The notes under the pieces: generated by a model | Seen by the model: the letters and a program-made list of their open reading frames with translations, nothing else | Databases searched by the model: none | What the model was told of the DNA's origin: nothing | Origin: Pelagibacteraceae bacterium AG-426-I15 | GTDB lineage: Bacteria; Pseudomonadota; Alphaproteobacteria; Pelagibacterales; Pelagibacteraceae | Direction of reading: 5' to 3' | Length of the DNA stretch: 64,000 nt | Assembly (NCBI GenBank): GCA_003213135.1 | Contig: QCNT01000003.1 | Coordinates: 1 to 64,000 of the forward strand | Shown: in pieces, positions 1 to 64,000 of the stretch | Numbering within the stretch: the first letter of the stretch is position 1 | How the letters are laid out: every line of letters starts with the position of its first letter | Position numbers and translations under genes: made by a program

Positions 1-97
1 CAGGGGTTTTTTCCCGAATTTTTAAATAAACAAAGCCGTAGTTTTCTGTAACATTAGTTGTTTTAAGATTGAATTCCTATTTTTGTATAAGATATAT

Positions 98-1030
98 ATG
101 CAAGATAAATATCAAACAACAACAAAAAGCGAAATAAGTTTCTCTGGAATTGGATTACACTCCGGGGTTAATGTTGATGTAAATCTAGTCCCAGCTAATT
201 CAAATTCAGGAATTGTTTTTAAAAGAACAGATTTAGATAAAAATAATGAAATTGAAGCGAATTTTAAAAACGTTTCTTCAGCAAAACTTTGTACAAAGAT
301 TGAAAATAAATTTGGAGCAAGTGTTTCAACCATAGAACATTTAATGGCAGCATTTTACATATGCGGAATTGATAATCTTATTGTTAATTTAAATGGTCCA
401 GAGGTCCCAATCATGGATGGTTCAGCAAAAGATTTTGTAAAAATTATCAAAAATTGTGGTCTAAAGACTTTAGGAAGTAAAAGAAAATACGTAAAAATTA
501 AACAGAAAATAGAATTAAAAAGCGAAGAAGGAAAATTGATAAGCATAGTCCCGACAACAGACAAGTTTGAAGTAAAGTTTACATTAAACTATAATGACAA
601 TCCTTTAATAAAGACTCAAACAAATAAAGTAAATTTCCATGAAAAAAATTTAAAAGACATTTATAATGCAAGAACATTTTGTTTGTATGAAGATATAGAA
701 GAAATTAAATCTATAGGATTAGCAAAAGGTGGTTCATTGGATAACGCAATCGTAGTTAAGGGTAGTAAAATTCTTAACCAAGAAGGATTAAGATCAAAAA
801 AAGAATTTGTAAATCATAAGATACTCGATTTAGCCGGGGATTTTATGTTGTCAGGAGTAAGAGTAGTTGGAATGGTAGAATGCATACATGGTGGACACGC
901 TCTAACAAATGAATTCTTGAAAAAGATTTTTTCTGACAAGTCTAATTACGACGTTGTAGATAGCGAATCTTCCGCTACAAATGTTAGAAAAATACTTCCT
1001 TTAAACAAAAGATTGGCAGTAAACGCCTAA
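98..1030 (+). CDS. lpxC: UDP-3-O-acyl-N-acetylglucosamine deacetylase LpxC
   Basis: Zinc-dependent deacetylase for the committed step of lipid A synthesis, acting in the cytoplasm. The GLHSG motif lies near the N-terminus. The expected zinc ligands are present: His81 in TIEHLMAAF, His240 and Asp244 in HKILDLAGDF. The catalytic-loop HGGHAL follows at about His264. At about 310 aa it has family length. An in-frame TTG lies at 83, but the ATG at 98 gives the usual N-terminus (MQDKYQTTTKSEISFSGIG), so I start there. bamD follows after 48 bp on the same strand, matching the common alphaproteobacterial order lpxC-bamD. Confidence 0.95.
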   Translation: MQDKYQTTTKSEISFSGIGLHSGVNVDVNLVPANSNSGIVFKRTDLDKNNEIEANFKNVSSAKLCTKIENKFGASVSTIEHLMAAFYICGIDNLIVNLNGPEVPIMDGSAKDFVKIIKNCGLKTLGSKRKYVKIKQKIELKSEEGKLISIVPTTDKFEVKFTLNYNDNPLIKTQTNKVNFHEKNLKDIYNARTFCLYEDIEEIKSIGLAKGGSLDNAIVVKGSKILNQEGLRSKKEFVNHKILDLAGDFMLSGVRVVGMVECIHGGHALTNEFLKKIFSDKSNYDVVDSESSATNVRKILPLNKRLAVNA

Positions 1031-1078
1031 TTAAAACTTAAATTTACCCAGACAGCTTTTTTTGTTATTAATTCGGGT

Positions 1079-5617
<4,539 letters not shown>

Positions 5618-5618
<1 letters not shown>

Positions 5619-7645
5619 TACTTAATTAATTTTTTTTTAAGTCGAGCCCATCCCGGACTTCTGTATTCCTCATTTTCATCAAAAATTTCATCTTGATTGA
5701 AATCAAAATCATCAGAAATTTCTTTCTGAGGTTTTTCATTTCTTTCAATTCCTTCCTCTGGAAGTTCATTAATAAATCTTGACGGCAAACTATCCATCCA
5801 TTCACCGTGCCAAGCTCTTTGATTAGCAAAAGAAATATACGAGTTTTTTTTAGCTCTTGTTATTCCAACGTACGCTAATCTTCTCTCCTCTTCTAATGCA
5901 AAATCTCCTTTTTCCTCTAAAGATTTTTGATGAGGGAACAAACCTTCCTCCCATCCAGGTAAAAAAACTGTTTTGAATTCCAATCCTTTTGCAGCGTGGA
6001 TAGTCATTATATTTATTTTTTCATCGCCCCATTCCTGATCAATTGATGTAGCTAAAGCAACATGTTCTAAAAAACCCTGTAAATTATCATAATCATTCAT
6101 TGCTCTTAAAAGTTCTTTTAAATTTTCAATTCTATTCTCATTTTCTAAATCTTTTTTATTTTTTAACATTCCAGAATATCCCGACTCGTCTAAAATCATT
6201 TTTAAAAGATCATAATGTTTCAACTTTTTTAAATCTGATCTCCATTTATCAATCATTCCTAGCAACTGTTTTATTAAAGTTTTTGTTTTAGGTTTGAATT
6301 TATTTAACTGAAGAAGTTTACGAGAAGCATCTTCTAAACATATTTTATTTTTTGATGAAAATTCGTGCAATTGTTTAATTGTTGCACTTCCAATCCCTCT
6401 TCGGGGTGTGTTTATGATTCTCTCATATGCCAAATCATCAAATTTTTGATTTACTATTCTTAAGTAACAGATGGCATCTTTTACTTCTGCCCTTTCATAG
6501 AATTTAATGCCTCCAATAATTCTATAATTTATACCTATTTTTAAAAATCTTTCTTCAAACTCTCGAGTTTGATAAATAGCCCTAACAAGTATAGCTATAT
6601 CATTTAAAGAATTATTTTTTTTAACATTCTCCTCAATAATATTGCCTATTTCATGAGCTTCCTCTTTACCATTTTTGTAACAATTTAATTTTACCAAGTC
6701 TCCTTTATCACCATCAGTCCAAAGTTTTTTTCCTAGCCGATCTTTATTATGTGAAATTAAATAAGACGCAGTATCTAAAATGTTTTTTGTTGACCTATAG
6801 TTCTGTTCAAGCTTAAAAATTTTACATTTTGGATAAACTTTATCAAAGCTTAAAAAATTTTTTATTTCAGCGCCCCTCCAGCTATAAATTGATTGATCAT
6901 CGTCCCCAACACAACATATATTTTTATTTTCATTAACGATAAGATTTAACCATTTATTTTGAATAAAATTTGTATCTTGATATTCATCTACAAGTATATA
7001 CTTAAAGTTATTCGAGTAAATTTTTCTAATATCAGGATTTTTTTCAAACAATTTTACACAATAAAGAATTAAATCTCCAAAATCACATGAATTTAAATCT
7101 ATAATTTTTCTTTGATAAATTTTATAAATTTTTAAAATTTGATTTTCTAAAATAAGATTTTTTGACAATTTTACCTCTTCAGGAAGCAACCCTTTATTTT
7201 TCCACCTGTCTATAAATGCTAATATAAATTGAGGTGAGATTTTTTTAACATCAATGTTTTCTGCTTTTGAAATATTTCTGATTAATTTTTTTTGATCATC
7301 TGTATCTAAAATTGTAAAATTACTCTTTAGACCAACAGCTTCAGCATGTCTCCTCAAAAATTTTACGCTTATTGCGTGAAAGGTACCAAGCCAAGAGAGA
7401 GAACTCAGCTTTCCATTCAAATTTTTTAAAACCCTATCTCTCATTTCTTTTGCAGCTTTATTAGTAAAGGTCACACAAAGTATTTGATTTGGGTAAGCTT
7501 TCTTTTCATTTACAATGTAGGCCAATCTTGATGTTAGAACTTTCGTCTTTCCCGAGCCCGCACCTGCGACAACTAATGTTGGACCTTCAGTGTTTAAAAC
7601 CGCTGATCGCTGACCATCATTTAATTCTTTTAAAAAATTTTCCAT
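5618..7645 (-). CDS. uvrD: UvrD/PcrA-type superfamily 1 DNA helicase
   Basis: ATP-driven 3'-5' DNA helicase for repair and replication restart. SF1A motifs in order: Q motif LNDGQRSAV; Walker A GAGSGKT (about residue 30); Ia TFTNKAAKEMRDR; motif II VDEYQDTN; motif III DDDQSIYSWRGA; motif IV QNYRST; motif V NIMTIHAAKGLEF; motif VI YVGITRAKK. At 675 aa it is shorter than E. coli UvrD (720), mainly through a short, acidic C-terminal tail. Rep or PcrA naming would be equally defensible from sequence alone. The divergent AsmA-like gene starts 50 bp away. Confidence 0.92.
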
Positions 7646-7695
7646 TATGAATCACTTTATTTTTAGCTCTATACTGCTTATAAAACAACAACGTA

Positions 7696-9167
7696 ATGAA
7701 TAATTCAGCAGCAAATTTTGTTAAGTCTTACTTGAATAAAAAAAATATTAACAGTTTAAAAAAAATAACAAACATCAAATATCTTATAATACTAATAGTT
7801 GCTACAATCTCTATTATCGCAGTTTACTATTTTTTAAGACCAACTTTTTTTGATTACAATACAAATAAGAAAATTATTGAAAAAAAGGTTAGTGAATATC
7901 TTAAAATTAATTCAAGTATTAAGGGAGACATATCATTCAGTTTATTTCCGAGTCCAAGAATAATTGTTAAAAATTTAGAAGCAAAATTTGGTAATTCGAA
8001 AGATAAACCAGTTATATTTGATGAAACCAACTTTATAATTGCAATATCGAAACTTAGTTCCATTAAAGAGATAAAAATAAATAAATTCAATGTTAACAAA
8101 CAAAAAAATAAAAATACATCCAGAACAATTAAAAAAATATATTGAATATTTTCAAAAAAATGATGTAGATAACTTTTTATTAAGAGATACCGAAATCTTT
8201 TTTGTTGATGCACAAAATAATTTGATAGCAATTAATAATTTCAATTTAAATAATACGTTTGACGATATTAAAGAAAAAATATCGATAAAAGGTGTTTTTT
8301 CCCAAAATAAATTTAAACTTAAATTCATTAATAAAAAAAATCACGAAAAATATTTAGATTTTTCAGTACCAAACCTAAATACGAATTTTAAAATAATATT
8401 TGATAAAGAAAGCGATCTTCAAAAGAAATCTGGAAAACTAAATTTAAAAATTGTTGATAATATTCTCATCTTAAATTTTATTGGAGATAATTTTTACGAA
8501 ATTTCTAACTCTTTTTTCAGAAACAAATTTTTAAATTCAAAATTATATGGAAAGGTAAATTTTAAAGACAATTTTTATTTTGATCTTAATTTCAATATAA
8601 ATCAGGTAAATTTTAGAAAATTATTTCTTAACTACGTAACAATAGGACAAAATAGTAATAAAAATATTTTTAACATAAGCAAAAAAATAAACGGGAAAGC
8701 TAATGTCAAGATTAACCAAACAGAAACTTTTTTTGGAAAAGTTGGCGAAACCAATTTTGTCATGTTGTTTGAAAATGGGGATTTAAAAATTAAAAGTGGA
8801 TCCATCAACCTAGGCAAGAAAGGCAAATCCAAATTTACAGCTTCAATTTTGGGACAAGGAAAAGATCAAAGAATTAATTTTTTTATTAATTTTCTTTCTG
8901 AAGATAGTAACGATATTTTAAAAAAAATGAATTTAAATGTGGATTTGAAAAGCATTTCTTTTAATGCAATTGGCACAATCAATATTATGGAAAATAAGAT
9001 TAAATTTAAAAAATTTGACAGTAAATAATGAAAAAATAGTTGGTAGAAATCTTGTTGTTGTAGAAAATTCTTTTAATCAGAATGTCATTAAAGATAATTC
9101 TTTAGGTTTTTTTGATTTTTTTAAAATAAAAAAATTTATATTTGAAGCAAATCAAAATATTCAGTGA
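7696..9167 (+). pseudogene. AsmA-like inner-membrane/periplasmic protein, frame broken twice
   Basis: Reads as one AsmA-family protein of about 489 aa split over three frames. An N-terminal cytoplasmic stretch and one membrane segment (about residues 28-47, YLIILIVATISIIAVYYF) precede the AsmA-typical GDISFSLFPSPRIIVKNLEAKFG. The frame shifts at the 7-A run 8102-8108 and again at the 6-A run 9008-9013. Removing one A from each restores one continuous reading frame through NVNKQKIKIHPEQL and KIKFKNLTVNNEK. The family is implicated in outer-membrane lipid homeostasis. The defect may be a real pseudogene, a sequence error or a slippage site. The lack of other stops argues against old decay. Confidence 0.68.
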
Positions 9168-9169
9168 TA

Positions 9170-10561
9170 TTATCTATTAGGTTTAGTCATCTTTTTTGGG
9201 TTAACTATTTTTAAAAATTCTTTTTCCGAAATCAAACCTGATTTTATGGCCTCATCTTTTAAACTCGTTCCATTTTTGTGAGCTCTTTTAGCGATTTTAG
9301 CTGCATTGTCGTAACCTACTTTTGGTGAAAGAGCCGTAACTAACATTAAAGAATTTTCTAGTAGGGACTTAATTCTTTTCTTGTCTGCTTTTAATCCTTT
9401 TATACAGAAGTTAGCAAAAGCTTTTGAAGAATCTGCCATAATATTAATCGATTGTAATATGTTGTGTATAATCAAAGGCTTAAAAACATTTAATTCAAAA
9501 TGACCATGTGAGCCTGCCATTGTAATTCCATTATGATTACCAATTACTTTTACGCAAACCATTGTTACAGCTTCACACTGTGTTGGATTTACTTTCCCGG
9601 GCATTATAGAAGAGCCCGGTTCATTTTCTGGCAGTACAAGTTCGCCATAACCTGCTCTAGGACCAGACCCAAGAAATCTAATATCGTTTGCAATTTTCAT
9701 CAAACAAACAGCTGTCGTATTCATAGTGCCTGAAAAATTTACAATCGGATCATGAGACGCTAAGGCAGCAAATTTATTTTTTGTAGGTTTAAAGGGAAGC
9801 TTAGTTATTTTTCTTATTTCATTTACGATTTTACTATCGAAGCCTTTTTTTGTATTTAAACCCGTCCCAACAGCTGTACCACCTTGCGCCAAAAAATAAA
9901 TTTCATTAAGCGCTTTTTCAATCCTATCTATACATTTTTTTAATTGTGCATGATATCCGGAAAACTCTTGTCCCAAAGTTAAAGGAGTTGCGTCTTGTAA
10001 ATGGGTTCTTCCTAATTTTACAATTTCACTAAATTGTTTAACTTTTTTATTCAGCTCTTTTTCTAACAATTTTAAAGATGGTAAAAGTTTATTTTTTGCC
10101 TTCATGGCAATTGCAATATGCATCGCTGTCGGAAAAACATCATTAGTCGATTGGGATTTGTTAACATGATCATTAGGGTGTATTGGTTTTTTAGTTCCCA
10201 TTTTACCTCCCATCATTTGAATTGCTCTATTTGCTATCACCTCATTCACATTCATATTTGTTTGAGTTCCAGATCCAGTTTGCCAAACTTTAAGAGGGAA
10301 GTGTTTATCAAGTTTGCCCTTTATCACTTCATCAGCTGCTTTGATTATATATTTGCTTAATTTCCTGTCTAAATCCCCATTTTTAGAATTAACAATTGCT
10401 GCAGCTTTTTTTACAATAGCTATTGATTGAATTAAAATTGGTCTTACCAAAAAATCACCAATATCAAAGTATTTATTAGATCTCTGTGTTGACGCTCCCC
10501 AGTACTTATCACCAGGAACTTTTATTCTTCCAATAGAATCAAATTCAGTTCTATATTTCAT
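9170..10561 (-). CDS. fumC: Class II fumarate hydratase FumC
   Basis: Converts fumarate to malate in the TCA cycle as an iron-independent homotetramer. The fumarase/aspartase signature [13 protein letters not shown] is intact. So are [14 protein letters not shown]-type substrate residues (here [15 protein letters not shown]), the His motif [16 protein letters not shown] and [20 protein letters not shown] at 10573 would add four residues; I prefer the ATG at 10561 giving [11 protein letters not shown], about 463 aa as in E. coli FumC. It ends 3 bp from the convergent AsmA-like frame, so no room is left for a separate terminator. Confidence 0.96.
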
Positions 10562-10628
10562 TGATGTATCCAAGATATAGTAAGCATATTTAATTGTAAA
10601 TAATTTAAGAAATGACTGTGGAGATTTT

Positions 10629-11000
10629 ATGACAAATTTTAGCGATGTAAAAAAATTTATGGAAACTTTTGGCCAAGAAGTTAAGAAAAAAGCAGAGTTT
10701 CCATCTGATAAAATAGTGAAACTTAGATATGATTTAATTAAAGAAGAGCTAGACGAATTTGAACAAGCAATTAAAGAAAAAAATCTAAAAGAAGTTGCAG
10801 ATTCGCTTACTGATATTTTATATGTTACTTATGGAGCCGGCCATGCCTTTGGAATAGATCTAGACAAATGTTTTAATGAGGTACAAAGATCAAATATGAG
10901 CAAACTCGGAGATAACGGTAAACCAATTTATAATGAGCAAGGAAAAGTTATGAAGGGTCCCAAATACTTTGAGCCTAATCTTAAAAAGTTTGTTGAATAA
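10629..11000 (+). CDS. MazG-like nucleotide pyrophosphohydrolase
   Basis: Small all-alpha NTP pyrophosphohydrolase (MazG/HisE/dUTPase-like superfamily), 123 aa. The magnesium-binding pattern is visible as [11 protein letters not shown] (EExxE, about residue 40) followed by [13 protein letters not shown] (ExxD, about residue 60). The C-terminus [14 protein letters not shown]...GPKYFEPNL resembles the DR2231-like subfamily that hydrolyses non-canonical or deoxynucleotides. The exact substrate is not readable. The start ATG at 10629 follows GGAGATTTT. Immediately after its stop lies an odd tRNA-like 3' end (separate entry), so this gene marks the left edge of the accessory patch. Confidence 0.8.
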
Positions 11001-11048
11001 AGGGGCGTTGAACCACGAAACGGGGCTCGATTCCCCTTGGGACCGCCA
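11000..11048 (+). repeat. tRNA-like 3' end, possible old attachment-site remnant
   Basis: Directly after the MazG-like stop there is a GC-rich stretch. It has a T-arm-like hairpin (GGGG, loop CTCGATT, CCCC; 11022-11036), then TTGGGACC and a terminal GCCA at 11045-11048. No D-arm or anticodon arm could be fitted upstream. An 8-nt perfect complement (GGTCCCAA, 10956-10963) lies 93 nt from the CCA end, a tRNA-Ser-like size, but it is inside the conserved 3' end of the coding gene. The first ten bases, AAGGGGCGTT, are shared with both tmRNA-end repeats at 13598 and 14267. I read it as a leftover 3' end from an integration event; a divergent RNA gene is possible. Confidence 0.4.
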
Positions 11049-11111
11049 ATTTTTGGGAATCTAGACTATAAGTTATTTTTAAGGTAAATTATTTTAATTC
11101 AAAAGTTCAAA

Positions 11112-11960
11112 ATGTCTAAAAGTTATTTTCTTTTACTAGCAAAAAAAACGATAGTAAGTTTAATGAAGTTTTTGTTTCCTAAAAGCAAATTGACAAATCA
11201 AGCATATGACAGTGTTCATTTGGCACTTGCTACACAAAAGGAAATGAAAAAATTCAAAGATTTATCAATTAAAAATTATAAAGATTTATTTTTTCATTTT
11301 TCACCTATACCTAATGAAGATGAAATTAAAAATTTTTATGCAAATTTATACGCTCACTCAAGACAAAATTCTAAATTCTATATTGGTGAAAGAGAATTAT
11401 CCCAAATGATATTTTTAAAAAAAAATTTCAATTTTTTAAATAAAAAAATTTTAAATTTTGGATCTGGAAAAAGTGGTTTTTCATACCTGTGCAACTTACT
11501 AGGCGCAACAGTTACTGAAGTTGATTTAAAAAATAAGGAAGAGACTTTTTTTGATAAAGAAAATACATTTACTAATGATATGACTGTTTTGCGTAATCGA
11601 AAATTTGATTTAATTTATTCTTCTCACAGTTTGGAACATACTACTAAACTAAAAAAAACATTAGAAATTTTTAGTGAAATATCACATGATAACACACACT
11701 TCTTTATTGAGGTTCCAGAGGGAAATCATGATCTTAAAATTATGAAACTTAGAAGCAGACCTATTTCACATATTTTTTATTTTCAAAAAAATTTTTTTGA
11801 GAAAGCATTTGAAAATAAAGTAGAAAAAGATAGTTTTTTTAATCTTTTTGATAATGAAAATCTAAATAAATTTTCTGAAAGACATGCAGCTAACAATTTA
11901 ATATTATGGACTAACAGGAAGTTAAATACAGAGTTTATTAAAGATTTAAACTATGAGTAA
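11112..11960 (+). CDS. Class I SAM-dependent methyltransferase
   Basis: 282 aa protein with a Rossmann methyltransferase core. Motif I is ILNFGSGKSGFSYLCNLLGA (about residues 114-133) with an acidic residue after beta-2 (TEVDLKN). The post-motif FDLIYSSHSLEHTTKLKKTLEIFSE is typical of the Methyltransf_23/31 group. The substrate is unknown. Such proteins in accessory patches often modify polysaccharides or their lipid carriers, which is inference only. It has its own short upstream gap after the tRNA-like remnant, and its 3' end is 62 bp from the next gene. Confidence 0.75.
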   Translation: MSKSYFLLLAKKTIVSLMKFLFPKSKLTNQAYDSVHLALATQKEMKKFKDLSIKNYKDLFFHFSPIPNEDEIKNFYANLYAHSRQNSKFYIGERELSQMIFLKKNFNFLNKKILNFGSGKSGFSYLCNLLGATVTEVDLKNKEETFFDKENTFTNDMTVLRNRKFDLIYSSHSLEHTTKLKKTLEIFSEISHDNTHFFIEVPEGNHDLKIMKLRSRPISHIFYFQKNFFEKAFENKVEKDSFFNLFDNENLNKFSERHAANNLILWTNRKLNTEFIKDLNYE

Positions 11961-12022
11961 CACTCATCTTTAAAGGATAAATCTTCAGAATATTTATGTT
12001 ACTTTTTATAGTGTAATGATCG

Positions 12023-12698
12023 ATGTCAAGGATAACTGTCATTATTCTCATTTTTTTCTGTACTTTAATTGTTTTCAATAAAAAGATTGTTTCTTATTAT
12101 TATATAAATAAATTTTCTAATTGGGTAGAAAGACCTGTTAAAATTGATAAGCTAAATTTTAACTATTCTGGCCATGTCAAAATAGAAGGCATTAAGATCT
12201 TAAATAATAGCGAAAATTATTATAAAAACATATTTAGAGCTGAAAAAATCGACATTCATTTTGACATGGACTCAATTTTTTCAGACTTAATTTTAATAAA
12301 AAGTTTATACATTTATAACCCTGAATTTTTTTTAGTTGTAAAAATAAAAAAAGATAACCAAAATATTAATTATAAAAAAGAAGTTTACGAAGATAATATT
12401 GGTCTTGCAAAAAAAAATTAATGAAAATCCACCAGACAAAATTTGGCCAAAAAAAAATAGAGATATTAATTTTTTGGTAAAAAAATCAATTTTATCTGGA
12501 GGAATAGGTAATATTAAGGTTTCTAAAATCTCTAATCCATCAAAAGTTAAGCTGTCAAAGATGAAATTTTCTTCTTTTGGAAATGATAAAAAACATCAAC
12601 ATTATAAAGACGTTTTAAAGTTTATTCTTTATGATTTATATGCCAGAACAGAAGAAATTGGATTAAAAAAGGTATTAAAGGAAATTTACAAATTTTAA
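12023..12698 (+). pseudogene. Short AsmA/TamB-like membrane-anchored protein, frame broken once
   Basis: Two consecutive open frames give one protein of about 224 aa when one A is removed from the 9-A run 12409-12417; the joint reads GLAKKINENPPDKIWPKKN. There is an N-terminal membrane anchor (about residues 4-21, ITVIILIFFCTLIVFNKK). The pattern that follows (VERPVKIDKLNFNYSGHVKIEGIKILNN ... IFRAEKIDIHFDMDS) resembles the start of AsmA/TamB-type proteins, but it is far shorter than those families. The stop is 1 bp before the next ATG, so it was probably cotranscribed with the lyase-like gene. It could be a sequence error rather than a true pseudogene. Confidence 0.5.
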
Positions 12699-12699
12699 A

Positions 12700-13599
12700 A
12701 TGAAAAAACTATCTCTATACACCTTTCTTTTTTTGATGTTTTCTCTTTTTACTTCGCATTCGTTTGCAGTATCTTTTGAAAAAAATTGTAAGGTTCCCAA
12801 AGGTTCAATAAAAATAATAAAGATTGATGGAGAAAAATATAATCAATTTACTTTGAAAGATAAGGACAAAGGAGGTTGTTCTTCAGATAAAAAGTCAAGA
12901 CATGGCTCTCCTTATTGGGAAAGGGCGGAGTATGCACAAGTAAATACATTATCTAAAAAAAAAAATCATGAGATAAATTTTAAGGTTAAAATTTTAAAGG
13001 GATTTTTAGGTCAAAGAGAAACTTTTTTTCAAATTCATAATTACAACGAAAATTTTATGTCAGTTTATCCCTCATTAATGTTTAAATTCCATCCCAAAAA
13101 AACCAATGAATGTACTGGGTGTAGTAACTATTCTACTAGAACTATAAATTGTTTTGATAAAGATGGTCAGCCAAAAAAACAATGCTGGATAGAGGGTAGG
13201 GGAACTGAAGAGGGTAAATGGATAGAAGGAGAAAGTTATTCTAAATCACTCTCATTCTTTCAAATAGATTATTTAAGAGATTTTAAATGTTTAAAAAAAA
13301 AAGGGAAGTATTGCGCAAAATCAAAAGGTGGTCATGAAGAGAAAAAATTCCAAACAATTACTATAAATGATTTTTTAAAAAAATGGATAAATTTTAAAAT
13401 TGTAATTCCAAAAATAATAAATGAGAAGGGTTTAGTTACAATATTTATTAATGACAAAATAGTTTTTGATAAAGTTGTACATTTTCCAAAAAGGGGAACG
13501 CCAAGAATTAAATATGGTATTTACAGACCTGGGAATTTACAAGGAAACACAACATCTCAAATACTTTATTCAAAAATTAATGTTAATTCTAAAAAATAA
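12700..13599 (+). CDS. Exported protein resembling heparin-lyase-type polysaccharide lyases
   Basis: 299 aa with a clear Sec signal peptide (cleavage after about residue 24, SHSFA). The mature part is beta-rich. It contains RHGSPYWERAEY, QRETFFQIHNYN, a Cys-rich patch (ECTGCSNYST ... NCFDKDGQPKKQCW) and a late ILYSKINVN strand. This layout resembles the jelly-roll family PF14099 (heparin lyase I-like), but I cannot confirm catalytic residues, so lyase activity is a tentative reading. Its stop codon overlaps the left copy of the tmRNA-end repeat by two bases (13598-13599). Confidence 0.45.
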   Translation: MKKLSLYTFLFLMFSLFTSHSFAVSFEKNCKVPKGSIKIIKIDGEKYNQFTLKDKDKGGCSSDKKSRHGSPYWERAEYAQVNTLSKKKNHEINFKVKILKGFLGQRETFFQIHNYNENFMSVYPSLMFKFHPKKTNECTGCSNYSTRTINCFDKDGQPKKQCWIEGRGTEEGKWIEGESYSKSLSFFQIDYLRDFKCLKKKGKYCAKSKGGHEEKKFQTITINDFLKKWINFKIVIPKIINEKGLVTIFINDKIVFDKVVHFPKRGTPRIKYGIYRPGNLQGNTTSQILYSKINVNSKK

Positions 13600-13623
13600 G
13601 GGGCGTTCTGTTGCCAGGTGCCC
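13598..13623 (+). repeat. Left att-like copy of the tmRNA 3' end (26 bp)
   Basis: Identical over 26 bp to 14267-14292 and in the same orientation. It starts AAGGGGCGTT and ends CCAGGTGCCC. Beyond the identity, the next roughly 18 bp are only about half matching, as expected for a displaced end of a related but different tmRNA allele. It begins inside the stop codon of the upstream lyase-like gene. Confidence 0.8.
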
Positions 13624-13695
13624 TGAACCTCATTTCGTTAATCCTTGTTATATAATAATTATTTTACAACCTAAAGCCCAAAACTGGTTCTTCAC

Positions 13696-13724
13696 TGCGT
13701 CGGTATTGCGTCAGGAATTGCGTC
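13696..13724 (+). repeat. Three TGCGTC direct repeats (left arm)
   Basis: TGCGTC occurs at 13696, 13707 and 13719, spaced 11 and 12 bp, about one DNA helical turn. The first copy sits in TCACTGCGTC, a ten-base string that recurs at 14202 next to the right repeat. This fits protein binding on one DNA face, for example integrase arm sites; the function is inferred. Confidence 0.55.
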
Positions 13725-13741
13725 AGGATAGGATGATCTCT

Positions 13742-14182
13742 ATGAAAAAAACTGCAACTGAAAGACTTAAAAGAAGAGCTGACATATTTGGTGAAATAAA
13801 ATTATATATAATATTAATTATAATAGGCGCAACTTTAGGGGGTTTATATGCATCACCTTGGCCAACATATTTTAAAATTATAATTTTTGGTTTTTTATTT
13901 TTATTATTTCAAATTCTTAATGAACTTTCTAGAATTGCAAATTTAAATGACAAATCAATAGAAACTTCAATTCTTACATTTTTTCAATTAAATCTTATGG
14001 GAAAAAAACAGGGAATTAAAGAAAACCAAGCAGATTTGAAAAGGGCTGAACTTCAAGAGTCGGTTGCCCAGGATTTGATAATAAAAAGAATGTTATTTGG
14101 TGATAATGAATCTTTATTTATAATTTTTGCATTATTTCTGCTTGGAATCTCTGCAACCATAACGGTATTTTTAATTACATAA
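13742..14182 (+). CDS. Small membrane protein of unknown function inside the element
   Basis: 146 aa from the ATG at 13742 (an in-frame ATG at 13733 is the alternative). The charged N-terminus MKKTATERLKRRADIFGEIK is followed by two adjacent membrane segments (about residues 20-38 and 44-62), a charged central region (NLMGKKQGIKENQADLKRAELQESVAQD, which may be a short coiled coil) and a C-terminal membrane segment (about 122-144). I do not recognise a family. It is the only gene between the two tmRNA-end repeats, so it may be cargo of the element. Confidence 0.55.
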   Translation: MKKTATERLKRRADIFGEIKLYIILIIIGATLGGLYASPWPTYFKIIIFGFLFLLFQILNELSRIANLNDKSIETSILTFFQLNLMGKKQGIKENQADLKRAELQESVAQDLIIKRMLFGDNESLFIIFALFLLGISATITVFLIT

Positions 14183-14205
14183 TTAATGAAAAAACTTTTT
14201 CTCAC

Positions 14206-14222
14206 TGCGTCCACAGTGCGTC
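14206..14222 (+). repeat. Two TGCGTC direct repeats (right arm)
   Basis: TGCGTC at 14206 and 14217, spaced 11 bp, located about 45-60 bp inside the right copy of the 26-bp repeat. They have the same orientation as the left cluster. The two clusters are the only places in this patch where I see the motif in phased series. Confidence 0.5.
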
Positions 14223-14265
14223 ACAAAATTTTTAATTGTTGATATTAAATAAGAATTAGAGATTT

Positions 14266-14526
14266 AAAGGGGCGTTCTGTTGCCAGGTGCCCCAAAACCC
14301 CGTTTACTTAATTAACAAGTTAATTAAGCAGCAAGTGCAAATTTATTATTTGCATTTATAATTAGCCCGTTACGTCGGAACCATCTCGAACGAAAGAATA
14401 GCCTTTAGACACTCGTCGATTCTGATTCACCCCCATAAGTTGTAAATGGTGGAGGTGGTGGGTACTGCCCCCACGTCCGCAATGTTTATTACGAAACTCG
14501 TTTATCGTCATAGTTGGAAAACCAAC
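14266..14526 (-). ncRNA. ssrA: Two-piece (circularly permuted) transfer-messenger RNA
   Basis: Read on the minus strand, the acceptor piece comes first. It has a T-arm (GTGGG, loop GGCAGTA, CCCAC), the acceptor strand CACCTCC, discriminator A and an encoded CCA ending at 14447. Twelve bases later the coding piece starts at 14434 with GGGGGTG, which pairs with CACCTCC and places G3-U70 in the stem, the alanine identity element. The tag frame follows as Ala-Asn-Asn-Lys-Phe-Ala-Leu-Ala-Ala-stop, then a 9-bp hairpin holding the stop codon, then a GGGGC/GCCCC pseudoknot-like end near 14269. The 5' end at about 14526 is inferred from a promoter. This layout is known from Alphaproteobacteria. It rescues stalled ribosomes. 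Confidence 0.9.
14267..14292 (+). repeat. Right att-like copy (26 bp) at the tmRNA 3' end
   Basis: This is the functional 3' end of the coding piece of ssrA and is identical to 13598-13623. Integration into the 3' end of tmRNA genes with regeneration of that end is a well-known strategy of tyrosine-recombinase elements. Confidence 0.8.
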
Positions 14527-14530
14527 AGAT

Positions 14531-14560
14531 ATAATATAAAATTAAAAATTAAAGATTCAA
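14531..14560 (-). promoter_or_regulatory. Candidate promoter of ssrA
   Basis: On the minus strand, TTGAAT (14560-14555) and TATTAT (14536-14531) are separated by 18 bp. This would start the transcript at about 14526, at the small hairpin GTTGG-TTTT-CCAAC (14526-14513). It lies in the short gap before the divergent thyX start. AT-richness makes chance matches likely. Confidence 0.4.
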
Positions 14561-14573
14561 TATATATTTCAAA

Positions 14574-15522
14574 ATGAAGCTTACAAAAGAACAAAAACAA
14601 GAAATTTTAGACCAACAATCTCAAAAAAATACTACCAAGAGAGTTACTTCTCCAGAATTGGAAAAAATTCTTTATGAAGCAATGCCTGTGCTAGACCATG
14701 GTTTTGTTAGGGTTGTTGATTATATGGGAGATGATACATCCATAGTTCAATCAGCAAGAGTCTCTTACGGAAAAGGAACTAAAAAAAGTTTCTACAGATA
14801 GTGGTTTGATAAAATACTTAATGAGGCACAGACACAGCACTCCTTTTGAAATGTGTGAAATAAAATATCATATTAAACTACCAATATTTATAGCAAGACA
14901 ATGGATTAGACATAGAACAGCAAATGTAAATGAATATTCGGCAAGATACTCTATAATGGACAAAGAGTTTTATGTCCCTTCAAAAGAAAATTTAGCTGCA
15001 CAATCAACCAATAATAGGCAAGGCAGAGGAGAACTAATTAACGGTAAACAAGCTGATAATATTTTAAAGATTTTAAAAGAAGATGCTGAAAGAAACTATG
15101 AACATTACGAGGAAATGTTAAATGAAAAATACGATGGAAGTATTATTGACGAAAAGAAAAAGGGACTTGCTCGAGAATTAGCAAGAATGAATCTTACATT
15201 AAACTCGTATACACAGTGGTACTGGAAAACAGATTTATTAAATTTGTTGAACTTTTTATCTTTAAGAGCAGATAGTCATGCACAATATGAAATTAGAGAA
15301 TATGCAGATGTAATGATGAGCACAGTTAAAAAATGGGTCCCAATAACTTATGATGCGTTTGTTGATTACAGAGTAGGTGGCATGGAACTTTCTGCTAAAG
15401 GAAAAATAGTGATACAAAAAATGATTAAAGGCGAAAAGTGCGACATCGAATCCTCAGGACTTTCGAAAAGAGAATGGAACGAATTAATGGACTCGTTTGG
15501 TTTTAAACAACACCTTGCATAA
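14574..15522 (+). CDS. thyX: FAD-dependent thymidylate synthase ThyX, frame interrupted by one extra A
   Basis: Makes dTMP from dUMP using FAD, NADPH and methylene-folate. The N-terminal part (14574-14798, ending [12 protein letters not shown]) and the main part (from about 14788) lie in different frames. Removing one A from the 7-A run 14781-14787 joins them as [26 protein letters not shown], giving about 315 aa. The ThyX signature is intact: [16 protein letters not shown], fitting the RHR...S.R pattern, and a C-terminal [12 protein letters not shown] region. Both halves are otherwise well preserved, so the gene is probably functional in the organism. The 3' end overlaps convergent mrp by 20 bp. 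Confidence 0.88.
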
Positions 15523-16327
15523 CCTTATCAGCAATTTCAGAAAATATCTTAGATATTTCATTTTTGGGTTCTTTGTATGTTAATGGCAAACCTAAATCTG
15601 CAGACTCTCTTAATTTAGTGCTTATAGGAATTTTACCCAAAAATTTTTTGTTAAACTCTTTGGCTGTTTTTTCTACACCGCCCTCCCCAAAAATATTGTA
15701 TTTTTTTCCGTCATCTCCCTTAAAAAAACTCATATTATCAACCAATCCAACTATTTTAATTTTGGTTTTATCAAACATTCGAATCCCTCGTTGAACATCA
15801 ATTAAAGCTAATTCTTGTGGTGTAGAAACTATTATCGCTCCATCAATTTTTACATCTTGAGCAAAAGTGAGTTGTGTGTCACCTGTTCCAGGCGGCATAT
15901 CTACTATTAAAAAGTCCAAATCTTTCCATTCAACTTTTTCCGTCAAAGTTTTAATAGCACTAATTACCATTGGTCCTCTCCAAATCATCGGAGTTTTTTC
16001 ATCTACCAAAAAGCCAAGAGACATAAATTGGGCACCATATTTTTCTATTGGGTAAAGAATTTTGCCATCAGTTTTTGGTTTTTCATTTAATCCAATCATT
16101 TTTGGGAGGGAGGGACCATAAATGTCAGCATCTAATAATCCGACCTTTTTACCTTTTTTTTGGATTGCAAAAGTTAGGTTTATTGCAAATGTAGATTTGC
16201 CTACCCCTCCTTTAGCACTAGAAACCATAATTACAATTTTTGCTCCTTTAATAGGATTTTTGGTAAAATTTTTTGGTGAAGCTTTTTTTCTTAAACCATC
16301 GCTAATTTTGGCTTTATTATCAGACAT
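15503..16327 (-). CDS. mrp: Iron-sulfur cluster carrier ATPase Mrp/ApbC
   Basis: ParA-like P-loop ATPase that carries Fe-S clusters. The deviant Walker A is [17 protein letters not shown] (about residues 34-50). The Mrp-specific [33 protein letters not shown] and VDNMSFF segments are present. At 274 aa it is the short form: the N-terminal DUF59 domain found in many Mrp proteins is absent, leaving only a lysine-rich lead. The usual cluster-binding CxxC near the C-terminus is not evident in this sequence, where that segment reads [19 protein letters not shown]. It diverges from hflK across 54 bp, which may hold both promoters. Confidence 0.88.
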
Positions 16328-16381
16328 TATATCGCTTTATCATAACTTGTTTTTATTTCAAAAGTCACTATATAAAGCCTA

Positions 16382-17482
16382 ATGTCAATTAAAGATCAAA
16401 TATTTAAGAACGAGTCACCCTGGGGATCTAACCCAGGCGGTGGGAAACCTGGAGGAAATGGTTCAGGTCAAAGACGATCCCCACCTAATATTGACGACAT
16501 AATTAGAAAAGCACAAGGTTCAGTTGGGAAAATATTTCCAGGAGGAAAAGGGAGCAATAAACCAATTTATTTAGGGATTTTAGTTTTAGTAGTTTTGTGG
16601 GCATTAAGTGGTCTCTACAGAGTTTTGCCTGATGAACAAGGAGTAGTTTTAAGGTTTGGAAAATTTGTAAAGACAACTCAACCTGGATTAAACTACCATA
16701 TACCTTTTCCGATAGAGAGAGCATTAACTCCAAAAGTAACGAAAGTTAATCGAATTGATGTTGGTTTTAGATCTGAAAGTGATAGTGGGCGATCTTCAGG
16801 TGTTGGTGATGTTTCCGAGGAAAGTTTAATGTTAACCGGCGACGAAAATATTGTGGACATAGACTATTCAGTTTTTTGGGTTATTAAAGATGCAGGTAAA
16901 TTTTTATTCAACATACAAAGTCCGTTAGAGACAGTAAAGGCAGCTTCCGAAACCGCGATGAGAGAGGTAATAGCCAAAAGTAAAATCCAATCAATTTTAA
17001 CCGAAGGAAGATCAAAAATAGAAACTGAGGTACAGGAAATTACACAAGGTATTTTAGATGAATACGGTTCAGGTATACAAGTAACACAAGTTCAAACTCA
17101 AAAAGCCGACCCCCCAAATCAGGTTATAGATGCTTTTAGAGATGTTCAAGCAGCTAGAGCAGATAGAGAGAGATCTAAAAACGAGGCCGAAGCCTACGCA
17201 AACGATGTGATACCAAGAGCACGTGGGGAAGCAGAAAAAGTTTTACAACAAGCAGAAGCATATAAAAAAGAAGTTGTAGCAAAAGCAGAGGGTGAAGCGA
17301 GTAGATTTCTAGCGATATATAATGAATACAAGAATGCAAAACAAGTTACACAGGAAAGAATGTATTTAGAAACAATGGAAAAAGTTTTAGCTGATATTGA
17401 TAAAGTTATAATTGATAAAAACTCAGGTTCAGGTGTAGTTCCTTATCTACCACTTCCTGAAATTAAGAAGAAAGCACAATAA
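16382..17482 (+). CDS. hflK: FtsH modulator HflK (SPFH family)
   Basis: Inner-membrane SPFH protein that forms a complex with HflC and controls the FtsH protease. A Gly/Pro-rich cytoplasmic N-terminus (GGGKPGGNGSGQRR, about 20-35) is typical of HflK. It is followed by one membrane segment (about 61-80), the SPFH/band-7 domain (LPDEQGVVLRFGKF onward) and a long helical stretch with Ala/Glu/Arg repeats (about 255-310). 366 aa. The stop overlaps the hflC ATG, so the pair is translationally coupled. Confidence 0.94.
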   Translation: MSIKDQIFKNESPWGSNPGGGKPGGNGSGQRRSPPNIDDIIRKAQGSVGKIFPGGKGSNKPIYLGILVLVVLWALSGLYRVLPDEQGVVLRFGKFVKTTQPGLNYHIPFPIERALTPKVTKVNRIDVGFRSESDSGRSSGVGDVSEESLMLTGDENIVDIDYSVFWVIKDAGKFLFNIQSPLETVKAASETAMREVIAKSKIQSILTEGRSKIETEVQEITQGILDEYGSGIQVTQVQTQKADPPNQVIDAFRDVQAARADRERSKNEAEAYANDVIPRARGEAEKVLQQAEAYKKEVVAKAEGEASRFLAIYNEYKNAKQVTQERMYLETMEKVLADIDKVIIDKNSGSGVVPYLPLPEIKKKAQ

Positions 17483-18348
17483 TGAAAAAAATTTTAATAG
17501 GCGCATTAGTTGTTTTGGGCGTTGTAGCTTATCAAGCTTTATTTGTGGTTCAAGAAATTAACCAAGCAATTGTTTTACAATTCGGTGACCCAAAAAAAAT
17601 AATTACAAAACCAGGATTAAATTATAAAATCCCTTTCATACAAAACGTAGTATATTTAGATCGTAGAGTACTAAACTTAGACAATCCACCGGAAGAAGTA
17701 ATTGCAGCAGACCAAAAAAGATTAATCGTTGATGCTTTTGCTAGATTTAAAATTGTTGACCCATTAAAATTTTATATATCGGTTGGAAACGAGAGGGTAG
17801 CAAGATCAAGATTGGCAACAATTATAAATTCAAGAATTAGAAGTGTGTTAGGTACCCAAGAACTAGCAACACTTTTATCAACTGATAGAGCGGTCCACAT
17901 GGGAACAATTCAAAACGATGTAAATACAGAAGCCCAAAATTTTGGAATCACTATTGTTGATGTAAGAATAAAGAGGGCTGATTTACCACCTGCTAACAGT
18001 GAAGCAATTTACGCACGAATGCAGACAGAAAGACAAAGAGAAGCAAAAGAATTTAGAGCTCAAGGAGCTGAAATGGCTGCCAAAATAACCTCTACGGCAG
18101 ATAAAGAAGTAACAGTAATACTTGCTAATGCTAACAAGCAATCAGAAATTATGAAAGGAGAGGGTGATGGAAGAAGAAATAAAATTTTTGCCGATGCTTT
18201 TGGAAGAGACCCTCAATTTTTTGGATTTTATAGAGCAATGCAATCGTACGAGAAAGCTTTAATTGGTGGCGATACTTCATTAATTTTATCACCAGACAGC
18301 GACTTCTTTAAATTTTTTGGAAAAACTGGAATAATAAAAAAACAATAA
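17482..18348 (+). CDS. hflC: FtsH modulator HflC (SPFH family)
   Basis: Partner of HflK. Short N-terminus, one membrane segment (about residues 4-20), then the band-7 domain starting VVQEINQAIVLQFGDPKKIITKPGLNYKIPF. The HflC-typical NERVARSRLATIINSRIRSVLGTQ and RMQTERQREAKEFRAQGAE helix are present. At 288 aa it has family length. It lies immediately after hflK and 10 bp before the DUF2065 gene; the run hflK-hflC-DUF2065-degP is probably one operon for membrane and periplasmic protein quality control. Confidence 0.94.
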   Translation: MKKILIGALVVLGVVAYQALFVVQEINQAIVLQFGDPKKIITKPGLNYKIPFIQNVVYLDRRVLNLDNPPEEVIAADQKRLIVDAFARFKIVDPLKFYISVGNERVARSRLATIINSRIRSVLGTQELATLLSTDRAVHMGTIQNDVNTEAQNFGITIVDVRIKRADLPPANSEAIYARMQTERQREAKEFRAQGAEMAAKITSTADKEVTVILANANKQSEIMKGEGDGRRNKIFADAFGRDPQFFGFYRAMQSYEKALIGGDTSLILSPDSDFFKFFGKTGIIKKQ

Positions 18349-18358
18349 TAACTAGGGC

Positions 18359-18544
18359 ATGAAAGAAATCATTATTGCCATTGGTTTAATATTGTTTTTA
18401 GAAGGCCTACTTTGCGCCTTGTTTCCGTCAAAAATCAAGATTATGTCTAAATTTATTGAGAATATTCCTACGGATAAATTAAGAATAACAGGGATAATGT
18501 TCACAATACTTGGGTTTATAATAATTTGGTATATGAAGAGATAA
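18359..18544 (+). CDS. DUF2065 (YjeT-like) small membrane protein
   Basis: 61 aa with two hydrophobic segments (about residues 3-22 and 44-58) separated by a short charged loop (SKIKIMSKFIENIPTDKLR). Matches the DUF2065 pattern of tiny two-helix membrane proteins often found beside hflC. Molecular function is unknown; the operon position suggests a link to the HflKC-FtsH system or DegP. Its TAA shares a base with the next ATG. Confidence 0.8.
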   Translation: MKEIIIAIGLILFLEGLLCALFPSKIKIMSKFIENIPTDKLRITGIMFTILGFIIIWYMKR

Positions 18545-19959
18545 TGAAATTGAGTTTTAAAAGATTTTTTGTATATTTTTCATTTATTTATCTGATTTTT
18601 TATTCAGATCTTAGCGCAAAAAATGCCCCAGAGTCCTTTGCAGATTTGGCCGCGAAATTAATGCCATCTGTTGTAAATATCTCAACAACACAAACAATAA
18701 AAACACAATCTAATCCATTTCCACAGTTTCCACCTGGATCTCCATTTGAGGATTTTTTTAAGGAATTTCAAAGACCATCTGAAAGAAAAGCAAGCTCACT
18801 TGGCTCAGGATTTATAATTAAAAAAGACGGAACCGTAATAACAAATAATCATGTTATTGCAAATGCAGACGATATAATTGTAAGGGTTAACAATAAAGAA
18901 TATGAAGCTGAAGTCTTGGGCACAGATCCATATGCAGATGTTGCCGTATTAAAAATTAAATCATCCGAAACTTTTAAACCAGTACAGTTCGGCAATTCTG
19001 ATAAAGCAAGAGTTGGAGACTGGGTAGTGGCAATAGGTAATCCATTTGGTTTAGGAGGAACGGTAACCTCAGGTATCATTTCAGCAAGAAATCGAGATGT
19101 TGGTTTAACTCGTTATGACGATTTTATTCAAACTGATGCTTCAATTAATCAGGGAAATTCTGGAGGACCATTATTTAATTTGGAAGGCAAAGTCATAGGA
19201 ATAAACACGGCAATCATTGCACCGGGACAAACAGGCTCTATAGGTATTGGTTTTGCTATTCCCTCTAATGCTGCTTCAAATATTATTGATCAATTAATAA
19301 AATTTGGTGAAACCAAAAGAGGTTGGTTAGGTGTTAGAATTCAACAAGTAACAAAAGATATTGCAGAAGTTCAGCAGCTAAACGAACCCAAAGGCGCTCT
19401 TATCGCAGGAGTTTCAGAAGGAAGTCCCGCTTATAAAGCAGGCTTAAAACCCGGAGATATTGTTTTAGAGTTTGACGGAAAAAAAATTAAAACAATGAGG
19501 AATTTACCGAAGATTGTAGCTAATACAGAAGTTGGAAAAAATGTGGTTTTAAAAATTTGGAGAAATAAAAAATTAATATCTAAAAAACTCACTTTAGGAA
19601 GATTAGAGTCGTCAAAAGAATTCTTGGCAGAAAATAAAAAAACAAAGAAACCTAAATTTACAGAGGTAGAAAGTTTGAAAGTTAGTATCAGAGACTTAAC
19701 GATCGAAGATATCGAGGTAAGAAAACTTGATAAGAATTTAAAAGGAGTGATTGTTACCGACATTTCACCTAAAAGTCCACTATCTTTCCTTTTGACAGCC
19801 GGCGATATAATTGTTGAACTCCAAGGGCAGCCTATAAAAAATACTAAAGATTTTATAAAAGTTTCAAAACAGGTTTCAAAGAGTCAAAAGAAAACATTGT
19901 TGGTTAGATTTTTAAATAGAGGAAATCAGCCAAGTTATGGAACCGTTAAAATTAATTAG
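18544..19959 (+). CDS. degP: Periplasmic serine protease of the DegP/HtrA family
   Basis: Exported protease/chaperone for misfolded envelope proteins. The signal peptide ends near residue 24 (DLSAKN). The trypsin-like domain has the triad His103 (TNNHVI), Asp132 (PYADVAVL) and Ser206 (GNSGGPLF). Two PDZ domains follow (from about residue 265 with GWLGVRIQQV and from about 385). 471 aa. An upstream in-frame TTG exists, but the ATG at 18544, overlapping the previous stop, gives a proper signal peptide. The end overlaps miaA by 23 bp. Confidence 0.94.
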   Translation: MKLSFKRFFVYFSFIYLIFYSDLSAKNAPESFADLAAKLMPSVVNISTTQTIKTQSNPFPQFPPGSPFEDFFKEFQRPSERKASSLGSGFIIKKDGTVITNNHVIANADDIIVRVNNKEYEAEVLGTDPYADVAVLKIKSSETFKPVQFGNSDKARVGDWVVAIGNPFGLGGTVTSGIISARNRDVGLTRYDDFIQTDASINQGNSGGPLFNLEGKVIGINTAIIAPGQTGSIGIGFAIPSNAASNIIDQLIKFGETKRGWLGVRIQQVTKDIAEVQQLNEPKGALIAGVSEGSPAYKAGLKPGDIVLEFDGKKIKTMRNLPKIVANTEVGKNVVLKIWRNKKLISKKLTLGRLESSKEFLAENKKTKKPKFTEVESLKVSIRDLTIEDIEVRKLDKNLKGVIVTDISPKSPLSFLLTAGDIIVELQGQPIKNTKDFIKVSKQVSKSQKKTLLVRFLNRGNQPSYGTVKIN

Positions 19960-20854
19960 CTTGATAAAAAAAAAGCAAAAAAAAATCATCCTTCTTTTTG
20001 GCCCAACAGCTTCCGGAAAATCAAAATTAGCTTTAGATATTGCAAAAAAATTTAATGCTGAAATCGTTAATGCGGATAGCATGCAAGTTTACAAAGAAAT
20101 AAAAATTTTATCAGCTAGACCTGATGACCACACTATATCACACCACTTGTATGGTTTTATTTCTATAAAAAAAACCTTTTCCACAGGTGAATGGATTAAA
20201 AAAGCTATAAAAACAATTAAAAAAATTAATAAAAAAGGAAAAATAGCTTTAGTAGTTGGTGGTACCGGCTTGTATTTTAAGGCTTTATACCAAGGTTTTT
20301 CAGAAATTCCCAAAGTCCCAAAACCAAAAAAAGATTTTAAATTAAAAAAAAATTATATTTTGAAATACCCGAATATTTTTAAATATGTTTCTCTAAATGA
20401 TAAACAAAGATTGCAGAGAGCTTTTTTAGTTTTTAAACATACGGGAAAACCTCTCTGGATGTGGCAACAAAAAAACAAAAGATTCTTTAAATCTAGCCAG
20501 TTTCACAAATTTTATCTTTGCCCACCAAAACCAGTGTTAGAAAGTAGGATTAAAAAAAGATTTCTATCAATGCTAAAAAAGGGCGCTATTAGAGAAGCTG
20601 AAAATTTTAAAAAAATTAATCCTAATTCACTCAATTCATCAAATTTTATAATTGGTCTCAAAGAAATATCCCAATTTCTAAATAACGAAATTTCTTTAGA
20701 GGAGCTAAAACAGCTAGTTCTTATTAGATCAAGACAATATTCGAAAAGACAATTTACATGGCAGAGGGGCCAGATGAAGGATTGGAAAGGATTTAGTGAT
20801 ACCAATTATCTAGATTTAAGGAAAAAAGTTATAAGATATTTATCTAAAACTTGA
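19937..20854 (+). CDS. miaA: tRNA dimethylallyltransferase MiaA
   Basis: Adds an isopentenyl group to A37 of tRNAs reading UNN codons. P-loop FGPTASGKSKLALDIAKK (about residues 21-38), the NADSMQVYKEIKILSARP substrate motif, VVGGTGLYFKAL, and the C-terminal RSRQYSKRQFTWQRGQ motif that contacts tRNA are all present. 305 aa, normal length. The start lies inside the degP 3' end. The segment between the P-loop and tRNA-binding parts is very Lys-rich. Confidence 0.93.
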   Translation: MEPLKLISLIKKKQKKIILLFGPTASGKSKLALDIAKKFNAEIVNADSMQVYKEIKILSARPDDHTISHHLYGFISIKKTFSTGEWIKKAIKTIKKINKKGKIALVVGGTGLYFKALYQGFSEIPKVPKPKKDFKLKKNYILKYPNIFKYVSLNDKQRLQRAFLVFKHTGKPLWMWQQKNKRFFKSSQFHKFYLCPPKPVLESRIKKRFLSMLKKGAIREAENFKKINPNSLNSSNFIIGLKEISQFLNNEISLEELKQLVLIRSRQYSKRQFTWQRGQMKDWKGFSDTNYLDLRKKVIRYLSKT

Positions 20855-20884
20855 CCCAAAATTTCCCTAAGATAGATTACATTT

Positions 20885-22648
20885 ATGGGGAAATTATTTT
20901 CAGGCGCAGAAATTGTTTTTAAAGTTTTGGAGCATCACAAAGTAGAACATATATTTGGATATCCAGGTGGTGCAGTTTTGCCAATTTACGATGAACTAAA
21001 AAACCATAAAACTATAAAGCATATTTTAGCTCGACATGAACAAGGCGCGGGACACGCGGCAGAAGGATACGCCCGATCTTCCGGAAAGCCAGGAGTGATG
21101 TTGGTAACATCCGGACCAGGAGCTACTAACGCAGTTACTGCTTTAACCGACGCTTATATGGACTCAGTTCCAATTGTTTGTATCAGCGGTCAAGTTCCTA
21201 CACACTTAATAGGAACAGACGCTTTTCAAGAATGTGACACAACCGGAATTACAAGACCTTGCACAAAACATAACTGGTTAGTAAAGGATGTAAATGATTT
21301 AGCAAGAGTTATGGATCTTGCTTTTGATGTAGCTACCACTGGAAGACCAGGACCAGTATTGGTTGATATTCCAAAAGATATTCAATTTAAAAAAACTAAA
21401 TTTTTTTTAAAAAGTAAAAAAAATAAAAAATCAAACGGAAAATTTAACGGTAAGATCGTTAATTCAGATCTTGATAAGATAATTCAAATGATGAAAAAGT
21501 CTTCCAAACCAGTTTTTTATACTGGTGGAGGAGTAATTAATTCAGGACCAGAGGCAAGCAAGTTATTAAGAGAGCTTGTGTCGTTAACCGGGTTTCCAAT
21601 AACATCTACACTTCAAGGATTGGGAGCTTACCCCGGAGACGATCCAATGTTTCTTGGGATGCTTGGTATGCACGGAACTTATGAGGCAAACAATGCAATG
21701 TATAATTGCGACCTAATGATAAACATTGGGGCAAGATTTGATGACAGGATAACCGGAAAAGTTGATGAATTTTCACCTAAATCAAAAAAAATTCATGTTG
21801 ATATCGATCCTTCTTCTATAGGAAAAACTATAAAAGTAGATCTTGCAGTAGTGAGTGATGTTGTAAATTTTTTAAAATCTTTAAACAAAAGGTTTAAGGA
21901 AAAAAATAAAGATTTTTTAAATTCAAACAAGTCGAACACATCTAAGTGGTGGAAAGATATTGATAAGTGGCGACAAAAAAAATCCTTAGGTTTTAAAAAT
22001 AGCGACAAAGTTATAAAGCCACAACATGCTGTCAAAAGATTGTATGAATTATCTAAACATAAAGATGCCTATATAACCACTGAAGTTGGCCAGCATCAAA
22101 TGTGGGCAGCACAGCATTACAAATTTAATAAACCAAATAGATGGATGACATCTGGTGGCCTTGGAACAATGGGTTATGGTCTTCCAGCAGCAGTAGGGGT
22201 ACAAGTTGCCAATCCTGATAAATTGGTTATTGATATAGCAGGTGAGGCATCTGTTTTAATGACAATGCAAGAGATGTCGACAGCAGTTCAATACAATCTA
22301 CCAATCAAGATATTTATTTTGAATAACCAGTACATGGGAATGGTTAGACAGTGGCAAGAACTACTTCATGAAAAAAATTATTCTGAAAGTTATACAGCTG
22401 CATTACCAGATTTTGTAAAGCTAGCAGAAGCTTATGGTTGTGTTGGTATACAGGCAAAAAAACCAGATGAGTTGGATGAAAAAATAAATGAAATGTTGAA
22501 TGTTAACAAACCTGTTATTTTCGACTGTTTAGTTGATCCAAATGAAAATTGTTTTCCAATGATACCTTCAGGAAAACCTCATAATCAAATGCTTCTTGGA
22601 CCAGAAGATGATGAAGAAATTTCTAGCGAAGGAAAGGTTTTAGTTTAA
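20885..22648 (+). CDS. ilvB: Acetolactate synthase large subunit
   Basis: Thiamine-diphosphate enzyme making acetolactate or acetohydroxybutyrate, the first common step to branched-chain amino acids. The catalytic Glu lies in ARHEQGAGHAAEGYARSSG (about residue 52). FAD-binding middle domain follows, then the ThDP motif around DIAGEASVLMTMQEMSTAVQYN (about 455-476), where the usual GDG..N motif is read as GEA...N. 587 aa. It begins the operon ilvB-ilvH-ilvC, 30 bp after miaA; no attenuator-like leader is visible in that gap. Confidence 0.94.
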   Translation: MGKLFSGAEIVFKVLEHHKVEHIFGYPGGAVLPIYDELKNHKTIKHILARHEQGAGHAAEGYARSSGKPGVMLVTSGPGATNAVTALTDAYMDSVPIVCISGQVPTHLIGTDAFQECDTTGITRPCTKHNWLVKDVNDLARVMDLAFDVATTGRPGPVLVDIPKDIQFKKTKFFLKSKKNKKSNGKFNGKIVNSDLDKIIQMMKKSSKPVFYTGGGVINSGPEASKLLRELVSLTGFPITSTLQGLGAYPGDDPMFLGMLGMHGTYEANNAMYNCDLMINIGARFDDRITGKVDEFSPKSKKIHVDIDPSSIGKTIKVDLAVVSDVVNFLKSLNKRFKEKNKDFLNSNKSNTSKWWKDIDKWRQKKSLGFKNSDKVIKPQHAVKRLYELSKHKDAYITTEVGQHQMWAAQHYKFNKPNRWMTSGGLGTMGYGLPAAVGVQVANPDKLVIDIAGEASVLMTMQEMSTAVQYNLPIKIFILNNQYMGMVRQWQELLHEKNYSESYTAALPDFVKLAEAYGCVGIQAKKPDELDEKINEMLNVNKPVIFDCLVDPNENCFPMIPSGKPHNQMLLGPEDDEEISSEGKVLV

Positions 22649-23197
22649 ATGAAAGCTCCTAAATCGGCGTATAGTGCTGCCACTAAAACAGGTAAAGTAG
22701 AAAAACATATTATGGTTATTTGGGTAGATAACGAAGCAGGAGTGTTAGCAAGAGTAGTAGGTTTATTTTCTGGCAGGGGTTACAACATTGAGTCTTTAGC
22801 CGTTGCAGAAATTGATAAAAAACAAAAACTTTCAAGAATTACACTTGTAACATCCGGTTCACCTGAGGTTATATCACAAATTAAAAAACAGCTTGAAAAG
22901 CTTGTACCTGTTCACAAAGTAGCGGATTTTATGAGAAATGATCCTAAAATCATTTTTAGAGACATGGCTTTACTTAAAGTAATATCTAATGAAAAAAAGA
23001 GAAGCAAAGCTAAGAGATTATGTAAAAAATTTGACTCGGTTATTCTTGACAAAAGTAATAAATCAATAGTTATTCAGGTCACAGCTTTGAGAAGAGAAAT
23101 CGATAAACTTGTAAGTGATTTAAAACCTTTGGGCTTAGCAAGCGTTTCAAGAACAGGTGCAGTAGCTATGACAAGAGGAGCAGAAGTTTTTAAATAA
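22649..23197 (+). CDS. ilvH: Acetolactate synthase small (regulatory) subunit
   Basis: Regulatory partner of IlvB conferring valine feedback control. N-terminal ACT domain at about residues 18-95 (HIMVIWVDNEAGVLARVVGLFSGRGYNIESL), followed by the ALS_ss_C domain with MALLKVISNEKKRSKA and DKLVSDLKPLGLASVSRTGAVAM. 182 aa. The ATG directly follows the ilvB stop, so the subunits are translated from one message. Confidence 0.94.
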   Translation: MKAPKSAYSAATKTGKVEKHIMVIWVDNEAGVLARVVGLFSGRGYNIESLAVAEIDKKQKLSRITLVTSGSPEVISQIKKQLEKLVPVHKVADFMRNDPKIIFRDMALLKVISNEKKRSKAKRLCKKFDSVILDKSNKSIVIQVTALRREIDKLVSDLKPLGLASVSRTGAVAMTRGAEVFK

Positions 23198-23202
23198 TAT
23201 AG

Positions 23203-24231
<1,029 letters not shown>

Positions 24232-24272
24232 CCCAATCTGGTTCGAAATTTAATAATTTTTCAATAATTATT

Positions 24273-24300
24273 TTGCAAATTAGCGTATTAATTGTATTAT
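24273..24300 (+). promoter_or_regulatory. Candidate promoter before leuA
   Basis: TTGCAA (24273-24278) and TATTAT (24295-24300) with a 16-bp spacer, 28 bp before the leuA ATG, in the 96-bp gap after ilvC. It would serve leuA and perhaps the mre genes that abut it. In such AT-rich DNA the match is only suggestive. Confidence 0.35.
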
Positions 24301-24327
24301 ATTAATTACCTATAATTACAAAAGATA

Positions 24328-25893
24328 ATGGAAGATAAAAATAGAATCATAATTTTCGATACGACAATGCGAGACGGGGAACAGTCTCCAGGCGCTTCAA
24401 TGAGTCTTGAGGAAAAAATTCAAATCTCACGAGTTTTTGATGAATTAGGAATAGATATTATAGAAGCAGGTTTTCCGATTGCTTCTCCAGGTGACTTCGA
24501 AGCGGTTACTGCAATAAGTAAAATTTTAAAAAAATCTATTCCAGCTGGATTAGATAGACACACAAAAAAAGATATTGATGCTTGTCATGAAGCTTTAAAA
24601 TCAGCAAAAAAATTCAGAATTCATACATTCATTTCTACCAGCTCATTACATATGAAGCACAAGTTGAATAAAACTCCTGAGCAGGTAATAGAGTCAATCA
24701 AAGAACACGTGACATATGCAAGAAAATTTACAGATGATGTGGAGTGGTCTTGTGAAGACGGTACAAGAACTGATATGGATTTTATGTGCAAAACAGTTGA
24801 ACTTGCAATCAAATGTGGAGCGAAAACTATAAATATTCCAGATACAGTTGGTTACACAGTCCCATCAGAATTTAAAAAAATTATCGAAACACTAAAAAAC
24901 AAAGTTCCAAATATTGATAAAGCAATATTGTCAGTTCACTGTCATAATGATCTTGGCCTTGCAGTTGCAAATTCTTTAGCTGGAGTTTCCGCTGGAGCAA
25001 GACAGGTAGAGTGTACTATAAATGGAATTGGTGAAAGAGCTGGAAATGCTGCTCTAGAAGAAATCGTTATGGCCATGAAGACTCGAAGCGATTTGATGCC
25101 ATTTAAAACTGGAATTAATACAAAATTAATAAGCAAAGCTTCGAAAACAGTCTCCAATGCTACTGGCTTTCCAGTACAATTTAATAAAGCAATTGTTGGG
25201 AAAAATGCATTTGCACATGAGTCAGGCATCCATCAGGATGGAATGCTAAAAAACAGAAATACATATGAGATAATGACCCCAGAAAGTGTTGGAGTAAAAA
25301 AAACTTCTTTGGTAATGGGAAAACATTCAGGAAGACACGCTTTTAAAGATAAATTAAGCGATCTTGGTTATGCTGGAGTTACAGATGATGTAATACAAAC
25401 AGCTTTTGGAAAATTTAAAATTCTAGCAGACAAGAAAAAGCATGTTTACGATGAAGATATTATTGCTTTAGTTGATGACAGTTTAATTAAAGAGAGCAAT
25501 GTTATTAATCTTAAATCTCTCAAAGTATTTGCTGGAACTGGCGAACCTCAAAAAGCAGAAATGACACTAGAAGTTTACGGTGATTTGAAAAAAGCAAGTG
25601 AGACAGGAGATGGACCGGTAGATGCAATATTTAAATGTATAAAAAAACTATTCCCACACGAAGTAAAACTTCAATTGTATCAAGTGCACGCAGTTACAGA
25701 AGGAACAGATGCACAGGCTACAGTTAGTGTAAGAATTGAGGAAAAAGGCAAAACAACTGTTGGTCAAGCAGCTGACACAGATACTCTTGTTGCTTCTGCC
25801 AACGCTTATTTAAATGCTTTAAATAAGTTGATTATAAAAAGAGAAAAAACCGCTCCTGAAGAGTATGAGCAAGAAAGAATGAAAGGTATATAA
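24328..25893 (+). CDS. leuA: 2-isopropylmalate synthase
   Basis: First committed step of leucine synthesis (2-oxoisovalerate plus acetyl-CoA). The HMGL-like TIM barrel starts with FDTTMRDGEQSPGASM (about residues 9-24). The metal-binding HCHNDLGLAVANSLAG and ECTINGIGERAGNAALEE motifs follow. A C-terminal LeuA regulatory (leucine-binding) domain spans about residues 385-510. 521 aa, normal length. The stop abuts the mreB ATG exactly, joining leucine synthesis to the cell-shape operon at the message level. Confidence 0.96.
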   Translation: MEDKNRIIIFDTTMRDGEQSPGASMSLEEKIQISRVFDELGIDIIEAGFPIASPGDFEAVTAISKILKKSIPAGLDRHTKKDIDACHEALKSAKKFRIHTFISTSSLHMKHKLNKTPEQVIESIKEHVTYARKFTDDVEWSCEDGTRTDMDFMCKTVELAIKCGAKTINIPDTVGYTVPSEFKKIIETLKNKVPNIDKAILSVHCHNDLGLAVANSLAGVSAGARQVECTINGIGERAGNAALEEIVMAMKTRSDLMPFKTGINTKLISKASKTVSNATGFPVQFNKAIVGKNAFAHESGIHQDGMLKNRNTYEIMTPESVGVKKTSLVMGKHSGRHAFKDKLSDLGYAGVTDDVIQTAFGKFKILADKKKHVYDEDIIALVDDSLIKESNVINLKSLKVFAGTGEPQKAEMTLEVYGDLKKASETGDGPVDAIFKCIKKLFPHEVKLQLYQVHAVTEGTDAQATVSVRIEEKGKTTVGQAADTDTLVASANAYLNALNKLIIKREKTAPEEYEQERMKGI

Positions 25894-26928
<1,035 letters not shown>

Positions 26929-26946
26929 GATTATCTAAAGTGAAAA

Positions 26947-27807
26947 ATGTCTACAAGCCGAGATGATTTTGGAATAGCGATTCGTTCGGCTCTGTTACAA
27001 AGAGGAGCCAAACAGAAGTTTTCGCTTTTTGTATTGATTGTTATCTCATTAACAATATTTGTTTTAGACAATATTGAACTAAAGCCAGTAAAAATTCTAA
27101 GAAGTATTGTGAACGACGCTGTTTATAGAGTTTCAGCTATTTCTTCATCGCCAATCAAATTTGGATCAGCTACAAAAGATTTTTTTGTCAATCACGTATT
27201 AATTTATAAAGAGAATGAGGAATTAAAATTAGAAATTGAAGAACTAAAAAAACAAAAACTAAAAACATCTTTTTTAGAAACTGAAAATAAACAGTTACAA
27301 GAATTAGTTCAATTAGATAAAAAATCTACATTTATTACAGTCGGGGCAAAAATAATTTTTGATAAAAACAGTCCTTATTTAAATTCTGTAATAATAAACA
27401 AAGGTAGTAATTCCGGCATAAAATTAGGAATGCCAGTATTGAGCAAAGGATATTTAGCAGGAAGAATTGTTGAGGTTAACTATCTTTCGTCCAGAATACT
27501 AATGCTAAATGATTTAAATAGCAGAATACCAGTCGTTGTCTCACCTAATGGTGACCAAGCAATACTTTCTGGTGCAGGAAAAAAAAAACCAATATTAGAA
27601 TATTTACCCGATAATTTTAACGCACAATTATCAAAAGCTATATATACGTCAGGTAAAGATGGTATATTATTTTCAGGAATTCCAGTAGGGGAGGTATTCG
27701 AAGGTAAAAAAAATAATCGTATAGAAGCAAAATTATTTGCAGATCCGGATCAAATATCTTTAATAAATGTTATCCTTGGAAAGTCTTCAGATTTGGAGGC
27801 AATGTAA
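26947..27807 (+). CDS. mreC: Cell-shape protein MreC
   Basis: Periplasmic scaffold anchored by one membrane segment (about residues 25-40). A coiled coil (about 78-115, ENEELKLEIEELKKQKLK) is followed by the beta-rich MreC domain with IIFDKNSPYLNSVIINKGSNSGIK and GRIVEVNYLSSRILMLND. 286 aa. It links MreB with the PBP2-RodA synthase complex. Confidence 0.93.
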   Translation: MSTSRDDFGIAIRSALLQRGAKQKFSLFVLIVISLTIFVLDNIELKPVKILRSIVNDAVYRVSAISSSPIKFGSATKDFFVNHVLIYKENEELKLEIEELKKQKLKTSFLETENKQLQELVQLDKKSTFITVGAKIIFDKNSPYLNSVIINKGSNSGIKLGMPVLSKGYLAGRIVEVNYLSSRILMLNDLNSRIPVVVSPNGDQAILSGAGKKKPILEYLPDNFNAQLSKAIYTSGKDGILFSGIPVGEVFEGKKNNRIEAKLFADPDQISLINVILGKSSDLEAM

Positions 27808-27808
27808 G

Positions 27809-28324
27809 ATGGCAATCAATGTTAAAACACTGAGAGAAGGTTTTTTACGTGTATTACCTCTGTTCCTACTCATCTACATTTGTATTTCCGAGTTTCATAC
27901 TCAGTTTTATTATTGGAATATTTTTTCTTTCAATTTTCAATTCATATTAATTTACTATTGGATTTTAAGGGATCCCTCTATTTTAGGTTATGGTTTTGTA
28001 TTTTTATGTGGAGCTATTAATGATGTAGTTTTAAGCCTGCCACTAGGAACAAGTTCACTTTCTTATCTATTTGTGGCTTTAGTAGCAGCATATGTGAGAA
28101 ACGCAACGGTCAGAAGTTCACTATTTACCGATTGGTTCACTTTTGTTATCGCAATATTTATTGGCAATTTTATTACTTATTTTTTACTTAAAAGATTCAC
28201 ATTAATGAAACCAGAATATGTAACAATGTTTTATAATTCACTTTTTACTTTCATTTTATACCCTGCTTTTTGGGGGGTCTTTGAACTTTATAGAAGGATA
28301 ATAAATCTTAAAACTTATGATTAG
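27809..28324 (+). CDS. mreD: Cell-shape protein MreD
   Basis: 171 aa polytopic membrane protein with about five hydrophobic segments; PSILGYGFVFLCGAINDVVLSLPLGTSSLSYL is a typical MreD stretch. The ATG at 27809 is one base after the mreC stop. An in-frame codon upstream would overlap mreC and gives an implausible start. It overlaps the following gene by 8 bp. Confidence 0.86.
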   Translation: MAINVKTLREGFLRVLPLFLLIYICISEFHTQFYYWNIFSFNFQFILIYYWILRDPSILGYGFVFLCGAINDVVLSLPLGTSSLSYLFVALVAAYVRNATVRSSLFTDWFTFVIAIFIGNFITYFLLKRFTLMKPEYVTMFYNSLFTFILYPAFWGVFELYRRIINLKTYD

Positions 28325-30257
28325 ATCTGGAGGAGAAAGCAAAATAACTTTAGTTGGTAGAAGAATGTTTATTCTTTCTGCAGCCAAAGCTGTAGTGGTT
28401 GTCGGAATACTTGGAAGATTAATTTCACTTCAAATTAATGAGAGTAAAAAATATAAAACTTTATCAGATAAAAATAGGTTTAGAGAATGGAAATTCTCTC
28501 CACCGCGTGGTCTTATAAAAGACTATTACGGAAAAGAAATAGCCTCAAACAAACAAGTTTATCAATTACATATAATTCCAGAAAATTCAGAAAATCTTGA
28601 ACTTTTAATTTTTAGGTTAAAGTCAATTTTAAATCTTTCAGAAAAAAATATAGCTATAATTAAAAAAAAGATTAAATCACAAAAGCCATGGGACCCTGTA
28701 ATTATATCGGATAATTTAACATGGTCAGAATTTTCAAGAATAAACTTATTTTTACATGATCTTCAAGGTGTTGAACCAGTAGTGTCTGTTGCAAGAAAGT
28801 ATACCGAACCTTCTTCTTCACATGTTATTGGTTACGTTTCAAAGGCAAGCAAAAAAGATTTACAAAATAAAGAATATTTGCAAAAAAAGATAACACCTGG
28901 AACCAGGGTGGGTAAAACAGGATTAGAAAATAAACTTGACGCAGAAGTTATAGGTGATCTCGGATTTAAGAGATATGAAGTAAATGCTTACGGAAAGAGA
29001 ATAAAAGAAATTTCAATTGAGCCTGGCAAACCCGGTATTAATTTTAGAACAACTTTAGATTTAGATGTTCAAACACTAGCATCAAAATTGCTTGAAAATA
29101 AATCAGGATCAGTTTCTGTTATGGATATTTACAAAGGTGATATAGTTGCTATGGTATCTTCTCCTATCTTTGATCCAAATAAGTTTGTTCACGGAATTAA
29201 CCAAAAAGATTGGAATGAATTGATTCAACATAGAGATAAACCGTTAATTAACAAAGCTGTGTCTGGTCTCTATCCACCAGGTTCTACAATTAAACTTTTA
29301 TCTGCTATCAGCGCATTAGAAAACGATGTTTTTAATCCCAAAACTGTAATTCGTTGCACAGGACACATAGAGCTTTATGGTGAAAAATATCACTGTTGGA
29401 AAAAAAAGGGACACGGATTTGTTGATATGAGGGAAGCAATAAAACAATCTTGTGACGTATATTTTTATGAAGTAGCTAGAAAACTTGGCATAGATCGTTT
29501 GGCAGAAACTGCAAAACAATTTGGATTAGGAAAACCAGTGCTTAAAGAACTTGTTGAAGAAAGAAATGGTGTAGTTCCAGATACTGGATGGAAAAAAAAA
29601 TATATAGGCAAAAATTGGTATTTAGGGGAAACGCTTCACGCAGGTATAGGACAGGGTTATTGGCAAACTTCTCCGTTACAATTATGTTTAATGACTGCTC
29701 AAATAGCAAATGGTGGATATAAAATTGAGCCGAGATTAATTATAAACCCGAAAGACAAAGAAAAATTTAAAAACCTAGATCAATTTATTTTAGATAAAAA
29801 ATTATTTTCGGGTGATGTAGTTTCTCTTTACGAATTTATTGCAAAGTTTAAATATAAAAGTTTATTTAAAAATCCCGAAAATATTAAATTTGTACAAGAT
29901 GCCCTTTTCGGTGCAACCAATGAACCAATGGGCACCTCTTATCGTTCACGACTTACTAAAAAAGAATTTATTTTTGCGGGAAAAACCGGCACTTCGCAAG
30001 TTAGAAGATTTACTGAAGAACAAAGAGAATTAGAAGTAAAAAATGAAGATTTACCATACGAACAAAGAGACCACGCTTTGTTTGTTGCGTTTGCACCTTA
30101 TGACAAACCAAGATATGCAATTAGTGTTTTAGTCGAGCATGGCGGTTCAGGAAGCAAAAGTGCAGCACCAATAGCAAAACAAGTAATTAAAAAAGTTTTA
30201 GAAAAACATCAGCTTAGAGAAAAAATGAGCGAAACTGGTGAAGGAGAAACAGCATAA
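28317..30257 (+). CDS. mrdA: Penicillin-binding protein 2 (transpeptidase of the elongasome)
   Basis: Cross-links peptidoglycan during lateral growth. N-terminal membrane segment (about residues 17-35), then the dimerisation domain with FSPPRGLIKDYYGKEIASN. The transpeptidase domain has the SxxK serine in YPPGSTIKLL (about residue 325), an SCD tetrad element (KQSCDVYFYEVARKLG) and KTGT in FAGKTGTSQV (about 558). 646 aa. Cotranscribed with rodA, which starts at its last base. Confidence 0.94.
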   Translation: MIRSGGESKITLVGRRMFILSAAKAVVVVGILGRLISLQINESKKYKTLSDKNRFREWKFSPPRGLIKDYYGKEIASNKQVYQLHIIPENSENLELLIFRLKSILNLSEKNIAIIKKKIKSQKPWDPVIISDNLTWSEFSRINLFLHDLQGVEPVVSVARKYTEPSSSHVIGYVSKASKKDLQNKEYLQKKITPGTRVGKTGLENKLDAEVIGDLGFKRYEVNAYGKRIKEISIEPGKPGINFRTTLDLDVQTLASKLLENKSGSVSVMDIYKGDIVAMVSSPIFDPNKFVHGINQKDWNELIQHRDKPLINKAVSGLYPPGSTIKLLSAISALENDVFNPKTVIRCTGHIELYGEKYHCWKKKGHGFVDMREAIKQSCDVYFYEVARKLGIDRLAETAKQFGLGKPVLKELVEERNGVVPDTGWKKKYIGKNWYLGETLHAGIGQGYWQTSPLQLCLMTAQIANGGYKIEPRLIINPKDKEKFKNLDQFILDKKLFSGDVVSLYEFIAKFKYKSLFKNPENIKFVQDALFGATNEPMGTSYRSRLTKKEFIFAGKTGTSQVRRFTEEQRELEVKNEDLPYEQRDHALFVAFAPYDKPRYAISVLVEHGGSGSKSAAPIAKQVIKKVLEKHQLREKMSETGEGETA

Positions 30258-31381
30258 TGTTTAGACCTGGCTCAATACAATCCCATATGACATTTCGCGA
30301 TAAAATTCTTTCTTTGGATTTAATTTTATTTTTTTCTATACTTATTCTTGGAATTGTAAGCTTTTTTGCCATGTACTCAACTGACTCAGGTGAATTTGCA
30401 TATCATACCAAAAGTCATATTGTCAGATTCTTTGTTTTTTTTTTACTATTTATAGTAGTTTCATTTCTGAAATTAAATTTTTGGTATAATTCCAGCACAT
30501 ATTTATACTTAGGGTTTCTAATACTGCTTTTATTAGTAAAATTTTTTGGTTTGAGTTCCTCGGGATCTCAAAGATGGTTAAATCTTTTTTTTATTAATTT
30601 ACAACCATCTGAATTAATGAAAATTGGTTTAATTTTATTTCTGGCAAAATATTATCATAGAATCTCAGCTAGCGATGTTAATAGAGCCAAATATCTCCTA
30701 AGTCCTTTAGTTGCTTTGATTTTCCCTGTAATTTTAGTTTTAACTCAGCCAGACCTTGGAACAGCTTTTCTAATTGCAGCTGGTGGAGTGATAGTAATTT
30801 GGCTAGCAGGGGTTAAAATGAAATTTTTTGCATATTTAGCTTTAGCATTTTTATCTTTAGCACCAATTGCCATATCTTTTTTGAAACCATATCAAAAATC
30901 TAGAATTCTAACTTTTTTAGACCCAAGCAGAGATCCTTTAGGCGCGGGATATCAAATTACTCAGTCAAAAATAGCGATAGGTTCAGGGGGACTTTTTGGC
31001 AAAGGATTTTTAAATGGTTCACAAAGTTACTTAGATTATCTGCCTGAGAAACATACAGATTTCATTTTTACTTTATTTTCTGAGGAATTTGGTTTTTTTG
31101 GCTCATGTTTAATTTTATCTCTCTATGTTCTTATAACTTGGAGAATTGTAAGAATTGGGAACACCACAAGAGATGCTTTTGCAAAATTGTACTGTTTTAG
31201 CTTTGCAACAGCCTTTTTCATTTATGTTGCAGTTAACATGGGAATGGTACTTGGTTTAATACCAATAGTTGGTGCCCCACTTCCAATACTTTCTTATGGC
31301 GGTTCGTCAATGATGGCAATGATGCTGGGGCTCGGAATTGTAATGAGTTGTAAAATTCATAAAGATCTACCTGTAGGTTGA
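30257..31381 (+). CDS. rodA: SEDS-family peptidoglycan polymerase RodA
   Basis: Multi-spanning glycosyltransferase working with PBP2. About ten hydrophobic segments. The SEDS signatures QPSELMKIGLILFLAKYYH, LTQPDLGTAFLIAAGG, LPEKHTDFIFTLFSEEFGFFG (with the catalytic-region acidic residue) and PIVGAPLPILSYGGSSMMAMM are all present. 374 aa. Last gene of the shape operon. Confidence 0.95.
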   Translation: MFRPGSIQSHMTFRDKILSLDLILFFSILILGIVSFFAMYSTDSGEFAYHTKSHIVRFFVFFLLFIVVSFLKLNFWYNSSTYLYLGFLILLLLVKFFGLSSSGSQRWLNLFFINLQPSELMKIGLILFLAKYYHRISASDVNRAKYLLSPLVALIFPVILVLTQPDLGTAFLIAAGGVIVIWLAGVKMKFFAYLALAFLSLAPIAISFLKPYQKSRILTFLDPSRDPLGAGYQITQSKIAIGSGGLFGKGFLNGSQSYLDYLPEKHTDFIFTLFSEEFGFFGSCLILSLYVLITWRIVRIGNTTRDAFAKLYCFSFATAFFIYVAVNMGMVLGLIPIVGAPLPILSYGGSSMMAMMLGLGIVMSCKIHKDLPVG

Positions 31382-31464
31382 TACAACTCTAAATACACAA
31401 TTTAGACCCAAAATAATCTTTTTTATTAGTTGCAAAATTGCAGATAATTTGCTGAAATACTTTT

Positions 31465-31938
31465 ATGTTTGGAAATAAAAAAAGCAATGCACCGAGACCA
31501 CTAAACGATACCGGAAGGTCTTTAATTAGTGAAACATTCTCATTAGAGGGTACGCTAAGAACTTCAGGTGCAATTGATATAGCGGGATTAATTAAAGGAC
31601 CAGTTTATACTAACGATTTAGTTATAAAAGAAACTGGTTCAGTTGTTGGCCCAATAGAAACAGACAAAATTGAAATTTATGGGCACCTAGAAGGTAAAAT
31701 TGTTGCTAAGACAATAGTTATTGGAAGCACAGCCGTTGTAAAAGGAGACGTTTTGTTTAGTGAGACTTTAAAAACGGAAGAGGGTGCAGATATTACCGGA
31801 TACATTAAAAAAACTGAAAGCACTAGTTTAGAAGCAGCGCAAGATGAATTCAAATTAGAGTCAATAGAAGCAAAAGAGAACAAAGAAAAAGAAAAGTCTA
31901 AAAGAGGCAGACCAAAGATAGTTGCCAGCAACGAGTAA
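31465..31938 (+). CDS. Bactofilin (polymer-forming cytoskeletal protein)
   Basis: 157 aa with the central right-handed beta-helix repeat region of bactofilins (about residues 25-115: LISETFSLEGTLRTSGAIDIAGLIKGPV ... KIEIYGHLEGKIVAKTIVIGSTAVVKGDV). It has flexible ends, and the C-terminus is charged and ends KSKRGRPKIVASNE. Bactofilins polymerise without nucleotide and often influence cell curvature or wall-enzyme placement. Its position behind mre/rodA suggests a shape role, which is inference. Confidence 0.9.
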   Translation: MFGNKKSNAPRPLNDTGRSLISETFSLEGTLRTSGAIDIAGLIKGPVYTNDLVIKETGSVVGPIETDKIEIYGHLEGKIVAKTIVIGSTAVVKGDVLFSETLKTEEGADITGYIKKTESTSLEAAQDEFKLESIEAKENKEKEKSKRGRPKIVASNE

Positions 31939-31997
31939 AAAGAAGTACAATCTAACACAGTTAAATCATTGAAGAATTATTTTATAAATAGGCTTAT

Positions 31998-33245
31998 ATG
32001 TCTAATGATAAATGTTCATCGGTTGGAATTATAGGCGCTGGTATCCAAGGCGTATGTATTGGTCTTCAGCTTTTAAAAAAAAACATTCCAACAACTATCT
32101 TTGATCATAATGACCCGGGCACAATGGCTTCATATGGGAATGCCGGGCATTTTTCACCATATGCGGTACTCCAGTTAAATAGACCAGACGTTTTATACGA
32201 TGTACCTAAAATGCTTTTTAGTTCTTCCGGACCTCTTGCCCTAAAGTGGAATTACATTCCCAAAATGTTACCTTGGATATTTCATTATTTAAAAAACTGT
32301 AACAAAAAATCGATGATGCATACAGCTAAGTATATGCATCAGATTTTGAATCATTCAATGGATGCTTATGAAGAAATTTTTCAAGAAATTGATACAACAA
32401 ATTTAGTTGAACAAAGAGGTATAATTTATGTGTGGACCAATAAAAATCTCAAAAGTAGAAATTTAGAAATCAAAGTCAGAAATGAACTTGGCATAAAACA
32501 AAAAATTCTTACCGTAAAAGAAATCTTAGACTTAGAACCAAATATAAAACCTGTATTCACAGGAGGTTGCTTTTATGATTATGCTTATCATGCAAGAGAT
32601 CCAAAAGGCATTTTAAAAAAAATATTTGACCTATACATTCAAAAAGGAGGAAAGTTTTTAAAAGAAAATGTAAAGTCCTTGAAACAGTCAAAAATAAATG
32701 AAACTTCAATTGAGACTGAAAAAAAAATTTATAAATTTGAAAAATCAGTAGTTGCTTGTGGTGCTTTTTCAAAACAATTAACGGATCAATTAGGCGAAAA
32801 TATACCGTTAGATACCGAAAGAGGTTATCATGTTCATTTTAAAGGTATGGAAAACTTAATAAAAAGACCCATTATATTTTTAGATCGTGGATTTGGATTG
32901 ACACCAATGAATCAAGGTTTGAGAGCAGTCGGAACCGTTGAATTAGGGGGCCTTAAAAACCCACCCTCAAAGAAAAGAATTGAATATATAGTTAATTGTT
33001 CCAAAGAACTTTTGCCCCAATTAAAAAATCACGAAGACGAATGGTTAGGTTTTAGACCCACCCTGCCTGATTTTCTTCCAGTTATCGGGCCATCAAAAAA
33101 TAGCAAAAACATTATTTACGCTTTTGGACATCACCATTTAGGATGGACACTTGGGGCCATTACTGGAAAAATAGTTGCAGGCCTTTTAAATAATGAAAAA
33201 ACAAACTTAGATCTTTCAGGTTATAATTCGTCTAGATTTAATTAA
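31998..33245 (+). CDS. FAD-dependent D-amino-acid dehydrogenase-like oxidoreductase
   Basis: DAO-superfamily flavoprotein, 415 aa. The dinucleotide fold is GIIGAGIQGVCIGLQLLKKNI (about residues 9-29). SYGNAGHFSPYAVLQLNRPD is typical of DadA-type enzymes. C-terminal FAD contact region: GFRPTLPDFLPVIGPSKNSKNIIYAFGHHHLGWTLG. The likely activity is oxidative deamination of D-amino acids or a related amine, passing electrons to the membrane. The substrate is not determinable. Confidence 0.8.
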   Translation: MSNDKCSSVGIIGAGIQGVCIGLQLLKKNIPTTIFDHNDPGTMASYGNAGHFSPYAVLQLNRPDVLYDVPKMLFSSSGPLALKWNYIPKMLPWIFHYLKNCNKKSMMHTAKYMHQILNHSMDAYEEIFQEIDTTNLVEQRGIIYVWTNKNLKSRNLEIKVRNELGIKQKILTVKEILDLEPNIKPVFTGGCFYDYAYHARDPKGILKKIFDLYIQKGGKFLKENVKSLKQSKINETSIETEKKIYKFEKSVVACGAFSKQLTDQLGENIPLDTERGYHVHFKGMENLIKRPIIFLDRGFGLTPMNQGLRAVGTVELGGLKNPPSKKRIEYIVNCSKELLPQLKNHEDEWLGFRPTLPDFLPVIGPSKNSKNIIYAFGHHHLGWTLGAITGKIVAGLLNNEKTNLDLSGYNSSRFN

Positions 33246-33361
33246 AAAAATCATTTCCCTCCAAAAAGTCAACAAATAAAGGGAAACTACAGGTTGTATT
33301 TTTAGTAAAAAAATCTGTATATTTATGCACACTTTTGTGATTGATTCGTTTTTGGAGATAA

Positions 33362-33712
33362 ATGATGAGGAAGATAATAGGTTTAATTTTAGCAGGTTTT
33401 ATGCTTTCGGGTTGTTACGCGTCATCTCTAACCTATGTAGGTACAGGTGCGGGAATAATTCAAGGTAAATCAATTCAATCAGCAGCTGCTCAAGCAACAA
33501 GTATTGCAGTAAAACAGCGCACTGGCAAAAGTCCAATTGAACACATTTTAAACCCAGATCAAATTAAAACTTACAACAATACAAAAGCTAAATTAAATCC
33601 TTGCGAGCAAACTCCAGAGTTGTGCTCAAAAATTAGCCTAAGAGTTGCAGTGATAAACAATATACTTGAGTCATCACATAAAAACTTGAAAACTAATCCT
33701 AAAATTAAGTAA
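33362..33712 (+). CDS. Small lipoprotein, paralogue A
   Basis: 116 aa with a lipoprotein signal (LILAGFMLSGC; Cys at residue 18). It is followed by YASSLTYVGTGAGIIQGKSIQSAA and RTGKSPIEHIL. The C-terminal half has three further Cys. No known function. It is clearly related to the next gene over the mature N-terminus and the GK-PIEHI motif. Two adjacent ATGs (33362, 33365) could start it. Confidence 0.7.
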   Translation: MMRKIIGLILAGFMLSGCYASSLTYVGTGAGIIQGKSIQSAAAQATSIAVKQRTGKSPIEHILNPDQIKTYNNTKAKLNPCEQTPELCSKISLRVAVINNILESSHKNLKTNPKIK

Positions 33713-33822
33713 CAAATTTAATCCACATATAAATTTAAAATTCCACTATTTCACTAAAAATTCATAGTAATTTGTAATAAGAAGTCATTAAAAATCATTA
33801 AAGAATCAATTATTTGTAAGTA

Positions 33823-34221
33823 ATGCTAAATAGAGTTTTATTATTAATTTTAAGCAGTTTATTGCTTTCCGGTTGTTTTGCAGAGTCAATGACTTTAGTT
33901 CAATCTAGTATTGGCGCTTCTCAAGGACGAGTACTTCAGTCAACCATTTCTCCAGCAGTAAGTTTTGGTGTTAAAAATGTTACAGGAAAGTTTCCAATAG
34001 AACATATAATTGTAAGAGAAAAACAAAGGATAGCTAAAAAGGCAACAAGCTTTGAGGAGAAGATTATTGATAGTACAAAAAGAAAAATTAATGCGTCAAA
34101 AGATAAAATGACCCCTATAAAAAACAAGGTAACAAAACTTAACAACAATTTAGTTAAAGTTAAAACATTTGCCATTGATAACTTTAAGCACAGGCCTCGT
34201 TTTTCCTACAAAGTCAGATAA
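33823..34221 (+). CDS. Small lipoprotein, paralogue B
   Basis: 132 aa with lipobox LLLSGC (Cys18). The mature start FAESMTLVQSSIGASQGRVLQS and the later GKFPIEHI match the preceding lipoprotein. After that the tail differs: it is long, basic and probably helical (EEKIIDSTKRKINASKDKMTPIKNKV). A local duplication with divergent tails is the simplest reading. Function unknown; likely periplasmic and anchored to a membrane. Confidence 0.7.
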   Translation: MLNRVLLLILSSLLLSGCFAESMTLVQSSIGASQGRVLQSTISPAVSFGVKNVTGKFPIEHIIVREKQRIAKKATSFEEKIIDSTKRKINASKDKMTPIKNKVTKLNNNLVKVKTFAIDNFKHRPRFSYKVR

Positions 34222-34267
34222 ATTTTAATCATTTTAATATTCGTTAAATTGTCATATTCTATTATAT

Positions 34268-36700
34268 ATGAAATCAAAAGCTAAGGTTGTAGTTATAGGT
34301 GGAGGAGCAGTTGGCGTAAGCACTCTATACCATTTAGCAAAAAAAGGGTGGTCAGACGTTGTTCTTTTTGAAAGAAAAGAATTAACATCAGGATCCACTT
34401 GGCATGCTGCTGGTTTATTACCACTTTTTAATATGAGCTATTCAGTTGGTCAGCTTCATAGATATGCTGTTCAGTTATACAAATCTTTAGAAAAAGAAAC
34501 TGGAAAAAAAGTTGGTTTCAGTGTGGTATCAAATATTCGTTTGGCCCAAACAAAAGATCGTATGGATGAATATCATCAATATGCTGGGGTAGCTAAAACT
34601 ATTGGAGTTAATGTAAAATTTTTAAAACCAGAACAAGTGAAAGAAATTTGGCCTTTATGTAATATTGAAGGCTTAGTTGGAGCAATACAGCATCCTGAAG
34701 ATGGTTATATTCAACCAGCTGATCTTACCCAAGCACTTGCAACAGGCGCAAGAAATAATGGAGCAGAAATTTATAGAAATACAACGGTTATTGGAATCAA
34801 ACAAAAAAAAGACGGTTGGACGGTCGAAACAGATAAAGGAAATATTTTATGCGAGCATGTCGTGTCATGTAGCGGAAATTTTGCCAGACAAACAGGAGAG
34901 ATGGTTGGAATAGAAATTCCAGCTATTCCAGTAGAACACCAATATATTGTTACAGAACCTCATCCAGAACTTCAAAAAAGAAAAAAAGAAGGCAAACCAG
35001 AAATGGGAGTGCTTAGGGACAGCGACAACGCTTGGTATATGCGAGAAGAGGCCGGGGGTTTTATTTTAGGACCTTACGAGAAAGGCGCACCGTGTTGTTA
35101 CGTAAACGGACCATCTAAAGATAGTGAGTATGAACTATTTCAAGAAGATCTAGATCGACTAGCGCCTCACATTGAAGGCGCAATTAAAAGGGTTCCTGCT
35201 TTTGCAGAAGTTGGAGTAAAAAAAGTTTATAATGGTGCCATTTGTTACACTCCTGATGGAAACCCAATTGTTGGTCCAGCTCCAGGGCTTAAAAATTTTT
35301 GGATAAATGATGGACATAGCTTTGGAATAACGGCTGCTGGTGGTGCAGGCTGGCAATTAGCAGAATGGATGATCGATGGTGAACCAACAATTGATATGCT
35401 TGGTGTGGATCCTAGAAGATATGGATCTTATGTAACTAAATCTTATTTAATGGAAAAAAATGAAGAAGCATATGCCAATGTATTTACAGTTCATTATCCA
35501 GACGAAGAAAGAGAAGCTGGTAGACCATTAAGAAAAGCACCATGTTATGACAGACTTAAAAAATTAGGTGCAGTATTTGGACAAAAATTTGGTTGGGAGA
35601 GAGCGAACTTTTTTGCAACAGACGGAGAAAAACAAGAAGACGATTGGTCTTTTAGAAGATCAAATTGGTTCAAGAGCGTTGAAAAAGAATGTAAAAATGT
35701 AAAAGAGAATGTCGGATTATTAGACATGAGCGCATTTGGCAAATGTAGAATCAAAGGTCCAGGAGCAGAAGAATTTTTAGACAAATTAGTTGCAAACAAA
35801 CTTCCAAAAAAAATTGGAAGAATTAATCTATGTCACGCTTTAAACACAAAAGGCGGAGTGCATTCAGAATTTACAATAATGAGAGAGACAGAAGATAGTT
35901 TTTATTTAGTTTCTGCTGGAGCTTTTCAATGTTTAGATCATGACTGGATACATAAATGGATGCCAAAAGACGGTTCCGTCCAATATGAGAACTTAACAAA
36001 TAGTATGGGTGTTTTAGTTGTTTCTGGACCTAAAGCACGAAAATTAATGCAAAAAGTTTCAAAAACAGATTTTTCAAATGAAAAATTTAAATGGTTAAGT
36101 GCACAAAATATTAATGTTGGATTAGCGCCATGTAATGCGATGAGGGTAAATTTTGTAGGCGAATTAGGCTGGGAACTCCATCATCCAATTGAATATCAAA
36201 ACCATATCTTTGACAAGCTAATGGAAGCCGGAAAAGAATTTAATCTGAAACCTTATGGTATAAGAGCGATGAATAGTTTAAGAGTGGAAAAATCTTATAA
36301 ACTAGTCGGTACAGAACTTTCTATTGAATATGCTCCATACGAATCGGGTCTAGATAGATTTATTCACCCTAATAAAGGTGATTTCATTGGACGTGCGGCA
36401 CTGGATCAATGGAGAGCAAAAGGTTTTTCAAATAAATTAGTAACCATGGAAATTCATGGTGTTTCAGATGCTGATGTTCTTGGAAACAATCCTATTTACG
36501 AAAATGGTTCTGTAATTGGCAGAGCGACCGGGGGAGATTACGGATTTAGATTAAAAAAATCGATTGCCCTAGGTATGGTTAAACCAGAATATGCAAAAGT
36601 TGGACAAAAACTTAAAATAGATATATTAGGTAAAATGCATGAAGTTTCTATTATCGAAGATTCCCCATACGATTCAGAAAATAAATTACTCAGAGCTTAA
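34268..36700 (+). CDS. Dimethylglycine/sarcosine dehydrogenase-like flavoprotein (DAO + FAO_M + GcvT domains)
   Basis: 810 aa. N-terminal FAD domain (KVVVIGGGAVGVSTLYHLAKKG, about residues 5-26) with GSTWHAAGLLP, where the His is the covalent FAD site in mammalian DMGDH. FAO_M linker, then a C-terminal GcvT/aminomethyltransferase domain (about 425-805) that would hand the methylene group to tetrahydrofolate. Directly followed by etfB, etfA and ETF-QO, the natural electron acceptors of DMGDH and sarcosine dehydrogenase. This makes demethylation of dimethylglycine or sarcosine the most likely reaction; the two cannot be separated from sequence. Its TAA abuts the etfB ATG. Confidence 0.85.
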   Translation: MKSKAKVVVIGGGAVGVSTLYHLAKKGWSDVVLFERKELTSGSTWHAAGLLPLFNMSYSVGQLHRYAVQLYKSLEKETGKKVGFSVVSNIRLAQTKDRMDEYHQYAGVAKTIGVNVKFLKPEQVKEIWPLCNIEGLVGAIQHPEDGYIQPADLTQALATGARNNGAEIYRNTTVIGIKQKKDGWTVETDKGNILCEHVVSCSGNFARQTGEMVGIEIPAIPVEHQYIVTEPHPELQKRKKEGKPEMGVLRDSDNAWYMREEAGGFILGPYEKGAPCCYVNGPSKDSEYELFQEDLDRLAPHIEGAIKRVPAFAEVGVKKVYNGAICYTPDGNPIVGPAPGLKNFWINDGHSFGITAAGGAGWQLAEWMIDGEPTIDMLGVDPRRYGSYVTKSYLMEKNEEAYANVFTVHYPDEEREAGRPLRKAPCYDRLKKLGAVFGQKFGWERANFFATDGEKQEDDWSFRRSNWFKSVEKECKNVKENVGLLDMSAFGKCRIKGPGAEEFLDKLVANKLPKKIGRINLCHALNTKGGVHSEFTIMRETEDSFYLVSAGAFQCLDHDWIHKWMPKDGSVQYENLTNSMGVLVVSGPKARKLMQKVSKTDFSNEKFKWLSAQNINVGLAPCNAMRVNFVGELGWELHHPIEYQNHIFDKLMEAGKEFNLKPYGIRAMNSLRVEKSYKLVGTELSIEYAPYESGLDRFIHPNKGDFIGRAALDQWRAKGFSNKLVTMEIHGVSDADVLGNNPIYENGSVIGRATGGDYGFRLKKSIALGMVKPEYAKVGQKLKIDILGKMHEVSIIEDSPYDSENKLLRA

Positions 36701-37450
36701 ATGAAAATCTTAGTAGCCGTTAAAAGAGTTATTGATTACAACGTTCAAATAAGAGTCAAAGAGGATGGCTCTGGAGTTCATACGGACAATGTAAAAATGT
36801 CAACTAACCCGCCTGATGACAATGCTACTGAAGAGTCAGTAAAACTAAAAGAGTCTGGAAAAGTCAAAGAGGTTGTTGCAGTAACAATTGGTGAAGAAAA
36901 AGCACAAGAAACTGTTCGTAAAGCTCTAGCAGTTGGTGCTGATAGAGGAATACATGTTAAAGCAGATAGTTACATTGAACCATTAGGAATAGCGAAAATT
37001 TTAAAAAAAGTTGTAGAAAAAGAAAAACCAGATATGGTTTTTTTAGGCAAACAAGCGATCGATGATGATTGTAACCAAACAGGTCAAATGTTAGCTGCAA
37101 TGTTAAACTGGCCACAAGCAACTTTTAGTTCAAAAGTAACTTTAAAAGATAAGAGCATGGAAATAGTAAGAGAAATTGACGAAGGTTTAGAAACAGTCGA
37201 AGTAAATTTACCAGCGGTGGTTACTTGTGATTTAAGACTTAATGAACCTCGATATGCCTCTTTACCAAATATTATGAAAGCGAAGAAGAAACCAATTGAA
37301 CAAATGGCTGCCAAAGATTTAGGTGTAGACATTGCAAATAGAGTTCAACAATTAAAAGTAGAAGAACCACCTAAAAGAAAAGCAGGAATTAAAGTTGCAA
37401 ATGTAGCAGAATTAGTAAGCAAACTTAAAAATGAGGCAAAAGTAATTTAA
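36701..37450 (+). CDS. etfB: Electron transfer flavoprotein beta subunit
   Basis: 249 aa; binds AMP and forms the ETF heterodimer. Characteristic [25 protein letters not shown] start, [20 protein letters not shown], and [23 protein letters not shown], the recognition loop that docks with dehydrogenases. Its stop overlaps the etfA start. Placement after the DMGDH-like gene suggests dedicated electron transfer. Confidence 0.95.
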
Positions 37451-38403
37451 TGTCAGTGTTATTAATAGCAGAGCACAATAATAAAAATCTTAAACCATTT
37501 ACTTTAAATGCAATAAGTGCTGCATCAAAAATTGATGCAGAAGTACATGTATTAGTTGCTGGCAGTGGATGTGAAAGTGTTGCAAAAGAAGTTGCTGCAG
37601 TTCCTTTAGTTAAAAAAGTTTTACTATGCGATTCACCTAATTATCAAAACTATTTACCAGAAAACTTAGCTCCTTTAGTAACTAAGAATGCGGATAGATA
37701 CGATCATATTGTTGCATCAGCAAATACTTTTGGAAAAAACTTTATGCCAAGAGTTGCTGCTGCATTAGACACTTCTCAAGTAAGTGATGTTATAAAAGTA
37801 AATTCACCCGATACATTTGTAAGACCTATTTATGCAGGAAACGCTTTTGCGACTGTAAAAAGTAATGACAAAAAAAGATGTGTAACAGTTAGACCAACTT
37901 CATTTGAACCTGCTCCAAAAATAGGAGGTTCTGCACAAGTTGATAAAGTAGAAGCAGCTGATGTTCCTAATTTTTCAAAATTTATTAAAAGAGAAGAGAC
38001 AAAATCAGAAAGACCAGAACTTGGAACCGCTAGAATAGTAGTGTCTGGAGGAAGAGGATTGGAAAGTGGAGAAAACTTTAAACTCATAACTGATATTGCT
38101 GACAAACTGAATGCTGCAGTTGGTGCATCTCGTGCAGCAGTTGATGCAGGTTACATAAGTAATGACCATCAAGTAGGTCAAACAGGAAAGGTTGTTGTTC
38201 CTGATTTATATATTGCTGTTGGAATTTCAGGCGCTATTCAGCACTTAGCCGGCATGAAAGAGAGCAAAATAATTGTCGCAATTAACAAAGATGGCGAAGC
38301 TCCAATATTTAGTATTGCAGATTACGGTTTAGAAGCAGATTTATTTAAAGCTCTCCCAGAATTTTTATCTGAGTTAAACAAACTCAACACTATCCAAAAA
38401 TAA
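37450..38403 (+). CDS. etfA: Electron transfer flavoprotein alpha subunit
   Basis: 317 aa; carries the FAD of ETF. The C-terminal FAD-binding domain is clear: IVVSGGRGLESGENFKLI, GASRAAVDAGYISNDHQVGQTGKVV and the family signature LYIAVGISGAIQHLAGMKESKIIVAINKD (about residues 258-286). Partner of the upstream EtfB. Confidence 0.95.
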   Translation: MSVLLIAEHNNKNLKPFTLNAISAASKIDAEVHVLVAGSGCESVAKEVAAVPLVKKVLLCDSPNYQNYLPENLAPLVTKNADRYDHIVASANTFGKNFMPRVAAALDTSQVSDVIKVNSPDTFVRPIYAGNAFATVKSNDKKRCVTVRPTSFEPAPKIGGSAQVDKVEAADVPNFSKFIKREETKSERPELGTARIVVSGGRGLESGENFKLITDIADKLNAAVGASRAAVDAGYISNDHQVGQTGKVVVPDLYIAVGISGAIQHLAGMKESKIIVAINKDGEAPIFSIADYGLEADLFKALPEFLSELNKLNTIQK

Positions 38404-38424
38404 TTAGTTTGATATAGTCCCCGC

Positions 38425-40032
38425 ATGGCTCGAGAGACAATGCAATATGATGTAGTAATAGTTGGTGCTGGACCATCAGGATTATCTACCGCAATCAAAT
38501 TAAAACAATTAGAACCAAAATTAGATGTCTGCATTTTAGAAAAAGGCGCTGAAGTTGGAGCCCATATATTAAGTGGAAATGTTTTAGAAACTAGAGCTTT
38601 AGATGAATTATTACCAAAGTGGAAAGAAGAGGGAGCACCTGTTAAAACAAAAGTTTCAAAAGAAAAATTTTTATTTTTAGGAAAAAAATCATCTTTAAGT
38701 TGGCCAACTTGGCTTTTACCGGCAGTTCAAAAAAATCATAACAATTATATAGTTAGTCTTGCAAACCTTTGTCGTTGGTTAGCGGAACAAGCTGAAAAAT
38801 TAGGTGTTGAAATATTTCCAGGATTTCCTGCAAGCGAAGTTCTTTACAACGAAGATGGTTCTATTAAAGGAGTTGCAACTCTTGCTATGGGTTTAGATAA
38901 AGAAGGAAATAAAAAAGATGGATATCAGGAAGGAATGGAACTTCATGCCAAAGTTACAGTATTTTCAGAAGGATGTAGAGGACATTTAGGCAAACAATTA
39001 ATTAAAAAATTTAATCTTGATGAAGGAAAAAATCCTCAGCAATATGGTATTGGATTAAAAGAAATTTGGGAAGTTAGTGAAGAACAACATCAAGAAGGAT
39101 TAGTAATGCATACTGCAGGATGGCCACTAGATAGCAAAACGTACGGTGGAAGTTTTATTTATCATGCTGAGAATAAACAAATTTATCTTGGTTATGTTAT
39201 TGGACTTGATTATCAAAACCCACACTTATCTCCATTTGATGAGTTTCAAAGATTTAAAACACATAAAGCAATTAGAAAAATGCTTGAAGGTGGAAAAAGA
39301 ATTTCATTTGGTGCTAGAGCTTTAATAGAAGGTGGTCTTCAAAGCTTACCCAAGATGTATATGCCTGGTGCTTTATTAGTTGGTTGTGACGCGGGAACTT
39401 TAAATATGCCAAAAATAAAAGGAACGCACACCGCAATGAAAAGCGGAATGATAGCAGCAGAAACTATCAATGAACATTTTAAAAATAAAAGGAAATTATC
39501 ATTATATGAGGAGCTTTTTAAAAAAAGTTGGCTATATAAAGAGTTGCACGCCGCAAGAAATGTTAAGCCAAGTTTTAGCTGGGGTTTATTATTTGGAATT
39601 ATCTTTACTGGTATTGATCAGATTTTATTTAGAGGAAAAATGCCTTTTACGCTAAAACATAAGCACGCTGATCATGAAGCTCTTAAACCAGCAAGCAAAA
39701 TGCCTAAAATAGATTATCCAAAACCAGATGGAAAATTAACTTTTGACAAAACAAGCTCAGTATATTTAACAGGAACCAATCATACTGAAAATCAACCAGT
39801 GCATCTTCAATTGAAAAATAAATATCTTCCAATCCAATACACTCTAAAAGAATACGATGAGCCAGCTCAAAGATATTGTCCGGTTGGGGTTTATGAAATT
39901 CAACAAAATCAGTTTGTTATAAACTCACAAAATTGTATTCATTGTAAAACATGCGATATTAAAGAACCTTCTCAGAATATTAATTGGGTAGCGCCAGAGG
40001 GTGGCGGCGGTCCTAAGTACGGAAATATGTGA
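38425..40032 (+). CDS. etfD: Electron-transferring-flavoprotein:ubiquinone oxidoreductase
   Basis: Membrane-associated FAD/4Fe-4S enzyme passing electrons from ETF to ubiquinone. N-terminal FAD fold DVVIVGAGPSGLSTAIKL (about residues 9-26). Middle segment GALLVGCDAGTLNMPKIKGTHTAMKSG. C-terminal cluster ligands in YCPVGVYEI ... NCIHCKTCDIKEPSQNINW. 535 aa. Completes a DMGDH - ETF - quinone chain encoded in one run. The stop overlaps the next ATG (TGATG). Confidence 0.95.
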   Translation: MARETMQYDVVIVGAGPSGLSTAIKLKQLEPKLDVCILEKGAEVGAHILSGNVLETRALDELLPKWKEEGAPVKTKVSKEKFLFLGKKSSLSWPTWLLPAVQKNHNNYIVSLANLCRWLAEQAEKLGVEIFPGFPASEVLYNEDGSIKGVATLAMGLDKEGNKKDGYQEGMELHAKVTVFSEGCRGHLGKQLIKKFNLDEGKNPQQYGIGLKEIWEVSEEQHQEGLVMHTAGWPLDSKTYGGSFIYHAENKQIYLGYVIGLDYQNPHLSPFDEFQRFKTHKAIRKMLEGGKRISFGARALIEGGLQSLPKMYMPGALLVGCDAGTLNMPKIKGTHTAMKSGMIAAETINEHFKNKRKLSLYEELFKKSWLYKELHAARNVKPSFSWGLLFGIIFTGIDQILFRGKMPFTLKHKHADHEALKPASKMPKIDYPKPDGKLTFDKTSSVYLTGTNHTENQPVHLQLKNKYLPIQYTLKEYDEPAQRYCPVGVYEIQQNQFVINSQNCIHCKTCDIKEPSQNINWVAPEGGGGPKYGNM

Positions 40033-40925
40033 TGTCAAAAGACAAAGTTAGCTCAGCTATGTTTTTTGTTTTATTAGCTGGGTTAATTTGGTCTTTTGGA
40101 CCTTTGATAGTCAGAAATATTAATAATGCCGAACTAATTCCTTGGCAATACTCTTTAATTAGAGGATCGACAATTTTTTTAATTTTGAATATTTATTTAC
40201 TTTTAAATGAGGGAGTAAAATTTACCAATAACTACCAAAAAATCGGTTTTCCAGGATTAATTGGAGGAACGTGTCTTGGGATCGCAAATATAACCTTTGT
40301 GTTTTCAATAACCACAACTACGGCAGCTGTTACTTTAATGATGCTTGGAGCAATGCCTTTTATTGCAGCACTGCTAGCATACATTTTTTTAAAAGAAAAA
40401 ATTTCAAAAAACACACTAATAGCTATGATTATAGCTGCAGCAGGAATTATTTTAATATCTTTTGATAGCAAAGAAGCCGGAACATTGTTTGGTTTAATTA
40501 ACGGATTAATTTCATCATCAGCATTCGCAGGATTCACTGTTTCACTTCGTTGGAGAAAAAAAGTTCCAAAACTTACAACAGTTTCTTTAGGTGGAATTAT
40601 AGCAGCGGGCGCTTCAATTTTAGTTTTACTTTTTAATGATAGCAATATTTTGATATCTTTAAAAAATACTTCTCTATCAGCCTTACATGGATTTTTAGTT
40701 TGTTCTGCACTGATTTTATATTCATCTAATGCAAAATATTTACCTGCTGCTGATCTTACACTTCTTTCGCTCACAGAAGTTTTGGGAGGAATTTTCTGGG
40801 TGTGGGTACCGTTTTTGGGAATTAATGAAATTCCAACTACAAACACATTAATCGGAGGATCGATTATAATTATTGCAATTATATTTTACGGATATAATGC
40901 TCGACGCTATAGATTTAGATACTAA
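40032..40925 (+). CDS. DMT-superfamily (EamA) permease
   Basis: About 297 aa with ten hydrophobic segments in two EamA repeats; the N-terminal repeat includes GLIWSFGPLIVRNI and PWQYSLIRGSTIF. The ATG at 40032 overlaps the ETF-QO stop, so I prefer it to the GTG at 40029. Likely exports or imports an amine or amino-acid metabolite. The context (methylated glycine catabolism) hints at a related substrate, but this is only inference. The end overlaps the convergent LysE gene by 11 bp. Confidence 0.82.
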   Translation: MSKDKVSSAMFFVLLAGLIWSFGPLIVRNINNAELIPWQYSLIRGSTIFLILNIYLLLNEGVKFTNNYQKIGFPGLIGGTCLGIANITFVFSITTTTAAVTLMMLGAMPFIAALLAYIFLKEKISKNTLIAMIIAAAGIILISFDSKEAGTLFGLINGLISSSAFAGFTVSLRWRKKVPKLTTVSLGGIIAAGASILVLLFNDSNILISLKNTSLSALHGFLVCSALILYSSNAKYLPAADLTLLSLTEVLGGIFWVWVPFLGINEIPTTNTLIGGSIIIIAIIFYGYNARRYRFRY

Positions 40926-41535
40926 GCAATTTCAAATAAGTACTATAAATTATATAAATTACCAAAAAGAATATAAAAAATATTATAAAAATATTAATAT
41001 ATTTCCATGTACCTTTGCTCTTAATAAAATTTCCAAACATACTGGACATATAACCCAAGCAATAAAAAAAAACGACAGAGGATATTGATGCCCCAAAAGC
41101 AAAATAAAACTTACTTTCTAAATCATAATTTTTAGATAGATTGCCTAATATAAAAATAGTGTCTGAATAAACGTGTGGGTTTAAATAAGTAAACCCAAGT
41201 GTTTTTAATATTATACTTTTAAAATTTCTAAACTTACTAGTGCTTTTAATCTTAAAATTTTTATTTAATTGACTTATTTTTTCTTTAATAAATCTTATTA
41301 AAAATAAGACCAAAATAATATTTAAAAAAACTTCAAATTCAACAGATACGTAAATAAAAATATGATAAACGAATACCCCAATAAAAATCAACAAAACATC
41401 AGAAATTGCGCAGATTGTTGTTATGGTAAAAATAAAATTTTTTTTTAATCCTTGCTCTATAACAAAAAGATTTTGTGGTCCTATGGCTAAAATTAAACTT
41501 CCTCCAGTTAAAAAACCCAAAATTAAGTTTTCCAT
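40915..41535 (-). CDS. LysE-family amino-acid exporter
   Basis: About 206 aa with five or six membrane segments. The N-terminal LysE signature is GFLTGGSLILAIGPQNLFVIEQGLKKN. An in-frame TTG at 41556 lies inside the upstream DUF2237 gene; the ATG at 41535, just after that gene's stop, is a better start. Possibly exports basic amino acids or surplus metabolites. It closes the soxBDAG-DUF2237 run. Confidence 0.82.
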   Translation of the reverse strand: MENLILGFLTGGSLILAIGPQNLFVIEQGLKKNFIFTITTICAISDVLLIFIGVFVYHIFIYVSVEFEVFLNIILVLFLIRFIKEKISQLNKNFKIKSTSKFRNFKSIILKTLGFTYLNPHVYSDTIFILGNLSKNYDLESKFYFAFGASISSVVFFYCLGYMSSMFGNFIKSKGTWKYINIFIIFFIFFLVIYIIYSTYLKLLSI

Positions 41536-41536
41536 C

Positions 41537-41908
41537 TCAAGAAAGATCTGCTGCAAATTCTTTTAATTTTTCAATTGGAACTAACTCTAGAGTTTTTTTA
41601 TGTGTAGCTTTTAAATATATCGGACATCCTTTTCCTGCCTCAAGAGCTCTTACATACCAGCTAGCACATACGCACCATTTATCTCCATCTTTAAGTCCTG
41701 GAAAACCAAATTCAGGGTGGGGCGTTATCAAATCATTCCCAGCTTCTTTGCACCATTGCAAAAATTCGTCATTAACTTTCACACAAACAGTATGAAGACC
41801 TCTGTCGTTTTCATCTGTGTTGCAACAACCATCTCTAAACCAACCAGTCATAGGTTCAGTTGAACAATTCTCTAAATCTTCCCCAAGTACGTTTTTTTGT
41901 TTTTTCAT
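41537..41908 (-). CDS. DUF2237 protein
   Basis: 123 aa and rich in conserved Cys, Trp and His: NVLGEDLENCSTEPMTGWFRDGCCNTDENDRGLHTVCVKV and ITPHPEFGFPGLKDGDKWCVCASWYVRALEAGKGCPIYLKATH are typical of DUF2237. The function is unknown. Its start shares a base with the soxG stop, so it is translated with the sarcosine oxidase genes. Confidence 0.88.
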   Translation of the reverse strand: MKKQKNVLGEDLENCSTEPMTGWFRDGCCNTDENDRGLHTVCVKVNDEFLQWCKEAGNDLITPHPEFGFPGLKDGDKWCVCASWYVRALEAGKGCPIYLKATHKKTLELVPIEKLKEFAADLS

Positions 41909-42426
41909 TATATTTTAATCGTATCCTGTAAACGATCTTTAAAGTAATCCTCGAATGAACTATGGCAAGTTATAAGATATTTATCTTTTAGATTGTAAAT
42001 ACAACAATCAATTCGAGCTATTAAGGTTTGGGCCATGGTTGAGGCCGGGAATTTTTTTTGACGAAAATCAAAATGAGTTATTTTATTTAAGTAATAGTTT
42101 TTATTTTCACCTGTAAATTCAAAATAGGATGTATGGGAATAGTCAGAGGCTAATATTCCCTCATTTTGGTTTAAAGAAGATATTAAATTTATCATTTCTT
42201 TATCTGATTTTTTTGCTAAACAAACTAAACTCCATTGATCAAAAGACTGTTTTGCAAAAAGATACTTATCATTACCAACCATTCTTAAATTATCCGATGG
42301 TGGCAGAAAGGATATTTCTTTATTTACCGCTTCAGCAAAGCTTCCATCACCTTTTCCCCTTATCAAAATCTGTTGAAAATCTTGTTGCTCAATAAGCAAA
42401 TCTTTTGCTGAAAAAGTTGACATCAT
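41908..42426 (-). CDS. soxG: Sarcosine oxidase gamma subunit
   Basis: 172 aa, fourth subunit of heterotetrameric sarcosine oxidase, a GcvT-like partner domain. Recognised from position after soxA with an ATGA overlap, from size, and from segments such as LPPSDNLRMVGNDKYLFAKQSFDQWSLVCLAKK and CCIYNLKDKYLITCHSSFEDYFKDRL. Sequence conservation in this subunit is generally low, so context carries weight. Confidence 0.82.
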   Translation of the reverse strand: MMSTFSAKDLLIEQQDFQQILIRGKGDGSFAEAVNKEISFLPPSDNLRMVGNDKYLFAKQSFDQWSLVCLAKKSDKEMINLISSLNQNEGILASDYSHTSYFEFTGENKNYYLNKITHFDFRQKKFPASTMAQTLIARIDCCIYNLKDKYLITCHSSFEDYFKDRLQDTIKI

Positions 42427-45377
42427 GATTTAAGCCTCACGTTTTCTGGATCAATAAAATTTGGTTTAACTACTTCTACCGCTATTGTATTAAGATTGCT
42501 TGTTGAAACAAAAAGGTGACTGCCTATTTTTCTATTTCCTTCTTTGATCAATGCCATAGCAACAGAATGGTTTAGTGTTGGACTAAAATAACTTGAAGTA
42601 ACTTGACCAAGCATCTTCACAGGTTTCTTTATTGGTGTAGAAAGATTCTCTTGCTCGATAACGTGCTGACCCTCTTCAATCCCATATGATTTATCTATTG
42701 GAACCAGACCAACCAACTGCTTTCTGTCAGATTTAATAATATCACTTCTATTTAAAGATCTTTTTCCTATGAAGTCATTTTTGTTTTTACCAATCATCCA
42801 ATTTAGATTTAGGTCAATAGGGGTAACCGTACCATCCGTATCTTGACCGACAATAATGTAACCTTTTTCGGCTCTTAACAAATGCATTGTTTCTGTTCCA
42901 TAAGGAACCAGCTCAATATCTCTGCTAGAATAAAATATTCTTTCCCAAAGTTTTAAAGCATGTTTTGGCGGCACATATATCTCGTAACCTAACTCTCCAG
43001 TAAAGCTAGCCCTTAGAATTCTAACTTGAGTATCTAAATAGTCTAGAAACTTAAAAGTCATATAGGGAAATTTTTCATTGCTGAAATCTACACTTGGAAA
43101 AACTCTTTGAATAATTATTCTAGATTTTGGCCCACTAAGATTAAAAGTTGAAAACTGTTCAGTAATAGAATTCATAAAAACATTCATATGTGGCCATTCT
43201 GTTTGCGCATATTCTTCCATATGAGACAATACACTTGCTGCACCTCCTGTTGTTGTAGTAGCTATAAAGTGTTGATCATTAATTTTGCAAACTATTCCAT
43301 CATCCTTAACCATGCCATCTTCTCCAAGCATAAGGCCATATCTTCCAGACATGGGTTTCATTTTCGTAAAACTGTTTGTGTACATTAAATTAATAAATTG
43401 AAGAGCATCTCTCCCTTTTATTTCTATTTTTCCTAAAGTGCTTCCATCTAAAATACCTGCCGACTCTCTTACTTTTTTAGATTCTCTTTGTACCGCATCA
43501 CGCATACTTTCATTTTCATTTTTTTTAAAATACCAAGGCCTTTTCCACTGTCCTACATCTTCAAAAACAGCATTTTGTTTTTCATGCCAAGGGTGAATAG
43601 GTGTTTTTCTTACTGGATCATAGAATTCGTAAGTGCTTCTCCCAGCTATTGCAGAAAAACTCACAGGGCTGTAAGGAGGTCTATAGGTTGTTGTTCCAAC
43701 TTCAGAAACACTTTTCTTTAATAATTTTGAAGCGATCCCGAGAGCATTAATACTACTTATTTTTCCTTGATCAGTTCCCATGCTATTTGTTGTAAATCGT
43801 TTGAGGTGCTCTATTCGATCAAAACCTTCTCGAATAGCCTGCCTCAAATCTTTTGTTGTAACATCATTTTGTAGATCTATAAAAGATTTTGACCATAATG
43901 ATTTTTTTAAGCTCTTCGTTTCCCAAATTTCTTTAATATAAAATTCTTTAGGTCCCAGTACCTCTATATTTGTATTAACATTATTACACCCCTCTATAAA
44001 ACCTAGTTTTTTATTTACCTCTTCAACAAGTTTTTCAAAATGAAAATTTCCACTCACCGAACCTAAAGTAATTGTATTTTGAAAAGACTTTTCTGGTTTA
44101 AAAGTTAAAATTTTTTCATCCCATTTCACCAACCCTTTAGATTGGGTAAATAAATGTATATCTGGATTTAGACCACCTGATATACAAAGCATTGATGTTT
44201 TGATTTTTAGAGTTTTATCTTTTTTTGTTCTTATAAATACTTTTTCAATTTGATTTTTTCCTTCACAACCCTCTATCTCTGATTTTGGATAAAAAGGAAT
44301 ATTATAATTATTTATTAATTCCAATGTTTCTTTTTCAATTTTTTTAGAATCTCTTACATCTACATATGCTTTTGGTTTATGATTCATATCAACCATTGTT
44401 TTTAGGAGACTAAAAGTTGATGAATTATTTGTAAAAATTACTGGACTTGTATCGGCGACGACACCATATCTATGAATATATTTTTCAAATGACGCAGCGA
44501 GCATTACTCCTGGTAGATCATTATTTCTAAAAGATAAAAATCTCTCTATATGTCCATTAGCAAGTACCGTGTGTTTTGTTCTAATCTTATGCATAACAAG
44601 TTCTGGCTTATTATTATCGGGTTGAGCACCAACTGTTTTATCCTCGATGGCGATTAGGTGATCTTTATAATTGTATGTTGTGACTGTAGTATTTTTTAAT
44701 ATTTTAATATTATTTGCACTTTTTAAAAGCCATTCTGTTTTTTCGATCCAATCAGCACTCTTTTGGCCATCAATAGATTTAATTTTATTTGAATTTCTTA
44801 AAATACCACCAAGATTATTATCTCTTTCTACTAACAAAACATCTTGATCTGTTCCAGCTAACTTTTTTGCAGCTAAAAGACCAGCCAGACCACCACCCAC
44901 AATTAAGATGTCAATGTTATGATGAAGATGAATACTTTTGGATTTAAATTCTCTAGGAGGTTTACCCAACCCTGCTGTTCTTCTAATTAAAGGTTCATAA
45001 ACATTTTTCCAAAAACCCTTGGGACCCATAAAGGTTTTATAATAAAAACCAGCAGAGAATATTGGTGACAAAAGATTATTGATTGATCCTAAGTCCCTTT
45101 TGAGCGATGGCCAACGGTTTTGACTTTTAACAACCATCCCATCATAAATTTTTTTTACTGTCGCTCTGACATTTGGTTCGTTATGTTCATTTATAAGTTG
45201 AACAAGAGCGTTTGGTTCCTCAATTCCACAAGTGTATATTCCTCTAGGTCTATGATATTTAAAACTTCTACCAACAAGTTTAACTTCATTTCTTAATAGG
45301 GCAGAAGCAATAGTATCACCCTGATTCCCACCATATGTTTTTCCATCAAATTTAAAATAAATTTTATTTTCACTCAT
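42423..45377 (-). CDS. soxA: Sarcosine oxidase alpha subunit
   Basis: 984 aa. N-terminal 2Fe-2S-like fold (YFKFDGKTYGGNQGDTIASALLRNEV), NAD-binding domain with DILIVGGGLAGLLAAKKLAGT (about residues 156-176), an actinomycete-type NAD motif, and a C-terminal GcvT domain with SGPKSRIIIQRVF and ELGYEIYVPP (about 600-980) that transfers the methyl carbon to tetrahydrofolate. Oxidises sarcosine to glycine with SoxB, SoxD and SoxG. Operon order soxB, soxD, a small gene, soxA, soxG. Confidence 0.94.
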   Translation of the reverse strand: MSENKIYFKFDGKTYGGNQGDTIASALLRNEVKLVGRSFKYHRPRGIYTCGIEEPNALVQLINEHNEPNVRATVKKIYDGMVVKSQNRWPSLKRDLGSINNLLSPIFSAGFYYKTFMGPKGFWKNVYEPLIRRTAGLGKPPREFKSKSIHLHHNIDILIVGGGLAGLLAAKKLAGTDQDVLLVERDNNLGGILRNSNKIKSIDGQKSADWIEKTEWLLKSANNIKILKNTTVTTYNYKDHLIAIEDKTVGAQPDNNKPELVMHKIRTKHTVLANGHIERFLSFRNNDLPGVMLAASFEKYIHRYGVVADTSPVIFTNNSSTFSLLKTMVDMNHKPKAYVDVRDSKKIEKETLELINNYNIPFYPKSEIEGCEGKNQIEKVFIRTKKDKTLKIKTSMLCISGGLNPDIHLFTQSKGLVKWDEKILTFKPEKSFQNTITLGSVSGNFHFEKLVEEVNKKLGFIEGCNNVNTNIEVLGPKEFYIKEIWETKSLKKSLWSKSFIDLQNDVTTKDLRQAIREGFDRIEHLKRFTTNSMGTDQGKISSINALGIASKLLKKSVSEVGTTTYRPPYSPVSFSAIAGRSTYEFYDPVRKTPIHPWHEKQNAVFEDVGQWKRPWYFKKNENESMRDAVQRESKKVRESAGILDGSTLGKIEIKGRDALQFINLMYTNSFTKMKPMSGRYGLMLGEDGMVKDDGIVCKINDQHFIATTTTGGAASVLSHMEEYAQTEWPHMNVFMNSITEQFSTFNLSGPKSRIIIQRVFPSVDFSNEKFPYMTFKFLDYLDTQVRILRASFTGELGYEIYVPPKHALKLWERIFYSSRDIELVPYGTETMHLLRAEKGYIIVGQDTDGTVTPIDLNLNWMIGKNKNDFIGKRSLNRSDIIKSDRKQLVGLVPIDKSYGIEEGQHVIEQENLSTPIKKPVKMLGQVTSSYFSPTLNHSVAMALIKEGNRKIGSHLFVSTSNLNTIAVEVVKPNFIDPENVRLKS

Positions 45378-45382
45378 ATTTT

Positions 45383-45592
45383 CTAATTAAGTATTTTCTT
45401 TTTTTCTTTTTCATATTCATATCCAGTGATTATGCCATTTTTATATTGGTCTATGAGCTTTTTTAATTGATCAGAAACCTCATCACTTATGACTTTACTA
45501 GTTCCTATTTCTTTAGATTTTTCTGCATTTATATCTTCAAAGAATAAAGAGAAAAAAAATGTGATAAAAAAAATGATTTTAATTTTTTTCAT
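45383..45592 (-). CDS. Exported SHOCT-like mini-protein inside the sox operon
   Basis: 69 aa with a strong signal peptide (MKKIKIIFFITFFFSLFFEDINA, about residues 1-23). The mature part ends with a SHOCT-like helix pair: LKKLIDQYKNGIITGYEYEKEKKKIL. It overlaps the soxD stop by four bases (ATGA) and ends 5 bp before soxA, so it is locked into the operon. SHOCT domains are short C-terminal oligomerisation modules. Why an exported one would sit among cytoplasmic sarcosine oxidase subunits is unclear. It is too short to exclude a chance frame, but the signal peptide and coupling argue for a real gene. Confidence 0.65.
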   Translation of the reverse strand: MKKIKIIFFITFFFSLFFEDINAEKSKEIGTSKVISDEVSDQLKKLIDQYKNGIITGYEYEKEKKKILN

Positions 45593-45942
45593 GTTTTTTT
45601 TACCGCAAAATTTCCAGACCCGACATCAGGCTCTCCTGATGGGGATTTAAGTGTATTTTTAAATCCTTTAATCGGGGGAGGAGATTCTCCCATTTTATAA
45701 ACTTTTAAAATTTCATCAGTAGATGTGTTCCTTATTGCGTTAAACCATTTTTTACACCCATGTGAATGAACCCATCTTTCATAATAAATTCCCTTGGGGT
45801 TTGCACGGATAAAAACATACTCTGACCATTCTCTATCATTTACATTTTCAGGATTTTTTGGTCGAATGACATGGGCTTCACCACCATTAGTAAATTCTGA
45901 CTGATCTCTTTCTCCGCAATATGGACAATTTATTAAAAGCAT
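45589..45942 (-). CDS. soxD: Sarcosine oxidase delta subunit
   Basis: 117 aa zinc-binding subunit. N-terminal INCPYCGERDQSEFTNGGEAHVIRP gives the CxxC; HSHGCKKWFNAIRNTSTDEI gives the later His/Cys ligands. YVFIRANPKGIYYERWVHS is typical. It is one base from soxB and overlaps the mini-protein start. Confidence 0.93.
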   Translation of the reverse strand: MLLINCPYCGERDQSEFTNGGEAHVIRPKNPENVNDREWSEYVFIRANPKGIYYERWVHSHGCKKWFNAIRNTSTDEILKVYKMGESPPPIKGFKNTLKSPSGEPDVGSGNFAVKKT

Positions 45943-45943
45943 T

Positions 45944-47194
45944 TTAGTGAGCTACAGCAGCCGCTCCATGTTCGTCTACTAATCTACCGCTCACAAATCT
46001 TTCTAATGTGAAAGGTGCATTAATAGAGTGAGGTTTATCTTTAGCTATGGTATGTGCAAAAACATTCGCACTTCCTGGTGTTGCTTTAAATCCTCCAGTT
46101 CCCCAACCACAATTAAAATACAAACCTTCAACTTCACATTTACTAATAATAGGACTAGCGTCTGGACAAATATCAACAATACCTCCCCACTGACGAAGCA
46201 TTTTCATTTTTGAAAAGATTGGATAAAGTTCAATGATAGCTCTTATAGTATCCTCAACAATATTATAGCCACCTCTTTGTGTGAAAGAGTTATAACCATC
46301 TGTTCCTGCTCCAATCACTAACTCACCTTTATCTGACTGACTCACATAAGCGTGTACAGCGTTTGACATCACAACAGTATTTATAACTGGTTTGATTGGT
46401 TCTGAGACTAATGCTTGAAGAGGTTTGCTTTGAAGAGGCAACTTAATACCCGCTGTTTCTGCAAGAACACTTGTATGTCCTGATGCAACAACACCAATTC
46501 TTTTTGCTCTAATAATTCCTTTTGAAGTTTCAATACCCTGAACTTTCCCATTTTTTGTTCTAATTTTTTTAACTTCACAATTTTGTATTATATCCACACC
46601 TAATTCATCCGCTCTCATTGCATATCCCCACGCAACAGCATCATGTCGTGCGGTACCAGCCCTTGGCTGATAAGAAGCCCCAAGAACAGGATACCTACAG
46701 TTTTGAATATTCATGATTGGAACAAGTTTTTTTATTTCTTTAGGACTTACCCAGTCAGAGTCTATTCCATTGAGTTTGTTTGCACTAACTCTTCTTCTTA
46801 TTTCTTTAATGTCATGTTCGTTATGGGCTAAGTTCAGAACCCCTCTTTGACTAAACATAACATTGTAATTTAAATCCTGACTTAGGTTTTCCCAAAGTTT
46901 TAATGAGTGATCATAAAGATGTGCACTTTCATCCCAAAGATAATTAGATCTTATAATTGTGGTATTACGACCTGTATTACCTCCGCCCAACCAACCTTTT
47001 TCTATTACAGCAATATTTTTTAAACCATGTTCTTTTGCAAGGTAGTAAGCGGTTCCAAGACCATGTCCGCCACCGCCAACAATGATAATATCATAAAATT
47101 TTCGAGGCTCAGGACTACGCCACATTTTTTTCCAGTTCTCATTATTTGAAAGAGAGTTTTTAATGATATTAAAGATGGAATATTTTTTTCTCAC
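45944..47194 (-). CDS. soxB: Sarcosine oxidase beta subunit
   Basis: 416 aa. FAD domain [37 protein letters not shown]-type start (about residues 34-68), the [12 protein letters not shown] motif, and [17 protein letters not shown], where the His corresponds to the covalent FMN site of tetrameric sarcosine oxidases. The C-terminal [13 protein letters not shown] segment is conserved. First gene of the operon; its start lies 41 bp downstream of the DUF4864-like gene on the same strand. Confidence 0.95.
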
Positions 47195-47235
47195 AATGAA
47201 AAATTAACAAAAAAAAATGATTTCATCTAGTATTT

Positions 47236-47700
47236 TTAAATTGAAGATCCCATAGAAATTGGGGTTGAAACCATTGTAGTTAACCAACAATTTTGAAGTG
47301 GACCGCTTTTTAAATATTTTTCTACTTGCCATTTAAACATGTAATATTTTTTCTCACTATCCATTACAATTACTTCAAAAATCACTTTATTTTCATCTGA
47401 AAAAATCTCATTAATTTTGTGATCTTTATGGTTAAGAAGCATTTTATAAGACTCTCCTTTTATCATCTCCTTAAATCTATCTAGTGGACCAGTGAAAATT
47501 TTATTAGTTGGATGAGCAAACTCCCATGTCTGTTCAATACCTTGGTCTTTATAACTAAAGTCATTTTTTTTAAGTCCATCTAATTGAATTTTAACAACTT
47601 TCTTTGGAACAATAGTTTCATTTGGTTTCAAAATTTCTGCGAAGGTTGAGCCCAACATAAAAAAAGATAATAAAATAAAAGAATTAAAAATTTTTAACAT
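47236..47700 (-). CDS. Exported DUF4864-like protein
   Basis: 154 aa with a signal peptide ending near residue 21 (GSTFAE). The mature part resembles DUF4864: VKIQLDGLKKNDFSYKDQGIEQTWEFAHPTNKIFTGPLDRFKEMI followed by KWQVEKYLKSGPLQNCWLTTMV. Probable periplasmic protein; no function is known. It may be cotranscribed with sox or stand alone behind the metY hairpin. Confidence 0.65.
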   Translation of the reverse strand: MLKIFNSFILLSFFMLGSTFAEILKPNETIVPKKVVKIQLDGLKKNDFSYKDQGIEQTWEFAHPTNKIFTGPLDRFKEMIKGESYKMLLNHKDHKINEIFSDENKVIFEVIVMDSEKKYYMFKWQVEKYLKSGPLQNCWLTTMVSTPISMGSSI

Positions 47701-47721
47701 TAAACCTTTTTAGAACATTTA

Positions 47722-47756
47722 GTTAGTACGTCAAGTCTACTACTTGACGTACTAAC
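47722..47756. terminator. Perfect 14-bp inverted repeat downstream of metY
   Basis: GTTAGTACGTCAAG and its exact complement flank a 7-nt loop. It lies 12 bp past the metY stop and 22 bp before the next start. No T-run follows on either strand, so it may act as an RNA 3'-end stabiliser, a weak terminator or an operator rather than a standard intrinsic terminator. Confidence 0.55.
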
Positions 47757-47767
47757 AATAATTTAAC

Positions 47768-49063
47768 TTAAGCCGCTAATGCTTGTTTAATGTCAGAAAT
47801 GATGTCATCAGGATGTTCGATACCAATAGAAAGCCTTACATAGCCTGGTGTAACACCAGCTTCAGCCAATTGTTTTTCATTAAGCTGACTATGAGTTGTA
47901 GAAGCCGGATGAATTGCTAAACTTCTAGCGTCACCAATATTTGCGACATGGTAAAGAAGTTTTAAGTTATCAATAAACTTAGCTCCCAACTCTTTGCTTC
48001 CTAAATCCATACCAACTAAAGATCCATAGCCACCCTTCATGTATCTTTTGGCTCTGTCTCTAATTTCACCTTGGTGGTTTGTAGGATAGATAACATTCTT
48101 AACTTTCTTCTGGCCCTCCAAGAATTTTACAACTTTCTCCGCGTTCGCACAGTGTTGTTTCATTCTTAAAGCAACAGTTTCTAAACCCTGAATTATTTGA
48201 AAGGCGTTGAATGGAGATAAAGGAGCACCAAGATCTCTTAATAGAACAACTCGAGCTCTCACAGCAAATGCAACATTTGCACCTGTCATTTTAGGAACGT
48301 CTCTTCCCCAAATCGCACCATTATAACTTGGATCAGGAGTGTTGAACAAAGGTTGTCTCTTTGCATTTCTAACCCAATCAAAGTTTCCACCATCAACAAT
48401 TATTCCTCCAATTGATGTACCATGCCCTCCAATATATTTTGTCAGAGAGTGCATAACTATAGCAGCACCATGTTCTAACGGTCTACATATTACTGGTGCA
48501 GCTGTGTTGTCGATGATCAAGGGTATTCCATGCTTCTTTCCAATGTCAGCAACTTCTTTAATTGGAAAAACTCTAAGATATGGATTAGGACAAGACTCTC
48601 CGTAATAAGCTCTTGTCTTCTCATCAGTTAATTTTTCAAAATTCTTCGGATCTTTTGGATCAGCAAATCTAACTTCAATACCTTGCATACTTAAAGTATT
48701 TTTGAATAAATTTACCGTTCCTCCATAAAGATCAGTCGAAGAAACTATATTGTCTCCCGCTTGACAAACATTCTGCACACAGAATGCAGATGCAGCTTGT
48801 CCCGATCCAACTGCAACCGCAGCCAGCCCACCTTCTAAAGCAGCAACTCTTTTTTCAAGTATATCGCAAGTGGGATTATTAATCCTTGTATAGATGTTAC
48901 CAAACTCTTTTAAACCAAATAAGTTCGCAGCTGTTTTAGCATCTTTAAATTGGTAAGAAGTTGTTTGATAAATAGGAACGGCCACAGCAGTAGTTGCTGG
49001 ATCGCTTCTATATTCACCACCATGAAGACCTATAGTCTCTGGATTTTTTATTTTATCAGTCAT
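47768..49063 (-). CDS. metY: O-acetylhomoserine sulfhydrylase (MetY)
   Basis: PLP enzyme making homocysteine (or methionine, with methanethiol) from O-acetylhomoserine. 431 aa. Cys/Met metabolism PLP family motifs: YTRINNPTCDILEKRVAALEGG, VSSTDLYGGTVNLF, and the PLP lysine in HSLTKYIGGHG (about residue 209). The C-terminal VRLSIGIEHPDDIISDIKQAL is typical. The leader carries two SAM-binding riboswitches, and the ATG at 49063 is preceded by AAAGGAGAG. Confidence 0.95.
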   Translation of the reverse strand: MTDKIKNPETIGLHGGEYRSDPATTAVAVPIYQTTSYQFKDAKTAANLFGLKEFGNIYTRINNPTCDILEKRVAALEGGLAAVAVGSGQAASAFCVQNVCQAGDNIVSSTDLYGGTVNLFKNTLSMQGIEVRFADPKDPKNFEKLTDEKTRAYYGESCPNPYLRVFPIKEVADIGKKHGIPLIIDNTAAPVICRPLEHGAAIVMHSLTKYIGGHGTSIGGIIVDGGNFDWVRNAKRQPLFNTPDPSYNGAIWGRDVPKMTGANVAFAVRARVVLLRDLGAPLSPFNAFQIIQGLETVALRMKQHCANAEKVVKFLEGQKKVKNVIYPTNHQGEIRDRAKRYMKGGYGSLVGMDLGSKELGAKFIDNLKLLYHVANIGDARSLAIHPASTTHSQLNEKQLAEAGVTPGYVRLSIGIEHPDDIISDIKQALAA

Positions 49064-49067
49064 TTTT

Positions 49068-49126
49068 CTCTCCTTTTTTAGTACTTCGACAAATAGTCAG
49101 GCGTACAATACAGTTCAAATGCCCAG
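49068..49126 (-). promoter_or_regulatory. SAM-V-like riboswitch overlapping the metY ribosome-binding site
   Basis: On the minus strand the leader contains CTGGGCATTTGAACTG, TTGTACGCC, a GAC-TATTT-GTC mini-hairpin, then GTACTAAAAAAGGAG. GGGC/GCC forms P1. The loop GTAC pairs with the downstream GTAC, closing a pseudoknot that buries AAAAGGAG, the Shine-Dalgarno site. This layout matches the SAM-V class described from marine bacteria. SAM binding should block translation. Confidence 0.82.
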
Positions 49127-49145
49127 TTTTAATTTGATTAATTTC

Positions 49146-49173
49146 AAAAAAAAACCACCGGCTAAAGCGGTGG
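49146..49173 (-). terminator. SAM-II-controlled intrinsic terminator
   Basis: CCACCG/CGGTGG hairpin followed by nine T on the minus strand. Its inner CGCTTTAGC is exactly complementary to GCTAAAGCG at the 3' side of the upstream aptamer, giving a mutually exclusive antiterminator. Confidence 0.88.
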
Positions 49174-49188
49174 TCTGAAAAGATCTAA

Positions 49189-49240
49189 CGCTTTAGCAGG
49201 TTTTATAAAGCGCTCGCAATTTGTATTAAATCAGCGCTAT
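49189..49240 (-). promoter_or_regulatory. SAM-II riboswitch aptamer
   Basis: The minus strand reads ATAGCGCTGATTTAATAC, AAATTGCGAGCGCTTTATAAA and CCTGCTAAAGCG. It has the P1 pair AGCGCT/AGCGCT around GATTTAA, and a 3' segment beginning GCTAAA that forms the H-type pseudoknot, as in the SAM-II class known from Alphaproteobacteria and Sargasso Sea sequences. With SAM bound, GCTAAAGCG is held in the aptamer and the downstream terminator can form. Confidence 0.88.
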
Positions 49241-49330
49241 GAAGAAATTATATTAGATTTGATACTGCTAAGTCAATAGTAATTTGGTCCATTTTGAACT
49301 ACAAAAAAATGTTATAGAATCAAGCTATTG

Positions 49331-49696
49331 ATGAATAATAAAAATTTAACCCCTGAACAAAAAAATATATTACGCAATGAAGGCACAGAACCACCAGGAT
49401 CGAGTCCTTTAAATCACGAAAAAAGAGTAGGTGATTACCATTGTGCTGGATGTGGAACAAAGTTATTTAGCTCGGATATGAAATACGAAAGTGGATCAGG
49501 CTGGCCTTCTTTCTTTTCATCTTTACCAGGTGTATTCGAGACCAAAACAGATATGAATATTGGATATGAACGAACAGAATATCATTGTAAGAAATGTGGG
49601 GGGCACCATGGACACATATTTGAAGATGGGCCCAAACCAACTGGCACAAGATTTTGTAATAATGGACTTTGCCTGGTTTTTAAGCCTAAAAAATAA
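49331..49696 (+). CDS. msrB: Peptide methionine (R)-S-oxide reductase MsrB
   Basis: About 121 aa repair enzyme for oxidised methionine. Zn site: CAGC (about residues 39-42) and CKKC (about 85-88). GSGWPSFF, the conserved HHGHIFEDGPKPTGTRFCNNG with the catalytic Cys in RFCNNG. The ATG at 49331 is preferred to the in-frame TTG at 49328. Divergent from riboswitch-controlled metY. The end overlaps a convergent membrane-protein gene by 11 bp. Confidence 0.95.
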   Translation: MNNKNLTPEQKNILRNEGTEPPGSSPLNHEKRVGDYHCAGCGTKLFSSDMKYESGSGWPSFFSSLPGVFETKTDMNIGYERTEYHCKKCGGHHGHIFEDGPKPTGTRFCNNGLCLVFKPKK

Positions 49697-50027
49697 CGTA
49701 ATATATAATAAAAACTAAAAGAGCGTATTCAAAAAAAGTTTTAATTTTTTTTACTCTATCTTCACCAAATCTATTTTTTAAATACGAGCCTGCGAAATAA
49801 AACATTAAATGAACAATCCCAACTGCTATTACTATCCCTATCAAAACTGCCTTGATAGAAAAATTTTTATAACCAAAATAGCATGCCAAAGCAAAAGTTA
49901 TCCAAGAGACTTTTGAAATAAATATTTTGAACAAAAGAGCCGTTTTATTGCTAAAAATAGACTGTGTTTTTATAAAGGAGTAGGACCAAATAAGACCTAG
50001 CAGAAAGCTAAAATACTTTATAATCAT
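49686..50027 (-). CDS. Small membrane protein of unknown function
   Basis: 113 aa with three or four hydrophobic segments (about residues 2-19, 40-53, 59-78 and 95-112) and a basic loop (YLKNRFGEDRVKKIKTFFEY). No family recognised. It is divergent from ccdA across 23 bp and overlaps the msrB end. A transport or redox-related role would be guesswork. Confidence 0.55.
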   Translation of the reverse strand: MIIKYFSFLLGLIWSYSFIKTQSIFSNKTALLFKIFISKVSWITFALACYFGYKNFSIKAVLIGIVIAVGIVHLMFYFAGSYLKNRFGEDRVKKIKTFFEYALLVFIIYYVIF

Positions 50028-50050
50028 ATTATTAATAGTATCATTAAATT

Positions 50051-50764
50051 ATGTTTATTAAATCATACATAGCCTTCGGTGCGGGATTTATAAGTTTTTT
50101 ATCACCCTGTGTATTACCTTTAATACCCGGATACATTTCATATATATCTGGACAAAACCTTGAACAAATAGTCGAAAAAAAACAAAAAATTTTAGCTAAA
50201 ACTATTATTTTTTCACTTGGATTTTCTTTAGTCTTTATTTCGTTTGGAGCTACAGCGTCTTACTTTGGGAGTTTTTTAATAAACTACTCAGATACGTTAA
50301 GAATAATTGCAGGAATAATAATAATTATCTTTTCATTACAAGTAATGGGAGTTTTAAAATTGAATATACTTAATAAAGAAAAAAGATTTTATACAAAAAA
50401 TTACTCAAATAATTTATTCTTTCCATTTTTAGTTGGAACTGCTTTTGCTTTTGGATGGACACCATGTATAGGACCGGTGCTTGGATCAATTTTAACATTG
50501 GCCGCTGTAGAAACAAGCATTGCACAAGGCGTCATACTTTTAAGCTTTTATTCATTGGGACTTGCCGTACCGTTTATATTATCAGGGTATGGGATAACGA
50601 AGTTTTTAAGTGTTTCAAAAAATTTAAAATCAAAGATGAGATTAATTTCACTTATAGGAGGATCTATACTTTTAATAACTGGAATACTTATTCTTACAAA
50701 TGTTTTACAGATAGTTGGTTTTTATTTACTTGAAATATTTCCGTTTTTAGAAAATTTTGGTTAA
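50051..50764 (+). CDS. ccdA: Cytochrome c biogenesis protein CcdA (DsbD membrane domain)
   Basis: 237 aa, six membrane segments. The family motifs GAGFISFLSPCVLPLIPGYISYISG (first redox Cys, about residue 20) and GTAFAFGWTPCIGPVLGSIL (second redox Cys, about 138) are intact. Carries reducing power from cytoplasmic thioredoxin across the membrane for cytochrome c maturation. It converges on the glutaredoxin gene, which ends one base away. Confidence 0.93.
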   Translation: MFIKSYIAFGAGFISFLSPCVLPLIPGYISYISGQNLEQIVEKKQKILAKTIIFSLGFSLVFISFGATASYFGSFLINYSDTLRIIAGIIIIIFSLQVMGVLKLNILNKEKRFYTKNYSNNLFFPFLVGTAFAFGWTPCIGPVLGSILTLAAVETSIAQGVILLSFYSLGLAVPFILSGYGITKFLSVSKNLKSKMRLISLIGGSILLITGILILTNVLQIVGFYLLEIFPFLENFG

Positions 50765-51022
50765 TTATAAGGCTAGTAACTTATCGAGTTCACCACTTTT
50801 ATTAGCAGCTTGTAATTCATCGTTACCACCAACATGATGATCGCCTATAAAAATTTGAGGTACAGAGGTTCTTCCTCCGCTTTTCTTTAACATCTCTTCT
50901 CTTTTTGTTTCATCTTCCCAAACATTTATTTCTTCATAAGGAATTTTTTTTGAATCAAGTAAAGCTCTTGCGTAAACGCAATAAGGACAAGGATTACCAG
51001 TGTACATGACAACTTTTTTCAT
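50765..51022 (-). CDS. grxC: Glutaredoxin (dithiol, CPYC)
   Basis: 85 aa. Active site GNPCPYCVYARALLDSK (about residues 9-25). Cis-Pro region RTSVPQIFIGDHHVGGNDEL (about 51-70), which shapes the glutathione site. Reduces disulfides or glutathione mixed disulfides. 6 bp downstream of the DUF2805 gene in the same orientation. Confidence 0.94.
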   Translation of the reverse strand: MKKVVMYTGNPCPYCVYARALLDSKKIPYEEINVWEDETKREEMLKKSGGRTSVPQIFIGDHHVGGNDELQAANKSGELDKLLAL

Positions 51023-51027
51023 AATTA

Positions 51028-51321
51028 TTATATATCACTTATTCTAATTTTTTCTCTCATTTTCTTTCTCGTAAGTTTAAACTTTTTCCTATGTTTTATA
51101 CTTGTATTGTGAACTCTTTTTCTCCAAAGCTTAAACGAACTAGGTTTTAGGTTCCTTCGCATAACTTTTATAACTTGAGACTCATTTTTTCCAGTTTTCT
51201 TAAAAATTTCTTCAAATGTTATTCTGTCGGCCCACGCAGCCCAAATAATCCAATCATCATTAAATTTTTTTGGCTCTGAATTTTTTACTCTTGTTTCTGG
51301 AATTAAACTTCTTTTTTTCAT
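51028..51321 (-). CDS. DUF2805 (TIGR03643) protein
   Basis: 97 aa, very basic. The helix-turn-helix-like core WAAWADRITFEEIFKKTGKNESQVIKVMRRNLKPSSFKLWRKRV (about residues 28-71) is the DUF2805 signature. The function is unknown; the basic character and helical pattern would suit nucleic acid binding (inference). Upstream of grxC. Confidence 0.82.
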   Translation of the reverse strand: MKKRSLIPETRVKNSEPKKFNDDWIIWAAWADRITFEEIFKKTGKNESQVIKVMRRNLKPSSFKLWRKRVHNTSIKHRKKFKLTRKKMREKIRISDI

Positions 51322-51342
51322 TAAAAAATATATAATTGAAAA

Positions 51343-51951
51343 ATGTTTCCAGAAAATTATATACTATATATACAATTATTGTTGTTCCTATTTATCACAC
51401 CAGGACCACCAAGAGTTGTTATTGTTTCTCACACAATAAATTATGGTCTCAAAAGATCTGTTTGGACTGCTGTAGGAGATGTAACGGCAAACACAGTTCA
51501 GGCAACTTTAGTAACTTTTGTGATAGGCTCTCTGTTGATTGATAATCCTGAAATTTTTACTTATTTAAAATGGATTGGTATTTTATATATTCTCTATTTG
51601 GCGTATGAAACCTTCAATATAAAAACTAAAAGCATTAGTTCAAAAAATAAATACTACAAAAGTATATTTTCTTTCTTCAAAGATGGATTTTTAGTTGCCG
51701 GATTAAGCCCTAAAGCATTATTGGTTTTTGCCACAATTTTTATTCAATTTATTAATTTTAACGAAAATGTATTTTCACAATTTTTAATTTTAACTCTTAC
51801 TTGGGTAATTTTAGATTTTTCCACATTAATGATTTATGGATTTGCAGCAGGAAAAATTAGAGATTGGCTAAAAGGAAACCCAAGATTTCTTAATGCAATC
51901 TCAGCGTGTGTGCTAATTGTCATTGCAGCAATTGTCGCTTTTAAAACATAA
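51343..51951 (+). CDS. LysE/RhtB-family exporter
   Basis: 202 aa with about six membrane segments. The N-terminal FLFITPGPPRVVIVSHTINYGLKRSVWTAVGDVTANTVQ matches the RhtB/LysE signature, usually TPGP...G...G, though the family's usual N-terminal acidic residues are few. Candidate exporter of homoserine-type or other amino acids. Divergent from the DUF2805 gene across 21 bp. Confidence 0.85.
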   Translation: MFPENYILYIQLLLFLFITPGPPRVVIVSHTINYGLKRSVWTAVGDVTANTVQATLVTFVIGSLLIDNPEIFTYLKWIGILYILYLAYETFNIKTKSISSKNKYYKSIFSFFKDGFLVAGLSPKALLVFATIFIQFINFNENVFSQFLILTLTWVILDFSTLMIYGFAAGKIRDWLKGNPRFLNAISACVLIVIAAIVAFKT

Positions 51952-52034
51952 ATTTTTTTATCTTAAGCTGTTGTTTAAAAAGTAAAAAGTTGCTTTAATA
52001 AAATTATATTAATTAATTAATTAAAGGGGGAAAA

Positions 52035-53276
52035 ATGAATAAAATAGCAAAACTATTTATTACATTTACTTCAGCTATAGTAATAACATTAGCAACAATC
52101 TCTTCTGCTTTTTCAAAAGTTGAAGGCGATACTATTGTATTAGGTGCTGCGGTTTCTCTTACAGGAAAATACTCTTCTAACGGAGTACACACTCAGAATG
52201 GTTACAATCTTGCAGTTGAAAGATTAAACAAAATGGGCGGTGTAAAAGTTGGTGGAAAATCATATAAATTTAAAATTATTTATTATGATGATGAGTCAAA
52301 TCCTAAAAGAGCTGCACAATTAGCTGAAAGATTAATCAATCAAGATGGTGTTAAGTACATGCTTGGACCTTACAGTTCAGGTTTAACTAAAGCCATCGCG
52401 CCAGTAACCGAGAAATATAAAATTCCTATGGTTGAAGCAAATGGTGCATCAAGATCTTTATTTACAAAAGGTTATAAATATTTGTTCGCGGTATTATCGC
52501 CAGCAAACCAATACCTTGAAGTAGCAATCGATCTTGCGGTAGAAAAAAATGGTGGTAAGCCAGTAAAAATTGCACAAGCATTTGAACAAGATGCTTTCTC
52601 ACAAGACGTGAGATTAGGTATCTTAGATGCAGCAAAAAGAACTGGATCTGAAATCATTATTGATGACAAATTGCCAAAAGAGTTAAATGATATGAAAGCT
52701 ACATTAGTTAAAGTAAAAGCTAAAAAACCTGATGTGCTTGTTGTATCTGGTCACACAAAAGGTGCATTAACTGCAATCAGACAAATAGCTGAAATGAAAG
52801 TTGATGTTCCTATGTTAGCGATGACACATTGTGATGCTGCAAAACTTTCTAAACAACACGGAAAGAATTCAGAATATGCATTGTGCGCGTCTCAGTGGCA
52901 CAAAAACTTAAGTTATAAAGATAAGTTTTTTGGTTCAGGTAAAAAGTATGACAAAGATTTTACAAAAAGATTTGGCTATGCTCCACCTTACCAATCAGCT
53001 GAATCATCTGCAGCTTTAATCGTTTTCAAAGATGCGTTCGAAAGAGCAAATTCATTTGATGGTGATAAAGTTAGAGATGCTTTGCGAACAACTGAAATGC
53101 AAACTTTCTACGGAAACATTAAATTTGGACCTGGCGGACAAAATACCGCTAAACCAATGATCTTGTTCCAAGTAAGATGCAAAGGCGATAAGTGCGAGAA
53201 TAAAGTAGTAGCTCCAACAAAATGGGCTTCTGACAAATTCTACCACCCAATCCCAAGTTGGTCTAAAAGAAGTTAA
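52035..53276 (+). CDS. livJ: Branched-chain amino-acid-type ABC transporter, substrate-binding protein
   Basis: 413 aa periplasmic binding protein (type I fold). Signal peptide ending near residue 27 (SSAFSK). DTIVLGAAVSLTGKYSSNGVHTQNGYNLAVERLNKMGG is the Peripla_BP_6 start. The ligand may not be a branched-chain amino acid, since this family also binds amides, urea and other small organics. A strong AGGGGG precedes the ATG. A hairpin after the gene probably lets it be made in excess over the permeases. Confidence 0.9.
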   Translation: MNKIAKLFITFTSAIVITLATISSAFSKVEGDTIVLGAAVSLTGKYSSNGVHTQNGYNLAVERLNKMGGVKVGGKSYKFKIIYYDDESNPKRAAQLAERLINQDGVKYMLGPYSSGLTKAIAPVTEKYKIPMVEANGASRSLFTKGYKYLFAVLSPANQYLEVAIDLAVEKNGGKPVKIAQAFEQDAFSQDVRLGILDAAKRTGSEIIIDDKLPKELNDMKATLVKVKAKKPDVLVVSGHTKGALTAIRQIAEMKVDVPMLAMTHCDAAKLSKQHGKNSEYALCASQWHKNLSYKDKFFGSGKKYDKDFTKRFGYAPPYQSAESSAALIVFKDAFERANSFDGDKVRDALRTTEMQTFYGNIKFGPGGQNTAKPMILFQVRCKGDKCENKVVAPTKWASDKFYHPIPSWSKRS

Positions 53277-53296
53277 TTTAGTTTAAAAAATTATTT

Positions 53297-53325
53297 GAAA
53301 TGCCCCCAGTAAATGGGGGCATTTC
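53297..53325 (+). terminator. 11-bp hairpin between livJ and livH
   Basis: GAAATGCCCCC and GGGGGCATTTC flank a 7-nt loop. Only TTATT follows, so it is more likely a leaky terminator or a 3'-end stabiliser giving excess binding-protein mRNA than a full stop. Confidence 0.7.
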
Positions 53326-53343
53326 TTATTAGAAACAAAATTT

Positions 53344-54237
53344 ATGGACTTTTTAATTTTTGAAGCTCCTATATTAATGGTCCAGGCCACATTGGATGGA
53401 ATTCTAATTGGTATTCTTTTTGCATTGATAGCATATGGAATGGCTCTCCAATGGGGAGTTATGAATATAATAAATATTGCTCAAGGTGATTTAGTAATTC
53501 TCGGAGGATATATAGCTTACTCAATGTATCTTGCTGGGATACACCCATCTTGGGGAGTAATCGTTTCCCCAATAATAATGTTTTTTGTAGGTTGGGGGCT
53601 TTATAAACTTGTAATCAACAAAGTAGTCGACAGAGATCTTTTTATTTCTATTTTGGCAACGTTTGGTATTGCTATTGTATTTCAACAATTAATGAATTTT
53701 ATTTTTGGAGCAGATGTTGTTGTTGCTCAATCAGGATATGGAACAACGATGTTGTTTGATAATGTTGTTACACTACCTCATTCAACAATATTTTCTGCAG
53801 TTATAAGCGTTATATACGCTATTGTTTTGGTTATTTACATGAGGAAATCTAAGCTTGGAAGAGCAATAAGAGCTACCGCACAAAACGCAAGAGCAGCAAA
53901 AATTTTAGGAGTAGATACAGAAAAAGTTTACGCAGCTACCTTTGGAATTAACGCTGCACTTTGTGGTGTCGCTGGGGCATTAATTGCAATTACGTTTACA
54001 TTACATCCATACGTAGGGCTACCTTATACCGTCAGATCTTTCATGATTGTTATAGTTGCCGGTTTAGGAAATTTACCAGCGGTAGCTATTTCAGGTATGG
54101 GATTAGGAGTTTTTGAAGAATTTGCTGATTATATATTGGGAACGGAATTCAGAATTGGTTCAGTTTTCATGTTACTAGTTATAATTTTGGTTTTTAGAAG
54201 ATTTAAACTTTCAAGAAAAAGGGAGTACTTAAAGTGA
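53344..54237 (+). CDS. livH: ABC transporter permease LivH type
   Basis: 297 aa with about eight membrane segments. Typical ILFALIAYGMALQWGVMNIINIAQGDLVILGGYIAY start, GRAIRATAQNARAAKILGVDTEKVYAATFGINAALCG (the EAA-like contact loop, about residues 176-212) and GLGNLPAVAISGMGLG. The stop overlaps the GTG of the hydrolase gene. Confidence 0.93.
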   Translation: MDFLIFEAPILMVQATLDGILIGILFALIAYGMALQWGVMNIINIAQGDLVILGGYIAYSMYLAGIHPSWGVIVSPIIMFFVGWGLYKLVINKVVDRDLFISILATFGIAIVFQQLMNFIFGADVVVAQSGYGTTMLFDNVVTLPHSTIFSAVISVIYAIVLVIYMRKSKLGRAIRATAQNARAAKILGVDTEKVYAATFGINAALCGVAGALIAITFTLHPYVGLPYTVRSFMIVIVAGLGNLPAVAISGMGLGVFEEFADYILGTEFRIGSVFMLLVIILVFRRFKLSRKREYLK

Positions 54238-55169
54238 GAAAAATACTCTTCATTATAATATTTTCTATTTTAATTAATCCACTCTATGCAGGACCTAAAG
54301 ATAAAGTAAAAAAAAGTGGATTCATTTCAAAAAAAAATATTCATCCAATTAAAAATGATTTTAATATTAGCGATTCTAAAAACAAAATAATTTTGATTTA
54401 TAATCACGGACAAAATGAAAATGATATGGCATTACAGTCATGTGCGTGGGTATCTATGCTAAGGAATCATGCTTCCCTTATAGATCAAGAAGTTAATGGA
54501 AAAAAAATAATGGTTTACAATTTTTGTACCAATCACTTAGCTGGTGACATGTCACCAAAAAAAGATTGGTGGACCTTAAAAACTCCAGAAGTTTATAAAG
54601 GTAAACACAAACTAGATAAAAGGGTTGAAGCCAATCTTGATTTAATTAATAAATTTGTAAAAGCAGGTGTTCCAAGAAAACAAATTTTTATTACAGGACA
54701 TTCTTGTGGAGGCAAGACTACTTTGCTTTTTATGAGTAGATACCCAGACAAAGTAGGAGGAGGTATATCTTATATGCATGCTTGTTTTGGAAAGCTTTCA
54801 CATAAATATAAAGTTAAAAAACTGGGTGTTGAAAAAGCAATGGAGAAATTTAGAAAAAAATGGAAAGGACCTCACGATTTAAGACAAAAAATGAACGATG
54901 AAATTAAAAATAATTTAAAAACTCCAGTTTTAGCTTTTACACATCCTAGAGATAAATATGAGGGTTTGCTTTCTGATTGGTTGGAGGAAATACCTGGAAT
55001 GAAAAGAATAGTAATTTCAGAAAACTATAAAATTAATGGAAAACAATGTATTCGAAAGGGATATGACTGGTCAGAACCTGTTAAAAAAGGTCATGATATG
55101 GATACAGGACTTTGCTTTCAATACTACAATCCTGAAATTTTGAATTATATAGCTTCGAGGATTAAATGA
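54234..55169 (+). CDS. Exported alpha/beta hydrolase inserted in the liv operon
   Basis: 311 aa from a GTG start overlapping the livH stop. Signal peptide ends near residue 20 (INPLYAGPK). The hydrolase fold shows an oxyanion-side NHGQNENDM, the nucleophile elbow GHSCGGKT (Ser at about 157), a candidate acid in HPRDKYEG and a candidate His in KKGHDMDTG. It overlaps livM by four bases, so it is integral to the transporter operon. It may free the imported ligand from an ester or amide in the periplasm. The specific reaction is unknown. Confidence 0.75.
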   Translation: MRKILFIIIFSILINPLYAGPKDKVKKSGFISKKNIHPIKNDFNISDSKNKIILIYNHGQNENDMALQSCAWVSMLRNHASLIDQEVNGKKIMVYNFCTNHLAGDMSPKKDWWTLKTPEVYKGKHKLDKRVEANLDLINKFVKAGVPRKQIFITGHSCGGKTTLLFMSRYPDKVGGGISYMHACFGKLSHKYKVKKLGVEKAMEKFRKKWKGPHDLRQKMNDEIKNNLKTPVLAFTHPRDKYEGLLSDWLEEIPGMKRIVISENYKINGKQCIRKGYDWSEPVKKGHDMDTGLCFQYYNPEILNYIASRIK

Positions 55170-56221
55170 AACAAAAAGATTTAACTTTATATGCCGGTTT
55201 AATTATTTTAGGTTTAGCAGCACCCTTTATCTTTTCTGGATTTAAAGTTCAGCTAACAATACTTTGCGTTTTAATTGTATTGGCAATGACATGGAACTTA
55301 CAAGGTGGAGAAATGGGTTATAATTCTTTTGGAAATATTCTTTTCTACGGACTTGGAATGTATTTATGTGCATCAGTTCAGGTTGGTATGTTTTTTCCTT
55401 TAGCGGAATGGACAGAAAGCGGCGGTGAAAAAACATTTGTACATACAACAACACAATTTTTTCAAGGGATGGGTGTTGGTTTATTAGTTGCTGCTATCGT
55501 ACCGACAATTGTAGCCGGATTAATAGGGTATGCCATTCTTGGACTAAGAGGTCATTACTTTGCAATTTGTACTTTAGGTTTAGGAATTGCAGCTGGAGAA
55601 ATAGCAGGTGGAATTGAAATTATTGGAGCAGGTCAAGGATTTACTACTCCGCCATTTCCAAAAGACATCGTAGATCCAGAGGCCAGAGGACAGTTTTTTT
55701 ACTTTTTAAGTTTTGCAATGCTAATCCTAACTTTTATTTTTGTTAAATGGATTTATGGATCAAGATTTAAATTAATTCTTAACGCTATAAGAGATAACGA
55801 AGATAAAGCAGAAGCAATGGGCATTCAGACAATGAAATATAAAATTGTTGGTTGGATGGTTTCAGCATTTTTCTGTGGTCTCGCTGGTGGAATCATGGGC
55901 GGACTAATTGGTTATATCGACTCAACTGACGTTGCCTTTGATGGAAGAGAGATGGGAGTATTCATGGTTTTAATGGCAATCCTTGGAGGAAAAGGAACTT
56001 TGTGGGGACCTGTAATTGGAGCAAGTTTATTCCATTTTTTAAAAGAGGGTTTTTGGACTTTAATATTGGGTTGGCAGTATGTTGCACTAGGAGTTTTAAT
56101 TGTTGTTATAGTAATTTATTTCCCAGAAGGATTAATGGGATGGTTAAGGGAAAAATATCCTCAAAGATTTGGCGAAGTAATTGATGAGAAAGACCGAAAA
56201 GCGCAGGTGGAATTAAAATGA
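55166..56221 (+). CDS. livM: ABC transporter permease LivM type
   Basis: 351 aa, about nine to ten membrane segments. MTWNLQGGEMGYNSFGNILFYGLGMYLCA, GYAILGLRGHYFAICTLGLGIAAGEI and SRFKLILNAIRDNEDKAEAMGIQTMKYKIVGWMVSAFFCGLAGG are typical LivM motifs. Overlaps both neighbours by four bases. Confidence 0.93.
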   Translation: MKQKDLTLYAGLIILGLAAPFIFSGFKVQLTILCVLIVLAMTWNLQGGEMGYNSFGNILFYGLGMYLCASVQVGMFFPLAEWTESGGEKTFVHTTTQFFQGMGVGLLVAAIVPTIVAGLIGYAILGLRGHYFAICTLGLGIAAGEIAGGIEIIGAGQGFTTPPFPKDIVDPEARGQFFYFLSFAMLILTFIFVKWIYGSRFKLILNAIRDNEDKAEAMGIQTMKYKIVGWMVSAFFCGLAGGIMGGLIGYIDSTDVAFDGREMGVFMVLMAILGGKGTLWGPVIGASLFHFLKEGFWTLILGWQYVALGVLIVVIVIYFPEGLMGWLREKYPQRFGEVIDEKDRKAQVELK

Positions 56222-56958
56222 GTATATTAGAAATAAAAAATGTAAGTAAATCTTTTGGAGGAGTAAAAGCCAATGTTGACATTTCATTAAATGTTGAACA
56301 GGGATCAATCGTTGGATTAATTGGACCAAATGGATCTGGGAAAACCACTTTATTTAACTCCATAGTTGGAACACATCCAATTGATCAAGGATCAATAAAA
56401 TTTGACAGTAAAGAAGTTTCACAATTACCAGTGCCTGTAGTTGCTAAACTGGGCTTGTTAAGAACATTCCAACAAACCAGAATTTATAGCAAACTAAACT
56501 GCGTTGAAAATATGCTCATAAGTCACAAACAAAGTGATCAAGGCTTCTCTAAAATTTTTTCAAAAATTCCTATTGAATTAACCGAAAGAGCGGAAAATCT
56601 TTTAAATTTCGTTGGCTTATATCAAAAAAGAAAACTTAGAGCTGGGGACCTTTCTTTTGGGCAGCAAAAACTTTTAGAGCTTGCAATGGCACTCATGAAT
56701 GAGCCTAAAATGCTTTTATTAGACGAACCTACAGCTGGAATTAATCCTACTTTAATCAATGGAATTATAGACAGATTAATAAAGATAAATAAAGATTATG
56801 GTATCACTTTATTAGTTATTGAACACAACATGAAAGTTATTATGAGTTTGGCACAAAGTATTTTTTGTTTGGCTCATGGTAAGCTTTTGGCAGAGGGTAA
56901 ACCCGATAAAATTAAAAACGATAAGCGTGTGATAGATGCTTATTTAGGAGCACAATAA
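56218..56958 (+). CDS. livG: ABC transporter ATPase LivG type
   Basis: 246 aa. Walker A GPNGSGKTT (about residues 36-44), ABC signature LSFGQQKLLELAMAL, Walker B MLLLDEPTAGINP, H-loop VIEHNMKVIMSLA. The C-terminal VIDAYLGAQ is typical of LivG. Overlaps the livF start by one base. Confidence 0.94.
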   Translation: MSILEIKNVSKSFGGVKANVDISLNVEQGSIVGLIGPNGSGKTTLFNSIVGTHPIDQGSIKFDSKEVSQLPVPVVAKLGLLRTFQQTRIYSKLNCVENMLISHKQSDQGFSKIFSKIPIELTERAENLLNFVGLYQKRKLRAGDLSFGQQKLLELAMALMNEPKMLLLDEPTAGINPTLINGIIDRLIKINKDYGITLLVIEHNMKVIMSLAQSIFCLAHGKLLAEGKPDKIKNDKRVIDAYLGAQ

Positions 56959-57743
56959 TGTCAAATCAATACGAAGTTTTAGGTAAAGCGCCAGATATCA
57001 AAGATTTACAAAAACTTTCAGGATCTAATTTGCATTTACAAATTAAAAATTTATCTGCCGGTTATGGCAAAATGGAAATACTTCACAACTTTGATTTACT
57101 AGTAGATAAGGCTCAGTCATTATGTCTAATAGGACCAAACGGAGCTGGAAAATCAACAATACTTCACTCTATTTATGGTTTTACAAATATTTTTTCAGGT
57201 AAAATAGAAATTGATGGAAAAGAAATAACAAATTTAACTCCAGCTGAAAAATTAAAGAGTGTCGGTATAGCATATATTCTTCAAGATAATTCTATATTCC
57301 CAGATATGACCGTTGAAGAAAACTTATTAATGGGCGGATATATTAAAGACAAAACAGAGGAGTCATACTCTGAAGCAAAAAAGATTTTAGAAAAATACGA
57401 CCGTTTAAATAAAAGAAGAAGTCAGCCAGCCAAGGTTTTGTCAGGCGGCGAAAGAAGATTACTAGAAATCTCAAGAGCTTTGGTGATGCGTCCTTCTATC
57501 CTTTTGGTAGACGAACCTTCAATAGGATTAGAGCCAAGATATATCGAAATGGTTTTTGAAATTCTCTATGATCTCCAAAAAAATGAGAAGAAAACAATTA
57601 TCATGGTAGAACAAAATGCTAAAAAAGGTCTTGAGTTCGCAGATATAGGATATGTATTAGTTTCTGGACAAACTGCTATCGTTGGAAAAGGAAATGATCT
57701 TCTAAAAAATCCTGATGTAGGCAGACTTTTTCTTGGTGGCTAA
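56958..57743 (+). CDS. livF: ABC transporter ATPase LivF type
   Basis: 261 aa. Walker A GPNGAGKST, signature LSGGERRLLEISRAL, Walker B ILLVDEPSIGLEP, H-loop MVEQNAKKGLEFAD. The first roughly 25 residues (MSNQYEVLGKAPDIKDLQKLSGSN) are an unusual extension before the ABC domain. The stop overlaps the azlC start. Confidence 0.94.
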   Translation: MSNQYEVLGKAPDIKDLQKLSGSNLHLQIKNLSAGYGKMEILHNFDLLVDKAQSLCLIGPNGAGKSTILHSIYGFTNIFSGKIEIDGKEITNLTPAEKLKSVGIAYILQDNSIFPDMTVEENLLMGGYIKDKTEESYSEAKKILEKYDRLNKRRSQPAKVLSGGERRLLEISRALVMRPSILLVDEPSIGLEPRYIEMVFEILYDLQKNEKKTIIMVEQNAKKGLEFADIGYVLVSGQTAIVGKGNDLLKNPDVGRLFLGG

Positions 57744-58444
57744 TGGTAAGTTCAGGATATTTTCTTAAAGGATTTAGTTCAGTTCGGTCAACTGACAGCC
57801 CAGCCATAGCATTGGCCTGCAGCTTTGTAGCAATTGGTGCGTTACTAAAAAATATTGGTTTTAACTTTCAGCAAAGTTTTTTTTCTACATTTTTTACTTA
57901 TGCATTACCTGGACAACTTGTAATGGCCGAGTCTTTTTTGGTAGGCGCATCTCTTATAAATATTTTTATTGGTGTTTGGCTTGTTAATGCAAGACTACTT
58001 CCCATGGCTGTTTCTATGTTCCCATTATTAAAAAGCCGCAAACAACCTAAATGGAAATACTATTTGTCTTGTCATTTTCTCGCAGTTTCATCGTGGTTGA
58101 TAATGAAAAAAGATTATAGAACTATTCATGAGGATTTTAGAATAGATTTTTGGATGGGCATTGGAACAGCAACATGGTCTATTGCAATTATTTCAACTGT
58201 TTTAGGATTTGTAATCTCAGATTATCTAAGCAAAGATATGATGATAGGTCTTGCGATTGTAAATCCTGTTTATTTTTTTTGTATGCTACTTGGGTCTATG
58301 AAAAATATTGTTATTGGCGCTTCTGTTATTTTGGGAACAATACTTGGTCCAGTTTTTTATTTGATATCTCCAGAGTGGTGTATTTTGTATGGTGGAGTTT
58401 CGGCAGGGATAATTGCGTTTATAGTTGGAGAATTTAATGGCTGA
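57743..58444 (+). CDS. azlC: AzlC-family branched-chain amino-acid exporter subunit
   Basis: 233 aa membrane protein. AzlC features: SPAIALACSFVAIGALLKNIGFN, PGQLVMAESFLVGASLINIFIGVWLVNARLLPMAVSMFP. AzlC with AzlD forms an exporter for branched-chain and similar amino acids. Directly coupled to the liv importer, which suggests influx/efflux balance for the same compound class (inference). Confidence 0.9.
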   Translation: MVSSGYFLKGFSSVRSTDSPAIALACSFVAIGALLKNIGFNFQQSFFSTFFTYALPGQLVMAESFLVGASLINIFIGVWLVNARLLPMAVSMFPLLKSRKQPKWKYYLSCHFLAVSSWLIMKKDYRTIHEDFRIDFWMGIGTATWSIAIISTVLGFVISDYLSKDMMIGLAIVNPVYFFCMLLGSMKNIVIGASVILGTILGPVFYLISPEWCILYGGVSAGIIAFIVGEFNG

Positions 58445-58769
58445 TCTATCATCAAATATTATTTTAGTTATCGCTGTCACATCAATTGCAACATATCTTT
58501 CAAGATTTTTGGGAGTTTTAAGCTCTGAGAGAATAGATGAAAATTCTAGAATTTTTAGATTATTTGATTGTATTGCCTATTCAACACTAGCAGCATTAAT
58601 ATCAAAAGTTGTAATTTTTCCAGCTGGTGATTTAAATGAAGCTGATATTTTTCTTAGATTAGGCGTTGTTTTTCTATGTGTTGGTTCATTTTATCTCTTT
58701 AATAAAAACCTAGTATACCCAACAGTTCTTTCTGCTATAATTTTAACTACTTTAATAAAAATTATATGA
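58437..58769 (+). CDS. azlD: AzlD-family transporter small subunit
   Basis: About 110 aa, four hydrophobic segments; ATYLSRFLGVLSSERIDENSRIFRLFDCIAYSTLAALIS is AzlD-like. The ATG at 58437 overlaps the azlC end by eight bases. Partner of the upstream AzlC. Confidence 0.86.
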   Translation: MADLSSNIILVIAVTSIATYLSRFLGVLSSERIDENSRIFRLFDCIAYSTLAALISKVVIFPAGDLNEADIFLRLGVVFLCVGSFYLFNKNLVYPTVLSAIILTTLIKII

Positions 58770-59896
58770 AAAAATTTGTATTAATTATATTTGCTATTTT
58801 ATTTTCAACTAGTTTACTAGCTCATTCACCCCCACAATTTGATTCTAAAAAAAACTGTAGAAAAAAATTCTCAATGCTCCAAGGTATGGCTAAATTAAAA
58901 GGTTATAGCGGTGGTGAAATCATCAAATTTAATTCATATACTGGATTTGATCAAAGAACTGTTTTAATTGATGGTCATTTAAACAATCCTATTGAAATTA
59001 CTGGATATCTACAATTACCCAAAGGAACAGGTAAAGTTCCAATAGTAATTCATACTCATAGTAGTGGTGGACCTGGAGATTATGTTTGGGATGATTTTGT
59101 TTATCATTCTACCCAAAATCTTTTGAAAGAGGGTATAGGTGTAATGTATATAGATAATTTTTGTCCAAGAGGTGCCAGATCTACTTGGAGGGACCAATCT
59201 AAAGTTCCTCTAATAAATGGAGCAATCGATGCGCTCATGGCTTTAAAAGTTTTACAATCTCATCCAAGATCTAATGGAAAATTTGGAACAACCGGTCATT
59301 CAAGAGGCGGAACTAATTCTTTTTTCTTAGCAGACGTTAAACTTACATCTAAGTTTCTTGGGGGCAACAAAGGTTTTGATGCAATTCTTCCGGAAGCAGC
59401 AGAATGTAGAATGGCTGGTTTTTTTGCAAAACCAGAATTAACATCTAATACAACATTACTTGTAGTTCATGGTGGTGCAGATGATTACACTTTGGCGAAG
59501 TTTTGTAAGGAGCACGCGGAGAGAATTAAAGCTCCACCAGGAAAAGTACAAATTGATATTAAAGAGGGCTGGTACCATGCTTGGGCTGCTGGCAAAAAAC
59601 CTTGGAGAGAAAAAATGGCAATGACTCTTCATGATTGTCCTGATTTTTATGTAGATAACGAAGGTCGATTTACTAATCCAATATGGGTAGAGTGGATGGT
59701 AAATAAACATAAAGTTTACCCTTCAGTAGAAGCATTTTATGAAACTGCACAAAAAGATCCAAGAAAAGCTTGGAAGACTGGTTTTAAAGTTATGAAAAAA
59801 GAAAAATGCATTTCTAAAGGAGTTACAATAGGCGGAGATAATGCAGATGTTTATATGCCTCAATTCATAAATTTCTTTAAACAAAATTTATTATAG
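58766..59896 (+). CDS. Exported dienelactone-hydrolase-like alpha/beta hydrolase
   Basis: 376 aa with a signal peptide ending near residue 19 (SLLAHS). The fold shows HTHSSGGPGDYVWDDF, nucleophile elbow TTGHSRGGTN (Ser at about 178), Asp in VHGGADDYTLAKF and His in GWYHAWAAG. The closest general group is the dienelactone hydrolase/acetyl-esterase type; the natural substrate is unknown. Overlaps the azlD stop by four bases and shares a base with the next start, so it is in the same operon as liv-azlCD. Confidence 0.78.
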   Translation: MKKFVLIIFAILFSTSLLAHSPPQFDSKKNCRKKFSMLQGMAKLKGYSGGEIIKFNSYTGFDQRTVLIDGHLNNPIEITGYLQLPKGTGKVPIVIHTHSSGGPGDYVWDDFVYHSTQNLLKEGIGVMYIDNFCPRGARSTWRDQSKVPLINGAIDALMALKVLQSHPRSNGKFGTTGHSRGGTNSFFLADVKLTSKFLGGNKGFDAILPEAAECRMAGFFAKPELTSNTTLLVVHGGADDYTLAKFCKEHAERIKAPPGKVQIDIKEGWYHAWAAGKKPWREKMAMTLHDCPDFYVDNEGRFTNPIWVEWMVNKHKVYPSVEAFYETAQKDPRKAWKTGFKVMKKEKCISKGVTIGGDNADVYMPQFINFFKQNLL

Positions 59897-60792
59897 TGAA
59901 CTTAGAAATTATTGATCATTCATCATCAAAACGAATTAAAAAAATAAAAATTAAAGAAAAAGAATTAGAAAAACTAGTTTTTCCATTTAACAAACATAGT
60001 ATTCAGTCGTTAGAATATAAACCCTTTAGTAGGTTCTCCTTAGCAAAAAGTATCGATGATGTTTTTGATGGAAATTTAAGCAAATTGCTTAACAAAATTT
60101 TGAAAGATCGTAATACCGGCACAGCAATAGTAGAGCCAGATATAAAAAACTCAAAATTTGATAAAGACTTTTTAGTTAAATTTTCTACTGGTTTAGCATA
60201 TTTGATTGGATTACCAAATTTTGATTCAATGACAGGACAATACTATGCTCGATTTCATGTTAAACATTCAGATTCAAGCGACTCTTATTTAAGAAAAGCT
60301 TATCGAAACTTAGACCTTCATACTGATGGAACATTTGTGAAAGAAAAGACCGATTGGCTACTAATGACAAAAATGGAAGAAACTAACGTTAAGGGTGGAG
60401 AAAGTGTCTTGCTCCATTTAGATGACTGGGAGCATTGTAAAGAATTCAGCTCTAATCCAGTTGGAAAACAGAACTTTGTATGGGGATCTCCAAAAAGTAA
60501 AAATATTGACTACAAAGTTGAACATCCTGTATTCTCAACAGATAACAAGGGAAAACCGAATATTTCTTATATTGATCAATTTCCCGAACCCAAAAATATG
60601 GAACAAGGATTATTTTTACAAAAATTATCTGATGCTTTAGAGGAAAGTAAAAATAAAGTTGTTTTTCCATTGTCTCCAGGATCAACAATTTTCTCGAACA
60701 ACTATTTTTGGCTACACGGAAGAAAACCATTCAAAAAAGATTTAAACTTAAGCAGAGAACTTTTAAGGATTCGAGGAAAATTTTTTAATTGA
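59896..60792 (+). CDS. CsiD/GlaH-like Fe(II)/2-oxoglutarate dioxygenase
   Basis: 298 aa, GTG start at the last base of the previous stop. CsiD features: GQYYARFHVKHSDSSDSYLRKAYRNLDLHTDGTFVKEKTDWLL-type core (iron ligands His and Asp in LHTDGT, about residue 138), SVLLHLDDWEH, YIDQFPEPKNMEQGLFLQKLSDALE, and distal His in NNYFWLHGRKPF (about 273). E. coli GlaH hydroxylates glutarate to L-2-hydroxyglutarate using 2-oxoglutarate. No L-2-hydroxyglutarate oxidase (lhgO) follows here, so the substrate may differ. Confidence 0.85.
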   Translation: MNLEIIDHSSSKRIKKIKIKEKELEKLVFPFNKHSIQSLEYKPFSRFSLAKSIDDVFDGNLSKLLNKILKDRNTGTAIVEPDIKNSKFDKDFLVKFSTGLAYLIGLPNFDSMTGQYYARFHVKHSDSSDSYLRKAYRNLDLHTDGTFVKEKTDWLLMTKMEETNVKGGESVLLHLDDWEHCKEFSSNPVGKQNFVWGSPKSKNIDYKVEHPVFSTDNKGKPNISYIDQFPEPKNMEQGLFLQKLSDALEESKNKVVFPLSPGSTIFSNNYFWLHGRKPFKKDLNLSRELLRIRGKFFN

Positions 60793-61014
60793 AGCATTAA
60801 ATTTAAAGCCTACAACCCTCACTATACATAGCAAATTAACGGTATTTTTTTATAATGTGTTGTATAAATATCACATAAAAACGTTGATTTTACTGACTTT
60901 TTTAGTTTTTTGAGATTTTATATATCTATTAAAATGGGCTTATAAAAATGACACGAGTTGATCATTATGCTACGAGTTACCTAATTAAATTAATTTAATT
61001 TTAAGGAAGAAAAT
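60793..61014 (+). promoter_or_regulatory. 222-bp leader of the outer-membrane barrel gene
   Basis: No gene seen. TATAAT lies at 60851-60856 without a convincing -35. ACGAGTT occurs twice (60953-60959 and 60972-60978), 19 bp apart, about two helical turns. An AATTAAATT-rich stretch precedes the Shine-Dalgarno AAGGAAG. It probably carries the promoter and perhaps an operator. Confidence 0.35.
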
Positions 61015-61662
61015 ATGAAAAAATTAATCGCAATGTTGTTTGCATCAGTAATGTTTGCATCACACGCTATGTCAGATATAGCAGTTGGTGTTACATTAAC
61101 TGCTGCTAATCTAGAGACTAGTGGTTCTGAAACTGAGCTTACTGGTGATTTAGAAAAAACAACGAAAGATCAAGATGAGAGCGTAGTAATTCCAGAGGTG
61201 TTCATTGAAGCTGTAGGCGACAATGGATTTGCACTTGGAGTTTCATACATTCCTGCAAGAGATCTAGGTAGCGGTTCTAGAACAGACACAAGTGGAGCTG
61301 CAGATGTTGCTTCTGAAGCAGACACAGGGACTTACTCTGTGGATGCTGAATTGACAGCACTAGTTTCACTTTACACCAACATTCCAATTGGACCAGTTTA
61401 TGCACTTCTTGGCGTTCAAAGAGCTGAGATAAACATAACTGATAACAAAAACGATGGTACTTCGAACTACGAAGATGCTACTGTAATGGGTTACACAGTT
61501 GGAGCTGGCTACAGAGGTAGCATTGGTGATGCGTTCTATAAAGCTGAAGTTGCTTACACTGACTTTGATGAATATAGTGATATTTCAGGAAGTGGTGATA
61601 AGAAAGTTCAAGCTGATACTGAAGTAACAAGCTTTAAATTCTCAATGGGATTAGCTTTTTAA
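61015..61662 (+). CDS. Small outer-membrane beta-barrel protein
   Basis: 215 aa. Sec signal peptide ending near residue 20 (SHAMS). Alternating beta-strand pattern throughout, acidic loops (e.g. SGSETELTGDLEKTTKDQDES), C-terminal strand EVTSFKFSMGLAF ending in Phe as needed for BAM recognition. The likely eight-strand architecture is inferred from length. It resembles OMP_b-brl families; the function (porin, adhesion or structural) is unknown. Strong Shine-Dalgarno, own leader and own terminator suggest an abundant single-gene transcript. Confidence 0.78.
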   Translation: MKKLIAMLFASVMFASHAMSDIAVGVTLTAANLETSGSETELTGDLEKTTKDQDESVVIPEVFIEAVGDNGFALGVSYIPARDLGSGSRTDTSGAADVASEADTGTYSVDAELTALVSLYTNIPIGPVYALLGVQRAEINITDNKNDGTSNYEDATVMGYTVGAGYRGSIGDAFYKAEVAYTDFDEYSDISGSGDKKVQADTEVTSFKFSMGLAF

Positions 61663-61693
61663 TATAAGTATCTCGTTAACTTAAAAAAAATTT

Positions 61694-61724
61694 AAAAGCC
61701 CACCTAAATTTTAGGTGGGCTTTT
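61694..61724. terminator. Bidirectional terminator
   Basis: AAAAGCCCACC and GGTGGGCTTTT arms flank an A/T centre, followed by TTTTTTCTTT on the plus strand and A/T-rich sequence on the other. It separates the convergent barrel and AbrB-type genes; the latter's stop codon (61711-61713) lies inside the hairpin. Confidence 0.88.
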
Positions 61725-62793
61725 TTCTTTTAAGGCTTCTTACAAAAACAGGCACAATAAATAAAATTATTAACAACCTAATTATATGGTGAAAAGACAC
61801 AAACTCAGGATCTAAATCAAAATAAATAGCTATTACTGCAACCTCATAAATTCCACCAGGACAATATGATAGAAGTAAAGTAAAAAAGTTTTTATCAATT
61901 ATAAATCCCGCAGCAAAAGCAGCAAGTACACCAAGCAAGACCAACAGTATTGTTGCAACAAAACTATGAAGTGCATTTTTAGCTATATCTCCAAAAGTTT
62001 TATTTGCAAATCTACATCCCACTGAAGAACCCAATATTAACAAACAATAATTAATTATGTTTGGCGGCAATTGATAACTTGCTATTTCAGTTATTTGTAA
62101 AAAACCACTTGCAATTAGAGTGCCAGATAAAAGAGCAGCGGGTATTCTTAATTTATCTAATAAATAAATTAAAATTAAAGATAAAAAAATTAATATCAAT
62201 AAATCGAAAATATTTTGATTTTTCTGGGGAATAAAATCCAAATTACCAGCGTCAAACCCATAAAAACTTTGAACAAAAAAAGGAAAAACTGTAATGATAA
62301 TAATTAATCTTATTAAATGTGAGGTTGCAACTTGGCTAAGGTCCGATTTTTCATTCTCTGCTATTATTAAGAGAGGACCTAGTGCTCCAGGCGCTGCAGA
62401 AAAAAAAGAAGTATTTTTTCCATACCCTGAAAATTTTTGTAAATATTTTGAGACAACCAATACACTTATGATTATGTACAAGAACATTATAAGAGAAGTC
62501 CATAGCCACTGATGAATTTGTGAAAACAAACTTTTGTCTATATAGTTTCCAATATATAAGCCTAAGAAAATTAAAATTATACTTAAAATTAATCTAGGCA
62601 TTTTAACCTTAAAACCAAACAAAGAAATAACCGAGGTCACTAACATTGGGCCTAAAAACCATGCAAGAGGGATATTTAAATAGTCAGCTAAAAGTGCACC
62701 AGGTATAGAACTAATAATTACCAATGCAAATTCTTTAGAACAGATTTGTTTAAAATTTTCTTTATTAAATGGTATTGCTTGGTTATTCTGCAT
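61711..62793 (-). CDS. AbrB-family membrane protein
   Basis: 360 aa polytopic protein with two related halves, each with the AbrB-duplication pattern: SSIPGALLADYLNIPLAWFLGPMLVTSVI in the first and RIPAALLSGTLIASGFLQITEI in the second; KNTSFFSAAPGALGPLLIIAE is also typical. The family (PF05145) has been named putative ammonia monooxygenase by mistake. Its true role is uncertain, possibly transport or regulation. The stop lies inside the terminator. Confidence 0.88.
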   Translation of the reverse strand: MQNNQAIPFNKENFKQICSKEFALVIISSIPGALLADYLNIPLAWFLGPMLVTSVISLFGFKVKMPRLILSIILIFLGLYIGNYIDKSLFSQIHQWLWTSLIMFLYIIISVLVVSKYLQKFSGYGKNTSFFSAAPGALGPLLIIAENEKSDLSQVATSHLIRLIIIITVFPFFVQSFYGFDAGNLDFIPQKNQNIFDLLILIFLSLILIYLLDKLRIPAALLSGTLIASGFLQITEIASYQLPPNIINYCLLILGSSVGCRFANKTFGDIAKNALHSFVATILLVLLGVLAAFAAGFIIDKNFFTLLLSYCPGGIYEVAVIAIYFDLDPEFVSFHHIIRLLIILFIVPVFVRSLKRKKPT

Positions 62794-62797
62794 ACTT

Positions 62798-63556
62798 ATG
62801 AAAATAGGTTTTTTGGGAACAGGGCATATTACATCTTCAGTTATAGAGGGTATTATAAAATCAAAGTTAAAAGTAAAAAAAATTTATATTTCTCCTCGCA
62901 ATAGATTGATATCAAAAAAATTAAGCAAAAAGTTTAAAAAAGTTGTTATTTCAAAGAATAATCAACAATTGATAGAGTCTAGTAATTGGGTATTTTTAGC
63001 TATTACACCACAAGTTGGTCATAATATTCTAAATAGTCTTAGTTTTAAAAAGAACCAAAAGATTATTAGTTTTATCTCCACTATAAATTTAACAAAGTTA
63101 AAACAATACACAAAAAATAAAAATATAACTCGCGTTATTCCACTTCCGTTTATTGGTATTAGAAAAGGACCAATAATTATTTGTCCAAGAAATATAAAAG
63201 TTAAAAATTTTTTTAATAAGCTTGGAAAAGTTATAGAAATTAAAAATGAAAAAATATCTAAAAATTTTTGGACGACCTCTTCTTTCATGGCTCCTTTTTA
63301 TCACTTTATGGAGACAACAAGTAATTGGCTTACTAGACGTGGTGTCAATAGACGTTCAGCAGAAGATTATACAAGAGAACTTTTTTTAGCCCTTAGCCAA
63401 GATTCAATTTATAAAAATAATTTGAATTTAAAACAACTTGTAAGCGAATCCCAAACACCTGGCGGTATTAATGCGCAAGCATTGAGAGAATTAAAAAAAA
63501 AGAAATTTTACAAAATCCAACAAAAAGTTTTAAATAGCATCTTTAAAAGATTTTAA
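62798..63556 (+). CDS. proC: Pyrroline-5-carboxylate reductase-like protein
   Basis: 252 aa. N-terminal NAD(P) fold MKIGFLGTGHITSSVIEGIIKS and later FLAITPQVGHNIL; the C-terminal dimer domain has the ProC-type segment SQTPGGINAQALRELKK. Length is near the ProC norm. Some SAR11-type relatives are divergent, so the precise substrate is less sure. It diverges from the AbrB gene with only 4 bp between the starts, so the promoters must overlap the coding regions. Confidence 0.8.
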   Translation: MKIGFLGTGHITSSVIEGIIKSKLKVKKIYISPRNRLISKKLSKKFKKVVISKNNQQLIESSNWVFLAITPQVGHNILNSLSFKKNQKIISFISTINLTKLKQYTKNKNITRVIPLPFIGIRKGPIIICPRNIKVKNFFNKLGKVIEIKNEKISKNFWTTSSFMAPFYHFMETTSNWLTRRGVNRRSAEDYTRELFLALSQDSIYKNNLNLKQLVSESQTPGGINAQALRELKKKKFYKIQQKVLNSIFKRF

Positions 63557-63572
63557 ATTTTTTAGGGAAGGC

Positions 63573-64000
63573 ATGGAGTATTTTCTACAACAGCTGATCA
63601 ACGGCGTAACCTTAGGTTCTGTTTATGGTCTAATCGCGATTGGTTATACTATGGTTTACGGGATCATTGGAATGATAAATTTTGCACACGGTGATATTTT
63701 CATGGTCGGAGCATTTGTTGCATTAATTTCATTTATTCTTTTTGCACTGACAGGAATTTCATTACCAATTGTATTAATATTAGTCTTACTCATCGCTATG
63801 GTCTTCACCGCTTGTTACGGATGGACTGTCGAAAAATTAGCCTATAAGCCTTTAAGAAAATCTTTTAGATTAGCTCCACTAATTTCTGCTTTAGGTATGT
63901 CAATAGTACTTCAAAATTATGTTCAAGCTGCACAAGGAGCAAGAATAAAAACTTTGCAGCCTGTAATTCAGGGTGGATTTAATTTTTTTAAAGAATCAGA
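63573..64000 (+). CDS. Second LivH-type ABC permease (cut by window end)
   Basis: An open frame from the ATG at 63573 runs off the window. The first 142 or so residues include LLNGVTLGSVYGLIAIGY-like (here INGVTLGSVYGLIAIGYTMV), YGIIGMINFAHGDIFMVGAFVAL and PLRKSFRLAPLISALGMSIVLQNYV, all classic LivH. A livM, ATPases and a binding protein would be expected downstream. The Shine-Dalgarno is GGGAAGG. Confidence 0.88.
   Translation, partial: MEYFLQQLINGVTLGSVYGLIAIGYTMVYGIIGMINFAHGDIFMVGAFVALISFILFALTGISLPIVLILVLLIAMVFTACYGWTVEKLAYKPLRKSFRLAPLISALGMSIVLQNYVQAAQGARIKTLQPVIQGGFNFFKES

Follow-up and report, generated by a model that had tools for sequence, protein, structure and literature searches.

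A cargo-only cassette at the ssrA end of a SAR11 genome, probably moved in trans by satellite integrases

The 3' end of the tmRNA gene (ssrA) of Pelagibacteraceae bacterium AG-426-I15 carries a 669-bp unit which, judging from its sequence and that of its relatives, is most probably a non-autonomous, cargo-only integrative cassette that would be moved in trans by ssrA-specific satellite integrases. The unit lies in a window of 64,000 nucleotides, the whole stretch of DNA analysed here, which is part of a 977-kb draft SAR11 genome (G000). The initial annotation had considered it a possible recombinase-free satellite. This description was essentially right, as the unit has the attachment anatomy of the ssrA integrase satellites without their integrase; it is, however, one of a clade-wide set of tandem arrays and not an isolated mini-element. 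Since it keeps the attachment sites of the satellites but has no recombinase, it probably borrows one from them.

Anatomy of the cassette in the window

The boundaries of the cassette are formed by the 26-bp sequence AAGGGGCGTTCTGTTGCCAGGTGCCC, of which exact copies occur at 13598-13623 and 14267-14292 in one orientation and with a spacing of 669 bp, just as first reported. The chance expectation of an exact match to this 26-mer in the window is 2e-13, and no further core was found in the window with up to 4 mismatches allowed. As had been claimed, the tmRNA gene ends in the right copy: the Rfam model alpha_tmRNA (RF01849) matches 14564-14266 on the minus strand with an E-value of 1.4e-64, and ARAGORN places a permuted tmRNA at 14233-14542 with the tag ANNKFALAA. 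The repeat is the 3' hairpin of the permuted two-piece alphaproteobacterial tmRNA gene. The features of the locus are as follows.

14266-14564, minus strand: ssrA, permuted two-piece alphaproteobacterial tmRNA gene, its 3' end being the integration site (Rfam RF01849, ARAGORN tmRNA*)
14267-14292, minus strand: att core, ssrA-proximal junction, the final 26 bp of ssrA (exact repeat; reconstitutes the intact ssrA end)
14202-14223, minus strand: start arm, two phased repeats TGACGCA..GGACGCA with a period of 11, 46 bp from the core
13742-14182, plus strand: cargo gene, 146-aa predicted membrane protein, antisense to ssrA (ORF; in-frame alternative start at 13733)
13692-13725, minus strand: end arm, three phased repeats TGACGCA, TGACGCA and GACGCA with 12/11-bp spacing
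13624-13680, minus strand: conserved AT-rich end module GGTTGTAAAATAATTATTATATAACAAGGATTAACGAAATGAGGTT, tmRNA-like beside the core (core-proximal part common to 13 elements in 12 loci)
13598-13623, minus strand: att core, distal junction (exact repeat)
13598-14292, no strand: whole cassette including both cores, unit length 669 bp
10629-11000, plus strand: MazG/PRA-PH-like gene (PF01503), conserved anchor of the variable ssrA-fumC interval, kept in 13 other loci of the genus

Between the two cores, ORF, Pfam and PHROG analyses agree with the earlier picture of one small membrane-protein gene accompanied by phased repeats, with no recombinase. The phased words, of TGCGTC type, stand near both cassette ends (13692-13725 and 14202-14223), and the membrane-protein gene is the single ORF, encoding 146-149 aa depending on the start (13742 or 13733, to 14182, plus strand). 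Its product belongs to no PHROG family, has only sub-threshold Pfam matches (e.g. 2TM) and matched none of the phage records. The tmRNA-like stretch beyond the left core is also real, with 85% identity over 46 bp, but its reading as a displaced older ssrA allele of this genome is ruled out, as the same end module, TAACGAAATGAGGTT, terminates 13 elements in 12 loci. This module may hold a promoter for the cargo, although a promoter search called no sigma-70-like site in it.

Several further features were noted around the cassette. A polysaccharide-lyase-like gene (PF14099) at 12700-13599 has a stop codon overlapping the distal core, and a core-bounded unit in another genome (G075) carries a gene with a signal peptide nearly identical to that of this gene. 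Further beyond the distal core, at 12023-12698, lie AsmA-like fragments, the first of which shares 73% identity with cargo enclosed by cores in G384 (L174); by this resemblance, older cassettes may have lain there. On the other side of ssrA, thyX (14574-15522) is interrupted, giving the ORFs 14574-14801 and 14806-15522, where relatives have one ORF of 315 aa, which reflects either a frameshift or a sequencing error. Additionally, a SAM-V riboswitch (RF01826) was found on the minus strand at 49067-49133.

Tandem arrays behind ssrA across SAR11

A comparison of the ssrA neighbourhoods of relatives, which the initial annotation had proposed, yielded relatives with a single core, others whose cargo differs or that have more than one unit, and larger integrase elements at the same site. 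A tmRNA-gene search of 31 genomes of the same genus revealed extra cores behind ssrA in most of those with a long enough contig. Among 20 ssrA loci of the genus, 14 show between two and eight cores behind ssrA, all on one strand, mostly spaced 0.3-3 kb apart and separated by differing genes; four (G001, G002, G024, G025) are single-core and two are cut by contig ends. The cargo varies between genomes inside conserved neighbours, namely thyX and ssrA on one side and the MazG-like gene and fumC on the other. Family-wide, a query consisting of core plus end arm matches 336 of 397 genomes, a lone match often being merely ssrA itself. The genomes are mostly drafts and are mutually related, and the counts and test statistics given here are not fully independent. 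One two-gene cargo is present in five genomes, where it takes the first, second or third place in the array behind different start arms; such varying positions and neighbours suggest recent movement.

The core is also found away from ssrA. The initial annotation had held that matches of the 26 bp to many non-ssrA loci would count against its interpretation, and this applies weakly, as tRNA-Thr, pnp and rnhA loci in other genera carry the core. Since cassettes are inserted at some of these loci as well, the evidence points to secondary insertion sites rather than chance matches. In G135, a core stands at the 3' end of tRNA-Thr (junction GGGCACCA/GACAACAGAACGTCCC), and 16 relatives have no core at that place; from this case, strand exchange is suggested to fall within GGGCACC, which is common to ssrA and tRNA-Thr. 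Other cores follow rnhA (G153), pnp (G066) and small ORFs (G075, G109).

The internal layout of the units was examined in a set of 67 core-to-core units shorter than 4 kb. Read from ssrA, an arm-bearing unit consists of the core, 46 or 57 bp, two GC-rich words 11 bp, or one helical turn, apart, cargo on the opposite strand and an end arm of two or three words with 12- and 11-bp spacing that ends about 75 bp before the next core; the end-arm repeats of many cassettes lie about 75-105 bp ahead of that core. An AT-rich end module, tmRNA-like next to the core, closes these units. The arm words differ among units (GACGCA, GGACTCA, GGGCACA, GATCACA, GGTCACA, TGGCACA, ACTCGTC, GTCGGC, CACGTA) and frequently agree between the two ends of one unit. 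Phased repeats occupy the start position in 29 of the 67 units and the end position in 26, compared with 1.5% and 2.0% of random windows, respectively. A stricter count of exact arms gave binomial values of 3e-33 (start) and 1e-19 (end) for genomes that are related and not fully independent. An 18-mer of the start arm of the window cassette occurs 11 times in 196 genomes, each time at +46 or +57 of a core; the two offsets differ by one repeat period.

Orientation and length of the units vary with the arms. All 38 units with either arm have antisense cargo, whereas the 29 arm-less units comprise 16 sense, 11 antisense and 2 without an ORF (Fisher 2e-8 against the arm-bearing units), and the median length is 501 bp for arm-less and 1,438 bp for arm-bearing units. 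The cargo itself is diverse. Sense ORFs resembling DUF805 (named from sequence) recur as arm-less 'ORF plus core' units (L048, L053, L172, L173), and a 135-bp core-to-core unit in G030 (L087, 365-500) has an 18-codon membrane-peptide ORF as its sole content, a similar ORF preceding a core in G004. Moreover, many cargo proteins in L040-L059 share the near-identical signal peptide MKKLLAIVVLGLLWSGNA and differ in their mature parts. No recombinase was recognised among the array cargo proteins, whose sequences were judged by eye.

Integrase-bearing satellites and the proposed movement

Elements with an integrase of their own occupy the same site in other SAR11 genomes. In the single-cell genome AG-333-N19 (L271), a 4,525-bp element with a tyrosine integrase (PF00589) extends core-to-core after ssrA, and in a second one, AG-435-B08 (L273), a 5,436-bp element in the same place encodes a 338-aa PF00589 integrase together with a small terminase and an AAA_25 protein. 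In G223, a gene for a 330-aa integrase immediately follows the ssrA core and start arm, and G529 has an integrase at the same place; relative to the G223 protein, the AG-333-N19 integrase is 95% identical and that of AG-435-B08 51%. The insertions of the satellites at ssrA are precise: beyond the right core of L271 and L273 lies a flank with tRNA-Leu, and in three related genomes, G241, G333 and G068, this flank directly adjoins the single ssrA core.

These empty and occupied sites bear on the reading that the cores are merely copies of a terminator-like hairpin, duplicated by chance or by homologous recombination with no site-specific system. The core is indeed a GC hairpin (GGGGC..GCCCC) and at times follows sense ORFs, but no terminator-like site was called at it, and the exact core, the fixed arm distances, the empty sites and the integrase satellites would all be left unexplained. 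This reading is strongly disfavoured by the empty/occupied comparison and is hardly credible.

A link between a satellite and a cassette is provided by the arms. The satellite L273 and the 1,396-bp cargo-only cassette L175 (G161) both carry the 19-nt start arm ACTCGTCCTGTACTCGTCA exactly at +57 from the core, and TGACGAGTCGATTTT is common to their end arms; no other unit among the 67 shares 10 nt or more with this start arm. The simplest reading of the shared arms is that one integrase type would serve both. A comparable pair adjoins tRNA-Met in G004 (L082), where a 5.67-kb satellite encodes an integrase and an AAA_25 protein besides small genes and is followed directly by a 1,389-bp unit that lacks an integrase; three identical 51-bp att copies bound the two, and TGACACA arms are found in both.

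Such adjacency of a cargo-only unit and an integrase satellite that have att and arms in common would also fit cassettes that are decayed satellites, which have lost the integrase by deletion and remain as inert attL/attR fossil scars at ssrA. Certain cores and arms are degenerate, and the fragment in the distal flank of the window that resembles core-bounded G384 cargo has no further core, as expected of such decay. Many cassettes, on the other hand, combine near-perfect arms and core with antisense cargo in the standard layout, their arm words often match between both unit ends, and identical cargo at different array positions with different neighbours suggests recent movement. Decay is regarded as an unlikely origin of the cassettes as a whole.

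The reading as mobile cassettes implies a helper, and searches were made for that of the window cassette. No helper with GACGCA arms was found, all 11 arm matches in the 196 genomes adjoining array cores. IMG/VR searched with the arm and end-module patterns gave no matches and no exact GACGCA arm, and a search there for relatives of the ssrA integrase was likewise negative; a search with the core matched phage-encoded permuted tmRNAs plus two contigs (L177, L178). Some IMG/VR marine phage contigs (L032-L039) carry their own permuted tmRNA of alphaproteobacterial type near apparent ribonucleotide reductase genes. In the genomes of the genus, no integrase beyond a resident one was found except in the tRNA-Met satellite of G004; at least one divergent SAR11 integrase escapes the Pfam model, so such absence is not strict. 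Extra integrases first seen in 11 genomes adjoin tRNA genes and not ssrA, and weaker matches revealed the one of G223 at ssrA. One such divergent enzyme, a 495-aa tyrosine integrase below the Pfam cut-off, belongs to a tRNA-Thr satellite in G164 (L212, 8363-9851); homologues exist in 5 of 397 genomes, and the core is present at none of those loci. As a separate observation, the tRNA-Thr units L209, L210 and L211 are bounded by copies of the 3' half of that gene and have GTGGTGTC phased repeats, no recognised integrase, and cargo including a likely type I restriction system.

The resident enzyme, a single-copy SAR11 tyrosine recombinase of 304-326 aa, might itself move the cassettes in the manner of an integron integrase. 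Most Pelagibacteraceae genomes have exactly one such protein and usually no other PF00589 protein, cores are common outside ssrA, arm-less core-only units exist, and a search of 31 genomes of the genus found no serine recombinase (PF00239). Yet it resembles XerD/XerA/Cre and passes no NCBIfam cut-off, and at this size a domain for arm binding would hardly fit, so the arms, which are phased and come in several sequences, would find no explanation in it. Satellites with the same core, moreover, bring their own integrase with matching arms. As the general mover of the cassettes it is quite improbable. Arm-dependent integrases leave the 29 arm-less units of the 67 unexplained, and the resident recombinase is a possible candidate actor on these.

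For the window cassette, movement by satellite integrases would proceed as follows. The cassette would insert site-specifically at the 3' end of ssrA, one core rebuilding the tmRNA gene and the other marking the far junction. Its circular form would hold a single core with an arm region of phased 7-bp repeats on either side, corresponding to a lambda-type attP. The enzyme would be a tyrosine integrase that has an arm-binding domain and comes from an ssrA-specific SAR11 satellite sharing the cell; by contacting both the arms and the core, it would insert or excise the cassette in trans by cut and paste. Repeated insertions at ssrA could then build up the tandem arrays. We infer a route between cells and expression of the cargo along with these steps.

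Known systems and significance

Several known systems share parts of this anatomy, the closest kinds being cis-mobilizable elements (CIMEs) and phage satellites. CIMEs are att-flanked elements without an integrase that lie in tandem with integrase-bearing elements, and they are defined together with conjugative elements (ICEs, IMEs). The window cassette resembles them in having att cores at both ends and no integrase or transfer genes; it differs in that no conjugation gene was recognised here and its autonomous relatives look like phage satellites. Integrase-bearing relatives at the same site are present but satellite-like. With phage satellites (PICI, PICMI, VEIME-type) the likeness lies in the autonomous ssrA and tRNA relatives, which span 4.5-5.7 kb and carry an integrase (L271, L273, L082), in part AAA_25 (L273, L082) and in L273 a small terminase, whereas the window cassette has none of the integrase, replication or packaging-hijack genes.

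The nearest published case is that of the Dehalococcoides ssrA islands, which stand in tandem downstream of ssrA between direct repeats of its 3' end, some without an integration module, and the latter were proposed as possible cis-mobilizable elements (PMC3146451). Tandem units bounded by ssrA 3' repeats are found in SAR11 as well, while a serine recombinase module is not: the Dehalococcoides islands have serine recombinases (DsiB/DsiA), a 20-bp repeat and reductive dehalogenase genes (PMC3146451), whereas in SAR11 the integrases are of the tyrosine type, the arms carry phased repeats and a unit can be as short as a few hundred bp. Tycheposons of Prochlorococcus and Methylophilaceae, elements of 4-200 kb with a tyrosine recombinase (PMC10872708), are likewise cargo elements at tRNA genes of streamlined marine bacteria, but the SAR11 cassettes range from sub-kilobase size to 3 kb and have no recombinase, the window unit being 669 bp long and located at ssrA. 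CALINs are integron cassette arrays that lack an integrase of their own and rely on one supplied in trans (PMC11389934); they and the SAR11 arrays alike consist of small genes with a recombination site between them and no integrase close by. The SAR11 site, however, is the tmRNA end and not attC, many units are armed, and the cargo is mostly antisense to the ssrA end of the array; the spacer is an ssrA 3' end with arms of tyrosine-integrase type, and the resident recombinase scores far below the integron-integrase cut-off. No description of such cassettes in SAR11 was found in the open-access literature.

A broader and tentative extension, to which we give somewhat less than even chances, is an integron-like gene-capture platform of SAR11 at ssrA, with a parallel form at the tRNA-Met and tRNA-Thr genes. 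Its cassettes, sub-kilobase in size, devoid of an integrase and equipped with exchangeable arm specificities, would form a shared pool for passing satellite integrases to load and shuffle. The arm-less sense 'ORF plus core' units would make up a second class, transcribed from the direction of ssrA much as the cassettes of an integron are from Pc.

Few cells in the ocean are as abundant as those of SAR11 bacteria, whose genomes are streamlined and whose strains nevertheless differ in gene content. A base-precise mechanism of the kind proposed could generate part of their flexible genome through the gain and swap of genes. Moreover, the likely enzyme family is named, and matched pairs of helper and cassette are testable in vitro. 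The concept of hitchhiking elements would thereby come to include units with one gene and a length of a few hundred base pairs.

Follow-up and report, generated by a model that had tools for sequence, protein, structure and literature searches.

A predicted two-level SAM-II/SAM-V tandem riboswitch in the metY leader of a SAR11 genus

The leader of metY in Pelagibacteraceae bacterium AG-426-I15 contains a SAM-II pseudoknot, an intrinsic terminator and a SAM-V pseudoknot, and with a probability of about 0.8 these constitute a bi-mechanism SAM-II/SAM-V tandem that acts as an OFF switch for metY. The leader lies within the window, by which we mean the complete stretch of 64,000 nucleotides that was analyzed. 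A preliminary description made from the sequence had listed the elements of the leader, and all are present; its text was silent on the strand, which is the minus strand, upstream of metY.

On the proposed mechanism, at low SAM the 3' arm of SAM-II (GCUAAAGCG) would pair with CGCUUUAGC in the nascent terminator, so that the hairpin would be blocked and RNA polymerase would read on. When SAM is ample the SAM-II element would retain its arm in P2b and P2a, the terminator would fold, and transcription would end ahead of SAM-V. In those transcripts that escape, SAM-V would bind SAM, fold its pseudoknot and mask the metY Shine-Dalgarno sequence. Control of transcription and then of translation, as originally suggested, is supported by the sequence, by comparative evidence and by the literature on the class; we infer its dependence on SAM.

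Results

Organization of the leader

Read in the 5' to 3' direction of the RNA, the leader comprises a sigma-70-type promoter, the SAM-II pseudoknot, the intrinsic terminator, SAM-V, the Shine-Dalgarno sequence and the ATG start codon at 49063 (Table 1). SAM-II thus lies upstream of SAM-V, with the terminator placed between them. The predicted promoter is retained in every same-genus relative compared, and its position suggests that transcription would begin just ahead of the SAM-II element. The msrB gene (49328-49696, TIGR00357) is divergent from the metY leader. Upstream of the promoter, in the metY/msrB intergenic region (49277-49325), there is an inverted repeat CATTTTT-N-AAAAATG that is conserved within the genus, and this may serve as an operator or belong to the msrB promoter.

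Table 1. Positions of the elements of the metY leader within the window.
Feature	Position	Strand	Basis
metY, O-acetylhomoserine aminocarboxypropyltransferase	47768-49063	-	TIGR01326, 561.6 bits (cut-off 495.1)
Predicted promoter: TTGACT (49276-49271), 18 nt, TATAAT (49252-49247)	49247-49276	-	Sequence
SAM-II aptamer	49240-49187	-	Pseudoknot; sub-threshold in Rfam; comparative support
SAM-II 3' arm GCUAAAGCG, for P2 (SAM-bound) or antiterminator (SAM-free)	49197-49189	-	Exact complement of 49169-49161
Intrinsic terminator ACCACCG-CUUUAGC-CGGUGGU and nine Us	49174-49146	-	Sequence; 95.1% of cells paired in 71 leaders
Antiterminator partner CGCUUUAGC inside terminator	49169-49161	-	95.1% of cells paired
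SAM-V aptamer	49133-49067	-	RF01826, 62.8 bits (cut-off 41), model positions 1-66 (full length)
Shine-Dalgarno AAGGAG, 3' end of SAM-V pseudoknot	49075-49070	-	Sequence

Structure and homology of the SAM-II element

The SAM-II element can be drawn as an H-type pseudoknot in which P1, P2b and P2a and the conserved GAUUU, AUUGC and GCUAAA segments are all present. P1 is formed by AGCGCU (49238-49233) paired with AGCGCU (49214-49209), and P2b by UUGC (49219-49216) paired with GCUA (49197-49194) with a U-U in between. P2a comprises the A49224-U49188 and C49223-G49189 pairs.

The element scores below the Rfam gathering cut-offs, with 21.6 bits for SAM_alpha (RF00521, cut-off 36) and 19.6 bits for SAM-II (RF01726, cut-off 44). 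Assignment to the SAM-II class had been made in the preliminary description, with a check against RF00521 under the name SAM_II; the Rfam name of that accession is SAM_alpha. The absence of a covariance-model match to either class was to count against the proposal, and this could be read as having been found for one of the two. Yet Rfam, even at E ≤ 1, fails to list the SAM-II of a published tandem, that of bhmT in P. ubique HTCC1062 (L076), for which PMC5069961 cites a KD of 1.2 μM. Silence from Rfam is therefore uninformative in this lineage, and the miss is a limit of the models and not a defining biochemical feature. Since the published bhmT element fails too, judging membership by Rfam alone was dropped and leaders were gathered using SAM-V as the only anchor. 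The class assignment does not pass Rfam; it is upheld by covariation and by homology.

The resulting alignment, A1, comprises 71 distinct leaders from family-wide genomes. Pairing in P1 stands at 98.6%, and four of its six pairs carry compensatory changes. P2b is invariant in all 71 leaders, as are the ligand-site bases. The P2a pair in columns 28-66 is UA in 38, AU in 20, GC in 5 and GU in 4. Taking P1 and P2a together, 70 cells are altered on both sides where shuffles give 21.8, and the signal collapses in slid controls. A covariance model (R1) built from the SAM-II elements of these SAM-V-anchored leaders recovers the published metX SAM-II of HTCC1062 (PMC2704228) at 218246-218296 of genome G026 (41.4 bits, E = 2e-8), identified as HTCC1062 because its SAM-V positions agree with the coordinates in PMC2704228. 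The element is thus linked by homology to an accepted SAM-II, and from knowledge of the family it would be expected to bind SAM. Model R1 also finds a second SAM-II in the genome from which the window derives (G000:C4:4174-4225, L262; 52.9 bits), lacking a SAM-V and lying upstream of an ORF that we read as metX-like.

The terminator and the antiterminator

The terminator hairpin (ACCACCG-CTTTAGC-CGGTGGT in the DNA) occupies 49174-49154, and the tail of nine Ts noted at the outset is found at 49154-49146. As the U tract follows the hairpin in the metY direction only, this is not the msrB terminator. The complementarity originally reported between the SAM-II arm and the terminator is also borne out; GCTAAAGCG (49197-49189) and CGCTTTAGC (49169-49161) are exact reverse complements, the latter spanning the 7-nt loop together with the uppermost two bases on the 5' side of the hairpin stem.

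The match extends to 9/9 pairs, allowing G-U, in 61 of 78 leaders. A G-C to A-U compensation occurs in L056, L070 and L071, and an outer CCUGCU/AGCAGG-type helix is retained in these three and in L072 and L225. Compensatory change in the antiterminator is weaker than in P1 and P2a; it is seen at one pair only (GC to AU, three sequences), a number that was attained in 180 of 500 shuffles. Little independent covariation is available to this helix because GCUAAA doubles as a ligand-binding element. Antiterminator covariation as sole proof was accordingly dropped, and we rely on the combined evidence.

For the SAM-free RNA from SAM-II to the terminator, the predicted minimum energy structure keeps P1 and forms the antiterminator (-25.5 kcal/mol), compared with -21.5 kcal/mol for P1 plus the terminator, in calculations that omit the pseudoknot and the ligand. 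When the two parts are folded separately the preference for the antiterminator shrinks to -1.5 kcal/mol for the leader in the window, and in some relatives it is less than 1 kcal/mol. The sequence and these predicted energies indicate that SAM-II and the terminator are mutually exclusive by virtue of the common arm at 49197-49189. Since SAM-bound P2a and P2b compete with the antiterminator for the same bases, SAM should free the terminator.

The SAM-V element

The downstream pseudoknot, originally described as SAM-V-like, is matched by the Rfam model above its gathering cut-off. The Shine-Dalgarno sequence lies directly 3' of the pseudoknot, with the methionine gene metY downstream. The crystal structure of a metY SAM-V riboswitch explains how P2a, on binding of SAM, comes to cover part of the Shine-Dalgarno sequence (PMC6061858). 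That RNA is of the same Rfam family and is likewise an H-type pseudoknot beside the metY Shine-Dalgarno sequence, whereas the SAM-V of the window has SAM-II and a terminator ahead of it. By analogy with the published model, the suggestion that a second pseudoknot buries the ribosome site would be explained by occlusion through P2a. SAM binding, and with it the translational block, would be expected from what is known of the family, as would SAM-dependent termination upstream.

Relationship to published tandems

Both riboswitch classes were recognized from the start as known, and the logic of the tandem has also been published. A review counts 149 SAM-II/SAM-V tandems with the same predicted logic, in which SAM-II precedes a terminator and SAM-V controls the ribosome site, and following Poiata et al. 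2009 it calls them bi-mechanism riboswitches (PMC9481103). The complete switching logic had been singled out as notable; the logic stands, and the leader is a good but ordinary member of a published class.

HTCC1062 has a tandem before bhmT, and only a SAM-V is given for its metY (PMC2704228, PMC5069961). The bhmT tandem shares SAM-II, a U9 intrinsic terminator, SAM-V, the Shine-Dalgarno sequence and the predicted logic, but it controls bhmT where that of the window controls metY. The two also share the GCUAAAGCG:CGCUUUAG pairing, the predicted partners in HTCC1062 being CCUGCUAAAGCG and CGCUUUAGACAGG. Release of a terminator on SAM binding is similarly predicted for the Sinorhizobium meliloti metZ SAM-II, for which no downstream SAM-V was described (PMC9373788). 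The Rfam models score the SAR11 SAM-II elements below cut-off, a further difference from the alphaproteobacterial metZ SAM-II. What the present leaders provide is a two-level SAM switch placed on metY rather than bhmT across one SAR11 genus, together with comparative support for the antiterminator step.

The SAM-II/terminator/SAM-V arrangement is found at 17 of 17 same-genus SAM-V loci examined, and SAM-II with the terminator is also kept, with covariation, across many genera. A contig scan using a pattern with built-in complementarity returned at least the matches listed; these were used for distribution only, and were kept out of the covariation analysis because the pattern selects for pairing. 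Viral contigs searched with the same tandem pattern gave no matches, so that for this precise pattern phage carriage is not indicated. A contig labeled as a Bdellovibrionales MAG (L111) bears the SAR11 tandem pattern, and is probably mis-binned SAR11 DNA.

Alternative explanations

It is conceivable, if unlikely, that only SAM-V senses SAM, the linker masking SAM-II, and that the terminator acts as a constitutive attenuator or answers to another signal. In the one tandem with in vitro probing in the literature searched, full-length P. ubique bhmT RNA, SHAPE showed a SAM-II unresponsive to SAM unless oligonucleotides blocked the linker, the cause being left unexplained (PMC11508383). Once the leader RNA is complete, its lowest predicted energy also belongs to the antiterminator fold. 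However, an invariant ligand site and P2b with covarying P1 and P2a in 71 leaders would be unexpected for a dead aptamer. Moreover, because HTCC1062 bhmT shares the arm-terminator pairing, we infer that the refolded full-length RNA sits in the antiterminated form, the product of a decision already taken. Its silence would then reflect capture of the arm by the antiterminator and fit the switch. The antiterminator step would offer a simple and testable reason for this 2024 report of a SAM-II inactivated by its linker.

We think it very improbable that the SAM-II arm mainly invades its own P1 (UAAAGCG with CGCUUUA, 49213-49207), leaving the terminator match as a by-product of the repeat. Such a helix is the predicted fold of the SAM-free RNA before the terminator has been made, with 90.1% of cells paired and eight compensatory cells, but in almost every leader its 5-7 of 9 pairs are outnumbered by those of the terminator match. 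L056, L070 and L225 have a weakened form of this helix and retain either the terminator match or its outer helix. Invasion of P1 and pairing with the terminator may act in sequence. A chance similarity, in which an ordinary terminator happens to precede a lone SAM-V, might be argued from the lack of any Rfam match above cut-off for SAM-II. It has a negligible likelihood; on the sequences compared it is already contradicted by retention at every same-genus SAM-V locus and in many genera with covariation, and when the linker was shuffled by mononucleotides 20,000 times, an exact 9-mer complement to the arm arose just twice.

Other arrangements in SAR11

We put at even odds the proposal that SAR11 bacteria have at least three SAM-II/SAM-V layouts. 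Layout A, that of the window, uses the P2 arm as antiterminator. In layout B, found in two other genera in six metY-type leaders that lack the arm-terminator match (L055, L057, L060, L062, L063 and L236), it is the 3' strand of P1, GCGGGCAUUAAAC, that pairs with the linker and the 5' arm of the terminator, with a duplex energy of -12.5 to -16.2 kcal/mol. From this modeling, layout B looks like a different and less familiar antiterminator belonging to a SAR11 clade.

Layout C occurs in metY and mmuM leaders of the genus Pelagibacter, including HTCC1062, where a SAM-II-like pseudoknot precedes SAM-V by about 20 nt and no terminator lies between them. The loci are L008-L035 (g3 metY) and L233-L235 (mmuM), together with HTCC1062 metY (L256, 160-206, plus strand) and mmuM (L257, 163-209, minus strand). 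Rfam gave no SAM-II match at the layout C loci tested, whereas model R1 scores 14.7-26 bits exactly at the pseudoknot site in all such loci searched, and gives no match in two loci without the motif, L231 and L232. P1 and the UCC/GGA P2a helix show a few compensatory changes, HTCC1062 metY and mmuM included. The conserved GGA that pairs with the loop UCC in P2a is Shine-Dalgarno-like, with no start codon nearby. On this evidence layout C is possibly an unrecognized, terminator-less SAM-II/SAM-V tandem; a description of it was not found in the SAM-II/SAM-V literature searched, a scope that excludes Poiata et al. 2009. If this is so, the model metY SAM-V would be one half of a double sensor that works without a terminator. 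Layouts B and C suggest that control of methionine synthesis by SAM is more layered than annotated in these very abundant ocean bacteria.

At some loci there is a short ORF of about 16-25 codons running from the SAM-V ribosome site before the next gene, for example MNRIKLRSFFSRKTEKK (L058, L059, L197, L198, L200, L202-L204, L206, L209, L212 and L076, the HTCC1062 bhmT leader). This looks like a leader peptide, and is possibly translationally coupled. Elsewhere in the window, an alphaproteobacterial permuted tmRNA is found at 14266-14564 on the minus strand (RF01849, 227.3 bits).
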